NCBI RefSeq assembly: GCF_001482305.1
Contig: NZ_LOHP01000043.1
Coordinates: 62,001 to 126,000, forward strand
Length of the DNA stretch: 64,000 bases
Direction of reading: 5' to 3'
DNA from: Leucobacter sp. G161
GTDB lineage: Bacteria; Actinomycetota; Actinomycetes; Actinomycetales; Microbacteriaceae
The stretch's first letter is position 1. Each line of letters opens with the position of its first letter. A program made the position numbers and the translations under genes. A model generated the notes under the pieces. The model was not told where the DNA came from. It saw nothing but the letters and a program-made list of their open reading frames with translations, and made no database searches. Positions 1 through 64,000 of this stretch are shown here, one piece after another.

Positions 1-1
1 C

Positions 2-937
2 TTCGGCCCGTCGCTCGGCATCGTACTTGTCTTCGGTGTCGCCGCGTTCATGGGGTTCGAGGGCGCTGCGATCTACGGCGAGGAAGCGAAGGATCCGAAG
101 CGCACCGTGCCGCGGGCAACCTACGCGGCGGTCGCGATCATCGGCCTGTTCTACGCCTTCAGCGCCTGGGCGTTCTCGGTTGGTGTCGGCCCCTCGAACA
201 TCGTCGCGGCCTCGCAGGAGTCCGGGCCCGACCTCATGTTCGTGTTCATGTCGGACCACGTGAGCGTGCTGTTCGTGGACATCATGAACATCCTGTTCCT
301 CACGAGCCTGTTCGCTGCGCTCCAGTCGTTCCACAACGCTGTCGCGCGCTACTTCTTCTCGCTCGGGCGCGAGGGTGTGCTGCCGACCTGGTTCGCCCGC
401 ACTGGCCCCTCGGGGGCGCCCTGGGCTGGCTCGATCGCACAGACGATGATCGCACTCGTTGTGACCGTCGGTTTCGCCCTCGCCGGCGACGCATTCGGGG
501 GCGCCGAGGCGCTCGGCGACCAAAGCTTCCTGTACCCGGTGCTCACAATGTTCACCTGGCTCACGAACACCGGAGCGATGGCGCTCGTGATGCTCATGGC
601 GGTGATCGCGGCAGCCGTGATCGGGTTCTTTGCGAAGGATCGGCGCGGCCTCGGACTCTGGCCGACCCTCATTGCTCCCCTACTCTCTGGCCTCCTCCTC
701 GCGTGGGTCTTCGTGATGATCATCGCGAACTTCCACGTGCAGATGGGCCAGGAGTCGCCGGAACCGAGCACCTACGTGCTGCCGATCATCGTCGCGCTCG
801 CCGGGGTCGTCGGTGTGGTGTGGGGGCTCGTGCTCCGGGCGAAGCGGCCAGCAATCTACGAGCGGATCGGTCGCGGCACCGAGCCGGGCGCGTACGGCAC
901 GCAGCTCGTCGACGTCGTGGATTCCAGGGAGCTGTAG
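2..937 (+). CDS. APC-family amino acid permease, 5'-truncated by the window edge
   Basis: The frame is open from base 2 to the TAG at 935-937, so only the C-terminal 311 residues are visible. The motif GFEGAAIYGEEAKDPKRTVP near the visible start is typical of the APC superfamily (amino acid/polyamine/organocation transporters). It is followed by about seven hydrophobic segments and a short charged tail. It lies directly upstream of hutU on the same strand, so uptake of histidine or urocanate is a reasonable inference, but the sequence does not prove the substrate. A strong hairpin and a palindromic operator candidate separate it from hutU, so the two may not share one transcript. Confidence 0.85.
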   Translation, partial: FGPSLGIVLVFGVAAFMGFEGAAIYGEEAKDPKRTVPRATYAAVAIIGLFYAFSAWAFSVGVGPSNIVAASQESGPDLMFVFMSDHVSVLFVDIMNILFLTSLFAALQSFHNAVARYFFSLGREGVLPTWFARTGPSGAPWAGSIAQTMIALVVTVGFALAGDAFGGAEALGDQSFLYPVLTMFTWLTNTGAMALVMLMAVIAAAVIGFFAKDRRGLGLWPTLIAPLLSGLLLAWVFVMIIANFHVQMGQESPEPSTYVLPIIVALAGVVGVVWGLVLRAKRPAIYERIGRGTEPGAYGTQLVDVVDSREL

Positions 938-956
938 ACGCGGCGACGAACCCCGC

Positions 957-972
957 GTCCGGGGTCCCGGAC
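957..972. promoter_or_regulatory. candidate hut operator, copy 1
   Basis: Inverted repeat gtccggg-gt-cccggac (7-2-7), about 83 bp upstream of the hutU start. The same arms with a different centre recur at 10213-10228 between hutH and hutG. Presence of the palindrome only in front of hut genes suggests a binding site, most simply for the IclR regulator encoded next to hutH. That assignment is inference. Confidence 0.55.
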
Positions 973-1018
973 ACCCGCGAGCCGGGGAGCGTTGTGTCGC
1001 TCTCCGGCTCGCGGTGTG
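971..1018 (+). terminator. hairpin between the permease and hutU
   Basis: Arms around cgcgagccggggagc and gctctccggctcgcg pair with one G-U and an 8-nt loop, and acac/gtgt extend the stem with a bulge. There is no T-run. It probably ends permease transcription or attenuates read-through into hutU. A weak hutU promoter (TTGTGT 992-997, 17 nt, TGTGAT 1015-1020) overlaps its 3' arm. Confidence 0.5.
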
Positions 1019-1047
1019 ATGGAGTCACCTGATCGAAAGGACCCATC

Positions 1048-2775
1048 ATGGCCCTCCCCGGTGCACGCCCCGTCCGCTCCCCTCGCGGCACGGAGATCTC
1101 AACGAAGAGCTGGCAGACCGAAGCCCCGCTACGCATGCTCATGAACAATCTCGACCCCGAGGTTGCAGAGCGACCGGACGACCTCGTCGTCTACGGCGGC
1201 ACCGGCCGCGCCGCCCGCTCGTGGGATGCCTTTGACGCAATCATTGACACGCTCCGCGATCTCGAGGACGACGAGACGCTCCTCGTGCAGTCGGGCAAGC
1301 CCGTCGGCGTCTTCCGCACCAACACATGGGCACCGCGCGTGCTCCTCGCAAACTCGAACCTCGTCGGCGACTGGGCAACGTGGCCCGAGTTTCGTAAGCT
1401 CGAGGCCGAGGGCCTCATGATGTACGGCCAGATGACCGCGGGCTCGTGGATCTACATCGGCACGCAGGGCATTCTGCAGGGCACCTACGAGACCTTCGCC
1501 GCCGCGGGCAGGAAGCTCATCAGCCAGGGCCGCGCTGCAGCTGTCGAGGGCAAGGGATCCCTCGCTGGCACCATCACACTCACCGGCGGCTGCGGCGGCA
1601 TGGGCGGTGCCCAGCCGCTCGCCGTCACCCTCAACGACGGCGCCTGCCTCGTCGTCGACGTCGACAAGACCCGGCTCGACCGCCGCGTCGGCAAGCGCTA
1701 CCTCGACGAGGTCGCCACGAACCTCGACGACGCGCTCGCGACGCTGCAGCGCGCGAAGGACGAGCAGCGCGGCTGGTCCGTCGGCCTCGTCGGCAACGCC
1801 GCCGAGGTGTTCCCCGAGATCCTCCGCCGGCATCGCGCCGGCGAGATCACGGTGGATCTCGTGACCGACCAGACGAGCGCGCACGACCCCCTCTCGTACC
1901 TCCCGATCGGCTACGAGGCGAGCGAGCTGCTCGCGCGTGCCGAGGCGGACCCCGAGGGCTTCACCCGTGACGCGCAGGCGTCGATGGCGCAGCACGTGCG
2001 CGCGATGGTCGAGTTCCAAGACGCGGGGGCCGAGGTCTTCGACTACGGCAACTCGATCCGCGACGAGGCACGCACGGGCGGCTACGACCGCGCCTTCGAC
2101 TTTCCCGGCTTCGTCCCGGCCTACATTCGCCCGCTGTTCTCCGAGGGGCTCGGGCCCTTCCGCTGGGCCGCGCTCTCGGGCGACCCCGAAGACATTCGAG
2201 TGACGGACGCCGCACTCAAGGACCTCTTCCCGGAGAACACCCACCTGCACAACTGGCTCGACGCCGCAGCAGAGCGGGTCGAGTTCGAGGGACTCCCCGC
2301 CCGCATCTGCTGGCTCGGATACGGCGAACGCCACCAGGCCGGGCTACTCTTCAACAGCCTCGTCGCCGAGGGCAAGGTGCAGGCCCCCATCGTCATCGGC
2401 CGCGACCACCTCGACGCAGGCTCCGTCGCCTCCCCCTACCGCGAGACCGAAGCGATGGCCGACGGCTCCGACGCGATCGCCGACTGGCCCCTGCTCAACG
2501 CCCTCACCGCGGCATCGTCTGGCGCGACCTGGGTGTCGATCCACCACGGCGGCGGCGTCGGCATCGGCCGCTCGATCCACACCGGCCAGGTATCCGTCGC
2601 CGACGGCTCCGAGCTCGCCGCCGAGAAACTCGAGCGGCTACTCACGAACGACCCGGGCATGGGCGTGATCCGGCACGTCGACGCGGGCTACCAGCGCGCG
2701 GCCGACGTCGCGAAGGAGCGCGGCGTGCGCGTGCCGATGGAGCCAACCATTCGCAACACCGAAACTGCCTGGTAG
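1048..2775 (+). CDS. hutU: urocanate hydratase (urocanase)
   Basis: 575 residues, the usual length for urocanase (EC 4.2.1.49), which converts urocanate to 4-imidazolone-5-propanoate using tightly bound NAD+. Visible signatures are [11 protein letters not shown] (about 49-59), [11 protein letters not shown] (about 81-91), the glycine-rich NAD-binding stretch [11 protein letters not shown] (about 180-190), the Cys-containing [12 protein letters not shown] and the C-terminal [12 protein letters not shown]. The ATG is preceded by GAAAGGA at a good distance. hutI follows after 10 bp, so the two are co-transcribed. A palindrome shared with the hutH/hutG promoter region lies upstream. Identification is secure. 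Confidence 0.97.
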
Positions 2776-2785
2776 GAATAGATTC

Positions 2786-4009
2786 ATGACGCGCACCCTC
2801 CTCATCGACAACATCGGCGAGCTCACCACCAACGATGAGTCGCTCGGCGACGGGCTCGGCGGCCGCCTCGCAGACGCCGCCGTCGTCTTCGAGGGCAACC
2901 GCGTGGCCTGGGTCGGCCCCGCTTCGCAGGCCCCCGCGGCCGACGACCGCTTCGACGCCGCGGGCCGCGCGGTGCTGCCGGGGTGGGTCGACTCGCACAC
3001 CCACATGGTGTTCGCTGGCGACCGCACGGCCGAGTTCGAGGCGCGCATGGCCGGTGAGTCGTATGCCGCGGGTGGCATCAACGTCACTGTCGACGCCACC
3101 CGCGCCGCCACGGATGAGGCGCTGGCCGCGAACCTCGGGCGGCTCGTCGCTGAGGCGCGGCGCGACGGCACCACCACGATGGAAACGAAGACCGGGTACG
3201 GGCTCACCGTCGCCGATGAGGAGCGCTCAGCACGGGTCGCGGCGCTCCACGCCGACGCCGTCACATTCCTCGGCGCGCATGTGGTTCCGGCGGGGGCCGG
3301 CCCGGCCGACTACCTCGATCTCGTCACCGGCGAGATGCTCGACGCCGTTGCCCCGCTCGTGAGCGCGGTCGACGTGTTCTGCGAGACCGGCGCCTTCGAT
3401 GAGGCGCAGACTCGCAGGATCCTCGAATCCGCGTCGGCGAAGGGGCTCGCGACGCGGGTGCACGGCAACCAGCTCGGACATGGGCCGGGCGCGCGGCTCG
3501 CGGTCGAACACGGCTCGCTCAGCGTCGACCACCTCGGGTTCCTCACCGACGCAGACATCGAAGCGCTCGCGGGATCGTGGGCGCACGGCGAGCGCGGCAC
3601 CGTCGCGACCGTGCTCCCCGCGTGCGATCTCTCGACCCGGATGCCGCTCGCCCCGGCCAGGCAGCTCCTCGACGCTGGCGCGCAGCTCGCGATTGCTTCG
3701 AACTGCAACCCTGGTACGTCGTACACGAGTTCAATGGGGTTCTGTGTCGCGACCGCTGTACTGCAAATGGGGCTCACGGTGCAGGAGGCGGTCCGCGCGG
3801 CCACCCTGGGCGGCGCGACCGCGCTCGGAATGACCGAGGACGGCTGGGTCGACCCACGCGGTACCCGGCAGCCGCGCGTCGGCACGCTCGGCGTGGGCGC
3901 CCGCGCCGACCTCCAACTCCTCGACGCTCCCTCGGTCACCCACCTCGCCTACCGCCCCGGTATGCGGCTCACCGGGGCGGTTTGGCGGGCGGGCGAACGC
4001 CTCGTTTAG
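2786..4009 (+). CDS. hutI: imidazolonepropionase
   Basis: 407-residue metal-dependent amidohydrolase (EC 3.5.2.7) that opens imidazolonepropionate to N-formimino-glutamate, the third step of histidine breakdown. The N-terminal metal motif HTHMVFAGDR (His71, His73) is intact, as are TKTGYGL, VHGNQLG with a metal-ligand His, and SNCNPGTSYTSSMG near the C-terminus. It begins 10 bp after the hutU stop, in the same operon. Its TAG (4007-4009) overlaps the TAA (4006-4008) of the frameshifted amidohydrolase tail on the other strand, so the two genes converge with no spacer. Confidence 0.97.
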   Translation: MTRTLLIDNIGELTTNDESLGDGLGGRLADAAVVFEGNRVAWVGPASQAPAADDRFDAAGRAVLPGWVDSHTHMVFAGDRTAEFEARMAGESYAAGGINVTVDATRAATDEALAANLGRLVAEARRDGTTTMETKTGYGLTVADEERSARVAALHADAVTFLGAHVVPAGAGPADYLDLVTGEMLDAVAPLVSAVDVFCETGAFDEAQTRRILESASAKGLATRVHGNQLGHGPGARLAVEHGSLSVDHLGFLTDADIEALAGSWAHGERGTVATVLPACDLSTRMPLAPARQLLDAGAQLAIASNCNPGTSYTSSMGFCVATAVLQMGLTVQEAVRAATLGGATALGMTEDGWVDPRGTRQPRVGTLGVGARADLQLLDAPSVTHLAYRPGMRLTGAVWRAGERLV

Positions 4010-4167
4010 GCAGCGCCGCGGCGGTCGGCGACGATCCGGCCGCCGCGAATCGTGAGCACGTTGCGGGTCTGCCAGATCTCGCGCTCGTGCGCCGCGAACG
4101 GATCGCGGTCAGCGAGCGCAAGGTCGGCTGGACGGCCCGCTTCGATCACCCCGGCGAGCCTGGCGTG
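4006..4167 (-). pseudogene. out-of-frame C-terminal tail of the YtcJ-like amidohydrolase
   Basis: Read on the minus strand in the frame one base off the preceding gene, this stretch encodes ARLAGVIEAGRPADLALADR followed by DPF and, towards the end, VLTIRGGRIVADR. This is the conserved C-terminal composite-domain sheet that amidohydrolases of this class normally end with. The upstream frame instead stops at 4146 after LLGTPGSPG. A single missing base near 4155-4165 would join the two. The tail ends with TAA at 4006-4008. Either this is a real frameshift mutation or an assembly error in a GC-rich stretch. Confidence 0.7.
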
Positions 4168-5669
4168 CCGAGCAGCCAGTGGGAGACACGCGTGTAGCCG
4201 TCGAGCGCGGCCGCGAGACTCAGTGCTTCGTCCGGCAACAGCTTCGGCGTTCCCGTCTCTCCAGGCGCCTGCCGGTTCACCGCGACGTGCAGCGCCTGCC
4301 AGGGATCCGGTGTCGACACCGGCCAGTCCGACCCAAAGGCGAGTGTCGCTCCGCTGCGGGCAAGTGAGCCGAATGGATACTGCCATGCGGCCCGCTCCTC
4401 ACCGAGGATCGGCAGCGTCAGTTCCACCATTTGCTGCTCGAGCGCAGCCCACAGCGCCTGACAGTTTGCGACAACTCCGAGCTCCGCGAACCGCGGCACA
4501 TCGGCAGGGTCGACGACCTGCAGGTGGGCGATGTGGTTGCGCACGCCCGCGCGATCGGCGGCGGGGACCGCCGCAACCGCGTCGAGCGCATACTTCGCCG
4601 CTCGATCACCGATCGCATGGAAGTGCGCGTTGAATCCCCGCGCGTTGAGCCGGGGGACGAGCGCGATGAGATCCTCCGCCGAGAAGTAGGCAAGCCCGCG
4701 CTCGACTTCTCCGCCACCGCACTCGCACACGTATGGATCGTTCATCGCGGCCGTGAGATTCTCGGCAACGCCGTCGACCATGATCTTCGCGGTGTCCGTG
4801 CGGAACCCAAGCTTCGCCGCTGCAGCCCGTCGACGCTCGAAGTCGGCGACGACGGCCTCGGCGTCGATCGGTGAGTCCGGATCGCCGAGATCGCGCGTCA
4901 CCCACAGCGCACCCGAGACGTCGGCCTCGAGGGTGCCCGCCGACACTTCTGCTGTGTAGGCCTCGGTCGTGTCGGGATAGCCGGCGTACGCGCCGAGGAT
5001 CGCCTCCTGCCACGCCGTCACTCCGTAGCCGAGCAGAATGTCCGCCGCACGCAGCAGGCCGGTGCGGCACTCGGCCATCGTTGTCGGCGGCAGCACGTGC
5101 GCGAAGAGCTCTTGTGCACCCTCGTGGATCGTGCCGCTCGGGGTGCCGTCGGGGTGCCGTTCGAAGCGTCCGTCAGCGGGGTCAGGGGTCGAAGCGTCGA
5201 TCCCTGCGAGTTCGAAGGCGCGCGAGTTCGCCCAGGCACCGTGATGGTCGGCGTTGATGAGAAACACCGGGTGGTGTGGCGCGACCTCATCGAGGGCCTC
5301 CCGCGTGGGGGTACCGCCGGCGAAGTGTGCCATGCTCCACCCGCCGCCGACGATCCACTCCGCCGTGTGTGACGCAGCGTAGTCAGCGATCCGCGCGAGC
5401 GTCGCCTCGCCGCTGTCGCAGTCGCTGAGTTCGAGCCTGCCGAGTTCTACACCGGCGAACACCGCGTGGATGTGGGCGTCGGCGAAACTGCCGGTGAGGA
5501 GCCCACCGCGGGCCTCAATCGTTTCCGCCCCTGCGGCTTCTGGCAGCGCGGCGATCTCGCCGCTCGAGCCGATTGCGGCGATGCGTCCGTCGCGAATGAG
5601 CACCCCTCGGTCGCTGACGGGGGCTCCCCCGAGGAACGCGGTTGCGCTGGTAATCAGCAGGTCAGTCAT
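4146..5669 (-). CDS. YtcJ-like metal-dependent amidohydrolase, C-terminus lost to a frameshift
   Basis: The readable part has 507 codons. It shows the amidohydrolase-3 pattern: ADAHIHAVF (HxH metal site, about 67-75), WIVGGGWSM, a central lysine-containing TAKIMVDGVAEN, HFHAIGDRA and the late AFGSDWPVSTPDP. The start at 5669 has GGAG 6 nt upstream, and it overlaps the MFS stop by 8 bp, so it is translationally coupled to the transporter. The product probably hydrolyses an amide or carbamate taken up by that transporter; the substrate is unknown. The frame ends early and the normal last ~50 residues lie in another frame (4006-4167), so the protein may be unstable or inactive. Confidence 0.85.
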   Translation of the reverse strand: MTDLLITSATAFLGGAPVSDRGVLIRDGRIAAIGSSGEIAALPEAAGAETIEARGGLLTGSFADAHIHAVFAGVELGRLELSDCDSGEATLARIADYAASHTAEWIVGGGWSMAHFAGGTPTREALDEVAPHHPVFLINADHHGAWANSRAFELAGIDASTPDPADGRFERHPDGTPSGTIHEGAQELFAHVLPPTTMAECRTGLLRAADILLGYGVTAWQEAILGAYAGYPDTTEAYTAEVSAGTLEADVSGALWVTRDLGDPDSPIDAEAVVADFERRRAAAAKLGFRTDTAKIMVDGVAENLTAAMNDPYVCECGGGEVERGLAYFSAEDLIALVPRLNARGFNAHFHAIGDRAAKYALDAVAAVPAADRAGVRNHIAHLQVVDPADVPRFAELGVVANCQALWAALEQQMVELTLPILGEERAAWQYPFGSLARSGATLAFGSDWPVSTPDPWQALHVAVNRQAPGETGTPKLLPDEALSLAAALDGYTRVSHWLLGTPGSPG

Positions 5670-7020
5670 TGTCAGCTCCAATCGTTGGACGGGTGGTGGG
5701 TGCTGCGTCCGCAGCCGCAGCGAGTGCGTCCGCAGCCGCAGCGTCTTCTGCCGCGCTGCGGTCGCGGTGGCGGGCGGCGAACATCGACGCGTAGACGATG
5801 AGCGCGCCTGTCACTGCCGCAAGCAGTGTCATCACGACTGCGAGCGTGCCGGTGCCGAAGCGCGACAGCCGCTGCGAAGCGACGAGGGGTCCGAGTGCAA
5901 CGCCAACGATGTAGATGCCGTTCACGAGCACGCTCACGCCGCCGTCGCGTGACAGCGAGGCCGCGAGGCCAAAGATGAGCGGCAACATGGCGCCAAAGGC
6001 GAAGCCCCAGACGGCACTCGCGGTGGCGTACATGGCCGGGTTCTCGAGGAGCATCAGCCCGAGCTTCGCTGCAGCGCTCAGCCCGAGCAGGCCGACGAGT
6101 GCTGGCGATCGACCGAACCAGCGGTGCAGGAACGGGGCGACAAGCGCGCCGCCGAGGCCGCAGAACACGGAGAGCGCGAAGATCATCGAGACGTAGTTGT
6201 CGCCCACCGGCATCGAGCTCTCGCCGACGATGACGCTCACGACGCCGTAGATACCGTCGTCGGTGATTGACCAGACGCCGAAGCCGATCGCGAGCAGCCA
6301 ACCGACGAGCCGCGTGCGCTTGTCGGCGTCACTCAGAGTGTGTGCCACACCGCTCGCGGTGCGCGCCTCGCGCACTCGCGCGGGGGCAGGCGGGGCCGCA
6401 TCACCGGCTGAAGCGGCGGAAGCGGCGGTGCCGACGACCGAGACGACCGCGGTCTCCTCGGGCACCTGCGGCAACCACTTCGAGCCGATGAACCCAAGAA
6501 TGCCGGGGACAGCGAGAATGAGGAAGAGCTCGCGTGTTCCACCGCCGATGAGCGGGATCATCAGGAACGCGACGGTGACAACCAGACGGTTCACGGTCAT
6601 CACGATCGTGGTTGCCCGGTCGGGGTCTGGCGTCGCTGATACCGCAGACGTCGCAGCTGAGATCACCAGTCCGGAGCCAACACCGCCGACGATCAGGGCT
6701 GTCATGGTGACACCGGCGGCGGGCCACATCGCGCCAGCGGCAAACGCGGTCATCATAATGACCAGGCCGAGGCGCGCGATGCGCGTGCGGTTGCCTCGCT
6801 GCACCGCACGCCGGGAGCCGAGCACTGCAGCGGCATTTGCGAGGGTCATGCCGGTCGCAACGGCGCCTGCGACCGTGACGTCGACGCCGATCTCGTACAC
6901 GAGCTTCTCGACAATTGAGGGAACCAGGTTGGCTGGCAGCAGCGCGAACACCCAGGTGGTGATCAGCGCGACCATTGTCGGTGCGCCAGCACGGGCGACA
7001 CCGGTATGCGAACTCGTCAT
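5662..7020 (-). CDS. MFS transporter
   Basis: 452 residues with about twelve hydrophobic segments in two halves, split by a soluble stretch with TAASAASAGDAAPPAPARVR (about residues 200-240). This is the usual Major Facilitator layout. The ATG at 7020 is chosen because AGAAAG precedes it; an upstream in-frame start is possible but has a low-complexity, non-membrane leader. It sits between a TetR regulator (34 bp upstream) and an amidohydrolase (8-bp overlap), so the three form a regulated uptake/hydrolysis or export/detoxification unit. The substrate cannot be told from sequence. The alanine-rich C-terminus ends about 20 residues after AAADALAAAADAAP. Confidence 0.9.
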   Translation of the reverse strand: MTSSHTGVARAGAPTMVALITTWVFALLPANLVPSIVEKLVYEIGVDVTVAGAVATGMTLANAAAVLGSRRAVQRGNRTRIARLGLVIMMTAFAAGAMWPAAGVTMTALIVGGVGSGLVISAATSAVSATPDPDRATTIVMTVNRLVVTVAFLMIPLIGGGTRELFLILAVPGILGFIGSKWLPQVPEETAVVSVVGTAASAASAGDAAPPAPARVREARTASGVAHTLSDADKRTRLVGWLLAIGFGVWSITDDGIYGVVSVIVGESSMPVGDNYVSMIFALSVFCGLGGALVAPFLHRWFGRSPALVGLLGLSAAAKLGLMLLENPAMYATASAVWGFAFGAMLPLIFGLAASLSRDGGVSVLVNGIYIVGVALGPLVASQRLSRFGTGTLAVVMTLLAAVTGALIVYASMFAARHRDRSAAEDAAAADALAAAADAAPTTRPTIGADND

Positions 7021-7054
7021 TGCGTTCTTTCTGTTGTGGGGAAGGGCGGGAGCG

Positions 7055-7663
7055 TCAGCCGTCTGCCGGGGAATCCCGCAGCAGCCCGGTGAGGATGTCG
7101 TCAAGGGTTCGACGGAGGTGGACTCTGCGGTCCGCGTCCTCTGGCAGGGTCGCGAGGGCGGCGGCGAGCCGCGGGTACTCCCCCGGATCGGCGTCTGCAG
7201 CCTGGAACGGGGGTGAGATCAGGTCGAATGCTGCTCCGAGGACGGTGCCGTCGATCGCCCCGATGAGTGAGAGCAGGCGGTCGTCGGTGACGCCGATGCT
7301 GTGCAGCGTTGCGGCGAGTTCCTCGTAGAACCAGGTGAGCTCCTCATCACGGAGCGGCTCGGTGACGAGCAGCGGCACGAGCGCTGGGATGCCGGAGGCG
7401 AACTCCCAGTAGGAGTGCACGATGCGGGAGAGCCGATCTCGCCCCGCGGTGTCACCCAGCTCGGCCCTGAGGTCAGCGATCCAGTCGCGCCGCAGCAGGT
7501 GCACGAGCGCAGCCTTCGACGGTACGTGGTGATAGATCGAGGAAACGCGCACGTCGAGTTCCCGAGCGAGCTGCGCGAGGGTGAAATCGCCGTCGAGCGC
7601 GAGGCGCCGAACGGCCTCGAGGATCCGTTTCTCGCTGAGGATAGGGGTGAGCGGTCGCGCCAT
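7055..7663 (-). CDS. TetR-family transcriptional regulator
   Basis: 202 residues. The N-terminal helix-turn-helix includes FTLAQLARELDVRVSSIYHH (about 27-46), the classic TetR recognition region, followed by a helical ligand-binding domain. It is first in a minus-strand operon with the MFS transporter and amidohydrolase, and probably represses that operon. An inverted repeat aaccgaa-tggcg-ttcggtt lies about 55 bp upstream of the start and is the obvious candidate operator. The operon lies inside the hut locus but nothing links it chemically to histidine. Confidence 0.93.
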   Translation of the reverse strand: MARPLTPILSEKRILEAVRRLALDGDFTLAQLARELDVRVSSIYHHVPSKAALVHLLRRDWIADLRAELGDTAGRDRLSRIVHSYWEFASGIPALVPLLVTEPLRDEELTWFYEELAATLHSIGVTDDRLLSLIGAIDGTVLGAAFDLISPPFQAADADPGEYPRLAAALATLPEDADRRVHLRRTLDDILTGLLRDSPADG

Positions 7664-7718
7664 TGCGGTCCAATCTGATCGGTTGGCCCACTGTAACCGG
7701 GCGACGCCATCGAACGCA

Positions 7719-7737
7719 AACCGAATGGCGTTCGGTT
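7719..7737. promoter_or_regulatory. candidate TetR operator
   Basis: Inverted repeat aaccgaa-tggcg-ttcggtt (7-5-7), about 55 bp upstream of the TetR start codon, in the short gap between the convergent-facing ends of this operon and the IclR gene. Position and symmetry fit an autoregulatory operator. The overlapping pair cgaacgc (7711-7717) and gcgttcg adds a second, offset symmetry. Confidence 0.5.
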
Positions 7738-7771
7738 ATTGGTTGCGGCCCCGGATCAGGCCGCACCTTCG

Positions 7772-8554
7772 CTACGCAGCCGGCTTCCGCCCGTGGATCC
7801 GCTGCGAGAGCGCGGCAGCGGCTTGCCGCACCTCGTGTGCGAGCGCGGCGTAGTCCTCTCCCCCGAATTGTGCGTCACGGAACGTCACCGCGATCGACGC
7901 GACCGGCCACCCGCGGTGATCAAGGACAGGCGCAGCAACCGATGAGAGGCCCTCCGTGACCGAGCCGCGCTCGAGCGCGAACCCGCGAGTCACCGTGTCG
8001 TCGAGCACGGTTCGCAGCTTCGAATACCGGTCGACCCCGTTCGGCTCGCTCAGGCGGTGCGCGAAGGCCTGCGCATTTGGGTAGAGGGCGCGCACCTGAG
8101 CGCGCGGCAACGCCGCCAGGATAGCTCGACCGCTCGCTGTGACGTGCATGGGCAGCCGCACGTCGACGTCGGTGACGAGGGGCGGGGATCCCGGGGCGCG
8201 CTCCTCGATGACGTACAGCACATCACTGCCGTTCGGCACCGCGAGGTGGCCGCTCTGCCCGAGCCGATCGACAAGACTCGCCAGCAGCGGCCGCCCGAGG
8301 CGCGCCAGCGGCTCCTGTCGTTCGTACGCCGAACTCAGCTCGACGGCAGCGATGCCAAGCCCGTACCGCTTCTCCTCAGGCAGGTGCATGACGAAACCGT
8401 GGTCTTGCAGCGTGGCGAGCAGTTGGTAGACCGTGGAGCGGGGAAGCTCGAGCTGAGCGGCGATGATGCTCGCGGGCACCGGCCCCCGCGAGCGCGCGAG
8501 CAGGCTGAGGATGCGCAGCGTCTGGTCGGCGGCGGGTGCCTTCGGCTCACTCAT
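7772..8554 (-). CDS. IclR-family regulator, likely of the hut genes
   Basis: 260 residues. An N-terminal winged helix (RILSLLARSRGPVPASIIAA, then LPRSTVYQLLATLQDHGFV, about 14-54) is followed by an IclR effector domain (GHLAVPNGSDVLYVIEE, MHVTASGRAILAALP). The start at 8554 begins MSEPKAPAADQTLR. It lies 35 bp downstream of the hutH stop on the same strand and is probably co-transcribed with hutH. IclR-type HutR regulators of histidine catabolism are known in corynebacteria, so it likely senses a pathway intermediate and acts at the gtccggg-NN-cccggac palindromes. The regulator-site pairing is inferred. Confidence 0.9.
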   Translation of the reverse strand: MSEPKAPAADQTLRILSLLARSRGPVPASIIAAQLELPRSTVYQLLATLQDHGFVMHLPEEKRYGLGIAAVELSSAYERQEPLARLGRPLLASLVDRLGQSGHLAVPNGSDVLYVIEERAPGSPPLVTDVDVRLPMHVTASGRAILAALPRAQVRALYPNAQAFAHRLSEPNGVDRYSKLRTVLDDTVTRGFALERGSVTEGLSSVAAPVLDHRGWPVASIAVTFRDAQFGGEDYAALAHEVRQAAAALSQRIHGRKPAA

Positions 8555-8589
8555 GTCGGCAGTGTATCCCGCTCCCCGGCAGCGCCGCG

Positions 8590-10158
8590 TTAGGCGAGGC
8601 TGGCGCCCAGGCCTTCCTCCGCCGCAGCGAGCACCTGGCCCCTCACGACGAAGCCGTGGGCCGCGTCGATGGTCGGCGACAGGAACGTGTCGGTCTCGGG
8701 CGCGGGGATCTCGGTGCGGAACAGCGCGTGCACCGCGGCCGTCGCGGGAGCGGGTGCGCCCGCCCCGTCGGCGGCCCGGAAGTCGAGGGCCCGCGTCGAG
8801 GTGAGCAGTTCTATAGACAGCACACGCGACAGCCCGTCGATCGCGCGCCGCAGCTTGAGCGCTGCCGCCCACCCCATCGAGACGTGATCCTCCTGCATCG
8901 CCGACGACGGAATCGAGTCGACCGACGCGGGAACGGCGAGGCGCTTGAGCTCCGAGACGATACCGGCGGCCGTGTACTGCGCGATCATCAGCCCCGAGTC
9001 GAGGCCGGCGTCAGCCGCGAGGAACGGCGGCAGGCCGTGGTTGCGGGCGACGTCGAGGAAGCGGTCGGTGCGGCGCTCGGAGATCGACGCCAGATCCGCG
9101 ACCGCGATCGCGAGGAAGTCGAGCACGTACCCGATGGGTGCGCCGTGAAAGTTGCCGTTGGACTCCACGCGGCCGTCGGGCAGCACAACGGGGTTGTCGA
9201 TCGCCGAGCCGAGCTCGACGGCGGCAACCCGCTCAGCGTGCGCCGCGGTGTCGCGGGCGGCACCGTGCACCTGGGGCGCGCAGCGCAGCGAGTACGCGTC
9301 CTGCACCCGGCTGAACTCGCCCTCGCGGGGTCGCTGCACGAGCTGCGAGTCGGCGAGCACCGCCGCCATGTTCGCGGCCGATACCCCCTGGCCAAGGTGC
9401 GGGCGGAGCGCGTGCAGCTCGGCCTGGAAGACGGCGTCGGTGCCGGTGAGCGCCTCGACGCTCGCGGCCGCTGCGAGGTCGGCGACCGTGAAGAGCTGCT
9501 CGAGGTCGGTGAGGGCGAGGCAGAGCATCCCGAGCATGCCGTCGGTGCCGTTGATGAGCGCGAGCCCCTCCTTCTCGGCGAGCACGACCGGCGAGATGCC
9601 GGCTGCGGCGAGCGCGCTGGCTGCGTCGATGGGTGCGGCGTGCGGATCCTCACCCACGCGCACGTTGCCCTCCCCCATGAGCGTGAGCGCGCAGTGCGCG
9701 AGCGGGCTGAGGTCACCCGAGCAGCCGAGCGAGCCGTACTCGTGCACGACGGGCGTGATGCCGGCGTTGAGGATCGCGGCGTAGGTTTCTGCGACGACCG
9801 GGCGCACGCCGGTGCGGCCGGTGGTGAGGGTCTGGAGGCGCAGCAGCATGAGCGCGCGCACGACCTCGCGGTCGACCTCGGTGCCGGTGCCGGCCGCGTG
9901 CGAGCGGATGAGACTGCGCTGGAGCTGCTGCCGTTTCTCGACGGGGATCTGCACCTTGGCGAGCGCGCCGAAGCCGGTGGAGACGCCGTAGTGGGGGCGG
10001 GTGTCGCTCGCGAGCTCGTCGATGACGGCGCGGCTCGCGGCGACGCGTTCGAGCGCTGCGGCGCTGATCTCGACGGTGGCGGTGTGGCGCGCGACGGCGA
10101 CGACGTCGGCGCGGCTGAGCGGGGCGTCGCCGAGGGTGACGGTGAGGTTCGAAGTCAT
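8590..10158 (-). CDS. hutH: histidine ammonia-lyase
   Basis: 522 residues, the first enzyme of histidine degradation (EC 4.3.1.3), releasing ammonia and urocanate. The electrophilic MIO-forming loop reads GSLGCSGDLSPLAH (about 142-155), so the cyclising triad is Cys146-Ser147-Gly148 instead of the textbook Ala-Ser-Gly; a Cys-Gly imidazolinone is the form I recall for Streptomyces enzymes. YGVSTGFG (57-64), carrying the catalytic Tyr, is intact. The start is ATG at 10158 with GGGA upstream; a longer in-frame extension to 10236 would run over the operator. It is divergent from hutG, with the IclR gene downstream. Confidence 0.97.
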   Translation of the reverse strand: MTSNLTVTLGDAPLSRADVVAVARHTATVEISAAALERVAASRAVIDELASDTRPHYGVSTGFGALAKVQIPVEKRQQLQRSLIRSHAAGTGTEVDREVVRALMLLRLQTLTTGRTGVRPVVAETYAAILNAGITPVVHEYGSLGCSGDLSPLAHCALTLMGEGNVRVGEDPHAAPIDAASALAAAGISPVVLAEKEGLALINGTDGMLGMLCLALTDLEQLFTVADLAAAASVEALTGTDAVFQAELHALRPHLGQGVSAANMAAVLADSQLVQRPREGEFSRVQDAYSLRCAPQVHGAARDTAAHAERVAAVELGSAIDNPVVLPDGRVESNGNFHGAPIGYVLDFLAIAVADLASISERRTDRFLDVARNHGLPPFLAADAGLDSGLMIAQYTAAGIVSELKRLAVPASVDSIPSSAMQEDHVSMGWAAALKLRRAIDGLSRVLSIELLTSTRALDFRAADGAGAPAPATAAVHALFRTEIPAPETDTFLSPTIDAAHGFVVRGQVLAAAEEGLGASLA

Positions 10159-10212
10159 GCTTCGATCCCACCGCATCCGGGGCCCCGGCGGGGGCCGCCA
10201 CCCAGCCCCAGT

Positions 10213-10228
10213 GTCCGGGATCCCGGAC
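10213..10228. promoter_or_regulatory. candidate hut operator, copy 2
   Basis: Perfect 16-bp palindrome gtccgggatcccggac. Its centre (10220.5) is exactly midway between the divergent hutH (10158) and hutG (10283) start codons. Matching arms occur at 957-972 before hutU. This is the strongest regulatory candidate of the locus. Confidence 0.65.
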
Positions 10229-10282
10229 GTGGCCATCCGGCGTTCCCTGTCGCGCCGCGCCGACCGTTGCTACCGTGCAGGT

Positions 10283-11269
10283 ATGAGCAACACGATCCCG
10301 CGACGCGCGCTTCCCACCGACCCGCTCTGGCCGCGCACGGGCGGATGGCAGGATCTCGCCGCCGCTGGGCCAGGTTCCATCGATCTCGCGGTGATCGGGA
10401 TCCCCACCTCCCAGACCTCACTCTCCCCGACGAACGCACACGTCACCCCGGCAGCCGTGCGCGAGGCGTTGCGGAGGTATTCGAGTCACGTCGTCGCTGC
10501 CGGTGGGCCCGGCATGCCTGGCACGTTGGGGGGCCGGGGAACCGAGCCCGAACTCGTGCTCGACGAGGCGTTGCGGATCGTCGACGCCGGTGATGTGGCC
10601 GACCCCGACACCGAAGCGGGCGAGCTGCACGCGGCGACCGCCGTGCGCCAGCTCGCCGAACGCGCGGAGCTCGTGGTCGCGCTCGGCGGCGACAACGCCC
10701 TCACCGTGCCAGCCGCGGTCGGGGTTGCGGGCGACGCGCTGCCGCTCGCAGGCCTCATCACGCTCGACGCACACCACGACCTACGCGACGGGCGCTCGAA
10801 CGGCTCGCCAGTGCGCCGGCTCGTCGAGGCGGGGCTCGACCCGAAGCGCATCGTGCAGATCGGCATCGCAGACTTCGCGAACTCGCGCGCCTACCGCGAG
10901 CGCGCCAAGGCGTGGGGCATCACGGTGATCCACCGCGACGAACTCTTCGAACGCCCGCTGCGGGAGATCGCGGCCGAGGCGCTCGCGATCGCGGGTGCAG
11001 GCGGCGGACCGATCCACGTGGATCTCGACGTCGACGTCTGCGACCGCTCGGTCGCGCCGGGCTGCCCAGCGTCGATTCCGGGCGGCATCCAGGCGCACGA
11101 GCTCAGGGCCTTCGCCCGGATGTTCGCGGCGGATCCCCGCGTACGCGGCATCGACATCGCCGAGGTCGATGCGACGGCGGACTCCCCCGACGGGCGCACC
11201 GTGCGGCTCGCGGCGCTCTGCGTGCTCGAGGCCGCGGCGGGCCTGGCTCAGCGACTCGGCCGCGACTGA
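10283..11269 (+). CDS. hutG: formimidoylglutamase (ureohydrolase family)
   Basis: 328-residue ureohydrolase-fold protein, expected to hydrolyse N-formimino-L-glutamate to glutamate and formamide (EC 3.5.3.8), the last hut step. Manganese-site motifs are LDAHHDLRDG (about 161-170) and HVDLDVDVCD. The first ligand motif, usually GGDHS, reads GGDNAL (about 135-140), so the expected His is Asn. The ATG at 10283 has a TACCGT box 6 nt upstream, so the mRNA may be leaderless. Agmatinase or another ureohydrolase is an alternative, but the hut context makes HutG far more likely. Confidence 0.9.
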   Translation: MSNTIPRRALPTDPLWPRTGGWQDLAAAGPGSIDLAVIGIPTSQTSLSPTNAHVTPAAVREALRRYSSHVVAAGGPGMPGTLGGRGTEPELVLDEALRIVDAGDVADPDTEAGELHAATAVRQLAERAELVVALGGDNALTVPAAVGVAGDALPLAGLITLDAHHDLRDGRSNGSPVRRLVEAGLDPKRIVQIGIADFANSRAYRERAKAWGITVIHRDELFERPLREIAAEALAIAGAGGGPIHVDLDVDVCDRSVAPGCPASIPGGIQAHELRAFARMFAADPRVRGIDIAEVDATADSPDGRTVRLAALCVLEAAAGLAQRLGRD

Positions 11270-11324
11270 TCGCGGCGTACCGTCACTCGCGCGAGTTCGC
11301 CACCCCGCCCGCAGCGGCCGACTC

Positions 11325-11687
11325 CTAGCCGCCCATGCTGCGTGCGTACCCGGACCAGGCGAGAATGACCACGAGAAATACGAGCAGCGGTGCGGCCACG
11401 AGGATGCAGATCGCGGTCACCGCTGCGGCTCTGCGTTCCTTCCGCACAAACGAGGTAACCGCGAGCGAAATGCTGAGCACAGGGCCCGCGATCATGATGA
11501 TCTGCCGCGCGATGTCTGCCGTCGCCCGAGTCGGGAACCCGTTCGAGGCGGTGAGCACGAACAGCACAATCGCACCGACCGACACCGCGAGTGCAGCTCG
11601 CCCAAACTTCGGGGTCACTCGGAGGGCTGGCGGCGGCGCAGCCTCGTTCATGCGGGCGAGCTGTTCCCAGCGCTGGTTCTGGTCCAT
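11325..11687 (-). CDS. small membrane protein of unknown function
   Basis: 120 residues: a soluble N-terminus (MDQNQRWEQLARMNEAAPPP) and three predicted hydrophobic segments (about 32-50, 65-80 and 92-112). I do not recognise the family. The start is supported by TTAGACT with 6 nt before the ATG (TAGACT at 11699-11694, minus strand), the leaderless promoter type seen repeatedly in this window. Its stop faces that of hutG across 55 bp. Confidence 0.75.
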   Translation of the reverse strand: MDQNQRWEQLARMNEAAPPPALRVTPKFGRAALAVSVGAIVLFVLTASNGFPTRATADIARQIIMIAGPVLSISLAVTSFVRKERRAAAVTAICILVAAPLLVFLVVILAWSGYARSMGG

Positions 11688-11737
11688 AGCCTCAGTCTAA
11701 ATTGTGCGCCATGCGTCGTCGGTCATCCCGCCCGGCG

Positions 11738-12544
11738 TCACGCACGCCAGTCGATCGGCGAAGCCCCCTGCACTGCGAGCGCTTCGTTGGCGCGGCTGAA
11801 GGGACGCGAGCCGAAGAAGCCGCGCGACGCCGAGAGGGGTGACGGGTGCACGCTCTCGATGCGCGGAGTGGCGCCGAGCAGCGGCGCGAGCGCGCGAGCG
11901 TCGTTGCCCCAGAGGATCGCTACGAGCGGCCCACCCCTGGCAACGAGTGCGCGGATCGCGAGTTCAGTCACCGTCTCCCAGCCGCGCCCGCGGTGGGACC
12001 CGGCCTCGCCGGCGCGCACCGTGAGCACACGGTTGAGCAGCAGCACGCCCGCGTCGGCCCACGCGGAGAGGTCTCCCGTGCGCTCGGGGGCGGCCCAGAA
12101 GTCCTCGCCAGACCAGTCCTCAGCTTCCAGGGCATCGTCGCCGCTGGCGGTGTCGGCACCGGCTTCGGTGCCCCGGGCAGCAGCGAGGTCAGCGTCGAGC
12201 TCCGTGAAGACATTCTTCAGGCTGCGGGGCAGCGGGCGCACATCAGCCGCGGTCGAGAACGACAGGCCGACGGCGTGGCCGGGCGTCGGGTACGGATCCT
12301 GACCGACGATGAGTACACGCACGGCCTCGAGCGGCCGTGCAAACGCGCGAAAGATCAGGTGCGGATCAGGCAGCACCTGCTCCCCCGCCGCGCGCTCCGC
12401 AGGGAGGAACTCGTCGAGCCCCGCGAGCGCCTCCTCCAGCCCGCCGGGGTGCTCAGAGGCCGCGTCGGCTGCGGCGAGCGCCTCGCCCCAGTCGGGGGCG
12501 ATGCGACCGTCTGCGACGAGCTCCGCGAGCGACCAGGCGCCCAC
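11738..12544 (-). CDS. ung: uracil-DNA glycosylase, family 1
   Basis: 268 residues; removes uracil from DNA in base excision repair. The catalytic-loop motif is [17 protein letters not shown] (81-97, Asp83) and the C-terminal leucine/minor-groove loop is [18 protein letters not shown]. The canonical GQDPYH has Pro in place of His here. Between about 120 and 165 there is an acidic, alanine/glycine-rich insert ([20 protein letters not shown]) that the usual ~225-residue enzyme lacks. The start is GTG, with AAGGG placed 5 nt before it inside the end of the SDR gene; the SDR stop is 1 bp upstream, so the two genes are coupled. Confidence 0.94.
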
Positions 12545-12545
12545 G

Positions 12546-13379
12546 CTAGCCCTTCGCCGTCAGCGGGCCACGGTGCGTGTGAAAGACACTCGACTGCGCG
12601 ACAGGCCGCAGCACGATGAGGTCTTGGTTCACGTGCGGCGGCTGCTCGAATGCCCCGACGAGCACGCGCGCGACATCCTCGGCGGTGAGCGGGGTGACGT
12701 TCGCGTAGGGAACTGCGGCGGCCGCGGCGTCGCCGCGCAGCCGGTTCAGGGTGAACTCCTCCGTGTGCACGAGGCCGGGTGCGAGCTCCATGACGCGGAT
12801 CGGCTCGCCGGCGAGCTCGAGCCGGAGCACCTCGGTGACGGCGTGCGCGGCGTACTTGGCGGCGTTGTAGCCGCCGCCTCCCGGGTAGGAAGCGAGCCCG
12901 GCGGTCGAGGTGAGGTTGAGGATCGACGCCCAGCCGTGCCCGGCGTCGACGCCGGTCGGACCGCCAGCGCCAGCGACCGCAGGCGCCGAAGCACCGCCGC
13001 CATCCCGGGTCGCCTCGCGCAGCACCGGCAGCAGCGCCGCGGTGACGTTGCGCAGCCCGATGACGTTCACCTCGAACATCCGCCGCCAGTCGTCGTTCAA
13101 CGCGGTCTCGACCGGGTCAGCCCCGAGCGCCCCGCCGGCGTTGTTCACGAGCCCGGAAGCGCCGCCTGTGGCGCGCACCTCCTCAGCCATGAGCGCGACC
13201 TGTGCCTCGTCGGTGACGTCGCACTGAATGACGTGCGCGCCAGTCTCCTGCGCCAGCGCTTCAAGTTTGTCGAGACGCCTGGCGACCGCAACGGTCTCCC
13301 AGCCGAGCTCCGCGAAGCGGCGCACCGTTGCTGCCCCGATCCCTGAGCTCGCTCCCGTTACGACTACTCGTTTCGTCAT
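12546..13379 (-). CDS. short-chain dehydrogenase/reductase
   Basis: 277 residues with the classical SDR pattern: [11 protein letters not shown] (NAD(P)-binding glycine motif at the N-terminus), VNNAGG, and the catalytic YNAAKYAAH (YxxxK). A glycine/alanine-rich insertion ([18 protein letters not shown]) sits before the catalytic serine region [11 protein letters not shown] at 13379 is chosen because AGGAG lies 5 nt upstream; a GTG six bases earlier is less well placed. ung follows immediately. The substrate is unknown; annotation as an NADP-dependent oxidoreductase is safe. Confidence 0.92.
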
Positions 13380-13578
13380 CGTCACTCCTGTTCGTTCCGC
13401 CCGCCATGCGGTGCACTACCGGCGGCCCACGCTGGCCGCGCCCGCTTCGAGCCTAACGCGCAACATTACGGTTCGTGTCGGCCCCGATTGCGCGAAGCGG
13501 CCACACTTCCATACGCTCATATCAACACCACACCGAACTCACACCGAGCATCGACCACTGAACCTCCGGGAGCACACA

Positions 13579-14898
13579 ATGACTGACAAGACCGCATGGG
13601 GCTTTGAGACCAAGCAGATCCACGCTGGCCAGGAGCCTGATCCGTCGACGGGATCGCGTGCGCTCCCGATCCATCAGACCACCGCGTACGTCTTCGAGAG
13701 CACCGAGCAGGCGGCGAACCGCTTCTCGCTCGCCGAGTTCGGCCCTATCTACACCCGCATCACGAACCCAACGCAGGGCGTCGCAGAGGATCGCCTCGCC
13801 GCCCTCGAGGGTGGCACCGCGGCCCTGCTCCTGTCGAGCGGCCAGGCGGCTTCGACGTTCGCCGTCCTCAACATCGCGAACGCGGGCGACCACATCGTCT
13901 CCTCTGCTGCGATCTACGGCGGCACCTACAACCTGTTCAAGTACTCGCTCGCGAAGCTCGGCATCGAGGTTACATTCGTTGAGGATCAGGATGACCCCGC
14001 AGCGTGGCAGCGCGCCGTTCGCCCGAACACGAAGCTGTTCTTCGCGGAATCCATCGCGAACCCACGCACGAAGATCCTCAACATTCGCGCGGTGGCCGAT
14101 GTCGCACACGAGAACGACCTGCCGCTCATCATTGACAACACGGTCGCGAGCCCGTTCCTCATTCGTCCGTTCGAGCACGGTGCCGACATCATCGTGCACT
14201 CGGTCACGAAGTTCCTCGGCGGCCACGGCACCACCCTCGGCGGCGTCATCATCGACGGTGGCACGTTCCCCTGGTCGGAGCACGTCGATAAGTTCCCCGG
14301 ACTCACCGAGCCCGATCCCTCATACAACGGCGTGAGCTACACGGGCGCCGTCGGCGACGGCATCGCCTACGTCATTAAGGCGCGCGTGCAGTTGCTCCGC
14401 GACCTCGGCTCGGCAATCGCACCGCAGAGCGCCTGGCAGCTGCTGCAGGGCGTCGAGACGCTCTCGCTGCGCATGGAGCGGCACACGCAGAACGCGCAGA
14501 GCGTCGCCGAGTGGCTCGACCAGCACACTGACGTCGCGAGCGTCTACTACGCGGGCCTCCCGACCGATCCGAGCTACGCTGCAGCAAACACCTACGCCCC
14601 GAAGGGCGTTGGCGCGGTGCTCTCGTTCGAGCTCAAGGGCGGCGTCGAGGCCGGCAAGGCGTTCGTGAACAGCCTCGAACTGTTCAGCCACGTCGCAAAC
14701 ATCGGTGACGTGCGCTCGCTCGTGATCCACCCCGCGTCGACCACGCACTCGCAGCTCACCCCCGAGCAGCAGCTCTCGGGCGGGGTCACCCCCGGCCTCG
14801 TGCGCCTCTCGATCGGCCTCGAGCACATCGACGACATCAAGGCTGACCTCGAGGTCGGCTTCGCAGCTGCTCGGAAGGTCGTTGCCGCGGCAGCGTAG
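13579..14898 (+). CDS. metY: O-acetylhomoserine aminocarboxypropyltransferase (sulfhydrylase)
   Basis: 439-residue PLP enzyme of the Cys/Met metabolism family. It joins O-acetylhomoserine and sulfide to give homocysteine. The PLP lysine is Lys211 in [12 protein letters not shown], and the N-terminal [20 protein letters not shown] is typical of MetY rather than MetB. Its length matches the family. GGGAGC precedes the ATG at 13579. metX, which makes its substrate, lies 136 bp downstream on the same strand, with a strong hairpin between. About 190 bp of leader lie upstream; I saw no convincing SAM riboswitch there. Confidence 0.95.
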
Positions 14899-14915
14899 CT
14901 TCTGCGTGTGGTGTG

Positions 14916-14953
14916 CAGCGCCGCCGGCCCGGATTTCCGGTTCGGCGGCGCTG
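14916..14953 (+). terminator. hairpin between metY and metX
   Basis: cagcgccgcc and ggcggcgctg are perfect 10-bp complementary arms, with further cccgg/ccgg pairing inside. There is no T-tract, so it may be a transcript stabiliser or partial terminator as easily as a full terminator. Confidence 0.5.
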
Positions 14954-15034
14954 TTGTGCGCGCACCCGGCGTTCACGGTGCGGCGTCCGTAACAATCGCA
15001 CGCCGTGCGCGAAACCAGGCCACAATAGGGAGTT

Positions 15035-16240
15035 ATGGATTGGCAGACTCCCGAGGACTCGTTCCCGACCGACTTCATCACTGACGCGCAGCTGCGCGCG
15101 CTCATGGGTCGGCCGCCGATCTCGGGCGGTTGGCGCGACGGGGATCCGGTTGGGAACCGCGAGTTCCTGTCGATTGGCGCGGTCACGACCGAGGCCGGCG
15201 AGGAGCTCCCGCACGTGCGGATCGCCTACGAGACGTTCGGTGAACTGAATGACAGGCGCGACAACGCGATCCTTGTCTTCCACGCGCTCACGGGCGACAG
15301 CCATCTCATGGGCGCTGCCGGCCCCGGGCATCCGACCGACGGCTGGTGGAGCGAGATCGTCGGCCCCGGCCGCCCGCTCGACACCGACAAGTACTGCATT
15401 ATTGCGCCGAACATTCTGGGCGGGTGTCAGGGGACGACCGGGCCAGGCTCGCTCTCGCCTGAACACCGCGAGTGGGGCGCGAGCTTCCCCTACCTGACGA
15501 TCCGCGACCAGGTCGCCGCGACGACCCGTTTCGCTGACGCGCTCGGAGTGGATCGCTTCGCGGCAGTCATCGGTGGATCGATGGGCGGCATGCACGCCCT
15601 CGAGTGGGGCATCACGAACCCAGACCGCACGTCACGCCTCGCGGTCATCGCGGCGCCGCCGGTGACGACGGCCGACCAGATCGGGCTGAATCTCGTGCAG
15701 CTCGAGGCGATCCGCTCGGATCCCGCATACCACGGTGGCGACTACTACGACTCCCCCGATGGCATCGGCCCGCACCACGGCCTCGCGACCGCGCGACGGC
15801 TCGCGCTGCTCAACTACCGCAGCAACACCGAGCTCGACGAGCGCTTCGGGCGCTCCTGGCAGTCGGCCGTGAGCCCGCTCGGCGGTGGCGGCCGCTTTGC
15901 CGTCGAGTCCTACCTCGACTTTCACGGCAACAAGTTCACGCGCCGCTTCGACGCGAACAGTTACGTCACGCTCGTGCAGGCGATGAACTCGCACGACGTC
16001 GGTCGCGGCCGCGGTGGCGTGCGCGCGGCGCTGCAGACCCTCGAGCTCCCGACGCTTGTGCTCGGCATTCCAAGCGACCGGCTCTTCACGATCGAAGGGC
16101 AAGACGAGATCGCGCAGCACACCCCTGGCAGCCTCGACGGCAGGCAGGCGACGCGCATTGAGTCGCCGTACGGCCACGACTCCTTCCTCATCGAGTTCGA
16201 GCTCGTCGGGGCGCAGCTCACGCGGCTGCTCGCCACCTAG
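15035..16240 (+). CDS. metX: homoserine O-acetyltransferase
   Basis: 401-residue alpha/beta hydrolase-fold enzyme (EC 2.3.1.31) that acetylates homoserine from acetyl-CoA at the entry to methionine synthesis. The nucleophile elbow is GGSMGGMHALEW (Ser182), with upstream NVLGGCQGTTGP-like sequence (about 127-137) and the catalytic His in GHDSFLIEF near the C-terminus. It supplies the substrate of the metY product just upstream. The ATG at 15035 follows GGGAG very closely. Succinyltransferase specificity is possible in this family, but metY context favours acetyl. Confidence 0.95.
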   Translation: MDWQTPEDSFPTDFITDAQLRALMGRPPISGGWRDGDPVGNREFLSIGAVTTEAGEELPHVRIAYETFGELNDRRDNAILVFHALTGDSHLMGAAGPGHPTDGWWSEIVGPGRPLDTDKYCIIAPNILGGCQGTTGPGSLSPEHREWGASFPYLTIRDQVAATTRFADALGVDRFAAVIGGSMGGMHALEWGITNPDRTSRLAVIAAPPVTTADQIGLNLVQLEAIRSDPAYHGGDYYDSPDGIGPHHGLATARRLALLNYRSNTELDERFGRSWQSAVSPLGGGGRFAVESYLDFHGNKFTRRFDANSYVTLVQAMNSHDVGRGRGGVRAALQTLELPTLVLGIPSDRLFTIEGQDEIAQHTPGSLDGRQATRIESPYGHDSFLIEFELVGAQLTRLLAT

Positions 16241-16365
16241 GGGCCCAGCGGCGCCCCCTGGGAACTCGCGCAGAGCAGACACCACGAGCAACTCAGCACA
16301 ACACCTGTGTGGTAAATTCTTGCAGATCGGTTTTCCAGCACGCACGAGGTGAGCGAGGTAGCTCC

Positions 16366-17403
16366 ATGTCCCGACGACCCATCCGCCCCCTGTCCACGAC
16401 CGCCGGAGCAGCTATCACGCTCGCCCTCGCGGTAGCCCTGGCAGGGTGCTCGAGCGACACAGCGGAACCGTCCGCCGACGAATCACCGCTCAACGACTAC
16501 CTGTCGGCCATTTGGGGCGAGCAGGAGTGGGATGAGGATCGCGCCGAGGCCCAGCAGCTCGAGATCGAGGAACTCACAGCCGCCTGCATGCAGCGAGAGG
16601 GCTTCGAATACGTGCCGTACACCGGAAATGCCTCATTCACCATGGGCGACGAAGACGGGCCCGAGTGGGGTACCCGCGAGTTCGCAGAGCAGTACGGCTA
16701 CGGGGCCGTCGATTCCCCCGGACGCACATCCGCTGAGGACGACGCGAGCACAGACCCGGATCCCAACGAGGCCTACGTCAACTCGCTGAGCGAGTCCGAG
16801 CAGCAAGCGTACTGGGAGACGCTGTATGGCCCCGAGCCCACCGACGAAGACATCGCCGCCATGGACGACGATTCCGACGCATCTGCCTGGCGCCCCTCGG
16901 GTTGCAACGGGGATGCAGCGCTCGAGGTGTACGAGGGTGAGGGCAGCATCGGGCAAATGGACGAGGATCCCGGGTTCGCCGATCTGTTCGTAGCCATGCA
17001 AGACATGTGGGATCGCCTGTACGGTGAGGATGAACGGCCCGAGGAGCTTCGGCAGCTCGAGGCGCGGTGGGCCGACTGTATGGGTGAGGCCGGGTTCGGA
17101 GACTTCGCGACTGTGCAGGGCGCGAGCACGAGCATCTTCGATGAGCTGAACACGCTGTGGGGTGCGGGGTCCGAAACGCCCGACGAGGAGCCGTCAGCAC
17201 CCGACGACGCCGCACTCGCTGACCTGCGCGAGCGGGAGATCGCGCTTGCGACTGCGGATTTCACCTGCAGGGAGTCCATCGGCTACGACGCCGAGTTCGA
17301 ACGGCTTCGTATCGCCACCGAGCGGGAGTTCGTCACCGAGCACCAGAGCACCCTCGACGCTCTGATTGCCAAGTACGAGGGGCAGGCGGAAAACGCGGGT
17401 TGA
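16366..17403 (+). CDS. lipoprotein with four conserved cysteines, paralogue 1
   Basis: 345 residues. A signal sequence ends in the lipobox VALAGC (Cys28), so the protein should be anchored outside the membrane. The mature part is very acidic. It shares with the next gene the landmarks CMQ-EGFEY, GTREFAEQYGYG, LSESEQQAYWETLYGP, GCNGDA, WADCMGEAGF and DFTCRESIGYDAEF, and hence four conserved cysteines besides the lipobox one, suggesting two disulfides. The start was moved to 16366 because GAGG precedes it and the signal peptide begins there. I do not recognise a named family. It heads an operon-like series leading to a MacAB-like exporter. Confidence 0.85.
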   Translation: MSRRPIRPLSTTAGAAITLALAVALAGCSSDTAEPSADESPLNDYLSAIWGEQEWDEDRAEAQQLEIEELTAACMQREGFEYVPYTGNASFTMGDEDGPEWGTREFAEQYGYGAVDSPGRTSAEDDASTDPDPNEAYVNSLSESEQQAYWETLYGPEPTDEDIAAMDDDSDASAWRPSGCNGDAALEVYEGEGSIGQMDEDPGFADLFVAMQDMWDRLYGEDERPEELRQLEARWADCMGEAGFGDFATVQGASTSIFDELNTLWGAGSETPDEEPSAPDDAALADLREREIALATADFTCRESIGYDAEFERLRIATEREFVTEHQSTLDALIAKYEGQAENAG

Positions 17404-17542
17404 GCCTCCGTTTTGACCGCGGTTGCATCACAATGGTTACGACTCGCTGGTAAACCCCTCGGAAGAGACGGAGCCGGTTGGTTTGTGTGCTAACTTTCAA
17501 ATTCATCACTGGCCCCCTGCCCCGTCTGATAGAGGTTCTCCA

Positions 17543-18574
17543 ATGACCCGCAGAGCTCGCACAGCGCTCCTTCCCATTACTGCAATCGCCGCGGCGGTTG
17601 CGCTCACCCTTTCCGGCTGCTCGGCGTCGTCCGAGAAGGCTCCCGAGATGGAGGAAGGCCCGCTGGGCAAGTACCTCGCCGCGTTGTCAGAGGGCGAGGA
17701 GTGGAACGAAGAAGACGCAGAGGCGCAGAACCTCAAGGTCGAGGAGGCCGTTGCCGCCTGCATGCAGAAGGAGGGCTTCGAATACGAGCCCGACGTGCAG
17801 AGTATGAGCTTCAGCTCGGGTGAGGACGAGGAGGGGCCCCAGTGGGGCACCAAGGAGTTCGCAGAGCAGTACGGCTACGGCGTGACCGATTTCCCCGGTA
17901 GAGAAGCCATGGAGGAGTCCTCCTCCAGCCAGGAATACGTCAACGTCAACCAGGAGTACATCGACGCGCTGAGCGAGTCCGAGCGGAACGCGTTCTACGA
18001 GACGCTGCACGGGCCCCAGCCCACCGGGGAAGAGTGGGCGGAGATGGAGGAATCGGGTGAGGGCTACTCCCCCGATCCGTCCGAGCAGGGATGCTACGGC
18101 AACGCCTACCTGCAGGTGGCAGAGGAGGAGGGCGGCAGTCAAGCCGCTTGGAACGATCCTGAGTTTGCCGAGCTGTTCGAGGCAATGAGCAACGTGTGGG
18201 ACCAGTCGGGGAGCGAGGACGTCCAGAAGCTCGACACCGAGTGGGCCAGCTGCATGGCAGACGCGGGATACCCCGACTTCAAGACGAGCGACGACGCTCA
18301 GAACTCGATCTACGAGGCGCAGAACGCTCTCTACAACTACGAGGAGCTCGCCGAGGATGAGATGCCAGAGGAGCCGAAGAAGGAAGACGTCGACAAGGTC
18401 AAGAAGCAGGAGATCGAGCTGGCCGTCACCGACTTCGAGTGCAAGCAGAAGGTGAAGTACGACGAAACGCTGGCCAAGGCTAGCCACGCCGCCGAGCAGA
18501 AGTTCGTCGACGAGCACAAGGCCGATCTCGACGCGTTGCTCGCGAAGTACGCCACCAAGTCAAAGGACAAGTAA
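17543..18574 (+). CDS. lipoprotein with four conserved cysteines, paralogue 2
   Basis: 343 residues with lipobox TLSGC (Cys26), similar over its whole length to the preceding gene: CMQKEGFEY, GTKEFAEQYGYG, ALSESERNAFYETLHGP, GCYGNA, WASCMADAGY and DFECKQKVKYDE. It is highly acidic, with a Lys-rich C-terminal end. AGAGG lies 7 nt before the ATG at 17543. Only 3 bp separate its TAA from the next gene (an efflux adaptor), so it is almost surely in the transporter operon. The pair looks like a local duplication that has diverged strongly. The function is unknown: accessory subunits or periplasm-side receptors of the exporter are the simplest inference. Confidence 0.85.
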   Translation: MTRRARTALLPITAIAAAVALTLSGCSASSEKAPEMEEGPLGKYLAALSEGEEWNEEDAEAQNLKVEEAVAACMQKEGFEYEPDVQSMSFSSGEDEEGPQWGTKEFAEQYGYGVTDFPGREAMEESSSSQEYVNVNQEYIDALSESERNAFYETLHGPQPTGEEWAEMEESGEGYSPDPSEQGCYGNAYLQVAEEEGGSQAAWNDPEFAELFEAMSNVWDQSGSEDVQKLDTEWASCMADAGYPDFKTSDDAQNSIYEAQNALYNYEELAEDEMPEEPKKEDVDKVKKQEIELAVTDFECKQKVKYDETLAKASHAAEQKFVDEHKADLDALLAKYATKSKDK

Positions 18575-18577
18575 CCC

Positions 18578-20110
18578 GTGGCTTTCAGACGGCGACGCAC
18601 AGGCGCCGATACCTCCGCGAGCGAACAGCCGGGCCTCGAGCAATCGGACGGAGACACGACACCGACGACCGTTGCAGAGACCCCCGACGACGAGCTTGAC
18701 TCGCCATCGGGCTCCGGGTCCGCCGCGGATCCCACGAAAAAGGTGCGCGTTCCGTGGACGGGCAGGCGACTCGTCGCCCTCATCGCCGCGGTCGCTGTGG
18801 CATCGCTGCTGCTGGGCATCATCGTCATGCAGTTCATCGTGTCGCCCGCAACGCTCGCGGCCCGCACCGAAGCCCCTGAGCCGGGCCCGGTCACCGCGCC
18901 CGTCGAGAACAAGGTGCTCGAGAACACCGTCGTGCTCCGTGGCGAGGTCGGCTATGCCGACTCGGTTGCGGTCACCATTGACGCGGCAGGCGGTGAATCA
19001 AAGGCGGTCGTGACTGGCCAGGTTCCGGCTGTGGGCGCAGTCTTCAACGCGGGCAACGTCGCGCTCGAGGTTGCTGGCCGCCCCGTCATCGTCATGCCGG
19101 GAGAGCTTCCCGCGTACCGAAATCTGAGCATTGGCATGCGCGGCCCCGACGTCACCCAGCTCAAGCAGGCACTGTCGGCGCTGGGCTACGCCACTGGCGA
19201 TTTGAACACGGACACCTTCGACTGGGACACCGCGGCCGGTCTCGGCGCGCTCTACGAACAGCTCGGTTACACCGCGGCGACGGGCGGCGCGGAAACTCAG
19301 GAGATGCTCCGCAGCGCCGAACGCGCCGTTCGCGACGCAAACGTATCTGCTGCTCAAGCGCAGGCAACCCTCGACGAAGCGCGCGCTGCGAAGTCCCCGA
19401 GCGTCGCAGGCGAGCAGGCCGCGGCAACCGCCGCATGGGAGGCCGTCAACGACGCCCAGGAGGCGCTTGGCGAGGCCCAGGCAGCAGTGCTGCCGACCCT
19501 GCCCGCCGGCGAAGCGCTCTTCCTGTCGGGTCTCCCCCGGCGTGTGGACGAGGTATCGGTGAAGCGCGGCGATGTGCTCTCTGGCTCCCCGATGAGCGTC
19601 TCCGGCGCGACGCTGTCGATCACGGGCACCGTCTCGAAGCAGGATGCAGATCTCCTCTCCGAGGGACTCGTCGCGCAGTTCTCATCGCCCGGCGGAGCGG
19701 ATCTCACCGCAAAGGTGAAGGCGGTCACCGCGCCCAAGAGCGGCGGCGGCAACTCTGAAAACGGCGAGGGCGGTGGCGGCGACGCTGCTGGTGCGGCCCG
19801 CTACACCGTCGAGCTCGAACCCGTTGATCTCTCGAACGAGCAGATCGACGAGCTGCGCGGGGCGAACGTACGGCTGCGGATCCCAGTAGCGTCAACGGAC
19901 GGCGAGGTCATCGCAGTGCCGATCGCCGCACTCTCCGCGGGTTCAGGCGGCGAAGACCGCGTCGAGCTGCTGATCGATGTGCGGGACGGCCACAATGCGG
20001 AGACCGAGACCATCGTTGTCGAGGCTGGTCTCGCCGCCGACGGGTTCGTAGAGATCACGAGCGACGACGAGCGGCTCACCGCCGGCGCAAAGGTCGTGGT
20101 CGGCAGGTGA
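18578..20110 (+). CDS. peptidoglycan-binding efflux adaptor (HlyD/MacA-like)
   Basis: 510 residues. A hydrophilic cytoplasmic N-terminus (about 1-62) is followed by one membrane segment (about 65-90) and an outside domain. That domain holds a peptidoglycan-binding repeat (IGMRGPDVTQLKQALSALGY, about 185-205), a helical hairpin rich in Ala/Glu (about 245-310) and beta-barrel adaptor sequence. A Gly/Asn linker (SGGGNSENGEGGGGD) interrupts the C-terminal part. The start is GTG with AAAGGA upstream. It precedes and overlaps (GTGA) the ABC ATPase gene. By analogy with MacA it would couple the ABC permease to the cell wall. Confidence 0.85.
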   Translation: MAFRRRRTGADTSASEQPGLEQSDGDTTPTTVAETPDDELDSPSGSGSAADPTKKVRVPWTGRRLVALIAAVAVASLLLGIIVMQFIVSPATLAARTEAPEPGPVTAPVENKVLENTVVLRGEVGYADSVAVTIDAAGGESKAVVTGQVPAVGAVFNAGNVALEVAGRPVIVMPGELPAYRNLSIGMRGPDVTQLKQALSALGYATGDLNTDTFDWDTAAGLGALYEQLGYTAATGGAETQEMLRSAERAVRDANVSAAQAQATLDEARAAKSPSVAGEQAAATAAWEAVNDAQEALGEAQAAVLPTLPAGEALFLSGLPRRVDEVSVKRGDVLSGSPMSVSGATLSITGTVSKQDADLLSEGLVAQFSSPGGADLTAKVKAVTAPKSGGGNSENGEGGGGDAAGAARYTVELEPVDLSNEQIDELRGANVRLRIPVASTDGEVIAVPIAALSAGSGGEDRVELLIDVRDGHNAETETIVVEAGLAADGFVEITSDDERLTAGAKVVVGR

Positions 20111-20937
20111 GCAGCCTCGATGAACTCTTCCGGGAGGACCAGCCCGCACCCGACGTGACTGACAGCCCCGCCCCGGAGGGCGCGCCAGGCGACCCTGAGG
20201 AGGAGCCCACGCTCGCGGAGGCAGCGACGCCGCAGCGGCCCGACATCGGCGATCCCCTGTATCCGGGGCCCATCGCGGAGCTCACCAGCGTGACCCGGTT
20301 TTTTCCCGGGCCACCCCCGGTGAACGCGTTGCGCGGCATCGACCTCACGGTCGAGCGCGGGGACTACCTGGCGATCATCGGACCGTCGGGCTCGGGCAAG
20401 TCGACAATGCTCAACACGCTCGGACTCCTCGATCGACCAAGCACGGGAACGTTCCTCTTTGAGGGCATCGATGTTGCTGGGCTGAGCGAAGACGAGCGTG
20501 CGGGGCTGCGCGCCCGCGCCATCGGCTTCGTGTTCCAGTCCTTCCACCTCATGCCGACACGCACGGTGCTCGAGAACGTCATGCTCGCGGGCACCTACGC
20601 CGGGCTGAGCAGGGACGAGCGCGAACCGCTCGCACGACGCGCGCTCGAGCGCGTCGGTTTGTCCCACCGCATTGACTTCACACCGAACACGCTCTCGGGA
20701 GGTGAGCGGCAACGCGTCGCGATCGCCCGTGCGGTGTGCACGTCTCCGCGGCTGCTACTCGCCGACGAACCCACCGGCAACCTCGAGCGCGCAAATTCCG
20801 AGTCGGTCATGCGCCTCTTTGGCGAGCTGTCTGCCGACGGCCTCACGATTGTCATGATCACCCACGACGAGGCGGTCGCTCAGGCGGCCGGCCGACGGGT
20901 GCGGATCAACGACGGAGAGCTCACGGTGCTCGAATGA
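20107..20937 (+). CDS. MacB-type ABC transporter ATP-binding protein
   Basis: 276 residues. About 60 residues of acidic, proline-rich N-terminal extension precede a complete ABC domain: Walker [10 protein letters not shown] (about 95-103), Q-loop [10 protein letters not shown], signature [14 protein letters not shown], Walker [11 protein letters not shown] and H-loop MITHD. This matches the LolD/MacB-type ATPases that pair with FtsX-like permeases. It starts at GTG overlapping the adaptor stop and ends with an ATGA overlap into the permease, so the three are translationally coupled. Confidence 0.94.
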
Positions 20938-22286
20938 CGTCCGATACGAAGCGGCCCTCGCGACGCTCCAGAAAACGCGAGACAGCTGCTGACGACGCCC
21001 CCAAGCAGCCTGGCAGGCTCCGCTCGTTCTTCACGCGAAAGCGGAAGGCCGACCCCTCCGGCCCGAAGGTCGCACCCGCAACGGTGTCGTGGCGCGATCT
21101 CTTCCGAGAGTCGCTCGAGGGTGTCGGGGCGCGCCCGTCGCGGCTACTCATCACGCTCGCGGGCACCGTCCTCGGTATCGCTTCGCTCGTCGCGACGATC
21201 GGCTTCGCCCAGACCGCTGGCGGGCAGATCGCGCAGCAGTTCGATGCGCTCGCGGCGACACGCGTCACGGTCGAGCCCGGCACGGCGAAGGCTGCTGGCG
21301 GCAAGGAACGCTCAACCTCTCGGCTGCCCTGGGACGCGGTGGATCGGGTGAGCACTCTTGCTGGCGTCGAGCACTCCGCCCTCTACGCAAAAGTGGAGAG
21401 CGTCAAGGACGTGACCACGGTGCAGGTCAATGATCCTTCCGCAGCGGCGAAGGCTCCCCCGCCCGTCGTGGCGGCCTCACCCGAGCTGCTCGACACCGTG
21501 GCTGGCACGATCGGCATGGGTCGGTTCTTCGACGCCGGACACGACGAACGGCGTGACCGTGTCGTCGTGCTCGGCAAGGAGGCCGCGGAGCGCCTCGGCG
21601 TGAACCGCGTCACCGGCCAGCCCGCGATCTTTATCGAGGATCGCGCGTACACCGTCATCGGCATCCTAGATAAGGTGGGCACCCGCAACACGCTGCTCGA
21701 CTCCGTCATCGTTCCGGTGAGCACGGCGCGCGGCGAACTCGGGTTGACCGCTGCCACCAGTCTCGATATCCGTATTGCGGTCGGGGCCGGCGAGGTGGTT
21801 GCCAGGCAGGCGCCAATCGCGCTCGACCCGAACGCCCCAGACGCGTTCAAGGTCGCGGCGCCGTCGAACTCAAACTCGCTCCGCGAGGGCGTGGAGGCAG
21901 ATGTCAACGTGCTGTTCCTCGCGATCGGTATTGTTGCGCTCATCGGCGGCGGCATTGGCATCGCCAGCGTGACCCTCATGTCGGTGAGTGAACGCAGGGG
22001 CGAAATCGGTCTCCGGAGAGCCCTCGGCGCGCGCACACGCGACATCGCGAGACAGTTCATGATCGAGTCCGTCGCGACCGGCGTGCTCGGCGGCCTCATG
22101 GGTGTTGTGGTCGGACTGTTTGCGCTCATCGGGGTGTGTCTCGTGCAGCAGTGGACGCCCGTGATCGCTCCATGGGCGGCACCGCTCGGTGTGGCCGTTG
22201 GCGCGCTCGTCGGCCTCGCCGCTGGCAGCTATCCCGCGGTGAAGGCGGCACGCATCGACCCGGTCGACGCGCTCCGCGACGCCTAG
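20934..22286 (+). CDS. FtsX/MacB-type ABC transporter permease
   Basis: 450 residues. A basic cytoplasmic tail of about 60 residues is followed by a first membrane segment (LLITLAGTVLGIASLVATIG). A large outside domain of about 230 residues follows, then three C-terminal membrane segments with the family motif SVTLMSVSERRGEIGLRRAL between them. This topology is that of MacB/FtsX permeases working by mechanotransmission, not classic import. The ATG overlaps the ATPase stop. Together with the upstream adaptor and lipoproteins it completes a five-gene export or envelope-stress unit. The substrate is unknown. Confidence 0.93.
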   Translation: MTSDTKRPSRRSRKRETAADDAPKQPGRLRSFFTRKRKADPSGPKVAPATVSWRDLFRESLEGVGARPSRLLITLAGTVLGIASLVATIGFAQTAGGQIAQQFDALAATRVTVEPGTAKAAGGKERSTSRLPWDAVDRVSTLAGVEHSALYAKVESVKDVTTVQVNDPSAAAKAPPPVVAASPELLDTVAGTIGMGRFFDAGHDERRDRVVVLGKEAAERLGVNRVTGQPAIFIEDRAYTVIGILDKVGTRNTLLDSVIVPVSTARGELGLTAATSLDIRIAVGAGEVVARQAPIALDPNAPDAFKVAAPSNSNSLREGVEADVNVLFLAIGIVALIGGGIGIASVTLMSVSERRGEIGLRRALGARTRDIARQFMIESVATGVLGGLMGVVVGLFALIGVCLVQQWTPVIAPWAAPLGVAVGALVGLAAGSYPAVKAARIDPVDALRDA

Positions 22287-22328
22287 CTCCTCCCGCTCAC
22301 CCGCCGAGCCAAGCCGGCACAACCGACT

Positions 22329-22480
22329 CGCAATTGAGGGTGTTCCGGCAACCCTGAAGAGCGCTCAGCAGACATGTCCTCAGCGAGGTCAGGATCGTTC
22401 GGCAGCGGAAACATCCTGACCTCGCCGAAAACATGTCTGTTCGGCGCTCGTGGTCGCTGAGGTCCACACCCTCAACTGCG
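22329..22480. repeat. 152-bp near-perfect inverted-repeat element
   Basis: Left arm 22359-22394 and right arm 22414-22449 (36 nt each) are complementary at about 29 of 36 positions, around a 19-nt loop. Outer arms 22329-22343 and 22466-22480 (cgcaattgagggtgt and acaccctcaactgcg) pair at 14 of 15. The core carries cctcagcgaggtcagga, also found at 31745-31805 and 59442-59492. It lies between convergent genes and could act as a bidirectional terminator, but its size and recurrence look like a miniature repeat element. Confidence 0.8.
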
Positions 22481-22488
22481 AAGCGCCG

Positions 22489-23538
22489 TTACTCCCCGTA
22501 GCGCTGGCGTCGGGTCGCATCCTGAATCTCACCGACGAGTTCCTCGATGACGTCTTCCAGGAAGACGGCTCCGAGCTCGGTCCCTGCCCCGTCGACGATG
22601 CGTGCCATGTGGATCCCGCGCCGCTGCATGTGCGACAGCACGTCCTCGAGTTCCGAGTCGACGCGCATGGTCACCATTTCGCGCACCCGCTTGGGCGGAA
22701 TCGGCTCGTCAATCCACCGCTCACTGATGCGCACCAGGTCCTTGATGTGCGCGTACCCAACGAGGCCGCCAGCGGCGTCCACAATCGGATAGCGCGAGAA
22801 CCCGTGTCGCGCGACGGCGGCTTCGACATCCGCTGGCGTCGCCCCAGGCTGCAGCACCACGAGGCGGTCAACGGGCACGAGCACGTCACCGGCGCGCTTC
22901 GAGGTGAACTCGAACGCCGCGGTGAGTGCACCACTCCGATCCTCAAGCACACCCTCGCGGCGCGAGTGGTCGACGATGCTCGCGACCTCCTCGAGCGTGA
23001 AGGTGCTCGTGGTCTCTGATTTCGGCTCGACCTTGAACATGCGCAGCACGCCGTTCGCGATCGCATTCAGCGCCGTGATGATTGGGCGCAGCAGCCGCGA
23101 GATCGCGACGAGCGGCGGCGCGAGCAGCAGCACGGCACGATCGGGCAGCGTGAAGGCGGCGTTCTTCGGCACCATCTCGCCGAACACGACGTGCAGGTAG
23201 GTCACGATGAGCAGGGTGAGTGCGAAGGCGCTCACACTCGCTACTTCGACGCTCATGCCGGTCCATTCGAGTGGTCCGGCGAGCAGGTGGTGGATCGCGG
23301 GTTCGGAGACGTTCAGGATCACGAGCGAGCACACGGTGATGCCGAGCTGACAGGTCGCGAGCATCAGGGTCGCGTGTTCCATCGCGAACAGCGCGGTCTT
23401 CGCGCGCTTCGACCCCGCTTCGGCGCGTGGTTCGATCTGCGAGCGTCGCGCTGAGCTCACGGCGAACTCCGCAGCAACAAAGAAGGCGTTGGCTGCGAGC
23501 AGCAGCACGAGCCAGACAATTCCAAGCCAGTCGCTCAC
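22489..23538 (-). CDS. CNNM/CBS-domain membrane protein (HlyC/CorC family), short form
   Basis: 349 residues. An N-terminal DUF21/CNNM transmembrane domain has VWLVLLLAANAFFVAAEFAV, then ATCQLGITVCSL and HVVFGEMVPKN. A CBS pair follows (about 205-335; SRYPIVDAAGGLVGYAHIKDL). It ends after the second CBS unit and lacks the C-terminal CorC_HlyC domain present in its neighbour. It begins with GTG, overlapping the end of the upstream paralogue by 4 bp. CNNM proteins are linked to magnesium or cobalt efflux and CBS pairs bind adenosyl nucleotides; that function here is by family only. Confidence 0.92.
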   Translation of the reverse strand: MSDWLGIVWLVLLLAANAFFVAAEFAVSSARRSQIEPRAEAGSKRAKTALFAMEHATLMLATCQLGITVCSLVILNVSEPAIHHLLAGPLEWTGMSVEVASVSAFALTLLIVTYLHVVFGEMVPKNAAFTLPDRAVLLLAPPLVAISRLLRPIITALNAIANGVLRMFKVEPKSETTSTFTLEEVASIVDHSRREGVLEDRSGALTAAFEFTSKRAGDVLVPVDRLVVLQPGATPADVEAAVARHGFSRYPIVDAAGGLVGYAHIKDLVRISERWIDEPIPPKRVREMVTMRVDSELEDVLSHMQRRGIHMARIVDGAGTELGAVFLEDVIEELVGEIQDATRRQRYGE

Positions 23539-24878
23539 GAGCGTGCCCCCTCTCCGTTGTCGGCGGCGGTGTCGCCGTCGGGCTCGGGCGCCGCAAAGTA
23601 ACGCAGCCGAGCGATTCGGCGTCCGTCCATGCGTTCGACCCTGAGCGTTGCGCCGTCGGGCAGCACCACTTCGTCACCTGGCTCTGGGATCTGGCCGAGC
23701 TCGAGCAGTACGTACCCGGCGGCGGTGTCATAGTCGTCGGCCTCCGGGATCTCGATCCCGGTCTGCTCACGAAGCTCGTCGGGACGAAGGTCTGCCGGGA
23801 ACGTCATTTCGTTGGCGGTGCCGACGACCCCTGCGGCGGAGCGATCGTGTTCATCGGACACCTCGCCGATGATTTCCTCGACAAGGTCCTCGAGTGTGAC
23901 GAGCCCTGCCGTACCGCCGTACTCGTCGACGACGATGGCGAGCTGGTAGCCGGAGGCGCGCAGCTGCTCGAGGAGCTGGTCGACGCGCAGCGTCTCGGGC
24001 ACGCGGAGGGACTCCTCGGCGAGCGCGGCGACCGGGACGTCGGCCCGCTTGGAGCGTGGCACTGCGACGGCCTGCTTCACGTGCACGACGCCAACGACGT
24101 CGTCGCGGTCCTCGTCGATGACGGGAAAGCGGGAGAAGCCCGTACGTCCGGAGAGTTCGAGCACGGCCTGCGCGGATTCGAGCCGTTGGATGCTCTCCAT
24201 GCGCAGTCGCGGGGTCATGACGTCGGCCGCGGTGAGCTCAGCGAAGTGGAGCGTGCGGTCGAGCAGCGTGGCCGTGTCGGCTTCAAGCAGACCTGCGCTC
24301 GCCGAGTGCCGTACGAGCGAGGAGAGCTCCTGAGCCGAGCGCGCCCCCGACAGTTCTTCCTTTGGTTCGATGCCGATCCAGCGGAGGATCCCGTTTGCGC
24401 TGCCGTTGAGCAGCTTCACCGCCGGGCGGAACACCGCGGTGAAGCCTGCCTGCAGCGGCATCACGAGCCGCGCAGTGGCGAGTGGCTTCGAGATCGCGAA
24501 GTTCTTGGGCACCAGCTCGCCGACGATCATCGAGAAGATCGTTGCGACGATCACCGCGAGCGGCACGCTGATCACGCGAAGCAGCTCGGGCGGGAGCCCC
24601 ACAGCGCTGAGCGGCCCGGCGATCGCGCCGCTGATGACCGGTTCAAGCAGGTATCCGGCGAGCAGCGTCGTGAGGGTGATTCCGAGCTGCGCGCTCGACA
24701 GGTGCGTCGAGGTGTGCGAGAGACCGCGAATCACGCCGTCGAGTCCGCGCTCGCCATCGCCACGCCGGCGTTCGAGGTCTTGTCGGTCGAGCGCGACGAG
24801 CGAAAACTCCGCTGCAACGAACACGCCGGTACCGAAAGTTAAGAGAATTCCCAGGCCGAGTTGCATCCACTCGCTCAT
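23535..24878 (-). CDS. CNNM/CBS/CorC-domain membrane protein, full length
   Basis: 447 residues in the standard order: a CNNM transmembrane domain ([20 protein letters not shown] at the start; [25 protein letters not shown]), a CBS pair ([40 protein letters not shown]) and a C-terminal CorC_HlyC domain ([16 protein letters not shown]). It probably acts in divalent-cation efflux. The ATG at 24878 has no Shine-Dalgarno sequence; a TAATAC box lies about 9 nt upstream, so it may be leaderless. Its end overlaps the shorter paralogue, forming a two-gene operon likely to give a heteromer. Confidence 0.93.
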
Positions 24879-25019
24879 ACGAGAACCGTATTACATAAGG
24901 AGAACCGCGCAAATGCGCGGCAAATACTCGGAGGGTCTGCGGGTCTTCGGGGGTCTGCTTCCATGATTGCTCCACTTTATCAGCGAGAATGCCGACTTCG
25001 GCGCGGGAAAGGCGTAGGC

Positions 25020-25027
25020 TTATACAG
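25020..25027 (+). promoter_or_regulatory. -10 element of the kgd promoter
   Basis: tTATACAg is close to consensus and would place the start of transcription near 25033. From there the preferred TTG start is about 88 nt downstream, while an in-frame ATG at 25034 would be leaderless. Confidence 0.5.
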
Positions 25028-25120
25028 TGTGCGATGGCGAACCGTTATCCAGGGTCGCGCCGCCGGATACAGCGGCACTTCTTGCACGAGAAAACAACAC
25101 TCACGGGAGAGGAAGTCGCT

Positions 25121-28100
25121 TTGTCAGAGCGCTCGGAAACCACCTCACAGGACGGTTCCGCAGAAGATTTTGGTGCGAATGCTTGGCTCGTCGATGAGAT
25201 GTACAAACAGTACGTCGTCGACAAGAACTCGGTAGACCCGGCTTGGTGGCCGACTCTCGAGAAATTTGCAGCGTCGCAATCCGCAGTTCAATCGCAGACG
25301 GCTCCCGCGCCGCCGGCAGCCTCAGCGACATCGGCACCGCCGCCGACGGTCCCCGCTGCCCAGGCCGCACACGCCGCTCCGAGCACCGGGGCCGCGACGC
25401 AGCCCGCTCGGACCACGAACGTGGCTCCCCGCACCGCGCCCATCCCGGCCGATGCTCCTCGCAAGCCTTCGACGACCGCGGCTGCCGCGGAAGACGACAC
25501 TGCGCAAGACCAGTTCACGGTCTTCAAGGGCATGGCTCGCACGCTGTCGAAGAACATGGACGCGAGCCTCACCGTGCCGACCGCCACCAGCGTGCGCACG
25601 GTCCCGGCGAAGCTCCTCATCGACAACCGAATCGTGATCAACAGCCACCTCCGGCGCAGCCGCGGCGGCAAGGTGTCGTTCACGCACCTCATCGGTTGGG
25701 CGCTCATCCAGGCGCTCAAGGCGCACCCGGCGCAGAACGTCGCATACACCGAGGTTGACGGCAAGCCCGGCGTCGTTGCTCCGGCGCACGTCGGTCTCGG
25801 TATCGCGATCGACCTGCCCAAGCCTGACGGTACCCGCTCGCTCATGGTGCCCTCGATCAAGTACGCGGAGACGCTCGATTTCAACGAGTACCTGGCCGCG
25901 TACGAAGACCTCGTGAAGCGTGCGCGTGACAACAAGCTCACCGCGACCGATTTCCAGGGAACGACGCTGTCGCTCACGAACCCCGGCGGCATCGGCACCG
26001 TGCACTCGGTGCCGCGCCTCATGAACGGCCAGGGCTCGATCATCGGCGCTGGCGCGCTCGAGTACCCGGCAGAGTTCCAGGGCGCATCCGAGGAAGTCCT
26101 GTCGAACCTCGGCATCTCGAAGACAATCACGCTCACCAGCACCTACGATCACCGCGTGATCCAGGGCGCTGGCTCGGGCGAGTTCCTGAAGGCTGTCCAC
26201 GAGCGCCTCGCTGGTGGCCACAACTTCTACGAAGAGGTCTTCGCGGCGCTCCGTATCCCGTACAAGCCGATCCAGTGGGCGCAGGACATCCACGTTGACG
26301 TCTCGGGCGCGATTGGCAAGTCTGCCCGCGTGCAGGAGCTCATCAACGCGTTCCGCGTGCGCGGCCACCTCATGGCCGACGTCGATCCGCTCGAGTACGT
26401 GCAGCGTACGCATCCCGACCTCGAGATCGAAAGCCACGGGCTGACGTTCTGGGATCTCGACCGCGAGTTCGTCACGGGCGGCATCGGCGGCAAGCCGACG
26501 ATGAAGCTCCGCGACATCCTCGGTGTGCTCCGCGACACGTACTGCCGCAAGATCGGCGTTGAGTACATGCACATCCAGGATCCCGAAGAGCGGATCTGGC
26601 TGCGCAACCAGCTTGAGGTGCCCTACGCGAAGCCGAGCTCCGAGGAGCAGGTCCGTATCCTGGAGAAGCTCAACGAGGCCGAGGCCTTTGAGACCTTCCT
26701 GCAGACGAAGTACGTCGGTCAGAAGCGCTTCAGCCTGGAGGGCGGCGAGTCCGTCATCCCGTTGCTCGACGCGATGCTCATCGATGCCGCAGAGGACGGC
26801 GTCGACTCCGTCGACATCGGCATGGCACACCGCGGCCGCCTGAACGTGCTCTCGAACATCGCGGGCAAGACCTACGGGCAGATCTTCCGCGAGTTCGAGG
26901 GAACCGCGCAGAAGACAGGCTCGGGCGACGTGAAGTACCACCTTGGCACCTCCGGAGTCTTCACCGCTCCGAACGGTACGCAGGTGCCGATCCACCTCGC
27001 AGCGAACCCGTCGCACCTGGAGACCGTCAACGGCGTCCTCGAGGGCATCGTGCGCGCGAAGCAGGATCTCAAGCCGATCGGCTCGTTCACCACGCTCCCG
27101 ATCCTCATTCACGGCGACGCCGCGATGGCCGGCCAGGGTGTCGTCTACGAGACGCTGCAGATGTCGCAGCTGCGCGGCTACCGCACCGGCGGCACCGTGC
27201 ACATCATCATCAACAACCAGGTCGGCTTCACGACGCTGCCGCTCGACTCGCGCACGGGTATCTACTCGACCGACGTCGGCAAGGTTGTGCAGGCACCGAT
27301 CTTCCATGTGAACGGCGACGACCCCGAGTCGGTCGTGCGCGTGGCGCAGCTCGCATATGAGTTCCGCCAGAAGTTCCACAAGGACGTCATCGTCGATCTC
27401 ATCTGCTACCGCCGTCGCGGTCACAATGAGGGCGACGACCCGTCGATGACCCAGCCGCTCATGACTGACCTCATCGAGGCGAAGCGCTCAACGCGTCGTC
27501 TGTACTCCGAGGGACTCGTCGGACGCGGTGACATCACGCAGGAGCAGTACGAGACCGCGAAGCAGGACTTCCAGAGCCGCCTCGAGCAGGCGTTCATGGA
27601 AACCCATGCCGCGCAGACCGGCTCGATCCCCGTGATCGACCAGTCGGGTATCGCCGAGCGCGAGGAGCCGGGCCAGATCTCTGGCGAGGTGCTCGACACG
27701 GCCGTGCCGACCGAGGTCATTCACCGCATCGGTGACGCGCACGCGAACACCCCTGAGGGCTTCACTGTGCACCGCAAGCTGCAGCAGCTGCTCGCGAAGC
27801 GTAAGGACATGAGCCGTTCCGGCGAGATCGACTGGGGCTTTGGCGAGCTGCTCGCACTCGGCTCGCTGCTGATGGAGGGCACTCCGGTGCGCTTCGCCGG
27901 CCAGGACGCTCGTCGCGGCACCTTCACCCAGCGCCACGCGGTCTTCCACGATCGCGAGAACGGTCAGGAATGGCTGCCACTGCTGAACCTCTCCGAGGAT
28001 CAGGCACGCTTCTGGATCTACGATTCGCTGCTCAGCGAGTACGCGGCGCTCGCGTTCGAGTACGGTTACTCCCTGCAGCGGGAAGACGCGCTCGTGCTCT

Positions 28101-28852
28101 GGGAGGCGCAGTTCGGTGACTTCGTGAACACGGCACAGGCCGTGATCGACGAGTACATCGCCGCCGCCGAGCAGAAGTGGGGCCAGCAGGCGTCGCTCGT
28201 GATGCTGCTCCCCCACGGCTACGAGGGCCAGGGCCCCGACCACTCGTCGGGCCGCATTGAGCGCTTCCTGCAGCTGTGCGCGGAGGACAACATGATTGTC
28301 ACTCGCCCGTCCACGCCGGCGAACTACTTCCATCTGCTCCGCCGCCAGGCGTACGCTCGCCCGCGCAAGCCGCTGGTGGTCTTCACGCCCAAGTCGATGC
28401 TCCGCCTGCGCGGCGCGACTTCGAGCGTCGAGGACTTCACGACCGGGCATTTCCAGCCCGTGATCGATGACCCGCATGTCACCGACCGGAACGCCGTGCA
28501 GCGTGTGATCCTCACCTCGGGGAAGGTCTACTACGACCTCGAGGGTGCCCTCACGAAGACGCCGGATCCCCGTGTCTCGGTGGTCCGCGTCGAGCAGTAC
28601 TACCCGATGCCGGTCATCGACCTCACCCGCATCATCGCGAGCTACCCGAATGCGGAGCTCGTGTGGGTGCAGGACGAGCCTGAGAACCAGGGCGCATGGC
28701 CCTTCATCTCGCTCGTGCTGGCGAAGCACCTCGCGAACGACCGCATCCGTGTGGTTTCGCGTGCGGCTTCCGCGGCTCCGTCGACGGGTTCGGCGAAGGT
28801 ACACGCAGTCGAGCAGGAAGCGCTCCTCGCAGAAGCGCTCCGCTTCGACTAA
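25121..28852 (+). CDS. kgd: multifunctional 2-oxoglutarate decarboxylase/dehydrogenase E1 with succinyltransferase domain
   Basis: 1243 residues. Actinobacteria fuse an E2-like acyltransferase domain to the thiamine-diphosphate E1 of the 2-oxoglutarate dehydrogenase. The order here is the N-terminal anchor NAWLVDEMYKQYVVD, a Pro/Ala linker (about 50-120), an acyltransferase domain with LTNPGGIGTVHSVPRL and catalytic TYDHRVIQGA, then E1 with MAHRGRLNVLSNI and IINNQVGFTT. I chose TTG at 25121: GAGAGGA lies 7 nt before it, and known family members start just before the NAWLVDEM block. ATG 25034 is the alternative, adding 29 residues. Agmatine deiminase follows after 24 bp. Confidence 0.95.
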   Translation: MSERSETTSQDGSAEDFGANAWLVDEMYKQYVVDKNSVDPAWWPTLEKFAASQSAVQSQTAPAPPAASATSAPPPTVPAAQAAHAAPSTGAATQPARTTNVAPRTAPIPADAPRKPSTTAAAAEDDTAQDQFTVFKGMARTLSKNMDASLTVPTATSVRTVPAKLLIDNRIVINSHLRRSRGGKVSFTHLIGWALIQALKAHPAQNVAYTEVDGKPGVVAPAHVGLGIAIDLPKPDGTRSLMVPSIKYAETLDFNEYLAAYEDLVKRARDNKLTATDFQGTTLSLTNPGGIGTVHSVPRLMNGQGSIIGAGALEYPAEFQGASEEVLSNLGISKTITLTSTYDHRVIQGAGSGEFLKAVHERLAGGHNFYEEVFAALRIPYKPIQWAQDIHVDVSGAIGKSARVQELINAFRVRGHLMADVDPLEYVQRTHPDLEIESHGLTFWDLDREFVTGGIGGKPTMKLRDILGVLRDTYCRKIGVEYMHIQDPEERIWLRNQLEVPYAKPSSEEQVRILEKLNEAEAFETFLQTKYVGQKRFSLEGGESVIPLLDAMLIDAAEDGVDSVDIGMAHRGRLNVLSNIAGKTYGQIFREFEGTAQKTGSGDVKYHLGTSGVFTAPNGTQVPIHLAANPSHLETVNGVLEGIVRAKQDLKPIGSFTTLPILIHGDAAMAGQGVVYETLQMSQLRGYRTGGTVHIIINNQVGFTTLPLDSRTGIYSTDVGKVVQAPIFHVNGDDPESVVRVAQLAYEFRQKFHKDVIVDLICYRRRGHNEGDDPSMTQPLMTDLIEAKRSTRRLYSEGLVGRGDITQEQYETAKQDFQSRLEQAFMETHAAQTGSIPVIDQSGIAEREEPGQISGEVLDTAVPTEVIHRIGDAHANTPEGFTVHRKLQQLLAKRKDMSRSGEIDWGFGELLALGSLLMEGTPVRFAGQDARRGTFTQRHAVFHDRENGQEWLPLLNLSEDQARFWIYDSLLSEYAALAFEYGYSLQREDALVLWEAQFGDFVNTAQAVIDEYIAAAEQKWGQQASLVMLLPHGYEGQGPDHSSGRIERFLQLCAEDNMIVTRPSTPANYFHLLRRQAYARPRKPLVVFTPKSMLRLRGATSSVEDFTTGHFQPVIDDPHVTDRNAVQRVILTSGKVYYDLEGALTKTPDPRVSVVRVEQYYPMPVIDLTRIIASYPNAELVWVQDEPENQGAWPFISLVLAKHLANDRIRVVSRAASAAPSTGSAKVHAVEQEALLAEALRFD

Positions 28853-28876
28853 TTCGGGACATAGAGGGGACCAGGA

Positions 28877-29899
28877 ATGACCACATGGCGTATGCCAATC
28901 GAAGGCCAACCGCAGGAGCGGATCTGGCTTGCGTGGCCAACTGCTGGCTACACACTCGGTGATACCGAGGCAGAGGTAGAGAGCGCCCGCACCACGTGGG
29001 CCGCTGTCGCCAACGCCGCGAGCGAGTTCGAGAGCGTGACCGTGGTCGTGAACCCCGGCGACGAGGCGATCGCAGCCCGATACTTGTCGGGCCAGATCGA
29101 TCGCCTTGTCGCTCCCCTGAACGACGCCTGGATGCGCGACATCGGGCCGAGTTTCGTGATCGGTGACGATGGCACCCTGGGCGCGGTGAACTTCAAGTTC
29201 AACGGCTGGGGCGGCCAGGATTGGGCCGAGTGGGACAAGGACGAGCACATCGGCCGGATCATCGCCGAGGCAGCTGGCGCCACGCTCGTCGACTCGGAAA
29301 TGACGAACGAGGGCGGCGGGATCCAGGTCGACGGCACCGGCCGCGTCGTGCTCACGGAGACCGTGCAGCTGGATCCGGGCCGCAACCCGGGCTGGACGAA
29401 GCAGCAGGTTGAGCGGGAGCTTGCCCGCACCATCGGTACCGACCGCGCGATCTGGCTGCCGCGCGGGCTCACCCGCGATCACGACACGTTCGGTACGCGC
29501 GGACACTCAGATATCCTCGCCGCATTTACGACGCCCGACATGCTGCTCATGCACCGGCAGGATGCGCTCTCCCACCCCGACCACGAGATCGCACGCGCGA
29601 ACCGCGAGGTCGTCGAGCGCTACAGGGACGATCATTCGGACCAGTTCGAGATCGTGGATCTCCCCGCGCCCGAGACACTCCGCGACGAGGAAGGCTTCGT
29701 CGATTACAGCTACATCAACCACCTGGTCGTGAACGGCGGCGTGCTCGCCTGCGCGTTCGATGACCCAGCGGATGATCGTGCACTCGGTGTGCTCCGCGAG
29801 GCATACCCGGGCCGCGAGGTTGTGGCGATCGACGCCCGCCCGCTGTTTGCGCGCGGCGGCGGCATCCACTGCATCACGCAGCAGCAACCCGCGCTGTAG
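28877..29899 (+). CDS. aguA: agmatine deiminase family protein
   Basis: 340 residues of the Porphyromonas-type peptidylarginine deiminase/agmatine deiminase family, expected to convert agmatine to N-carbamoylputrescine plus ammonia. Active-site motifs are present: DAWMRDIGPSF, NFKFNGWGGQ, TNEGGGIQVDG, RGHSDILAAF (His) and the C-terminal nucleophile in GGGIHCITQQQPAL (Cys332). The ATG follows kgd by 24 bp with GAGGGGA upstream, so it may be co-transcribed with kgd. No putrescine-pathway partner gene is present nearby, so the physiological substrate stays open. Confidence 0.9.
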   Translation: MTTWRMPIEGQPQERIWLAWPTAGYTLGDTEAEVESARTTWAAVANAASEFESVTVVVNPGDEAIAARYLSGQIDRLVAPLNDAWMRDIGPSFVIGDDGTLGAVNFKFNGWGGQDWAEWDKDEHIGRIIAEAAGATLVDSEMTNEGGGIQVDGTGRVVLTETVQLDPGRNPGWTKQQVERELARTIGTDRAIWLPRGLTRDHDTFGTRGHSDILAAFTTPDMLLMHRQDALSHPDHEIARANREVVERYRDDHSDQFEIVDLPAPETLRDEEGFVDYSYINHLVVNGGVLACAFDDPADDRALGVLREAYPGREVVAIDARPLFARGGGIHCITQQQPAL

Positions 29900-29900
29900 T

Positions 29901-29935
29901 CGGGAGCAGCGCCCGGGTCTGTCCCGGGACACTCC
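29901..29935 (+). terminator. hairpin after the agmatine deiminase gene
   Basis: Inner arms cccggg-tctgt-cccggg and outer arms gggag/ctccc form a hairpin right after the stop codon. No T-run follows. Confidence 0.45.
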
Positions 29936-29948
29936 CACCCCAACCCTG

Positions 29949-29954
29949 TACAAT
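29949..29954 (+). promoter_or_regulatory. -10 box for the aldehyde dehydrogenase gene
   Basis: TACAAT lies 70 bp upstream of the gene. No good -35 is visible. The predicted leader (about 64 nt) contains ggcgc/gcgcc arms that could fold before the AAAGGA ribosome-binding site. Confidence 0.4.
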
Positions 29955-30024
29955 GTCACATGACGATTGATTGGCGCGCAGCGAAGCGAGCGCCGCGATC
30001 CACCACCACGCAAAGGAACGATAG

Positions 30025-31548
30025 ATGACCGAGAGCACTCTCACCCCCGAGCTCGAAGCAGTGGTCGCCGGCGCAGCCGCCGCCGCGCCCGCATACGCAG
30101 CACTCACCCCGGCAGAGCGCGCACGCGTGCTCGTCGCACTCGGCGACGCGCTCGAGGCAGCGAAGCCGCGCCTCGTCGAGATCGCCATGCGCGAGACCGG
30201 CCTCACCGAGGCCCGCCTGAACGGCGAGGTCACCCGCACCGCCGTGCAGCTGCGCCTGTTCTCGGAGACCATCATGGACGGCTCCTACCTCGACGCGCGC
30301 ATCGACTACGCTGACCCAGAGTTCGTGCTCGGCCCGCGCCCCGATATCCGTCGCACGCACATCCCGCTCGGCCCGGTCATCAACTTCTCCGCGTCGAACT
30401 TCCCGTTCGCGTTCTCCGTGCTCGGCGGCGATACCGCGTCGATCCTCGCGGCAGGTTGCCCTGTCATCGTGAAGGCACACTCGGGCCACCCCGAGCTCTC
30501 GGACGCGACCGCAGAGGTCGCGCGCGAAGCCCTCGCCTCGGTCGGCGCCCCCGAGGGTGTGTTCAGCCTCATCCACGGTCGCGAGGCTGGCGTCTCGGTA
30601 CTCAAGGACCCCCGCATCAAGGCGGGCTCGTTCACCGGCTCGATCGGCGTCGGCCGCCTGCTCACCGACATCGCTGCGGCTCGCCCCACCCCGATCCCCT
30701 TCTACGGCGAGCTGGGCTCCGTGAACCCGGTGTTCATCACCGCAGACGCCATCGCCGAGCGCGCGAGCGACATCGCGTCGGGCCTCATCACCAGCGTCGC
30801 CGGCTCGGCGGGCCAGCTCTGCACGAAGCCCGGGTTCATCTTCGTCCCGGCCGGCTCCGCCCTCCCCGAGGCTATTGCTGCTGCTGCCGGCGAGCTCCCC
30901 GAGCACCGCCTGCTTGACCCCCGCATCGCGCAGAGCTTCAACGAGCGCCGCGACGCGATTCTCGGTACTGCCGGCGTGACCGCAGTCATCCCCGGCGGCG
31001 TGCGCTTCGACGACGCCGGCCAGGGCTGGGCATCGCCGACCGTCGTGAGCGTCTCACTCGAGAACTTCCGCGCGGGCCACGCCTCGCTCGTCGAGGAGGC
31101 CTTCGGTCCCCTCACGATCCTCGTCGAGACCCCCGAGGGCACCGACCTCGCAGCGCTCATGCCAGAGTTCTACGAGGGCAACCTCTCGGGCACGATCCAC
31201 ATTGGCGCTGACGAGGCAACCGGCACGACCGCGAACGCGGGCGAGCTACGTGCGCTCGTCACGGCGCTCAGCAAGCAGGTTGGCCGCGTGCTGTTCAACG
31301 GCTGGTCGACCGGCGTCGCGGTCACCCCCGCGCAGCAGCACGGCGGCCCGTGGCCCGCAACGAGCAACGACGCGAGCACCTCGGTCGGCACCTCGGCGAT
31401 CAAGCGCTTCCTGCGCCCGGTCGCGTTCCAGAACGTTCCCGCAGCGTTCCTCCCCGAGGCGCTGCGCGACGACAACCCGCTCGGCCTGCCGCAGGCGATC
31501 TCGCCCGCGGGCCAGTCGGGCGACTGGGGCAGCCAGTACCGCGGCTAG
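30025..31548 (+). CDS. aldehyde dehydrogenase, 2-oxoglutarate semialdehyde (NADP+) type
   Basis: 507 residues of the aldehyde dehydrogenase superfamily, closest in style to alpha-ketoglutaric-semialdehyde dehydrogenases: PLGPVINFSASNFPFAFS (about 114-131), SFTGSIGVG (cofactor loop), catalytic Glu229 in YGELGSVNPV and nucleophile Cys266 in SAGQLCTKPG. The C-terminus VPAAFLPEALRDDNPLGLPQ is typical of that subgroup. The product would be 2-oxoglutarate, the substrate of Kgd encoded two genes upstream. AAAGGA precedes the ATG, and a near-perfect terminator follows. The true aldehyde substrate is inferred. Confidence 0.9.
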   Translation: MTESTLTPELEAVVAGAAAAAPAYAALTPAERARVLVALGDALEAAKPRLVEIAMRETGLTEARLNGEVTRTAVQLRLFSETIMDGSYLDARIDYADPEFVLGPRPDIRRTHIPLGPVINFSASNFPFAFSVLGGDTASILAAGCPVIVKAHSGHPELSDATAEVAREALASVGAPEGVFSLIHGREAGVSVLKDPRIKAGSFTGSIGVGRLLTDIAAARPTPIPFYGELGSVNPVFITADAIAERASDIASGLITSVAGSAGQLCTKPGFIFVPAGSALPEAIAAAAGELPEHRLLDPRIAQSFNERRDAILGTAGVTAVIPGGVRFDDAGQGWASPTVVSVSLENFRAGHASLVEEAFGPLTILVETPEGTDLAALMPEFYEGNLSGTIHIGADEATGTTANAGELRALVTALSKQVGRVLFNGWSTGVAVTPAQQHGGPWPATSNDASTSVGTSAIKRFLRPVAFQNVPAAFLPEALRDDNPLGLPQAISPAGQSGDWGSQYRG

Positions 31549-31585
31549 TCTGCGGCGCTGCTCGTTTGCGCTGATCTCGCTTCAC

Positions 31586-31624
31586 CACAGGCGGCCCACC
31601 CCTTTACGGGGTGGGCCGCCTGTG
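31586..31624 (+). terminator. strong terminator after the aldehyde dehydrogenase gene
   Basis: A 17-bp perfect stem (cacaggcggcccacccc and its complement) closes a 5-nt loop tttac. It sits 38 bp after the stop codon. Confidence 0.85.
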
Positions 31625-31744
31625 CGTTAGCGCTGTGCGGGGCCTGCCAGGGCGCTACACCCCTCCCCTTTTGCAGGTGCAGACCCTCAGCGAGTACAAA
31701 CGCTGACCCGCCTCAATCTCAGCTAGCAGAAACGCCGACCTGCC

Positions 31745-31805
31745 ATGACCTCAGCGAGGTCATGATTCTTGTGCTGCAAATCACTCCTGACTTCGCTGAG
31801 GTCAT
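31745..31805. repeat. dispersed palindromic repeat, copy 2
   Basis: Arms 31745-31765 and 31785-31805 (21 nt) pair with two mismatches around a 19-nt loop. The left arm itself contains the palindrome tgacctc-agc-gaggtca. The core and loop length match copies at 22374-22434 and 59442-59492. Confidence 0.75.
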
Positions 31806-31899
31806 GTCTTGTGAGCGATTCAGGCTGGCGCCTCCTCGCCCTGGGCGTGTGCGGCCGCGGGGAGAAGGAGCCGTCCTGATTACAGTCAAGGTTCCGCCA

Positions 31900-31929
31900 T
31901 TGACGCTATCTTGCGACGCATGGTAGCTT
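31900..31929 (+). promoter_or_regulatory. padR promoter
   Basis: TTGACG (31900-31905), 18 nt, TAGCTT (31924-31929). Transcription would begin at about 31936, one base before the ATG, giving a leaderless mRNA. Confidence 0.55.
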
Positions 31930-31943
31930 GTGACACATGCTAG
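31910..31943 (+). promoter_or_regulatory. tandem 17-bp direct repeat over the padR start, candidate operator
   Basis: cttgcgacgcatggtag (31910-31926) is followed directly by cttgtgacacatgctag (31927-31943), differing at three positions. The pair covers the -10 box and the start codon, which is where an autorepressor of the PadR type would be expected to bind. Confidence 0.5.
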
Positions 31944-32328
31944 ATGATGTCACTACTCAGCTCCGCAGGGGCGTCGTCGGTATTGCGTCCTGGGCCTCCT
32001 CGCTACCGAGCCCATGTACGGCTGGCAGCTCGCCTCCGCGCTCACCGAGCGCGGACTCATCGCGAGCATCGGCACACTGTATCCACTCCTTGGCAGGCTA
32101 CGCGACCGTGAACTCATTGTCGCGTTCGAGCAGCCGCACGACCCCGACACCGACACCCGCGCCGCGCCAGGCGCGGCTCCCGTTTCTACGCCTGCACCGA
32201 GCGGCGGCCCCACCCGCAAGTACTATCGCCTCACGCCCCTGGGCGAGAGGCACCTTGAGAGCTTTCGCGAGCAGTGGGGCCCCTTCACGGCGAACGTGAG
32301 CGAGATCATCGCGCGAGACACACCATGA
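31937..32328 (+). pseudogene. PadR-family transcriptional regulator, frameshifted
   Basis: The first frame reads MLDDVTTQLRRGVVG and then derails. From 31981 a different frame reads YCVLGLLATEPMYGWQLASA and continues through IGTLYPLLGRLRD to RKYYRLTPLGERHLESFREQ, stopping at 32328. The join point ggtattgcg needs one extra base (for example ggttattgcg) to give a normal ~130-residue PadR with its winged helix. A short protein from ATG 32014 would lack the first helix. Adjacent is a HAAS-domain gene, the usual partner of PadR regulators. This is a real mutation or an assembly error. Confidence 0.8.
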
Positions 32329-32406
32329 GCGCCGTCTTCGCAGCCGACAGGCCTCCTTCCCCTTCCCAGCAAACCCCACGTAGTCGTCTCCCCGAAATGA
32401 GCGAAC

Positions 32407-33114
32407 ATGCACGATGACCTCCACCCAGCACCGGCGCTCACCGAGTACCTCGAGAAACTCGACGCGGCGGTGCAGCACCTCCCGCACGGCCTGGCGCGTG
32501 ATCTCACAGCAGAGATCACCGCTCAGCTCAGCAACTTGGACGAGGAGGAGCTCGCGCAGCACATCGCACTCCTCGGGCCCCCGGAAACCGTCGCGCAGGC
32601 CGCCCTTGACGCCGCCGAGCAGACACTCCCTGCGGACCCCTTTGGAGCGCAGGCCGCACCCGCACCCGCCGCCAGCCCTCAACCACTCACCGCTACTCGG
32701 GGCTATGCGATCGCAGCGGTGATCATACTCGGGATCGGCGGCATTGTCCTGCCGTTCGTCGGCTGGTTCATCGGCGCCACCCTGGTCGGAACGAGCAAGC
32801 TCTGGCGCACCAAGGAAAAGCTCGTAGGCATCTTGGCGACACCCGCGATGGTGGTGTTGGTGTTGGTCGCGTTCCTCATCATCGGCGCGCTGCAGGGTGG
32901 CGAGCCCGCTGCTTCCGCGGCAGGCCTCTCCGGGACAGCCTTCCACGGGCCCAGCGATGAGGACTTTACGAAGAATCCGCTCCTGCCATCGGTGTATGAC
33001 GGTCTCTGGTCGACGATGTTCCTCTGGATATTTGTCTTCGCTCCGCTCTCGGCGCTGTGGCTCTTCCTTCGGCTGCGTGGTCGCCGCACACCCTCAGACA
33101 ACTCGCTGGTTTGA
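32407..33114 (+). CDS. HAAS-domain membrane protein, PadR partner
   Basis: 235 residues. The N-terminal helical part (LTEYLEKLDAAVQHLPHGLA to LGPPETVAQAAL, about 11-67) fits the HAAS domain that pairs with PadR repressors. Two central membrane helices (about 97-120 and 138-160) and a C-terminal one (about 205-225) follow, ending in a basic tail. The start at 32407 has poor ribosome-binding context, but no better in-frame start exists. It probably serves as a membrane-linked modulator or target of the padR product encoded 78 bp upstream. Details are by family analogy. Confidence 0.78.
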   Translation: MHDDLHPAPALTEYLEKLDAAVQHLPHGLARDLTAEITAQLSNLDEEELAQHIALLGPPETVAQAALDAAEQTLPADPFGAQAAPAPAASPQPLTATRGYAIAAVIILGIGGIVLPFVGWFIGATLVGTSKLWRTKEKLVGILATPAMVVLVLVAFLIIGALQGGEPAASAAGLSGTAFHGPSDEDFTKNPLLPSVYDGLWSTMFLWIFVFAPLSALWLFLRLRGRRTPSDNSLV

Positions 33115-33142
33115 TCGGAAGTAGATAGGTTACGCTGAGATT

Positions 33143-33553
33143 ATGATGATCTCTCGCACCGCTCCTCGCAGCCTCAAGACCCGTGGCGCCACTGCCGCAG
33201 CCCTCCTCGGCGCGGCAGCGCTGCTCCTCACCGCGTGCTCCGGAACGGCTTCCGTCTCAGACACGAGCTGGGGTAAGCTCGACACCCGCGGGGAGGCGTC
33301 GATGACGTTCACCGCCGACGGCGCAGCGCACGGCTCCGACGGCTGCAACATTGTGAACGGCAAGTGGACCGAGGAGAAGGGCACCGTAAAGCTCGGCCAG
33401 CTCGCCTCCACCATGATGTTCTGTGAGGGCGTAGACACGTGGCTCACCGGCGCGGCGACCGCCGTCGCAGAGGGAGATACCCTCACCTTCAGCGACGAGG
33501 CTGGCAAGGAAATTGGCTCGCTCAAGAAGACCGAGTTCACGGCGCCGAAGTAG
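33143..33553 (+). CDS. META-domain-like lipoprotein
   Basis: 136 residues. The signal peptide ends in lipobox LLLTAC (Cys32), followed by SWGKLDTRGEASMTF. The features HGSDGCNIVNGKW and STMMFCEGVDTWL are hallmarks of the META/HslJ fold, with a conserved pair of Cys (about 68 and 94) likely to form a disulfide. It is short, as expected for a single META domain. No ribosome-binding site is clear before the twin ATGs. A perfect terminator follows. The exact role is unknown; META proteins are often envelope-stress related. Confidence 0.82.
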   Translation: MMISRTAPRSLKTRGATAAALLGAAALLLTACSGTASVSDTSWGKLDTRGEASMTFTADGAAHGSDGCNIVNGKWTEEKGTVKLGQLASTMMFCEGVDTWLTGAATAVAEGDTLTFSDEAGKEIGSLKKTEFTAPK

Positions 33554-33570
33554 CGCACGAAAAACAGCGA

Positions 33571-33607
33571 AAGGGCGGGTGTGGATCACTGATCCACACC
33601 CGCCCTT
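33571..33607. terminator. perfect hairpin between convergent genes
   Basis: aagggcgggtgtggatca and its exact complement form an 18-bp stem with almost no loop. It lies between the META lipoprotein (+) and a membrane protein gene (-) and probably ends both transcripts. Confidence 0.85.
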
Positions 33608-33653
33608 CTGCGTGTGAGCCGGTCGGCTCGAAAGCCGGCCTAGCGCCGCAGGG

Positions 33654-34004
33654 TTACCAAGCGACCGCGAGCACCACGTTCAGCACAGAGAGGCCGAGGA
33701 TCGCACCGAGCACGCCGCCCGACACGCTGGTCTTCTTCTTGTTCACGAGTGCGACGACGATGATCGCGACGAGCACGAGCGTCTTCACGCCGATCTTCAT
33801 GTTGTTCGGCTCGCCGCCCATGGCGTACATCATGCCGACGAGGCCGAGACCGGTCGCGAGCATGAGCCAGGAGCTGTGCAGGATGCCGCCGGAGACCTTC
33901 GCGACACCGTCCTTCACCTTCGGCAGCTGCGCAATGGTCGCACCTGCGACGCCCGCGAAGCCGATGATATGCAGGATCAGCAGGATGTTTCGTACGATTT
34001 CCAT
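33654..34004 (-). CDS. small four-helix membrane protein
   Basis: 116 residues with four hydrophobic segments (about 5-24, 42-62, 68-86 and 94-115). It begins MEIVRNILLILHIIGFAGVA, with conserved-looking GATIAQLPK after the first helix. AAGGGGGA precedes the ATG. I do not recognise a named function. It lies downstream of purH on the same strand, 72 bp away, so it may be co-transcribed. Confidence 0.8.
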   Translation of the reverse strand: MEIVRNILLILHIIGFAGVAGATIAQLPKVKDGVAKVSGGILHSSWLMLATGLGLVGMMYAMGGEPNNMKIGVKTLVLVAIIVVALVNKKKTSVSGGVLGAILGLSVLNVVLAVAW

Positions 34005-34076
34005 GAGACTGTTCCCCCTTCAGTTAGTGATTCGATGTGGATGACCGGCTCCAGGCCGGAACGTATTGGGGCGATC

Positions 34077-35741
34077 CTAGTGGAAGAAGTGCCGCTCGCC
34101 CGTGAAGTACATGGTGACGCCCGCGGCCTCGGCCGCAGCGATGACCTCCTCGTCGCGCACCGATCCACCGGGCTGCACGACTGCGCGGACGCCTGCGTCG
34201 AGCAGCACCTGGAGGCCGTCGGCGAACGGGAAGAACGCGTCGGACGCAGCAACCGCGCCGGTCGCACGATCCCCCGCGCGTGACACCGCGAGGCGGCAGG
34301 AGTCCACCCGGTTGACCTGACCCATGCCAACCCCGACGGAAGCACCGCCCTGCGTCAGCAGGATGCCGTTCGACTTCACCGCGCGGCGCGCGCGCCATGC
34401 GAACTCGAGCTCGGCGAGCGTCTCTGCGTCAGCGGCCTCGCCCGCGGCGAGGGTCCACTCGGCTGCGGGGGCGAAGTGGCGATCCGCATCCTGGATGAGG
34501 AAGCCGCCGGAGACCTGCTTGAGCTCGACGGGGTTCTGCGCGTAGCCCTCGGGCAGCACGAGCAGGCGAACGTTCTTCTTCTGCGCGAGGATCGCGAGCG
34601 CCGCGGGCTCGAAGCCCGGCGCGATGATGACCTCAGTGAAGATCTCGGAGACGGTCTTCGCCATGCCCTCGGTGACGACGCGGTTCGCGGCGATCACTCC
34701 GCCGAACGCCGAGACCGGGTCGCAGGCGTGCGCGAGCTCGTGCGCGGCCGCGATGGGGTCAGCCGCGCCCTCGGGAGCCACCGCGACGCCGCACGGGTTC
34801 GCGTGCTTGATGATCGCGACGGCCGGGCGCTCGTGGTCGAACGCGGCACGGAGCGCGGCGTCGGCGTCAACGTAGTTGTTGTACGACATCTCCTTGCCGT
34901 GCAGCTGCTCGGCCTGCGCGATGCCGACACCCTCGTTCTCGCTGAAGAGCGCCGCACGCTGGTGGCTGTTCTCGCCGTAGCGCAGCACCGACTCGCGCAG
35001 CCCGAAGACCTCGTATCCGACGTAGCCCTCGCTCGTGGCGAAGATGCTGTCAATCTCGTCGGTGTCAACGAAGGGCTCGGCGGGGCCGTCTGCGGCCTCA
35101 GCCCAGCCGGCGTCCTGCTGGTCGAGGAACCAGTTCGCGACCGCACCGTCATACTGCGCGGTGTGCACAAAGGCGTCGGTGGCGAGCGTGCGGCGCAGCT
35201 CGAGCGTGGTGCCGCCAGCCTGGACCGCCGCGATGACCTCGTCGTACCGGCCTGGCGAGACGACGATCGCGGCGTTGGCGTGGTTCTTTGCGGTTGCGCG
35301 AACCATGGCGGGGCCGCCAATGTCGACGTTCTCAACGATGTCGGCAGCAGGCTTGCCTGCGGCGACCGTCTGCTCGAACGGGTAGAGGTTCACAACGACA
35401 AGCTCGAACGGCGAGAAGCCGAGCGCTTCGAGCTGCTCGCGGTGGTCAGCGAGGCGCAGGTCGGCGAGCAGGCCCGAGTGCACGGCGGGGTGCAGCGTCT
35501 TCACGCGACCGTCGAGGGCTTCAGCGAAGCCGGTGACCTCGGAGACGTCGGTCACCTGATGGCCTGCGTCACGGATCGTCGCCGCGGTCGAGCCGGTGGA
35601 CACGATCTCGACGCCCGCGCCGGCGAGCGCTTCCGCGAGCTCGAGCAGCCCGGTCTTGTCGCTCACCGAGATGAGCGCGCGCTTCACCTCGATGAGGTCG
35701 CGGTGCTCGTACTTGCTCGGATCGTGGCTCTGGACTGCCAT
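34077..35741 (-). CDS. purH: bifunctional AICAR formyltransferase / IMP cyclohydrolase
   Basis: 554 residues. It carries out the last two steps of IMP synthesis. The N-terminal IMP cyclohydrolase domain has [18 protein letters not shown] and [15 protein letters not shown], with [15 protein letters not shown] (about 78-92). The C-terminal AICAR transformylase domain holds [20 protein letters not shown] and [12 protein letters not shown], with the Lys-His proton relay. AAGGAG lies 4 nt before the ATG. purN is 89 bp upstream on the same strand and they likely share a transcript. Confidence 0.97.
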
Positions 35742-35830
35742 GGGGCTCCTTGGGGTTGCTCGGTGTAGCTGAAGTGCTCGGTATGAGGTGTGCGGATTCG
35801 TGGTGCCGGCGGCTGGTGCAGCCGGAAGTT

Positions 35831-36430
35831 CTAGTGGTGCGCGGCCGCGACGGCTGCGAGGTCGAGGGTTCCGTCTGCGATCGCGCGGACGGTGTCGATG
35901 AGCAGCGGCCGCTCCTCCTGCTTGATGCGCTCGTGGAGCTCGTCCTCTGCTTCACCCTCGCGCACGGCGACTACGGCCTGGCGCAGCACCGGCCCGGTGT
36001 CAACGCCCTCGTCGATGATGTGCACGGTGACACCGGTCTCGGTTGCGCCTGCGGCGAGCGCGTCACGAACAGCGTGAGCCCCGGGAAACAGCGGCAGCAA
36101 TGCCGGGTGGGTGTTGATGAGCCGGGGCGAGAACTCGCCGACGAAGCCCGCGGGGAGGATTCGCATGAGGCCCGCGCTCACGACCAGGTCGACGTCGTGG
36201 TCGCGGATCGCAGCCGCGAGCGCCTCGCCCCAGTCGGCACGCGTCGCGAAATCAGCGGGGCGCACAACGAAGCTCGGGATCTGCGCTGCTGCCGCATGAG
36301 CGAGGCCGGGTGCAGCGGTGTCAGCACCAACGCACACGACTTCCGCGGGGAAATCGGGTTCCTTCGTCGCCTCTATGAGGGCTTTCAGGTTACTGCCGCC
36401 ACCGGAGATAAGGACCGCGAGTTTCAACAC
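35831..36430 (-). CDS. purN: phosphoribosylglycinamide formyltransferase
   Basis: 199 residues; transfers formyl from 10-formyl-tetrahydrofolate to GAR (EC 2.1.2.2). Motifs are [13 protein letters not shown] (phosphate loop), SAGLMRILP, the catalytic [17 protein letters not shown] (Asn/His) and [13 protein letters not shown] (Asp). Start GTG at 36430: there is no Shine-Dalgarno sequence, but TAGACT lies exactly 6 nt upstream, so the transcript is probably leaderless. purH follows. In Streptomyces, sucCD and purNH lie close together; here foreign-looking blocks separate them. Confidence 0.95.
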
Positions 36431-36559
36431 CCATACAGTCTACCGGCTGCGGCTGGAGTCGTCGTCCCGCGCACACGCGGTCGAAACCTCTGGAATCGTC
36501 CATTCCAATGTTCGTTCCGGCGCTTTGGGGCATATCCTGCGTCGTTCCCAGATTTAGCG

Positions 36560-37216
36560 TTAGATGCCTGCCGCCGCTTCATACCCGCCGGGCCCGGGTG
36601 GGTAGCCCACATGCAGGATCTCGTTGACCCTGGCGAGCGGTTGTGCGCGAGCGAAGTGCACCGCCTCCTGTGCGGCCCAGGCGTCCCAGTGCGGGGCGAA
36701 GACGTCTCCGTCTCTGGCAAGGGCACGCGCTTTGCGGATGCGTGAGGGGCACTCGATCCACACCGCGTACGTCTCCCCCAGTTGGTGCGCCGCCGCGAGG
36801 GACTCCGCGGTGAGGGAGCCGCAGCCCTCGACGATGAGGGGGGTGCCTCGGTCGAGGGTGACCTCCGGGGCGAAGTCCTCCGCATACCAGTCGTAGCGCT
36901 GGTAGCTGCCAGAGCGCAGCATGTCAGCAACGGAGGCGCTGCCGGCCGCGAGACCATCCCATCCTGGGTACAGTTCGTCCATGCCAACGACGCGCGGTGG
37001 CGTGCAGCCCGCTGCCGTCATCCCGGCCGCGACCGCTTCAGCGAGCGTCGTCTTCCCGGATCCGGATCGGCCGTCGATAAAGATGACGCTCGGCCAGCCT
37101 CCGCTTCGCGACGATCGCAGGTGCACGCGTGCGGCCAGGCGGGATGCGAGCGCCATCGTCGTAGCTGTCACTCCCGCCCCAGCACCGACGAGCCCCGCAT
37201 CGGAATCCCCGCTCAC
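36560..37216 (-). CDS. uridine-kinase-like P-loop ATPase/kinase in the thiamine operon
   Basis: 218 residues. Walker A is IDGRSGSGKTTLAEA (about 46-60), followed by GMDELYPGWDGLAAG (a DxD/E-like acceptor region), YDWYAEDFAPEVTL and PLIVEGCGSLTAES, a layout like uridine kinase or phosphoribulokinase. A lid-like SRIRKARALARDGD follows. Its GTG overlaps the stop of the thiamine ABC ATPase gene (GTGA), so it is the last gene of the TPP-riboswitch operon. A role in phosphorylating imported thiamine or a thiamine precursor is attractive but inferred; general annotation would be AAA/uridine-kinase family protein. Confidence 0.82.
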   Translation of the reverse strand: MSGDSDAGLVGAGAGVTATTMALASRLAARVHLRSSRSGGWPSVIFIDGRSGSGKTTLAEAVAAGMTAAGCTPPRVVGMDELYPGWDGLAAGSASVADMLRSGSYQRYDWYAEDFAPEVTLDRGTPLIVEGCGSLTAESLAAAHQLGETYAVWIECPSRIRKARALARDGDVFAPHWDAWAAQEAVHFARAQPLARVNEILHVGYPPGPGGYEAAAGI

Positions 37217-37914
37217 GAGTCAATTCTCCCGTCGCGCATGCGCAGCACCCGGTTCGCAATTGTCCCGGCTTCGCTCTCGTCGTGGGTGACGAGGATCGCG
37301 GTCGTCCCGGTGCCGCGCAGGAGTTCGGCGAGGTCGAGGGCGAGGCGGTCGCGCAGCTCGCGGTCGAGGGCCGAGAGTGGCTCGTCGAGCAGGAGCAGCC
37401 TCGGGCTCGGGGCGAGCGCACGCGCGAGGGCGACGCGCTGCCGCTGCCCGCCCGAGAGCTCGGTGACGGCGCGGGCCCCGTAGCCTGGCAGGCCGACGAG
37501 TTCGAGAAGTTCCGCGACCCGGGTCTCACGTTCGGCCCGGGCCATGCGCTGGACGCGGAGCCCGTAGGCGATGTTCTCGGCGACGGACCGGTGCGAGAAC
37601 AGCTGCCCGTCTTGGAAGACGAGCCCGAACTCGCGCCGGTGTGGCGGCACCCGTGCGAGGTCTTCCCCGCCCCAGCTCACCGTGCCGCTGGCGAGCGGTT
37701 CGAGCCCGGCGATTGCGCGCAGCAGCGTCGATTTCCCGCAGCCAGAGGGCCCGAGGAGCGCAACGACGTCGCCGCGTGGCACCTCGAAGCTCGCGCCGCG
37801 CACGACGAACTCGTCCCTCCGATAGGCCACGCTTACGTCCGCGACGGTCAGGCCGTCCGCGGTCAGGCTATCCGCGGCATGCACGCCTGTTCCAGTTCCG
37901 TGTTCCACAGTCAC
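37213..37914 (-). CDS. thiamine-type ABC transporter ATP-binding protein
   Basis: 233 residues with the complete ABC set: Walker A LGPSGCGKSTLLRAIAGLEP (about 54-73), Q-loop LVFQDGQLF, signature LSGGQRQRVALARALA, Walker B LLLLDEPLSALD and His-loop LVTHDESEA. It resembles ThiQ/PotA-type importers. The GTG start overlaps the permease stop and its own stop overlaps the next start, so translation is coupled on both sides. The TPP riboswitch at the operon head identifies thiamine or a relative as the likely substrate. Confidence 0.93.
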   Translation of the reverse strand: MTVEHGTGTGVHAADSLTADGLTVADVSVAYRRDEFVVRGASFEVPRGDVVALLGPSGCGKSTLLRAIAGLEPLASGTVSWGGEDLARVPPHRREFGLVFQDGQLFSHRSVAENIAYGLRVQRMARAERETRVAELLELVGLPGYGARAVTELSGGQRQRVALARALAPSPRLLLLDEPLSALDRELRDRLALDLAELLRGTGTTAILVTHDESEAGTIANRVLRMRDGRIDS

Positions 37915-39587
37915 CAGCTTCCCCCTACTCCGCCGTCGACACGCCAGCGTTCTGCCAAGACCATAATTCCGGCTGCGAGCGCCCCGAGCACAACCGACGC
38001 CGCGAGCGCGGCACCATAGCTTGCGGGGTCGGGGTGACCGACGAGCGCGGCGATTGCAACCGGAAGTGTTTGTGCGTCGGGCCGCACAAGAAACGCTGTG
38101 GCCCCAAACTCGCCCAGTGATACTGCGAACGCGAAACCAAGCGCGAGCCCGGCGGAGCGGCCGAGCAGCGCGAAGTCAATCGTGCGGAGTACCCGGAACG
38201 GCGAGGCGCCGAGCATCATCGCGGCCTCGCGAGTGCGCGGATCGATCGCGCGGAGCACGGGCGTGAGCGTACGCACGACGAGCGGCAGCGCGACGAGAGC
38301 CTGCGCGAGCGGGATGAGCACCACCGAGGTTCGCAGATCGAAACCGAAGCCGAGCGGTTTGTGCATCGTGAGCAGCAGGCCGAAGCCGAGCGTCACCGCA
38401 GAGATCCCGAGCGGCAGCATGATCGCGGCGTCGTAGAACGCGATCCCCCGCTGCAGGCCGCGCGAACGAGGCCTGCGCGACACGATGAGCGACACGAGCA
38501 TGCCGAGTGCGACCGCGATCACGATCGCGATGCAGGCGATGCCGAACGAGAGCGCGGCGGCGTCGAACACTGAGCCGTGCAGTGGGGATGATGGCGGCGG
38601 ATCGATGAGCGCCCGATAGTTATCGAGGGAGAATCCGGCACCACGGGTGCCCTGCAGCGAACGCCACACGAGCGCGCCGATGGGGAGCACGTGGAGCAGC
38701 AGTACGGTCACGCCGAACACGGTGAGGATCGGGGCGTCTGCCCTGCGCGGCCCCCGCACCTCATAGCTCACGGCCTGCGCCTGCTCGTTGTGCTTTCGCA
38801 GCAGCGCGGAGGCGAGCAGCGCCAGGGCGACGATCGCGAACTGCACGAGGGAGAGGACGGCTGCCGAGCGCAGGTCGAGGAACTGCACGGTGAGCCGGTA
38901 AATCTCGGTCTCGATGTTCGCGAAGTCGCGTCCGCCGAGAATGAGCACGACGCCGAACGAGGTCGCGCAGAACAGGAAGACGAGTGCCCCGGCTGACGCG
39001 AGCGCGGGTGCGAGGGCCGGAAGCGTCACCGTGCAGAACACCCGCACCGGCCCGGCGCCGAGCGTGCGCGCCGCCTGCCCCTGTCGCGTATCGCGCTGCG
39101 CCCAGTATCCCCCGACCGTGCGAGCGACGACAGTCACGTTGCAGAACGCGAGGGCGAGCACGACGACCGTGAGGGAGCGATCGAGGCCGAGCCAGTGGAG
39201 GGCGCCGCCCGGCCCGTACAGGGCGGTAAACGCGACGCCGACGACGACCGCGGGGAGCACGAACGGGACCGTGAGGAGTGCACGCAGCATCCCGCGCCCG
39301 CGGAACTGCAGCCGGTACAGCACGTACGCCGCGGGCACACCGAGCAGGATCGCCACGGCCGTCGCAAGGATCGCCTGAATGAGGGTGTTCCCGAGCACCT
39401 TCCAGCTGCGGTCGAGCGCGAGCACCTCCGGGATCCCACCGAGGTCGAGCTGGCCGTCGCTCGTGAGCCCGGTTGCGACGAGCGCGACGACGGGCCAGAG
39501 GAAGAAGAGTCCGACGAAGAGGACGGGGATGACCGCGGCGAGCGCCCAGGCAATCGGCCCGAGGGGGCGGCGGATCATCGCGCGCAC
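37911..39587 (-). CDS. thiamine-type ABC transporter permease (fused dual-domain)
   Basis: 558 residues with about twelve membrane segments in two homologous halves. Each half carries an EAA-type cytoplasmic loop (AARTLGAGPVRVFCTVTLPA around 195 and EAAMMLGASPFRVLRTIDF around 465). This fused arrangement is that of ThiP and of some iron permeases. The start is ATG at 39587 (MRAMIRRPLG). It lies between the binding-protein and ATPase genes in one operon. Thiamine specificity follows from the riboswitch, not from the protein itself. Confidence 0.93.
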   Translation of the reverse strand: MRAMIRRPLGPIAWALAAVIPVLFVGLFFLWPVVALVATGLTSDGQLDLGGIPEVLALDRSWKVLGNTLIQAILATAVAILLGVPAAYVLYRLQFRGRGMLRALLTVPFVLPAVVVGVAFTALYGPGGALHWLGLDRSLTVVVLALAFCNVTVVARTVGGYWAQRDTRQGQAARTLGAGPVRVFCTVTLPALAPALASAGALVFLFCATSFGVVLILGGRDFANIETEIYRLTVQFLDLRSAAVLSLVQFAIVALALLASALLRKHNEQAQAVSYEVRGPRRADAPILTVFGVTVLLLHVLPIGALVWRSLQGTRGAGFSLDNYRALIDPPPSSPLHGSVFDAAALSFGIACIAIVIAVALGMLVSLIVSRRPRSRGLQRGIAFYDAAIMLPLGISAVTLGFGLLLTMHKPLGFGFDLRTSVVLIPLAQALVALPLVVRTLTPVLRAIDPRTREAAMMLGASPFRVLRTIDFALLGRSAGLALGFAFAVSLGEFGATAFLVRPDAQTLPVAIAALVGHPDPASYGAALAASVVLGALAAGIMVLAERWRVDGGVGGSW

Positions 39588-39620
39588 CGTGGTCTCCTCT
39601 TCGTCGAACTAGCTCGGGGG

Positions 39621-40727
39621 CTACAGGCCGACGGCGTCGCCGAGGGTGCGGAGCCAACCGTCGAGACCGGCCTGGATCTCTGCGGAGCTCAGATCGTGCG
39701 ACTGCCCGTCGGCGGGGAGGGGCGCGAAGCTCGCCCAGCTCGCCGGGAGCTCAACAGCCTCGTCGACCGGGTACATGTACATCTGGTCCGCGACCTCGGT
39801 CTGGAATTCCTCAGAGAGGAGGTACTCGACGACGGCCTGCGCACCTTCGGGGTTGGCGCTGCCCGCAAGCACGCCAGCGTACTCGGTCTGGCTCGAGCAG
39901 GTATCGAGGAGCGCGCGGGTGTTCGACGCGGTCTCGTCGTCATTCACCGTGAACGCGGGCGACGTCGAATACGATACGACGATCGGGCGAGTGCCAGCCT
40001 CATTCACGCCAGTGAACTCGGTGTTGTATGCCTCGGTCCAGCCCTGCACAATGCGGGCACCGTTCGTTTCAAGGCTCTTCCAGTAGTCGGTGAAGCCGTC
40101 CTCGCCGAAGGCCGCGATCGTGGCGATCATGAACGAGGCGCCGGTGCTCGACGCGGTCGGATCGAGCAGTACCGCGAGATCCTTGTACTTCGGATCCGCG
40201 AGATCCTCGAACGTTGCCGGTTCCGCGATCCCCTGCTCCGCAAACCAGGCGGTGTCGATGTTCACGCAGGTCGCGCCAATGTCGACCGGGACGAGCGGTA
40301 CGTTGCCTGCTTCAGCCCCCGCGGGGTCGAGTTCGGTCGCGATCTTCAGAGCGCGCTCCGGCAGCTTGTCTGCAGGAACCGGATCGACAACATCGTTGTC
40401 GATGAGTCGTGAGGCGAACGTGTTATCGATTCCGAAGAATGCGTCAGCGATTGGGGCGCCCTTAGTGAGCACGAGCTTGTTGGCGAGTTCGCCGCCGTCG
40501 CCAGCGGTCATGACCTCGACGTCGTAGCCGGTGGCCGCGCTCGCCTGCTTGGCGAAGGCTTCACCGTCGACGAAGCTGTCGTGCACGACGATCGAGACCT
40601 TCTGCGAGTCTGCGTCTTCGGGCTTCGTGTCGTCGGCGCCTGTGCAGCCAGTGAGCGCGAGCGCACCTGCGAGTGGGAGCGCGAGAAGCGCGAATGAACG
40701 TGTGTGTGAGCGTGCGGATGTACGCAT
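39621..40727 (-). CDS. thiamine-type ABC transporter substrate-binding lipoprotein
   Basis: 368 residues with lipobox ALTGC (Cys28). The mature protein shows the ThiB-like pattern VSIVVHDSFVDGEAFAKQAS, GAPIADAFFGIDNTFASRL, LVPVDIGATCVNIDTAWF and DPTASSTGASFM. It is attached to the outer face of the membrane and delivers substrate to the permease encoded downstream. It is the first gene after the TPP riboswitch; GGAGGAAGG, inside the riboswitch 3' end, is the only ribosome-binding candidate, 12 nt before ATG, which fits translational control by TPP. Confidence 0.93.
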   Translation of the reverse strand: MRTSARSHTRSFALLALPLAGALALTGCTGADDTKPEDADSQKVSIVVHDSFVDGEAFAKQASAATGYDVEVMTAGDGGELANKLVLTKGAPIADAFFGIDNTFASRLIDNDVVDPVPADKLPERALKIATELDPAGAEAGNVPLVPVDIGATCVNIDTAWFAEQGIAEPATFEDLADPKYKDLAVLLDPTASSTGASFMIATIAAFGEDGFTDYWKSLETNGARIVQGWTEAYNTEFTGVNEAGTRPIVVSYSTSPAFTVNDDETASNTRALLDTCSSQTEYAGVLAGSANPEGAQAVVEYLLSEEFQTEVADQMYMYPVDEAVELPASWASFAPLPADGQSHDLSSAEIQAGLDGWLRTLGDAVGL

Positions 40728-40737
40728 AACGAGAAGA

Positions 40738-40826
40738 GTCCTTCCTCCGCTGGCATGAACCAGATCAGGTTGAACGGTCAGAGCACGCGTGCTCCCTCTC
40801 AGCCCCGCGCGTCGGGACTCCCGTGG
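40738..40826 (-). promoter_or_regulatory. TPP riboswitch (THI element)
   Basis: On the minus strand the region carries ggggctgagagggagc, then tgaccgttcaacctgatctg and gttcatgccagcggaggaag. These are the conserved CUGAGA, the ACC...AACCUGAU-CUGG core and the AUGCCAGCG of TPP-sensing RNA. It lies just before the thiB-like gene and contains its ribosome-binding sequence, so bound TPP would hide it. It should control all four genes down to the P-loop kinase. Confidence 0.95.
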
Positions 40827-40840
40827 ATTGCTCCCTCAGC

Positions 40841-42736
40841 CTAGCCCTTGCGGCGTGGCCAGCGCCAACCCTGGCGTTTTGGTTCCTCGACGGGCTCAGG
40901 GTCGAGCACTGCGTTGTCCCAGGAATAGGCTTCGACCAGGGATTCCGGGTCGAGCGGAATCTCAGGTTCGCGGGCGTGGACCTTGGCCGTGTCGGCGCCC
41001 TCGGCGGCTCCCCGGGCTGTCTTGCCCCGGTCGTCTGCCTCGTGCTGATCGAATAGCTCGGGTTCGGGGGCTGTGGGCAGCGGTGCGCTGGCCGGCGTCG
41101 CGTCGCCCCACTCGGCCGCCTCAAGCTCGTCAGTGTCGAAGTCGAGCGGTTCGGTGGGCTGGTCGTCAGGCACCTGCGCGCGAGGAACCCGCGAGTGAGC
41201 CGTCTCCAGACGCGGGCCCTGCGCCCCGGCGCGCCACGGCGTGGACTCCGGATCAGTGCGCGGCACGAACGGAGTGACGGGGGCCAGCCGTTCGGCTGAC
41301 TCCTGGGCGGCGCTGGCCGTGCTGCCGGCTCCAACACCGGGCTCGCTCACTGCGTCACCGCCGACTTCAACGCCGGCTGCAATGCCAGCTGCAACACTAG
41401 CTGCAGCACCGGCACCGGTCTGGTCCTCGGCTCGATCCCCGGCCTGACTGCCCGTTTCGACATCGGTGTCGTCGCCGATCCCCAGACGGCTCGCTACGGC
41501 TGCGGGTGCTTCGACGACCCGCCGTGCAATATCGGCGCGTGCGGCGAGCGCGCCGAGGAAGCATCCGATCCCGAGTTCCGCGGCCGCAAGACCCGCAGCC
41601 GTCCACACGTGTGGCCCCACCTCTGCGAGCCGCCCCGGGCCCATCGATCCCCCTGACGCCCAGTTGAACAGCGCGATCGCCAACCCAGCGAGCAGGGTCG
41701 CGAGGAGCACCTGGATCGCAAGCCGTGCGAGCGTCTGACGTTTGGCGGTTTCGCCGAGTGCGATCCCGATCCCGATCCCCGCGAGCGCGAGCAGGAGCGG
41801 AGCCAATACCGCAGCGCTCCCCCACCCCTCAGGGGTCGCGGCGAGCACTGGAATGCCAGGCATCGGTCCGAGGAGCTGCCCAAACGGGGAGGCTGAGCTC
41901 CCGATGCCGACGGCGAAGCCGGCCCCGCTCAGCCACGCACCCGACCAGAGCAGCAGCACGGGGAGCAATGCGAGCTGCAGCACGAAGATGAGGATCGTGC
42001 CCCACAGGTCAAGCTGGAGTGCTTCTGAGGCCGCGATGATCACCGCGAACCGGGAGAAGAGCCCGATAGCGAGTGTGATTGCGGCGAGCCCGGTGTATGC
42101 GGCGAGGAGCATCGCGGCTAGCCGCAGTACCTGTCCGGCTCGATGCGGAAGGACGGCTGGGCGAGGCACCCTGAGTTTTGCGAGCCCACTCTCCAGTGCG
42201 GCGAGCACCGCTACCCACCAGCCGTGTTCGTCGCGCGCCGCTCGCACCAGGAACGCCACCCCGGAGCTCGCGCCGTACACGAGGGCCCCGATGCATGCGG
42301 TCGCAAACCAGCCGGGAATCGCCATGGGTACTGCCGAGTGCACGATCCCAGCGACAGCGCCGAAGCCGAGTGCGCCGCCGAGCACCGCGGCACCGCCGGG
42401 GCCGCCTCGGGCGGCAGCGCGCCACCCGGCCCGCAGCGCGAACCCAACGGTAACCAGTGTGATGCCGAGTGGGGCGAGTGACAGCCTGAAGTTCAGCGCA
42501 TCTGACCCAAACCCGAAGAGTTGCATTGCCTCGGCCGGGATGTCAATCGAAAGCGGGATGAAGTGGGCCAGGAGCCACGCAGCTCCGGCGCCGGCGAACA
42601 CCGCACTGGGCTCAGCCGCAAGGTCGAAGGCCAGCCACCAGACAAGGAACGCAAAGGCGGCCACAATGAGGAGCGAGGCCAGCGCGACCGCGATGGCCTC
42701 AATCGTTGCGACGACCCCGGTCAGTAATGCTCTCAT
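40841..42736 (-). CDS. DUF6350-type multi-pass membrane protein with long acidic tail
   Basis: 631 residues. About ten to twelve hydrophobic segments fill the first ~430 residues (for example LLTGVVATIEAIAVALASLL at the start). A low-complexity cytoplasmic tail of about 200 residues follows, rich in Ala, Glu, Pro and Asp and ending in RQGWRWPRRKG. The position between sucCD and purNH is that of the actinobacterial DUF6350 family. Start at 42736: TAGACT lies 8 nt upstream and there is no Shine-Dalgarno sequence, so it is likely leaderless; a longer reading frame continues upstream without support. The function is unknown. Confidence 0.82.
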   Translation of the reverse strand: MRALLTGVVATIEAIAVALASLLIVAAFAFLVWWLAFDLAAEPSAVFAGAGAAWLLAHFIPLSIDIPAEAMQLFGFGSDALNFRLSLAPLGITLVTVGFALRAGWRAAARGGPGGAAVLGGALGFGAVAGIVHSAVPMAIPGWFATACIGALVYGASSGVAFLVRAARDEHGWWVAVLAALESGLAKLRVPRPAVLPHRAGQVLRLAAMLLAAYTGLAAITLAIGLFSRFAVIIAASEALQLDLWGTILIFVLQLALLPVLLLWSGAWLSGAGFAVGIGSSASPFGQLLGPMPGIPVLAATPEGWGSAAVLAPLLLALAGIGIGIALGETAKRQTLARLAIQVLLATLLAGLAIALFNWASGGSMGPGRLAEVGPHVWTAAGLAAAELGIGCFLGALAARADIARRVVEAPAAVASRLGIGDDTDVETGSQAGDRAEDQTGAGAAASVAAGIAAGVEVGGDAVSEPGVGAGSTASAAQESAERLAPVTPFVPRTDPESTPWRAGAQGPRLETAHSRVPRAQVPDDQPTEPLDFDTDELEAAEWGDATPASAPLPTAPEPELFDQHEADDRGKTARGAAEGADTAKVHAREPEIPLDPESLVEAYSWDNAVLDPEPVEEPKRQGWRWPRRKG

Positions 42737-42763
42737 CGCCCGAAAGTCTACCGGGCGATGCGT

Positions 42764-42792
42764 GCGAGCTACCAGGCGAGCTACCAGGCGAG
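42764..42792. repeat. 12-bp tandem duplication at a gene end
   Basis: gcgagctaccag occurs twice in a row (42764-42775, 42776-42787) with a partial third copy. It duplicates the last codons and stop of the MetE-like gene (Leu-Ala-Trp-stop). Confidence 0.7.
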
Positions 42793-43836
42793 CGCGACGG
42801 CGCGGTGCGCTTCGAACAGCGGAACCGTTGTCCCCTCGGGCGAGCGCCCAAAGCCGCACTCGGTCGCGACGCCAAAATCTCGCTGGACATGGACCTGCGC
42901 ACCGGCGATCCGCCGTGCCGCTCCGGTCGCCCCGTCCTCGCGGTGGACCAGTCCGAGATAGAGCTCGCTGCGCTCGGGAAGTTTGAGGCCCGACAGCGGC
43001 GCAAAATACTCCGCGTCGTCGCGCTCGATCGGCACGGGAAGGTGCAGCCAGGTGAGCTCGCGTGCCGCCCTCGCAATGACTTCGTTCGCGAAGCGGACAA
43101 GGTTCGCAGTATCTGTCGGTTCGACGAAGTGTTTCTCACCGACGTCGCCGTAACACAGGTGCACCCCGACCTCGACGCCTACAGGGACACGGTCGATTTG
43201 CCTGGCGAGGCGCTCGCTCGTGCCTGCCCACACGTCGTCAAACCACTCGAAGCGCGCCTGCGCGGATCCGCCGACGCCCTCGAGAATCGCGAACTCGAGC
43301 GCCGCATCCCACTGAATCGCGAGCTCACTGTGCGGGATCGAAGCAAGAATCTGGTCGAGTTCCGCTGCAAGCGCTGCCTCGTAGACAGGCTCGAACGCGG
43401 CGCGGTCAGCCGCAAAGACCAGGCTCCCGACAACTCCGAGCGGTGTGGGGAGGGACACCTGGAATCGGGTGCCCGCCTCAACCACTCCCTCACGTTTCAG
43501 CTGGGAGAAGGTCTGCCAGGAGGCAAGTGCCGCCTCCGCATAGCCGAGCGCGGGGAGCGTAATCTCGGCCGCTGACACACCATCGGCAAGTTTGACGGGG
43601 CGAATGTCGAGCATGCGCAGCGGGATCGGGCTGTCGCCCACCCGGTCGATCCCTGCAGCCTGGCCGAGCCGATCAGCTTGGAAGAGGATCCAGTGGAAAC
43701 GCTCGCCGACCTCCCCATCCGGGATGCGCCGCAGGTGCCCACCCAGGTGTGCCGCGGCCACCCGCATAGTGTTCTCTGCCTCATCGAAGTTGACGCTCCC
43801 CACGAGGTGGGCTCCCTGAATCTTCCGCTCGCTCAT
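42781..43836 (-). CDS. MetE C-terminal-like (UROD/MetE superfamily) protein
   Basis: 351 residues, about half of a cobalamin-independent methionine synthase. Zinc-site residues of MetE are recognisable: GVHLCYGDVG (His226, Cys228) and ATECGFG (Cys327). The front carries LVGSVNFDEAENTMRVAAAH and RRIPDGEVGERFHW. With only the catalytic-type barrel it may be a methyltransferase using a small methyl donor, or a related enzyme; full MetE (over 700 residues) is excluded. It sits next to an Ohr-like gene and a methionine-type ABC importer. The ATG at 43836 follows GAGAGGC. Confidence 0.8.
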   Translation of the reverse strand: MSERKIQGAHLVGSVNFDEAENTMRVAAAHLGGHLRRIPDGEVGERFHWILFQADRLGQAAGIDRVGDSPIPLRMLDIRPVKLADGVSAAEITLPALGYAEAALASWQTFSQLKREGVVEAGTRFQVSLPTPLGVVGSLVFAADRAAFEPVYEAALAAELDQILASIPHSELAIQWDAALEFAILEGVGGSAQARFEWFDDVWAGTSERLARQIDRVPVGVEVGVHLCYGDVGEKHFVEPTDTANLVRFANEVIARAARELTWLHLPVPIERDDAEYFAPLSGLKLPERSELYLGLVHREDGATGAARRIAGAQVHVQRDFGVATECGFGRSPEGTTVPLFEAHRAVALAW

Positions 43837-43898
43837 GCCTCTCAGTATCGCCGATGGCTCGGCTGCGGCCGGTGAGTGTTGCACTGTGTGACCGCCAT

Positions 43899-44333
43899 TC
43901 ACGCCTGGGTGGACACCGTCACCGGGGACGCGCCGCTGAGCATGCGGGAAACGGGGCATCGAGCGTGCGCCTCGGCTGCGAGGCGCTCTGATTCCGTGGC
44001 ATCCTTGCCGGCAAAGCGGAGCTTCGCGTCGGCGCTGAATTCGAACCCGTTCCCATCGATCCGTCGGTGGAGTGACACGTGAGCCGTTGTCTCCACTGCA
44101 ACCCCGGGACCCGCCACTACCCGCGCCGCCGCGTTGAGACATGTCGCCCAGGACAGCGCGAGGAGCTCCTCGGGGTTCGTCGCCCCGTGGCGGTCTTCTG
44201 CGGTGGGCGATTCGACACGCACTCGGAGCCCGTCCTCGACCCAGCTCTCGCCCGAGACACCGCTCGTGTTGTGGGCGACAGCGGTGAAGAGCGCAGGGCC
44301 GAGCCCGCGGTTGGCGCTCGCTGATGTTGTCAC
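43899..44333 (-). CDS. Ohr/OsmC-family peroxidase
   Basis: 144 residues. Two redox cysteines sit in the family contexts SWATCLNAAAR (Cys65, peroxidatic) and HARCPVSR (Cys126, resolving), as in organic hydroperoxide resistance proteins, which reduce organic peroxides with dihydrolipoyl partners. The start is GTG at 44333, since AAGGGAG lies 5 nt before it; an upstream ATG at 44363 lacks one. It is divergently transcribed from metN with a perfect palindrome in the shared promoter. Confidence 0.9.
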   Translation of the reverse strand: MTTSASANRGLGPALFTAVAHNTSGVSGESWVEDGLRVRVESPTAEDRHGATNPEELLALSWATCLNAAARVVAGPGVAVETTAHVSLHRRIDGNGFEFSADAKLRFAGKDATESERLAAEAHARCPVSRMLSGASPVTVSTQA

Positions 44334-44374
44334 GGTGACTCCCTTGGTTGGTCTTTTCAACATCAGACTACTAA

Positions 44375-44391
44375 GTTAGACTGAGTCTAAC
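44375..44391. promoter_or_regulatory. palindrome in the ohr/metN divergent promoter
   Basis: gttagactgagtctaac is a perfect 8-1-8 palindrome. Each arm contains TTAGACT, the -10 type used by several genes in this window, once per strand. It may therefore be two overlapping divergent -10 boxes, an operator, or both. Confidence 0.6.
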
Positions 44392-44461
44392 AATTACAGA
44401 TTGCAGTTCAGATCACCCGCTCAGTCGCACGAAAGTCAGGCTTGCTCAGAATGATTCCCCG

Positions 44462-45202
44462 ATGACTCCCGCGATCGAGTTCCAGCAGGTGAGCCGCACC
44501 TTCCACGAAGGGACCCGGACCACCGTCGCACTGGATGACGTCTCGTTCAGCGTGCCGACCGGCGCAATCTTTGGCGTACTCGGCGAGAGCGGCGCGGGCA
44601 AGTCCACGCTGCTCCGCATGATGAACGGGCTCGACCACCCGACTGCGGGTCGCGTACTCGTCGACGGCACTGATCTCGCGACACTCTCGAAACGTGAGCT
44701 CAACGCCGCGCGGCACCGCATCGGGGTCGTCTTTCAATCCTTCAATCTCGTGGGCAACCTCACGGCTCGCCAAAACATCGCACTCCCACTCAAGCTACAG
44801 CGCAGACACACACCCCAGCGGGTCACCGAGATGCTCGACTTCGTCGGCCTCGGGCGACGCGACGACCACTATCCCGCCGAGCTATCCGGCGGCGAGAAAC
44901 AGCGCGTGGCCATCGCGCGGGCGCTCGCGACCGATCCATCGCTGCTGCTGTGCGACGAACCCACTTCGGCGCTCGACACCCACACGACTGGCGAGATCCT
45001 CGCTCTCCTCCGCGCGACCCGCCAAGAATTCGGGACGACGATCGTGCTCGTCACCCACGAACTCGACGCGGTGAAGGCGACCTGCGACACCGCCGCCGTG
45101 TTTGAGGCCGGCGTGCTGCGGGACACCGTCGAGGTTACGACGGACCCTGGCAGCACAGGCCTGAGCGATCTCGAGCACGTCCGTGCGGAGCTCAGCCAGT
45201 GA
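44462..45202 (+). CDS. metN: methionine-type ABC transporter ATP-binding protein (short MetN)
   Basis: 246 residues with Walker A LGESGAGKSTLLRMMNGLDH (about 40-59), Q-loop VVFQSFNLV, signature [16 protein letters not shown], Walker B LLLCDEPTSALD and VTHELDAV. The sequence is MetN-like, but it stops after about 246 residues, so the C-terminal NIL/ACT-type domain that gives methionine feedback inhibition in full MetN (about 340 residues) is missing. The metI gene starts at the GTGA overlap. The assignment to methionine or a related compound comes from MetI/MetQ-like neighbours. Confidence 0.88.
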   Translation: MTPAIEFQQVSRTFHEGTRTTVALDDVSFSVPTGAIFGVLGESGAGKSTLLRMMNGLDHPTAGRVLVDGTDLATLSKRELNAARHRIGVVFQSFNLVGNLTARQNIALPLKLQRRHTPQRVTEMLDFVGLGRRDDHYPAELSGGEKQRVAIARALATDPSLLLCDEPTSALDTHTTGEILALLRATRQEFGTTIVLVTHELDAVKATCDTAAVFEAGVLRDTVEVTTDPGSTGLSDLEHVRAELSQ

Positions 45203-45882
45203 CCGGGATCCTGTCAGAGCTTGAGCGCGTGTTCGTTGGGCACGGCCCCGAGATCGCGAAGGCAATGGGCGAGACCGGCTACATGGTGCTCGCGTCAATC
45301 TTCTGCGCCGTCGTCATCGGCCTCCCCCTCGGCATCGTGATCACGCTCACCCGCGCTGGCGGAGTCATGGCGAACCGCAAGGTATGGCTCGTTGCCGATC
45401 TCTACGTCACGATCGTGCGGTCCTTTCCATTCCTGCTGTTCGTGGTGTTCATGATCCCCCTCACTCGACTGGTGTTCGGCACGAGCTTCGGCACCGTCGC
45501 TGCCACATTCCCGCTCGCCTTCGTAGCGGTCGCGATCTACGCGCGCCTTACCGAGCAGATCCTGCTCGAACTCCCGAGCGGGCTGCTCCAGGCCGCCGCT
45601 TCGATGGGCGCGACCGTGCCGCAAACGGTCTTCCGGTTCCTACTCGTCGACGGCAGGTCCGGGCTGGTCTACGCGCTCACGTCAGCCACGATCAGCTTCG
45701 TGTCCTACTCGACGGTGCTCGGAGTCGTCGGCGGAGGCGGGGTCGGCGACTTCGCGATGCGCTACGGCTATCAGCAGTACGACTTCACCCTCATGTACCT
45801 CACCATCCTCCTCATCGTCGCCTGCGTCGTGCTGCTGCAGGCAGTCGGCAACCGAATCTCCCGAGCGCTCGACAAACGATAG
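45199..45882 (+). CDS. metI: methionine-type ABC transporter permease
   Basis: 227 residues with five or six membrane segments and the MetI hallmark EQILLELPSGLLQAAASMGA (EAA loop, about 117-136). The later SYSTVLGVVGGGGVGDFAMR and YGYQQYDFTLMYLTILLIV are also MetI-like. It starts with GTG overlapping the ATPase gene stop. A run of 15-bp tandem repeats separates it from metQ. Confidence 0.93.
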   Translation: MTGILSELERVFVGHGPEIAKAMGETGYMVLASIFCAVVIGLPLGIVITLTRAGGVMANRKVWLVADLYVTIVRSFPFLLFVVFMIPLTRLVFGTSFGTVAATFPLAFVAVAIYARLTEQILLELPSGLLQAAASMGATVPQTVFRFLLVDGRSGLVYALTSATISFVSYSTVLGVVGGGGVGDFAMRYGYQQYDFTLMYLTILLIVACVVLLQAVGNRISRALDKR

Positions 45883-45897
45883 CGCCGCAAGCCACCC

Positions 45898-45957
45898 CAG
45901 TTCAGCCGCACCAAGCCCAGCCACACCCAGCTCAGCTACACCCAGCTCAGCCACACC
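45898..45957 (+). repeat. 15-bp tandem repeat between metI and metQ
   Basis: Four units close to cagctcagcyacacc: 45898-45913 (16 nt, diverged), 45914-45927 (14 nt), 45928-45942 and 45943-45957. The last two differ at one base. It fills most of the metI-metQ gap inside an operon. Confidence 0.75.
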
Positions 45958-45979
45958 CACTACAGAAAGCATGTGTCCC

Positions 45980-46798
45980 ATGAAGCGTTCACCCCTCGCC
46001 CTGCTCGCCGGCACCGCCGCGATCCTCCTGCTCGTAGGCTGCTCTTCGACGCCAGCGGAACCCGCAGGCGATACCCCGGACTCTGGGGCGACCCAGGTGC
46101 TCAAAGTCGCCGCAACGACAACCCCGATGCCAGACGTCGTACGCGCGGCCGCCGAGGCAATCGAGGCACCGTACGAGATCGAGCTCGTCGAGGTCGCAGA
46201 CTACGTGCAGCCCAACACCATGCTCGCCGCGGGCGAGCTCGACGCGAACTTTGTGCAGCATCCCCCGTTCATGGAGGATTTCAATGCGGGCAACAATGCC
46301 TCGCTCGTGGCCATCGAGCCCGTCTACCTCACCGTCGTTGGCACCTACTCGAGCAAGCACGACAGCATGGCAGACATCCCCGAGAAGGGGCACATTGTTG
46401 TCCCGCAGGACCTCTCAAACCAGTCACGCGCCCTGCAGATGTACGCAGAGGCCGGCCTCATCACCCTCGACCCGACGGTCGACAAGTGGGAGGTCACGGT
46501 CAAGGACATCACTGCGAACCCGAAGAACCTCGAGTTCACCGAGGTGGACCTCATGCAGCTCAACGCGGCGTATCCCGAGGCCGACGGGGTCTTCCTCCAC
46601 GGCACTTTTGCCCGCCAGCTCGGGCTCGTTCCCGGCGACGACGCAATCGCCGTCGAGCAGGATCCGCAGTTCGCGGTCTCCCTCGTCAGCCGGAACGACA
46701 ACCAGGACTCCCCCGAAGTGAAGGCACTCGCAAAGGCGTTTCACAGCGACGAGGTGCGCGCAGTGCTCGAAGAGTTTGAGGTGCCTGCGGCCTTCTAG
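45980..46798 (+). CDS. metQ: MetQ/NlpA-family substrate-binding lipoprotein
   Basis: 272 residues with lipobox LLVGC (Cys21 counting from ATG 45980). Family landmarks are LKVAATTTPMPDVVRAA, ADYVQPNTMLAAGELDANFVQ, the typical NFxQHPP signature as FVQHPPFMEDFN, and VPQDLSNQSRALQMY. It is expected to bind methionine or an analogue outside the membrane. The second ATG is preferred because GAAAG lies 9-10 nt before it; ATG 45971 is too close. It completes metNIQ. Confidence 0.93.
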   Translation: MKRSPLALLAGTAAILLLVGCSSTPAEPAGDTPDSGATQVLKVAATTTPMPDVVRAAAEAIEAPYEIELVEVADYVQPNTMLAAGELDANFVQHPPFMEDFNAGNNASLVAIEPVYLTVVGTYSSKHDSMADIPEKGHIVVPQDLSNQSRALQMYAEAGLITLDPTVDKWEVTVKDITANPKNLEFTEVDLMQLNAAYPEADGVFLHGTFARQLGLVPGDDAIAVEQDPQFAVSLVSRNDNQDSPEVKALAKAFHSDEVRAVLEEFEVPAAF

Positions 46799-46849
46799 CA
46801 GCGCCACGCGTTTGGGCGCCTGCAGCCTTCTCACAACAACGCACACGGC

Positions 46850-46888
46850 GAGCGCGGCCTCACACGCAGTGCGCTGCACGCCGCGCTC
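46850..46888. terminator. hairpin between metQ and the MerR gene
   Basis: gagcgcggc and gccgcgctc are perfect arms, with an inner gcag-tgcg-ctgc hairpin. It lies between convergent genes; no T-run is present. Confidence 0.45.
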
Positions 46889-46912
46889 TCCGCAGCGCTC
46901 CGCCACGGCGGC

Positions 46913-47422
46913 CTATGGCTCTGGGTGGCCGTCGTAGGCGTGGATCTTGAACTCCGTCGTTTCGAGCGAGAGTCCGAGCTCACGCAACTGCAGGCGGATG
47001 CGATCTCGCTGCGCGTGCATCATCGCGCGCCGATCCGGGATCGTCGCATCGCCCTGTTCGACCAACGTGATGTAGCGACGCAGCTCACGCATCGGCATCC
47101 CCGACACCCGCATTCGGGAGAGAAAGTTCAGCCGGCGCAGCGCATCCGGGGAGTACTCGCGGTATCCGGCGGAGTTCCGCGCCGGCAGCACGAGGCCCTG
47201 TTGTTCGTAGTAGCGCAGCGTGTGCGCAGTGAGCCCGACGATGGCGGCAGCCTCGGCAATACCGACGGGGTTCCTCTCCGCCAGCCCGGGCTCGGGCTCA
47301 GGCCTGGGCTGGGGCTGCGACTCTGTCTCGGACCCGGGCCCTGGTGGTGCGGGTTCATCCGGTTCGCGTGTGCCCGCAAGCGGCTCAGACTCCGCAGGCG
47401 CTTCCACCACCGTCGACGTCAT
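46913..47422 (-). CDS. MerR-family transcriptional regulator
   Basis: 169 residues. A disordered Pro/Glu-rich front (about 1-48, with repeated PQPRPEPEPG-type sequence) precedes a MerR winged helix: VGIAEAAAIVGLTAHTLRYY, then EQQGLVLPARNSAGYREYS and ALRRLNFLSRMRVSGMPMRE. A dimerisation helix and a short C-terminus follow. It lacks the cysteines of metal sensors, so it belongs to the group that senses small molecules or stress. The neighbouring SDR gene upstream on the same strand is its probable partner. ATG 47422 has GAGGGA at better spacing than ATG 47425. Confidence 0.9.
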   Translation of the reverse strand: MTSTVVEAPAESEPLAGTREPDEPAPPGPGSETESQPQPRPEPEPGLAERNPVGIAEAAAIVGLTAHTLRYYEQQGLVLPARNSAGYREYSPDALRRLNFLSRMRVSGMPMRELRRYITLVEQGDATIPDRRAMMHAQRDRIRLQLRELGLSLETTEFKIHAYDGHPEP

Positions 47423-47440
47423 CATTCCCTCTTTCTCGCC

Positions 47441-47510
47441 GCGTGCTTCACTGCGTTTACGTGTGCTTCCGTGCGTTTCCGTGCGCTTCCGAGTGCTTCC
47501 GTGTGCTTAC
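47441..47510. repeat. 10-bp tandem repeat
   Basis: Five clear units aligned at 47461-47510 (gtgtgcttcc, gtgcgtttcc, gtgcgcttcc, gagtgcttcc, gtgtgcttac) follow two diverged ones at 47441-47460. The array ends on the TAA of the SDR pseudogene (47507-47509) and precedes the MerR start. Confidence 0.75.
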
Positions 47511-48388
47511 TCCGCAACAGGGAACGCGCGCGTACTTGCAGGTACTCCTACAAAGTCAGCGGATTCGGCGACGCTCGCCAAACGCTGGACGCGGTCCAGG
47601 CCACTCTTGTACGCGCGGCTGAGGTTGCGCACAGCTTCCGACCCGAGCGGTAACCGCAGGGGCATGTCCGGGGAGCCCAGCTGCTCGCGGATGATTTGTG
47701 CCGCTCGCGCCGGATCCCCCTACTGGAAGCCTTCCGCAGCCACCATGTCCGCCCGAACCGCGTTGAGGACGTTGTCGTATCCGGGCCGCTCCTCTGCCCA
47801 CTGGAGCACGCCCGCGCTATTGAACTCTGTGCGGAACCGACTCGGTTCGACGATGAGCACCCGGATTCCAAATGGGGCAACCTCCCCTGCGAGGGCCTCA
47901 GACCAGCCTTCGAGCGCGAATTTCCCGGCAGAATAGCTTCCCACCCCGGGAAAGGACATGCGCCCACCCTGGCTACTCATCTGCACGATCGCACCCGCCG
48001 CCTGCCCGCGCATGACAGGGAGGACGGCGCGCACTAGCGCAGCAGGACCAAACAAGTGCTGATCAAGCATGGAACGCAGTTGGGCATCGGTAATCTCTTC
48101 AGCACCCCCGACCTGACCGGCGCCGGCATTGTTCACCAGCACGTCGACCCGGCCGTACACGGTCACTGCCTGTTCGACAACTTCGGCAGCGCTGCCAGTG
48201 TCGCTCACGTCATGCTCAACGACCAGCAGATTGTCGCCAAACTGCTCTTTCAGCGGCGCGAAGCGCTGGCTTCGCCGGGCTGTACCCACCACCCGCTCAC
48301 CCGCTTCGAGGGCCGATTGAGCCAAGGCCAACCCAAGGCCGGATGAAGCGCCAGTAATAATCCAGGTCCTTGCCGTGTCGTTGCTCAT
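47507..48388 (-). pseudogene. short-chain dehydrogenase/reductase with in-frame amber stop
   Basis: The first 222 codons encode a normal classical SDR: WIITGASSGLGLALAQ, VNNAGAGQVGG, QMSSQGG (catalytic Ser) and YSAGKFALEGWSEAL (YxxxK). They stop at TAG 47722-47720 after AAEGFQ. The same frame continues without shift as GDPARAAQIIREQLGSPDMP and on to TRAFPVAE, ending at TAA 47509-47507, a normal SDR C-terminus. One base change (CAG to TAG at a glutamine position) explains it. The active-site half is intact, so the 222-residue product could still fold poorly or be partly active. Sequencing error is the alternative. Confidence 0.85.
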
Positions 48389-48458
48389 GCAGCGACTCTA
48401 AATCTTTGAGTGCGCTCGAAGGCAAGCCTGATCGAGCCGTCCCGCTCTCGGGTGGGCT

Positions 48459-48520
48459 GATGTCAGTTGAGGCCGATGTGACTTGAGGCCGACGTCAGTT
48501 GAGGCCGATGTCAGTTGAGG
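48459..48520. repeat. 16-bp tandem repeat
   Basis: gatgtcagttgaggcc (48459-48474), gatgtgacttgaggcc (48475-48490), gacgtcagttgaggcc (48491-48506) and a partial fourth unit to 48520. Copies of gatcgagccg flank the array (around 48430 and 48520). Confidence 0.8.
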
Positions 48521-48534
48521 ATCGAGCCGGGGGG

Positions 48535-49971
48535 CTAGGCGTTGGCCTGAGTCGCCCGTCGTTCGCTCCGGCCGCTCCGGCCACTCCGGTCGCTCCCGCC
48601 GCTCGCGCCGCCTGGCACGGGGACTCGCCGAAACCGCACCCGGCTGGCGGGCTTATCGAAGTAGACGCGTCCCGTTGGGCTTGTCCATTTCATAACACCG
48701 TCTTCCTGCTGCTCGACGTTCCAGTCGGTGTGGTGCTTCAGCATATGGTGGCCGCGGCAGAGATGGGCAAGATTCGCTGTTGAGGTCGGTCCTCCGTGTG
48801 CCGCGTCCACTGTGTGGTCGATATCGCAGCGGTACGCGGCCACCCTGCACCCCATAGCCCGGCAATGCAGGTCACGGCCCGATAGCACCCGGCGTTGCTC
48901 GACAGTTGGCCGATATCGGTTGACTGTGAGAACTTCTCCACCAATACTCACTGTGACGCATTCCCACGCATCGGCATCGCCAGCGAGGCGTTGGGCGGTA
49001 GCTGCATCGATAGGCCCGTACCCGATGAGCTCGGCTGCACCGCCAACTGAATCCTCCGTTCCGTCACCGCCGTGCATGCCGACCATGTCCCCGGGGACCA
49101 CGACCTGAACCTGAGCCTGAATTCGACTTGCAACCTCACGCAGCTTGCCCGGGCGCTCAAGCAAGAGGTCCCGAAACACATCGGCTCGAATCTCGTCTCG
49201 AGAGCGCTGGTCGCGGCCCCGCTCACTCCCGGCGACTTCAGCTAGTTCGAGCGGATCGCCCGCCGAGCTCCCTGCGGTGTCAGGCTCGAGCGCAGCAGTG
49301 GCAGCAGTCGCAGCAATTGCAGCCGTGTCCTTCGCCATCTTCGGGAGGCGGTGGTAAATCGCGTACGCCTCCTCAGCGGGCAGGTACGCAGTGAGGTCTG
49401 CCATGCCGTCATCCGCGTCGATCACGCGAATCGAGCGACACTTCACTGCGCGCTCATGCCGCTCAACCATGGTGGCCCCGTCGTGTGCGGCCGCGAGGCG
49501 ACGAGCGATCGGCCGGAGACGGCTCGGCGTCTCCTCGCGCGCGACCTCAAGCACTTGCGCTTCGAAGGCAGCCAATCGCTCTCGGTCTTCCGCAGTCTGG
49601 CCTGCCGTGAGTGGCGCTCCCTCCCCCGTAATGACCTTGAGGTGCGCGAGCGTTACTTCGCCGTCGCGGAGGGCTTCCAGGGTAGATGCGAAGTGGGTCT
49701 TCGCGGAGTAGGCAGCTTCAAGAAGCACCTCCGCACAGTGCTCGCTCTGGCCAAGGACCATGGCGAGCTCCAGCCTGAGGGAACGATACCCGAGCTCACG
49801 GGCAGCGTTGATCGGGATATGCTCGCCGACGACGGCATCCATCGCCTCCGCGAGGCCGGTAAGCTGCTCTGCGTCCATACGTCTTCGCTGTTTTTCACGG
49901 TGCTCAACGCCTGTGAGCACGTCGTCGATAGTGGCCAGTTGTGCTTGAGTGAAATGTCCAGTGGAAGTCAT
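48535..49971 (-). CDS. DUF222 / HNH endonuclease-domain protein (13E12-repeat type)
   Basis: 478 residues. A helical DUF222 region fills the first ~330 residues (AYSAKTHFASTLEALRDGEV to HLKVITGEGAPLTAGQ). An HNH nuclease motif follows with CDIDHTVDAAHGGPTSTANL and HLCRGHHMLKH (about 390-425), then a basic Gly/Ser/Arg tail. Such genes are abundant and often mobile-looking in actinobacteria. Their biological role is not settled. It lies alone between the 16-bp repeat array and the sucD terminator, in a spot where sucCD-purNH neighbourhoods normally have no such gene. Confidence 0.88.
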   Translation of the reverse strand: MTSTGHFTQAQLATIDDVLTGVEHREKQRRRMDAEQLTGLAEAMDAVVGEHIPINAARELGYRSLRLELAMVLGQSEHCAEVLLEAAYSAKTHFASTLEALRDGEVTLAHLKVITGEGAPLTAGQTAEDRERLAAFEAQVLEVAREETPSRLRPIARRLAAAHDGATMVERHERAVKCRSIRVIDADDGMADLTAYLPAEEAYAIYHRLPKMAKDTAAIAATAATAALEPDTAGSSAGDPLELAEVAGSERGRDQRSRDEIRADVFRDLLLERPGKLREVASRIQAQVQVVVPGDMVGMHGGDGTEDSVGGAAELIGYGPIDAATAQRLAGDADAWECVTVSIGGEVLTVNRYRPTVEQRRVLSGRDLHCRAMGCRVAAYRCDIDHTVDAAHGGPTSTANLAHLCRGHHMLKHHTDWNVEQQEDGVMKWTSPTGRVYFDKPASRVRFRRVPVPGGASGGSDRSGRSGRSERRATQANA

Positions 49972-50039
49972 GTGTGTATTAACTCATGGACTACCGACAT
50001 TCAAGATTCGTGAACGCTCAGCCACTGTTTACACACGCA

Positions 50040-50071
50040 AAGGGGCCGGACACCTAGGTGTCCGGCCCCTT
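50040..50071 (-). terminator. sucCD terminator
   Basis: aaggggccggacacct and its exact reverse complement form a 16-bp palindrome after the sucD stop. On the minus strand it is followed by TTTG. It also faces the start region of the HNH gene. Confidence 0.85.
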
Positions 50072-50094
50072 CAGCTCTGCACAGAGCTCAGCGG

Positions 50095-50997
50095 TTACAG
50101 TGCTGCGAACGCCGCGCGCAGCAGCTCAGCGGTCTCGGTCGGCGTCTTGCCAACCTTGACGCCAGCGGCCTCAAGCGCTTCCTTCTTGGCCTGCGCGGTT
50201 CCCGCCGAGCCAGAGACGATGGCGCCAGCGTGGCCCATGGTCTTGCCCTCGGGCGCCGTGAAGCCGGCAACGTATCCGACAACCGGCTTCGTCACGTTTG
50301 CCTTGATGTACTCAGCCGCACGCTCCTCAGCGTCGCCACCGATCTCACCAATCATGACGATTGCCTTGGTCTCGGGATCGTTCTCGAATGCTTCGAGTGC
50401 GTCGATGTGGGTGGTCCCGATGATGGGGTCGCCACCGATGCCGATTGCGCTCGAGAAGCCGAGATCACGGAGTTCGTACATCATCTGGTAGGTGAGGGTG
50501 CCCGACTTCGACACGAGCCCGATCGGGCCCTTGCCGGTGATCGTTGCCGGGGTAATGCCAGCAAGCGCCTCACCAGGGGTGATGATGCCGGGGCAGTTCG
50601 GCCCGATGATCCGGGTGTTGCCGCCGGTGGCCTTGGCGTGTGCCCACAGCTCGGCCGAATCCTTGACGGGAACGCCCTCGGTGATGATGACCAGGAGCCC
50701 GATGCTCGCATCGATAGCTTCGATCGCTGCATCCTTGGTGAATGCGGGCGGTACGAAGGCAACCGAAACGTCAGCTCCGGTCTCTGCCATTGCCTCAGCG
50801 ACGGACGCGAAGACGGGGAGCTCGACGGTCGCGCCGTTAGCGTCGACGTGCGACACCGTGGTGCCAGCCTTGCGAGCGTTCACGCCACCGACGACCTGGG
50901 TGCCAGCTGCGAGCATCCGAGCGGTGTGCTTCCTGCCCTCGCCACCGGTGATGCCCTGGACGATGACCTTGGAATCCTTGTTCAGGAAGATCGACAT
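50095..50997 (-). CDS. sucD: succinyl-CoA synthetase, alpha subunit
   Basis: 300 residues. Together with SucC it interconverts succinyl-CoA and succinate with nucleotide triphosphate formation in the TCA cycle. The CoA-binding N-terminus has [20 protein letters not shown], and the phosphorylated histidine is His256 in [24 protein letters not shown] is also present. The sucC gene precedes it by 32 bp on the same strand. AAAGGA lies about 11 nt before the ATG. Kgd, encoded elsewhere in this window, feeds the same branch of the cycle. Confidence 0.97.
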
Positions 50998-51029
50998 AGT
51001 TCTATATTTCCTTTGAGTTCCAGGGGCGG

Positions 51030-52196
51030 TTAGCGTGCGTTGGCGAGCTCGGCGGCCTTGTCGGCGCCCTCGTCCATCGTGGCGGCCTGGGTGACGAGCG
51101 GGTGGTTCGCCTCGTTGAGGATGCGACGACCCTCCTCGACGTTGTTGCCATCGAGGCGAACAACGAGCGGCTTGTTCGCCGCGTCGCCGAGCTTCTCGAG
51201 GGCGCCAACGATGCCGTTTGCGACTGCGTCACACGCGGTGATGCCGCCGAAGACGTTCACGAACACGGACTTGACCTGCGGGTCACCGAGGATGACGTCG
51301 AGGCCAGCGGCCATGACCTCAGCCGATGCGCCGCCACCAATGTCCAGGAAGTTCGCGGGCTTCACGTTGCCGTGGTTCTCGCCGGCGTACGCAACGACGT
51401 CGAGCGTCGACATCACGAGGCCTGCACCGTTACCGATGACACCCACCTCGCCGTCGAGCTTCACGTAGTTGAGGTCCTGCTCCTTGGCCTTCGCCTCAAG
51501 CGGATCCTCGGCGGCCTTGTCCTCGAGCTCCGCGTGGCCCGGCTGGCGGAAGTCGGCGTTCTCGTCGAGCGAGACCTTGCCGTCAAGTGCGACGATGTCG
51601 CCCTCACCGGTGAGCACGAGCGGGTTCACCTCGACGAGGGTTGCGTCCTCGCCAACGTAGACCTCATAGAGCTTCTGGAAGACCGGAACGACCTTGCCAA
51701 AGAGCTCTTCGGGGAAACGAGCTGCACGAGCGATTTCCTCAGCCTTTGCCGCGTCGATGCCAGAGATCGGATCGATCTCGATGCGCGCGAGAGCCTCGGG
51801 CTTCTCGACTGCAAGCTCTTCGATGTCCATGCCGCCCTCAACGCTGCAGAGCGAGAGGCAGGAACGGTTCGCACGGTCGAGCAGCACGGAGAAGTAGTAC
51901 TCCTCCTTGATGTCTGCGCCCGCGGCCACCATGACGCGATTCACAACATGGCCCTTGATGTCGAGGCCGAGAATCGACTTCGCTGCTTCGAACGCCTCTT
52001 CGGGGTTCTTGGCGACCTTCACGCCGCCAGCCTTGCCGCGACCTCCGACCTTTACCTGAGCCTTAACGACAACGACGCCGCCAAGCTTCTCAGCTGCTGC
52101 ACGCACCTCCTCGGGTGTGTCAGCGACGATGCCGGGGAGAACCGGCACCCCGTATCGTTCGAAAAGATCGCGTGCCTGGTACTCGTACAGATCCAC
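51030..52196 (-). CDS. sucC: succinyl-CoA synthetase, beta subunit
   Basis: 388 residues with an ATP-grasp domain: [20 protein letters not shown] at the N-terminus, [37 protein letters not shown], and C-terminal [12 protein letters not shown] and [12 protein letters not shown]. The start is GTG at 52196 with AAGGA 7 nt upstream. A TTAGACT -10 box lies about 80 bp upstream (52281-52276, minus strand), giving a normal leader. It heads the sucCD operon. Confidence 0.97.
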
Positions 52197-52350
52197 GTAC
52201 TGTCCTTCTGCTTGGGATGTTGGGTTACCCGAGGCAAAAATGTCTCGATGTCGAGAGAAATGTCGACCGTTTGTCAGTCTAACACCGCTATGTCACAAGA
52301 ATCCGACTGGGCTACCAGCCGCCTTCGAAGTCCAACAGGTGTGGCTGCAG

Positions 52351-54978
52351 TTACTCGCTGAGCTTCTCGATCGGCGCGAGCTTCACGAGCAGCTTCCGCT
52401 CCCCCACGGTGTCGAACGTAACGTGCGCGACGCGCTTTGAGCCCGCGCCGGTGACCGCGTTCACGCGCCCCTCACCATATTCGTCGTGGCGGATCCTGTC
52501 GCCGAGCGCGAGCTCGAGGTCGCCGTTGTCGCGAATGCTGCCGACGATGGTGTTGGGGAATCCCCCGCCGGCTGCCTGAGCTTCCTTGGCGAGGCGCTTG
52601 CGCTCGCGCCACTTGTCGAGCGCTGACTGCATGTTCCCACTCGCCGGCTCGGACACGGCGGCGGAGCTGCCACCACCCGTGCCGAAGGTCACCTGCGAAT
52701 CCCGATTGCGCGACCACGACGCTTGGGCGGATCCGCCCGCGCCGGGAGCACGGCCCGCATTGAGCGCGCGGGACGCTGTGCCGCCGCGGCCGGTCACCTC
52801 ACCGGGAGACTGCCGCCACTCGATCAGAGCTTCGGGGATCTCCTGCAGGAACCTCGACGGCATCGCGACCGCGATATCCCCGAAGGTCGCGCGGGTCGAC
52901 GCGAGCGTGATGAACAGCTTTTCGCGCGCACGCGTGATGCCGACGTACATGAGCCGGCGCTCCTCGTTGATGCCGCCGAGTTCGTCGATCGACATCTGGT
53001 GCGGGATGAGGCCCTCCTCAACGCCTGTGATGAACACAGCGGGATACTCGAGGCCCTTCGCGGTGTGCAGCGTCATGAGCGAGACCGTGCCGCTCTGGTC
53101 GTCGAGATCGTCGGCTGCGGCCACGAGACTCACCTCAGTCAGGAACGCGAGCAGGCCAGCGCCGGGCTGCTGCGCGTCGAACTCGCGGGCGACCGCGAGG
53201 AGTTCTTCGAGGTTCTCTGCGCGCGCATCATCTTGCGGATCGCGCTTCGCGCGCAGCTTTTCGATCATCTCGGTCGAGTCGAGCACGAGCTTGAGCACGT
53301 CGGCGACAGGTGCCGGCTTCTTCTGCGACTCGGCTGCGTCGGCTGCCCCGCTGTCGACGCCATCATCGGTGGCGTTCGGCTCGTCTGCGGGCGGTTGCAC
53401 GTCGGTCGCTCCGCCGCCGAGGGCCATCTGGGTCGCGCGACTGAGCATGTCAGCGAGCTCGACGACGGTGGTGCGGATCTTTGGGCCGAGCGCGGGAATC
53501 TCTTGCGCGCGCTGCATGGCCTCGTGAAACGTCACGCCCTCTGATTCCTGGAAGTTCGCGAGATGCGCCTCAGCCATGGGGCCGACCCCGCGCTTCGGCG
53601 TGCCGAGCATGCGTGACCATGCGATCGGGTCGAAGGGGTTCGCGATCGTCGTCAGGTACGCCATCGCGTCTTTGATTTCGGCGCGATCATAGAACTTCGT
53701 GCCGCCGAGCACGCGGTACGGGATCGCGGAGCGAATCAGCAATTCCTCAAGCGCACGCGTCTGCGAGTTCGTGCGGTAGAAGACCGCGATGTCGCCGTAG
53801 GCCATGCCGTCCCGGTGCAGATCCTCAATCTCCTCCGCAACGAAACGGGCCTCGTCGTGCTGCGAGTAGCCAGTGAAGCCGACGATCTTTTCGCCGTCAC
53901 CCTCACTCGTCCAGAGTTTTTTGTCTTGCCTGTCGAAGTTGTTGCCGATGACCGCGTTCGCCGCGCTCAGGATGTTCTGCGTCGATCGGTAGTTCTGTTC
54001 GAGCTTGACGACCTCGGCACCGCCGAAGTCGCGGTCGAACTCGACGATGTTACGGATATCTGCGCCACGGAACGCGTAGATCGACTGATCTGAGTCACCA
54101 ACGACAGTGAGGCTCGCGCCTGGGATCCGCCCGAGCCCGTCAAGCTCCCGGTCGCGCACGGGCGGCACCAGGCGCGACACTTCCTCGGGCTCGACGTTCT
54201 TCGTAAGCTCGCGGATCAGCGAGTACTGCGCGTGGTTCGTGTCCTGGTACTCGTCGACGAGAATGTGGCGGAAACGTCGCTGATAGATCGCTGCGACGTC
54301 GGGGTGCGACCGGAACAGCTGCACCGTCTGCCCGATGAGGTCATCAAAATCGAACGCGTTCGCACGCTTCAACTCCTGCTCATACATCGTGAAAATTTCG
54401 GCGAAGATGCGCTCTCTGGGGTCACTCACGTTCGCAGTCGACGCGTAATCCTTGGCGTCGGTGAGCTCGTTCTTCAGCTTCGAGATTTTTGCGCTCGAGT
54501 TCGCCGGCGTGAAGCCGTACGTGTCGGCGTCGAGCTCCTTGATGATGCGCTTCAGCAGCGCACGCGAGTCGGCCGAGTCGTAGATGGTGAAGCCTGAGAC
54601 GTACCCAAACCGCTCCGCCTCGCGCCGCAGAATCCGTACGCACGCCGAGTGGAAGGTCGATACCCACATACCCTCGACTCCAGCACCCAGCAGCGCCCCG
54701 AGCCGCTCGCGCATCTCGGCGGCGGCTTTGTTCGTGAAGGTAATCGCAAGGATCTGGCTCGGCCACGCCTCTTTCTCGCGGATGAGGTGCGCGATCCGAT
54801 GCGTGAGCACACGGGTCTTCCCTGACCCGGCTCCGGCTACAATCAGCAACGCCGGCCCGCGCGTGACAACCGCGCGCCGCTGCTCGGGGTTCAATCCGTC
54901 AAGCAGCGGATCGGAGCCGTCGGCCGGCTGGGCTCCGCCAAAGGGGGCCCCTGGGTCAAGAAGTTCGAAGTCGCTCAT
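52351..54978 (-). CDS. pcrA: UvrD/PcrA-type DNA helicase
   Basis: 875 residues of superfamily 1A. Walker A is VAGAGSGKTRVLTHR (about 48-62), with FTNKAAAEMRERL, STFHSACVRILRRE, DEYQDTNHAQY, GDSDQSIYAFRGAD (motif III), LEQNYRST and the late VSLMTLHTAKGLEYPAVFITG. An acidic Ala/Asp insertion (PNATDDGVDSGAADAAESQK) lies around 570-610. The C-terminal region has DRIRHDEYGEGRV, the RNA-polymerase-interacting type of tail in PcrA. ATG 54978 has TAGACT 10 nt upstream. The roles are nucleotide excision repair and removal of stalled complexes. Confidence 0.96.
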   Translation of the reverse strand: MSDFELLDPGAPFGGAQPADGSDPLLDGLNPEQRRAVVTRGPALLIVAGAGSGKTRVLTHRIAHLIREKEAWPSQILAITFTNKAAAEMRERLGALLGAGVEGMWVSTFHSACVRILRREAERFGYVSGFTIYDSADSRALLKRIIKELDADTYGFTPANSSAKISKLKNELTDAKDYASTANVSDPRERIFAEIFTMYEQELKRANAFDFDDLIGQTVQLFRSHPDVAAIYQRRFRHILVDEYQDTNHAQYSLIRELTKNVEPEEVSRLVPPVRDRELDGLGRIPGASLTVVGDSDQSIYAFRGADIRNIVEFDRDFGGAEVVKLEQNYRSTQNILSAANAVIGNNFDRQDKKLWTSEGDGEKIVGFTGYSQHDEARFVAEEIEDLHRDGMAYGDIAVFYRTNSQTRALEELLIRSAIPYRVLGGTKFYDRAEIKDAMAYLTTIANPFDPIAWSRMLGTPKRGVGPMAEAHLANFQESEGVTFHEAMQRAQEIPALGPKIRTTVVELADMLSRATQMALGGGATDVQPPADEPNATDDGVDSGAADAAESQKKPAPVADVLKLVLDSTEMIEKLRAKRDPQDDARAENLEELLAVAREFDAQQPGAGLLAFLTEVSLVAAADDLDDQSGTVSLMTLHTAKGLEYPAVFITGVEEGLIPHQMSIDELGGINEERRLMYVGITRAREKLFITLASTRATFGDIAVAMPSRFLQEIPEALIEWRQSPGEVTGRGGTASRALNAGRAPGAGGSAQASWSRNRDSQVTFGTGGGSSAAVSEPASGNMQSALDKWRERKRLAKEAQAAGGGFPNTIVGSIRDNGDLELALGDRIRHDEYGEGRVNAVTGAGSKRVAHVTFDTVGERKLLVKLAPIEKLSE

Positions 54979-55064
54979 CGTACTTCCCAGTCTAGGCCGC
55001 ACCCCTGACACACGGCCCGTGGACCTGGGCCCACGGGATCCGCAGAGTACGGAAGAATGGTCGC

Positions 55065-56102
55065 ATGCAGACTTCCATCCCTGACCTCCCGACGATCCTC
55101 GTGTTTGCGACGGGCGGCACCATCGGGATGCACGATGTCGGGGGCGGCCTCGAGCCCGATCCCGCGTTTCTTGAGATCCTTGAGGATCGCGCGGACCGGA
55201 TCGCCTCCCGCTTCGGATTCCGCGCGCGGGTGAACCAGCTGCAGCCAGCGATCGACAGCGCAAACGCCGACGAGGAGACCGCGCCGAAGATCGCCCGAGC
55301 CCTCCGCGCCAGGGTTGGAGCGATGCGCGCGAGCGGCGTCGTCGTCACCCACGGCACCGATACCCTCGCCTACACTGCTTCGCGGCTCGCATTCGAACTC
55401 ACGGGCCTCGGCGTCCCCGTTGTCGTCACCGGGAGCCAGTTCGCACACGGCGCCCCCGACACTGACGCCTTCGACAACCTACAGCTCGCGATCCGCGCCG
55501 TCACGCAGGCGAACCCTGCCGCGCCGGTGGCCGTCGCATTCGGGGGCAAGATCCTCCCCGCTGTGCGCTCGACGAAGTCGGACGCCGAGTCCGTCACCGC
55601 GTTTCGGGCGGAGCGCCCACTGGGATCCGCCCCGGCCGGGCTCCCGGCTGCGCCACACAGCGATGCGCTCGTGCGCCCCAGCCACGCCAGGGTGCTGACG
55701 ATCCGCTTCACTCCAGCCTTCGCCGCTCGCGACCTCCTCGCGCTCGCCTCCACCGGCCCCGACGCGCTCGTGCTCGAGTGCTACGGCTCCGGCAACGCCC
55801 CCATGGCCAAGCCAGGAATGCGCGATGCGCTGCTCACAATCAGTCAGCAGCTGCCCGTCGTTGCCATCACCCAGTGCGCCCTCGGCAGCGTCGACACGGA
55901 TCGCTACGCGGTCGGCCGCCAGCTCGCCGCGGCCGGCGTTACATCGGGCGCCGACCTCACCGTCGAGGCTGCCATCGCGAAGCTGGGCTATCTCCTCGAC
56001 CGCGGATTCACCACGCAGGAGATCACCGAACTCATGCCAGTGAACCTCATCGGCGAGTGCACCACGTCAGTCGACGCGGCGCACGGAGACAATCGCCGCT
56101 AA
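55065..56102 (+). CDS. L-asparaginase
   Basis: 345 residues. Both asparaginase signatures are present: FATGGTIGM (about 14-22, nucleophile Thr) and VVTHGTDTLAY (about 93-103, Thr-Asp pair); the lysine of the triad falls in GGKILPAVRSTKSD. It hydrolyses asparagine to aspartate and ammonia, in the cytoplasm since no signal peptide is seen. It is divergent from pcrA with 86 bp between. A hairpin and a 13-bp repeat array follow. Confidence 0.93.
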   Translation: MQTSIPDLPTILVFATGGTIGMHDVGGGLEPDPAFLEILEDRADRIASRFGFRARVNQLQPAIDSANADEETAPKIARALRARVGAMRASGVVVTHGTDTLAYTASRLAFELTGLGVPVVVTGSQFAHGAPDTDAFDNLQLAIRAVTQANPAAPVAVAFGGKILPAVRSTKSDAESVTAFRAERPLGSAPAGLPAAPHSDALVRPSHARVLTIRFTPAFAARDLLALASTGPDALVLECYGSGNAPMAKPGMRDALLTISQQLPVVAITQCALGSVDTDRYAVGRQLAAAGVTSGADLTVEAAIAKLGYLLDRGFTTQEITELMPVNLIGECTTSVDAAHGDNRR

Positions 56103-56134
56103 CGCACCGAGTGCACCGGCCTGAGGAGGCCTCG

Positions 56135-56186
56135 GTGCCGCTATCCCGTGCCGCTACTCTGTGCCGCTCCCCTGTGCCGCCTCGCG
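56135..56186. repeat. 13-bp tandem repeat overlapping a stop codon
   Basis: Four 13-bp units beginning gtgccgc: 56135-56147, 56148-56160, 56161-56173 and 56174-56186. The array overlaps the last codons and TAG of the glycerophosphodiesterase gene. Because 13 is not a multiple of three, unit number changes the C-terminus. The asparaginase gene faces it from the other side. Confidence 0.75.
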
Positions 56187-57200
56187 CGCGGCAACACCGA
56201 GATCTGGGTGATCGACAAAGATGCCGTCGACGCCAGACGCGAGCACGATCGCAAACTCGGACTGCCAATCGCCCCAGTCAGTGCCACTCAAGGATGAATG
56301 GAAACGGAGATTGAGATAGCGATTCTCAGGCCTGAGCGTCCAGGTAAACACCCGAAGCCCACGCTCGTGTGCCCGCTTCGCGAGATCCGTGTGGCCGACC
56401 GCGAGGCCGAGCGCATTGGTGCGCAGCAGGCTGCCCTTATCGACGCTGAAACCGTCAACCTGCGTGCGGAGGTAGTCGAGCCCTTCGTCACTTCGGTACC
56501 ACTCAAAGCTCTTCGCGGGCGCCCCTCCCGCCTCGGCGCGCGCAATCTCGTCAGCCGGCGCACCTAAGCGCTCAGCCAGGAACACGTAGCTCGCGCGCAC
56601 GCCTGCCTGGCGCAGTCGCGTGAGCACATCCAGCTCAAAGCACTCGATAATGAGTCTGCCCGGGCGGTCCGCCCAACCTGCCTGACCGAGCTCATCCTGG
56701 ATCAGCGCAGCGATATCTACGCCGATCGACCTGAAATAGTCGGCGTGCTTCACCTCAAGCACAACGCTGAGGTCACGCGTGTTCCGAGCGCTCTCTTCGT
56801 CGACGATGCGAAGTACATCCTGGAGGCGAAGCATGGGCTCCTGCCCGTCGTACGCGCGATTGTCAGCCCTGACTCGCTTCAGGCGTTCCACGCAGCGCAG
56901 TGTCGAAAGCTCCGCCCAGGTGAAGTCCTCGGTGAACCAGCCGGTGAGGCGCTTGCCGTCGATCACCTTCGTGGTGCGGCGGCCAGCAAACTCTGTGCGC
57001 GCCGCGATATCGGTTGTCCCGGAGATCTCGTTCTCATGTCGGACCACGAGCACGCCATCGCGCGTCACGACGATGTCGGGTTCGACCGCGTCTGCGCCGA
57101 GGTCAAACGCCAATCGGTACGCCGACTCGGTGTGCTCCGGGCGATACCCCGGGGCGCCTCGGTGCCCAATGACCAGAGGGTGGACCGCAATATCAGACAT
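56154..57200 (-). CDS. glycerophosphodiester phosphodiesterase family protein
   Basis: 348 residues. The GDPD motif VIGHRGAPGYRPEHTESAYR (about 10-29) carries the catalytic His and Arg, followed by GADAVEPDIVVTRDGVLVVRHE (Glu/Asp metal ligands, second His). The C-terminal VFTWTLRPENRYLN and DGIFVDHPDL complete the barrel. No signal peptide is seen. It hydrolyses glycerophosphodiesters to glycerol-3-phosphate. The ATG at 57200 follows a TAGGCT-type -10 by 7 nt, so it is likely leaderless. Its stop lies in a tandem repeat. Confidence 0.93.
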   Translation of the reverse strand: MSDIAVHPLVIGHRGAPGYRPEHTESAYRLAFDLGADAVEPDIVVTRDGVLVVRHENEISGTTDIAARTEFAGRRTTKVIDGKRLTGWFTEDFTWAELSTLRCVERLKRVRADNRAYDGQEPMLRLQDVLRIVDEESARNTRDLSVVLEVKHADYFRSIGVDIAALIQDELGQAGWADRPGRLIIECFELDVLTRLRQAGVRASYVFLAERLGAPADEIARAEAGGAPAKSFEWYRSDEGLDYLRTQVDGFSVDKGSLLRTNALGLAVGHTDLAKRAHERGLRVFTWTLRPENRYLNLRFHSSLSGTDWGDWQSEFAIVLASGVDGIFVDHPDLGVAAREAAQGSGTE

Positions 57201-57326
57201 GTGTATCAGCCTAGGGCCTTGTCACACGCCGCCGTGAGCGAACACCCTGCGCAGTCTCAGCCAGTAATCTCGCGCGATCTATACACTGGAACCATTGCCC
57301 GATTACGCTTTGAAAGGCCCTTGCGC

Positions 57327-58145
57327 ATGAGCAATCCTGCCCTCAGCAACAACCCCGCATTGAACGGCAAGACCCTCACTGCGGAGGAACTGCACCGTAT
57401 CTATGATCAGCCCGCTGCGACGACGACTCGCCCCGGCGTTGACGCACCACTCGAGACCGGAATCGATGCGGGTCAACCGCCCGTCATCACCCCGTCCGAC
57501 CGCCCGATGACATACGAGAACACGATTTCGAAGACAGTCATGCTCTTCCTCGTCGTGCTCGCTTTCGGCGCCGTCGGCTGGTTCATGCCCGGTCTCGCAT
57601 TTGTCGGCGCTATCGCCGGCCTCGCGCTCGGCCTGGTGAACTCGTTTAAGAAGGAGCCGAGCGTCCCGCTCATCGTCGCCTACGCGGCGGCACAGGGCAT
57701 CTTCCTTGGCGGTATCTCCGGCATCTTTGAGAGCCAGTGGTCCGGCATCGTGTCGCAGGCAGTCATCGGCACGCTCGCCGTGTTCGGCGTGACCCTGCTG
57801 TTGTTCCGCAGCGGCAAGGTCCGCACCAGCCCCCGCATGACGAAGATCGTACTCATTGCGATGGCAGGCTACCTGGTCTTCTCGCTCATCAACATGGTGA
57901 TGATGCTCACCGGTCTGAACTCTGACCCGTGGGGCATGCGCGGCGGCACGCTCGGCCTCATCATCGGTGGCCTCGCAGTGCTCCTCGCCGCATACTCGCT
58001 GGTGATGGACTTCGAGCTCGTGCAGAACGGCGTGCAGAACCGCGTGCCCGAGAAGTGGGGGTGGACCGCAGCGTTTGGTCTCACCGTCACCCTCGTGTGG
58101 CTGTACCTCGAGATCCTCCGCATCATCGCGATCTTCCGCGACTAG
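57327..58145 (+). CDS. Bax inhibitor-1/YccA-family membrane protein
   Basis: 272 residues. A soluble N-terminus of about 62 residues (SNNPALNGKTLTAEELHRIY) precedes seven hydrophobic segments ending with VTLVWLYLEILRIIAIFRD. This is the actinobacterial YccA/BI-1 form. Family members affect ion leak and protease access at the membrane; no specific role is shown here. GAAAGG precedes ATG 57327, and TATACACT about 45 bp upstream is a good -10. A strong bidirectional terminator follows. Confidence 0.92.
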   Translation: MSNPALSNNPALNGKTLTAEELHRIYDQPAATTTRPGVDAPLETGIDAGQPPVITPSDRPMTYENTISKTVMLFLVVLAFGAVGWFMPGLAFVGAIAGLALGLVNSFKKEPSVPLIVAYAAAQGIFLGGISGIFESQWSGIVSQAVIGTLAVFGVTLLLFRSGKVRTSPRMTKIVLIAMAGYLVFSLINMVMMLTGLNSDPWGMRGGTLGLIIGGLAVLLAAYSLVMDFELVQNGVQNRVPEKWGWTAAFGLTVTLVWLYLEILRIIAIFRD

Positions 58146-58156
58146 GTGCGAATGAG

Positions 58157-58192
58157 AAGAGGCCCGGGGCGAATTTTTGCCCCGGGCCTCTT
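58157..58192. terminator. bidirectional terminator between the BI-1 and NYN genes
   Basis: aagaggcccggggc and gccccgggcctctt form a 14-bp stem with loop gaattttt, followed by TTC on the plus strand and AA-rich sequence on the other. It ends both convergent genes. Confidence 0.9.
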
Positions 58193-58205
58193 TCGTGTGC
58201 GCTGG

Positions 58206-59294
58206 CTAGCCAGACTGATCGGCAAGCCGCACGAGGCGCTCGTGTCCGCTCTCCTCAAGCTCGACGACATCCGAACGTGACTTCAGGAAGTCCGAGAATG
58301 ATCGGAACCCGAGCGCTTTCTCGTTAAACGACGGATCCATGCGCCGCATCTGCTGCTTCACGGCAGAGCTGTACAGCCAGCCAGAGTCGTCGGTGTCCTG
58401 GCTGAGCCAGAGTGCACGGATGAGCAACCCGGTCACCGCGATCTCGGCTTCCTCGGGGCTTTCGGACTCAAGCGAGTCCTCGTCGTGGAGGTCATCGTCA
58501 TGTTGGTCTGCAGCAGAGTCGAGCGCGGCGCTGACAAGCTCGAGCGGGTCGAGATCTGTGTTCTCGGCGTCTCGAGACCCGCTGCCGCTCGCCCTGCCGG
58601 TTTTGGCGTCGGTCGCCGACTCCACGGGGGCATCCGCACTCGGCTTCGCTTCGTCCGGCTTGGAGCTGGAGCCTCGGCGGGATCCACCGCGACCGCGCTT
58701 CGGTTTGGATTCCTCTTCGCGAGGCGGCAGTGGTGCAACGCCAGGCAGCGAGTCGTAGGTCGCGAACTCGTCGCAGGCAGCGGCAAGCGACTTTGCGGTT
58801 GACCCAGCGACACCGATGCCGACCACGTAGCGGCCGAGACGTTTGCATCGCTGCGCGAGCGGTACATAGTCGGAGTCGCCTGCGACGATCACGACGTGTG
58901 TCAAGTCTTCCAGCCGGAACATGTCCTCGACCGTGTCGACTGCGAGTCGAATATCCGCGCCGTTCTTCGCATACGCGGCTGCGGGGAAGAGCTGCACGAG
59001 GTCCACGGCACGCGCCACCAGCTGAGGGCGGTACTCGGCGTTCATCGGCGCCGACCAGTCGGCGTACGCGCGGGTGAGCACGAGCGTACCGAAGGACGAG
59101 GCGTAGTCAATAATCGCTCCGACGTCGACCACGGCTGCCTGCAGGCGGGCGGTGATTTCGGGATCACGCTCCCCCTCGGCGATCCGCTGTCGGTCTCGCG
59201 AGAACGAGTTGCGACCGTGCACCCTGTCATACCAGGAAAGCACGATGTTATCGAAGTCGAGGTAGACCGCTACGCGACCTTGTTGAATATCCAC
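58206..59294 (-). CDS. NYN-domain (PIN-like) protein with C-terminal OST-HTH domain
   Basis: 362 residues. The N-terminal NYN/LabA-type nuclease domain has acidic residues in VAVYLDFDNIVLSW, KNGADIRLAVDTVEDM and VVIVAGDSDYVPLAQRCKRL. A charged linker rich in Glu, Asp, Ser and Lys/Arg follows (about 195-280). The C-terminal ~75 residues (IRALWLSQDTDDSGWLYSSA, FNEKALGFRSFSDFLKSRSD) fit an OST-HTH/LOTUS RNA-binding domain. It probably binds and cuts structured RNA. Start GTG at 59294, with CAGACT 6 nt upstream. Confidence 0.87.
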   Translation of the reverse strand: MDIQQGRVAVYLDFDNIVLSWYDRVHGRNSFSRDRQRIAEGERDPEITARLQAAVVDVGAIIDYASSFGTLVLTRAYADWSAPMNAEYRPQLVARAVDLVQLFPAAAYAKNGADIRLAVDTVEDMFRLEDLTHVVIVAGDSDYVPLAQRCKRLGRYVVGIGVAGSTAKSLAAACDEFATYDSLPGVAPLPPREEESKPKRGRGGSRRGSSSKPDEAKPSADAPVESATDAKTGRASGSGSRDAENTDLDPLELVSAALDSAADQHDDDLHDEDSLESESPEEAEIAVTGLLIRALWLSQDTDDSGWLYSSAVKQQMRRMDPSFNEKALGFRSFSDFLKSRSDVVELEESGHERLVRLADQSG

Positions 59295-59441
59295 GTTTCC
59301 AGTCTGACAGCCCGAGGCTTGTCTGTCAGCACCCGCGTTCGGCGGCGCGGCGAAGTGGGCACGCAGCCCGTGCCCGGTGCCACATGCCTGCACGCGCAGA
59401 TCCCAGGCCCTCCTCTCCTTGTTTGCGCTGAGTCGATATCG

Positions 59442-59492
59442 CCTCAGCGAGGTCAGGGGCTTTCGGCCGCACATGAGACATGACCTGACGGG
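59442..59492. repeat. dispersed palindromic repeat, copy 3
   Basis: cctcagcgaggtcaggg (59442-59458), a 19-nt loop containing tttcggccgc, and a partly complementary right arm acatgacctgacggg (59478-59492). It matches the copies near 22.4 and 31.8 kb and runs straight into the 19-bp tandem array. Confidence 0.6.
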
Positions 59493-59579
59493 ACATTCAT
59501 GACCTGGCGGGTCAAGCACGAGCTGGCGGGTCAAGCACGAACTGACGGGTCAAGCACGAGCCGGCGGGACAGGCGCGCA
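59485..59579. repeat. 19-bp tandem repeat
   Basis: Five 19-bp units starting at 59485, 59504, 59523, 59542 and 59561; the best is ctggcgggtcaagcacgag. Identity is highest in the three central units. The first overlaps the right arm of the palindromic repeat. Confidence 0.8.
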
Positions 59580-59680
59580 AGCCAGAGACCTGGGAGGCGT
59601 GGCGCCTGGCACCGTGAGGTCACGAAACACCGTGGGGACACCCCGCGCAGGGACCGCAGGCGCAGGGACGGCACACAGCA

Positions 59681-59725
59681 AAAGGGGAGGTGTTCCGAGC
59701 ACTCAGCTCGGAACACCTCCCCTTT
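59681..59725 (-). terminator. guaA terminator
   Basis: A 20-bp perfect stem (aaaggggaggtgttccgagc and complement) with loop actca. On the minus strand it is followed by TTTTGC, so it is oriented for guaA. Confidence 0.9.
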
Positions 59726-59760
59726 CACGTAGCACCAGCGCCGCTAAGCGGCGCGCATGC

Positions 59761-61344
59761 TTACTCCCACTCGATCGTCCCGGGCGGCTTCGACGTGACG
59801 TCGAGCACGACGCGGTTCACGTCGGGCACCTGGTTGGTGATCTTGTTCGAGATGCGTGCGAGCACGTCGTACGGCACGCGCGTCCAGTCTGCGGTCATCG
59901 CGTCTTCCGAAGAGACGGGGCGCAGCACGATCGGATGACCGTACGTGCGGCCGTCTCCCTGCACGCCCACTGAGCGGACGTCGGCGAGCAGCACGACCGG
60001 GCACTGCCAGATCGAGTTGTCCAGGCCCGCCGCGGTGAGCTCGGCGCGAGCGATCGCGTCAGCCTCGCGGGGGATCTCGAGACGATCGCGGGTGACTTCG
60101 CCTACGATTCGGATTCCGAGGCCGGGGCCGGGGAACGGCTGACGTCCGACGATCTCCTCGGGAAGACCCAGCTCGCGCCCAATCGCGCGTACCTCGTCCT
60201 TGAACAGGGCGCGCAGCGGCTCGATGAGCTCAAAGTCGAGATCCTCGGGGAGGCCGCCAACGTTGTGGTGGCTCTTGATGTTCGCGGTGCCGGATCCGCC
60301 GCCCGACTCGACAACGTCGGGGTACAGCGTGCCCTGCACGAGGAACTTGATGGGCTCGCCCTCGGCCTTCGCCTCCGCGACGAGGTCGAGCTGCACCTTC
60401 TCGAACGCGCGAATGAACTCGCGGCCGATGATCTTGCGCTTCTCTTCGGGATCGGTGACGCCAGCAAGGTGGCCCAGGAAGATGTCTGCTGCGTCGACGG
60501 TGATGAGGCGCACGCCGGTCGATGCGACGTAGTCGCGCTCGACCTGCTCGCGCTCGCCCTTGCGGAGGAGTCCGTGATCCACGAAGACCGCCGTGAGCTG
60601 GTCGCCGATGGCTTCGTGCACGAGCGCGGTCGAGACCGCGGAGTCAACGCCGCCCGACAGCGCCGAGATCACACGGGCGGTGCCCACCTGTGCGCGGATC
60701 GAGGCGATCTGCTCGGCGATCACGTTGCCTGCGTTCCAGTCTGCGGGAATCCCTGCGACGGTGTGCAGGAAGTTCTTCAGCGTGTCCTGGCCGTACTCCG
60801 AGTGCTTCACCTCGGGGTGCCACTGCACGCCGTACATCTTGCGCTCGACTGAGCCGAAGGCTGCGACGGGGGTGTCGGCGGTGCGCGCCAGAACTTCGAA
60901 GCCCGCGGGTGCCTGCTGCACGGCGTCGCCGTGGCTCATCCACACCTGCTGGGTGTCAGGCTGGCCGCCGAGGATCGCGCCGCCGCCGTCAACGACCGTG
61001 GCCTCGGTCGAGCCGTACTCGCGCTCGCCGGTATTGCCTACAACGCCGCCGAGGGCGCGGGCCATCACCTGGAAGCCGTAGCAAATACCGAGCATCGGGA
61101 TACCGAGCTCGAAGATTGCGTCTTCGAACGCGGGCGCCTCGTCCGCGTACACCGATGAGGGGCCACCCGAGAGCACAATGCCCAGCGGATTCTTCGCTTG
61201 GATCTCCGCAGCTGTGATCGTGTGGGGTACGAGCTCGGAGTACACTCCGGCTTCGCGAACCCGCCGTGCGATGAGCTGCGCGTACTGCGCGCCAAAATCG
61301 ACGACGAGGACGGGACGGTGCCCCTCGTGCGCTACTTCTGTCAT
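59761..61344 (-). CDS. guaA: GMP synthase (glutamine-hydrolysing)
   Basis: 527 residues; converts XMP to GMP with ATP and glutamine (EC 6.3.5.2). The class I amidotransferase domain has LGICYGFQ (Cys88) and QWHPEVKHS (His). The ATP-pyrophosphatase domain has [20 protein letters not shown], followed by [12 protein letters not shown] and the dimerisation C-terminus [20 protein letters not shown] ending GTIEWE. The ATG overlaps the DUF3817 gene stop (ATGA). It is the last gene of the guaB3-surf1-DUF3817-guaA series and is followed by a strong terminator. Confidence 0.98.
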
Positions 61345-61829
61345 GCTGTGCCTTCCTGGCGATCTGGATCTGCCGCGACGGCGGTCGCGGCGATCGCCGC
61401 TTCCTTCTCGTCGAGGAACTGGTTAACCTCGCGGGCGATGCGCACCTCGAGGAAGAATGAGAAGAACGGGATCACGCCGCCGAGAGCGAGCAGCAGGAAG
61501 CGGCCAAAGTTCCAGCGCATCGGGCTCCACAGCATGAAGTTCGCGATGAGGTACACGACGTAGAACCAGCCGTGTGCGATGAGGATCGCCTTGAACAGGT
61601 CGAAGCCCTCGCGGACGAGCTCGGCTTCCTGGCCCTTCGGGATCGTCGGCAGGAACTCAGCGATACCGTTCGGCGTGAATAGGAACAACTCCACCTTGAA
61701 GGCGTAGCGCATCACCATCACCGCGCAGAGCAGCAGAAGCATGACGCCGGTGATCACGCTGGTCACCTTGTAGACCTTCACTGCCCGTCGGATACGGGGG
61801 TAGTCCTCGGGCTTGGGCTGGAGTTGCAT
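61341..61829 (-). CDS. DUF3817-type small membrane protein
   Basis: 162 residues. A polar N-terminus ([20 protein letters not shown]) precedes three hydrophobic segments (about 22-42, 85-102 and 108-128) with [20 protein letters not shown], the DUF3817 pattern. It is common next to guaA in actinobacteria, with function unknown. Start 61829: TAGAAT lies 7 nt upstream and is formed from the TAG stop of the surf1 gene, so a leaderless transcript is likely; ATG 61838 is the alternative. The stop overlaps guaA. Confidence 0.88.
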
Positions 61830-61839
61830 GACTTCCATT

Positions 61840-62781
61840 CTATGGTTTAGCGGTGGTCTCAGTTTCAGCGGCCTCTGCGTCGGGCCTGCCGCTCGTCTGT
61901 CCTGCGGCGAGAGCTTCAGCCTCAGCCTCGGCCTCGGCCTCGGCAGTGAGCAGCTTGATCTCGTGCTCCTTCTCCCAGGCATCGCGCGCGAGCCGGTACC
62001 AGAGGAACAACGCGACAGCGGCGAACACAGCCCACTCGATGCCGTAGAAGACGTTAAGCCAGCTCCCCTTCTCCGGTGCACTCGGCGCGACCGAGTCAAT
62101 AGGAACGAGGCGTGCGTCGGCAAGCGCCGGAGCATCGGCGGTGTCGTGCATCACGAGGTAGCCACCGTAGATCGGGCCGTCCGGGACCGAAATCCAAGTG
62201 TTCGCGAGGAACGCAGGAACCATCGTCCGGGTCGTGTGCGGGTCGGCATCAGGTCGAGGGATCTCAGGAGCTTCCGCAGGCAGGTAGCGGCCCTCGATAA
62301 CGAGGTTCCCCTCTGGCAGCGTGCTCAGGTGCTCGGCGGCCTTCGCGGCCTCGGCATCGCTCGGGGCCCAGCCCACGGCGACTGCGAGGCTCGCGTCGTC
62401 TTGATCGGTACGCACGAGGTGGCCAACAACCCAGGCGCCCTTGCTGCGCTCAGCGGCAGTGTCGGCGCCCTGGTTCATGCGCTCACTGATGACCGAGAAG
62501 TCTCCGGGCACGAAACTTCCCTCGACAGCGACGACTGCGCCGGCTGCGACCTCGGGAATACCCGGGATCGGATCGGTCACCTCGTCGATGGGCCGCACCG
62601 TCTCCGTGTTTGTCAGCTCATCAACGTTGTCGCGGATCGCGTTGCCCATCTGCCACTGGCCCAGCCACGCGAACACCGCGGCGATGACCATGGCGAGAAG
62701 CAGGGCAGCGATCCACTGGGGTCGCCGCATAACCTGGCCGAGCGTTGGCTCTCCGAGATACTCAAGCTTCCGACTCGCCAT
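61840..62781 (-). CDS. SURF1-family protein
   Basis: 313 residues. An N-terminal membrane helix (WIAALLLAMVIAAVFAWLGQ), an external domain with AVEGSFVPGDFSVISERMNQ and VGWAPSDAEA, and a second helix near the end (WLNVFYGIEWAVFAAVALFL) give the standard SURF1 topology. SURF1 helps to insert haem into cytochrome c oxidase. The cytoplasmic tail contains an Ala-Glu dipeptide run (TAEAEAEAEAEA). It starts 6 bp after the guaB3 stop. Its own TAG stop doubles as part of a -10 box for the next gene. Confidence 0.9.
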   Translation of the reverse strand: MASRKLEYLGEPTLGQVMRRPQWIAALLLAMVIAAVFAWLGQWQMGNAIRDNVDELTNTETVRPIDEVTDPIPGIPEVAAGAVVAVEGSFVPGDFSVISERMNQGADTAAERSKGAWVVGHLVRTDQDDASLAVAVGWAPSDAEAAKAAEHLSTLPEGNLVIEGRYLPAEAPEIPRPDADPHTTRTMVPAFLANTWISVPDGPIYGGYLVMHDTADAPALADARLVPIDSVAPSAPEKGSWLNVFYGIEWAVFAAVALFLWYRLARDAWEKEHEIKLLTAEAEAEAEAEALAAGQTSGRPDAEAAETETTAKP

Positions 62782-62787
62782 GGCTAT

Positions 62788-63909
62788 CTACCGTTCTGCG
62801 TGGACAATGTCGACGCGCTGGAATTCCTTCACGTCCGAGTAGCCACTGGTGGCCATTGCGCGGCGCAGGGCGCCCAGCAGGTTTGCGCTGCCGTCGGCGA
62901 TGTGCGCGGGACCGTTCATGATTTCCGCGAGCGGGGCGATCGGCTCGACCGCGACGCGGCGGCCGCGCGGCAGATCCACGTGGTGCGCTTCCTGCCCCCA
63001 GTGCCAGCCGCGCCCGGGCGCGTCGGTGGCCCGTGCCAGTGCCGCGCCGAGCATAACCGCGTCGGCGCCGCACGCGATCGCTTTCACGAGATCGCCGGAG
63101 GTACCGAGACCGCCGTCGGCGATGACATGTACGTAGCGGCCACCCGATTCGTCGAGGTAGTCCGTGCGCGCGCCAGCAACGTCAGCGATAGCGCTCGCCA
63201 TGGGCGCGCGGATCCCGAGGGTGACGCGGGTCGTCGACGAGGCTCCCCCGCCAAACCCGACGAGCACGCCGGCAGCACCGGTGCGCATGAGGTGCAGTGC
63301 TGACTGGTAGGTCGCGGCTCCGCCAACGATGACGGGCACGTCGAGCTCGTAAATGAACTGCTTGAGGTTCAGCGGCTCGCGCCCCTCGACCGAGACGTGC
63401 TCGGCAGAGACCGTGTTGCCGCGGATGACGAAGAGGTCAACACCCGCCTTCACGACGGTATCGGTGAACTCTGCCGTGCGATGCGGCGACAGTGCACCAG
63501 CAACGGTGACGCCAGCGTCGCGGATCTCGGCCAAGCGATCCCGGATCAGTTCGGGCTTAATCGGCTCGGAGTACAGCTGGCGCATGCGCTTCACCGCGGC
63601 GACCTCGTCGTCGACCTGCGCGATTTCCGCGAGCAGCGGCTCGGGGTTCTCGTGCCTGGTCCAGAGACCTTCAAGGTTCAGGACGCCGAGCCCTCCCAGC
63701 TGCCCCAACTGAATCGCGGTCGCAGGCGACATGACCGAGTCCATCGGCGCGCCGATGACCGGGATGTCGAACTGGAACGCGTCAATCGTCCACGACGTTG
63801 AGACAAGTTCTGGGTCGCGGGTACGCCGCGTTGGCACAATGCCGATCTCGTCGAATGTATAGACACGGCGGGCGCGCTTTCCGCGACCAATCTCGATCTC
63901 GTTGCTCAC
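62788..63909 (-). CDS. guaB3: GuaB3-family IMP dehydrogenase-related protein
   Basis: 373 residues, an IMPDH/GMPR-type barrel without the CBS domains. Present are IGAPMDSVMSPATAIQLG, VIVGGAATYQSALHLM and VIADGGLGTSGDLVKAIACG. The active-site loop, GSICTTR-like with a catalytic Cys in true IMPDH, reads GGGASSTTR here (about 221-229), with Ser in place of Cys; as I recall, mycobacterial GuaB3 lacks it as well. It should not act as a normal IMP dehydrogenase. Start GTG 63909 has TAGACT exactly 6 nt upstream. It heads the operon leading to guaA. Confidence 0.93.
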   Translation of the reverse strand: MSNEIEIGRGKRARRVYTFDEIGIVPTRRTRDPELVSTSWTIDAFQFDIPVIGAPMDSVMSPATAIQLGQLGGLGVLNLEGLWTRHENPEPLLAEIAQVDDEVAAVKRMRQLYSEPIKPELIRDRLAEIRDAGVTVAGALSPHRTAEFTDTVVKAGVDLFVIRGNTVSAEHVSVEGREPLNLKQFIYELDVPVIVGGAATYQSALHLMRTGAAGVLVGFGGGASSTTRVTLGIRAPMASAIADVAGARTDYLDESGGRYVHVIADGGLGTSGDLVKAIACGADAVMLGAALARATDAPGRGWHWGQEAHHVDLPRGRRVAVEPIAPLAEIMNGPAHIADGSANLLGALRRAMATSGYSDVKEFQRVDIVHAER

Positions 63910-64000
63910 CCAGACAGTCTACCTGGTGGCGGCGCAGTGGTTGCTGTGACGCAGCACGAATTCGTCGGAACGAGCGACATTATCGTCAAGGTCAGCTATC

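Follow-up and report, generated by a model that had tools for sequence, protein, structure and literature searches.

The long inverted repeat that separates a permease gene from a CNNM/CBS-domain gene in the window (the 64,000-nucleotide stretch of Leucobacter sp. G161 DNA that was analysed) is probably an old, non-autonomous MITE of the ISL3 type, about 166 bp long, with a giant hairpin inside it. Taken as a whole, the observations are best explained in this way. The element belongs to a dispersed repeat family, family A, the mobility of which is well supported. The original prediction had singled out a 152-bp inverted repeat between two convergent genes and suspected an element beyond a mere terminator. 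This suspicion agrees with the many copies in the host genome, with target-site duplications around three other copies, and with the lack of the family sequence at the corresponding junction of sister genomes. The same prediction had named the contrary case, a single-copy sequence that is conserved in all relatives as a terminator only and has no related elements; we found a multi-copy family instead. The features of the element and its surroundings are listed in Table 1.

Table 1. Positions in the window of the element, its parts, further family A copies and the neighbouring genes
Feature	Position	Strand	Basis or remark
Entire element (family A copy of the class with TIRs)	22322..22487	.	TIR homology at both ends; multi-copy
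Left terminal inverted repeat (TIR), degenerate	22322..22343	+	15/22 match to ISL3-type TIR
Right TIR	22466..22487	-	20/22 match to left TIR of the ISL3 element in L009
Hairpin core common to the family, 89 nt	22360..22448	.	model R1: 87 bits on +, 78 on -
Left hairpin arm	22360..22395	+	
Right hairpin arm	22413..22448	+	
GCTGAGGT, repeats the hairpin-arm motif, adjoins inner side of right TIR	22456..22463	+	sequence
Second family A copy in the window	31731..31819	-	R1; no recognisable right TIR
Third family A copy in the window, decayed	59424..59511	+	R1, 25.9 bits
Left neighbour, MacB_PCD/FtsX permease	20934..22286	+	start codon chosen within a longer ORF from 20736
Right neighbour, CNNM/CBS-domain protein	22489..23538	-	stop codon 22489-22491, 1 bp from the element

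A giant hairpin in many copies

Counted directly on the sequence, the two inner arms form 30 of 36 possible Watson-Crick pairs, or 32 of 36 if G-T pairs are included, and the outer arms (22329-22343 and 22466-22480) form 14 of 15. These counts reproduce the predicted 36-nt arms of about 80% complementarity and the predicted 15-nt outer arms with a single mismatch. The loop had been given as 19 nt and measures 17 nt. The repeat is real over its predicted extent (22329-22480), but homology of the TIRs puts the ends of the element slightly beyond it, at 22322 and 22487. In the family consensus each arm is itself nearly palindromic, with a right arm of the form CATGACCTC-GCT-GAGGTCATG.

Folding of the RNA from 22300 to 22510, a check proposed with the prediction, gave a structure dominated by a single long hairpin. 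The folding energy of -113.2 kcal/mol compares with a mean of -73.7 for shuffled sequences (z -9.2), and none of 200 shuffles folded as well. The 89-nt core folded alone stands out from its shuffles on both strands (z -10.7 on the plus strand, -9.4 on the minus strand). The claim that the hairpin is far larger than other terminators in this DNA also holds: it is the largest of 18 palindromes over threshold in 264 kb of its own genome, a sample made up of ten 20-kb stretches and the window. One of the other 17 palindromes is a further copy of family A, and the remaining 16 span 32-61 nt. A search of Rfam with the window hairpin returned nothing above the gathering score; the six matches below it, all to microRNA models, were rejected as noise from the long stem.

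The host genome (G000; 3.55 Mb in 109 contigs) queried with positions 22310-22500 contains many dispersed partial matches, mostly 70-84% identical. A covariance model of the 89-nt core (R1), built on an alignment of 37 copies (A2), identified at least 41 distinct places in this genome at E-values up to 0.01. Since all 81 candidates that were scored did match, this count is a lower bound. Our working set comprises 42 copies from this genome, including the decayed one in the window; alignment A2 contains 37 of them, without the decayed L041 and without L139-L142, which were found later. Across 54 genomes of the genus, R1 matches occur in six: in the host, in G056 (at least 13 places), and in smaller number and with weaker scores in G044, G066, G014 and G024. 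A pattern scan of genome contigs gave 51 stretches, of which two, both in one Leucobacter MAG, were taken further. Family A had no match in the plasmid and phage collections that were searched. Titles and opening lines of abstracts in an open-access library, which misses most subscription papers, likewise yielded no account of repeats of this kind in Leucobacter.

A motif that is specific to a lineage and forms inverted pairs where genes end could in principle serve in DNA uptake or protein binding, having accumulated throughout the genome and become paired near gene ends by chance. The uptake sequences of Neisseria and Haemophilus form inverted pairs at such sites. An exact match to the 10-mer of the arm, however, is found only five times in 264 kb (about 0.5 expected), and three of these occurrences belong to the three family copies in the window. 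Unpaired copies of the motif are therefore not abundant, and we regard this origin as very improbable, the least probable of those considered here.

The alignment of family members provides some information on how the hairpin has been maintained. In A2, 81.3% of the cells pair, compared with 79.1% after shuffling, and 17 of the 36 pairs contain changes on both sides. Sixty cells are changed on both sides; the shuffled mean is 44.4, none of 500 shuffles reached 60, and versions slid out of register gave 14-27. The predicted compensated differences between the arms, read there as a sign of a preserved RNA or cruciform structure, therefore do exceed the shuffled expectation, but the excess is modest, and relatedness among the copies can inflate it. 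Pairwise identity is 0.92 and 0.88 in the two stems and 0.61 in the loop (23 TIR-bearing rows of A2), and 0.72 in the TIR (22 copies). By this measure the stems are the best-kept part of the element. Correction of the palindrome during replication could partly keep the arms complementary without any RNA function.

Terminal inverted repeats and target-site duplications

The connection to ISL3 transposons comes from a short match outside the genus. The right end of the window element corresponds to the TIR of an ISL3 transposon at locus L009, in a genome from another family (G039); a second short match to the window element occurs in the relative G011 (L010). The L009 element carries GGCTCTTCACAGTTGAGGGTGT at one end and its inverse with two mismatches at the other, is bordered by TCTATAAC outside both ends, and encodes between the TIRs a transposase that matches PF01610. 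We scanned 21 ISL3 loci, namely L009 and 20 from the genus, some of which overlap. This type of TIR is present with at most six mismatches at 17 of them and absent at L129, L130, L135 and L137. Locus L120 has both TIRs and an exact 8-bp duplication, CGTAAACC, so that two ISL3 loci (L009 and L120) combine both TIRs with identical 8-bp duplications.

Across 55 family A copies, 42 from the host and 13 from G056, the match to the right TIR is bimodal: 26 copies have 2-7 mismatches of 22, and 29 have at least nine. A control pattern never had fewer than eight mismatches. All but one of the 26 right-TIR copies are from the host, where 25 of 42 copies thus carry an ISL3-type TIR to the right of the hairpin. 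Left TIRs are oppositely oriented and vary in distance and quality. The mismatches of 22 amount to two in L025, four and seven in the first and second copies of L027, five in L142, six in L030, seven in the window copy, and 11 in L033, whose first eight positions are exact; L011 and L012 fit with a gap. The window copy thereby combines a weak left TIR with a right TIR that has only two mismatches of 22.

Each of the 26 copies with a right TIR was scanned for an 8-bp repeat beyond a left end that resembles a TIR. Three copies are flanked by duplications with 7/8 identity, two of them in L027 (AGATCAGG/AGATGAGG and CGGTAACT/CGGTATCT) and one in L033 (AGTTTGCG/AGTGTGCG); none of 650 cross pairings reached seven. 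The flanks of L142, which has a good left TIR, match at 6/8, a level of five or six that is also seen in 85 of the 650 cross pairings. In eight copies for which a left end was chosen, flanks match at 7, 7, 7, 3, 1, 5, 5 and 2 of 8 positions, and cross pairings of these eight have a mean of 2.1 and a maximum of 4 (n = 56). L025 has the best left TIR and yet its flanks match at only 3/8; those of L030 match at 1/8. A target-site duplication, which the prediction had proposed to look for, is thus found around three other copies but not around the window copy, whose flanks match at only 2/8. Because this copy has no duplication and a weak left TIR, the case for its membership is made by its right TIR, its core and its outer arms. 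The TIR-bearing copies with duplications are ISL3-type MITEs.

Where both ends are present, copy length varies from about 166 to 520 bp. The longest ones, the first copy in L027 (about 395 bp), L142 (421 bp) and L011 (520 bp), share some sequence on the left, and the left part of L011 is strongly common to one other place only. The longest open reading frame that overlaps the long copy L142 has 108 codons for amino acids. The shorter copies look like internal deletions of longer ones. PF01610 (DDE_Tnp_ISL3) has no match in the 109-contig assembly of the host and is present in 11 of the 54 genus genomes. With no ISL3 transposase in the host and the hairpin in none of the 21 partly overlapping ISL3 loci, the parent element was not found.

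Several further features of the sequence next to the hairpin were recorded. The 14 nt inside the TIR have a mean identity of 65% among 22 TIR-bearing copies. Many family A copies, for example L030, L139, L142 and L143, have to the left of the hairpin a stretch like CTCAAGGCGAAG-CACGCC that is similar to the right TIR and is oriented like it, not inverted. In the TIR-bearing copy of G056 (L143/L061), the stretch from TIR to hairpin is tandemly duplicated and repeats the arm motif. Short tandem units similar to GCTGAGCGC lie between hairpin and right TIR at positions 1090-1140 of L033 and in the right flank of L019; they look as if a subterminal motif had multiplied.

Paired near-palindromic units also characterise REP and BIME repeats, and family A might accordingly be viewed as a REP/BIME-like repeat, with two palindromic units in inverted order that owe their spread to a tyrosine transposase of the RAYT type. 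We consider this very unlikely, even though family A resembles these repeats in being multi-copy, lineage-specific, intergenic and biased to the 3' ends of genes. A search for Y1_Tnp (PF01797), which was positive in 5 of 14 genomes as a control, gave no match in the host, and no RAYT was found. ISL3-type TIRs border 25 of the 42 host copies, three of which also have 8-bp duplications; to our knowledge, RAYT-type transposition is not expected to make target duplications, and these weaken the REP/BIME reading for the TIR-bearing class. One study describes REPs as 20-40 bp long, compared with about 90 nt for family A, and places them predominantly between unidirectional and convergent genes (PMC3733652).

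Family A is like known MITEs in its short length, the lack of a transposase-sized gene, the TIRs shared with ISL3, the 8-bp duplications in three copies, the size variants and the many copies. It differs from them in four respects: the hairpin of about 90 nt surpasses the TIRs in conservation, the search for an autonomous partner in the genome found none, copies are enriched between convergent genes, and a class without TIRs has the same hairpin. On its own, the element in the window belongs to a new family of MITEs, set apart by its conserved giant hairpin, its position bias and the existence of differently spelled sister families.

Position between convergent genes

As predicted, the window element lies between two convergent genes (Table 1). 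Elsewhere, the window contains an open reading frame of 1287 amino acids (24989-28852), which looks like a multifunctional 2-oxoglutarate dehydrogenase/decarboxylase. Judged with a simple codon-usage gene caller trained on the window, 25 of the 42 host copies lie between convergent genes, 13 between tandem and two between divergent genes, with two more at contig ends. Convergent pairs thus make up 25 of the 40 resolvable copies, against 34 of 227 control gene pairs in the 264-kb sample (P about 1e-11). The 13 copies in G056 comprise five convergent and four tandem positions and four at contig ends.

This position, together with a hairpin of the same shape on both strands between convergent stop codons, is a feature shared with bidirectional intrinsic or Rho-linked terminators and with stem-loops that protect 3' ends. 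A scan for T-tract terminators from 22200 to 22600, allowing loops of 3-8 nt and demanding five T in eight positions, found none. Because of this negative scan, we think that a Rho-linked or exonuclease-stop role is likelier than classical intrinsic termination. Rho sites are characterised by C-rich sequence upstream. The C-rich flanks that would suit Rho mark the TIR-less class of family A, on both strands, and not copies like the one in the window. Where two genes converge, the hairpin probably acts as a two-way stop signal for transcription.

Family A differs from ordinary terminators in being a dispersed repeat, with transposon ends on many copies and a window stem far longer than the other terminator-like palindromes in 264 kb. 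These differences bear on whether a large bidirectional terminator simply evolved in place, its apparent copies being the product of convergent evolution on a common motif. The convergent position would suit such an origin, and so would the general preference of bacterial stem-loops for convergent over divergent spacers, as described in one study (PMC1590033). The comparison with sister genomes cuts both ways. In G020 and G006, where the CNNM protein is 93-95% identical, the same convergent junction spans 150 and 243 bp and also has a hairpin (L235, L236). This hairpin is weaker, with about 65 nt and moderate support from shuffling (z -2.5; one shuffle in 200 did as well), and is unrelated to family A. 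It occurs at one place each in G020 and G006 and was not found in the other genomes among the 54 searched. The family sequence itself is missing from the junction in these sisters, as the prediction had proposed to check. Its absence there, the lack of a T-tract, the target duplications and an identity across the family that extends to loop and TIR all argue against evolution in place, which we consider highly doubtful. For the TIR-bearing class the duplications refute it, unless they arose by chance.

The remaining relatives and the other two window copies were compared in the same way. G003 has a different sequence at the junction, and in G044 the contig stops 164 bp past the gene, the element being absent from that part. 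At the places corresponding to 31.8 kb and 59.4 kb, the family hairpin is absent from G020, G006 and G003, and R1 has no match anywhere in these three genomes. At 59.4 kb the host spacer exceeds that of each of the three by about 300 bp. Exact insertion borders are unreadable because the spacers have diverged. As a separate observation, a GGAGAGGGAGAGCTC-type tandem repeat adjoins the junction hairpin in G006.

TIR-less copies, sister families and the order of events

Two further hairpin families occur in the genus. G066 has its own family B, in at least 16 places among the matches listed (16 candidates were scored), with arms that carry CATGAACTCGTCGAGAGGCCAT; matches to it in eight other genomes are short and mostly lie over the C-rich flank. 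G014 and G055 have family C in common, each in at least 16 places among the matches listed (16 scored; L203-L232). Its members are about 100 nt long and consist of three nested stems, CAACCCCGCGAAA, TTTCTGCCGAGAT and an inner TTTCATACGTATGAAA. The arms of B and C differ from those of A in sequence but agree in shape, size and position. Nine of 17 family B centres are convergent, four tandem and two divergent, while two fall inside called genes and are probably false. In family C, 13 of 18 places are convergent, these 18 being the places with settable ends out of 32. Even with the most favourable of many settings, target duplications for B and C exceeded those in cross pairings only slightly, which is unconvincing. 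What looks like one junction in two Leucobacter species is occupied by a double palindrome in G066 (L106) and by one perfect palindrome in G024 (L102); the neighbouring coding sequence is similar and the hairpins differ. Two side observations concern family B: its loci (L188-L202) often have a C-rich left side and a G-rich right side, and in G066 a long GGCCCGGC-type tandem array lies beside the hairpin of L191.

Flank composition divides these groups. C exceeds G upstream on both strands at 30 of 34 sides of the TIR-less host copies, at 24 of 25 sides in G056 (its one TIR-bearing copy included) and at 29 of 34 sides in family B, or 27 of 30 once the two probably false centres are removed. The control 3' sides gave 18 of 36 and 33 of 75. 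The TIR-bearing host copies (28 of 50 sides) and family C (18 of 36) are without this bias.

On a tree of the 55 cores, the TIR label needs ten changes, compared with about 18.4 after shuffling, and none of 500 shuffles was as low. Since the label changes less often than when shuffled, the TIR-bearing copies cluster on the tree. With midpoint rooting, which serves for drawing only, the deepest branches are TIR-less and mostly from G056; the tree is based on 93 columns and leaves 32 of its 52 inner branches open. Several TIR-less copies inside the TIR lineage look like decayed TIR copies.

This last observation raises the question of whether all TIR-less copies are ISL3 MITEs that have lost their ends, in which case all copies would form a single family with a common history, and no resident hairpin would have been picked up. 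Remnants in the right flanks of some TIR-less copies (L024, L037 and the second copy in L017) are in keeping with such a loss, as are the ten label changes themselves. Other TIR-less copies instead show the C-rich upstream flanks on both strands, both in the host and in G056. The latter genome has 12 TIR-less copies and one with a TIR, and its branch is the deepest under the midpoint root. Family B, in which that TIR is not in view, has the same flank pattern. On balance, we find a single history by loss of ends unlikely, though considerably less so than the other alternatives.

The order of events that we favour starts from a resident stock of TIR-less, two-way hairpins at 3' ends. One lineage of these hairpins would have been picked up by an ISL3-type element and would then have multiplied in the host genome, moved by an ISL3 transposase that was supplied in the past. 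Such a pick-up is likely, not shown. The hairpin may form or protect mRNA 3' ends that arrive from both sides; copies between convergent genes would thereby be tolerated or favoured, and their arms would stay complementary.

A broader proposal embraces all three families. Families A, B and C may represent lineage-specific giant two-way hairpins at convergent ends that are replaced or rewritten between lineages with their position kept, can be spread by ISL3-type elements, and so act as mobile, homogenised transcription boundaries. We put this forward tentatively, as a possibility that is rather less probable than its opposite. If it is true, convergent genes in this genus are separated by boundary hairpins that are mobile and specific to each lineage, and junctions that hold different hairpins in different species constitute a natural experiment. 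One could then test whether transcription boundaries are spread by transposons, by what means long palindromes stay intact, and how families of palindromic repeats turn uniform within a lineage without a RAYT.
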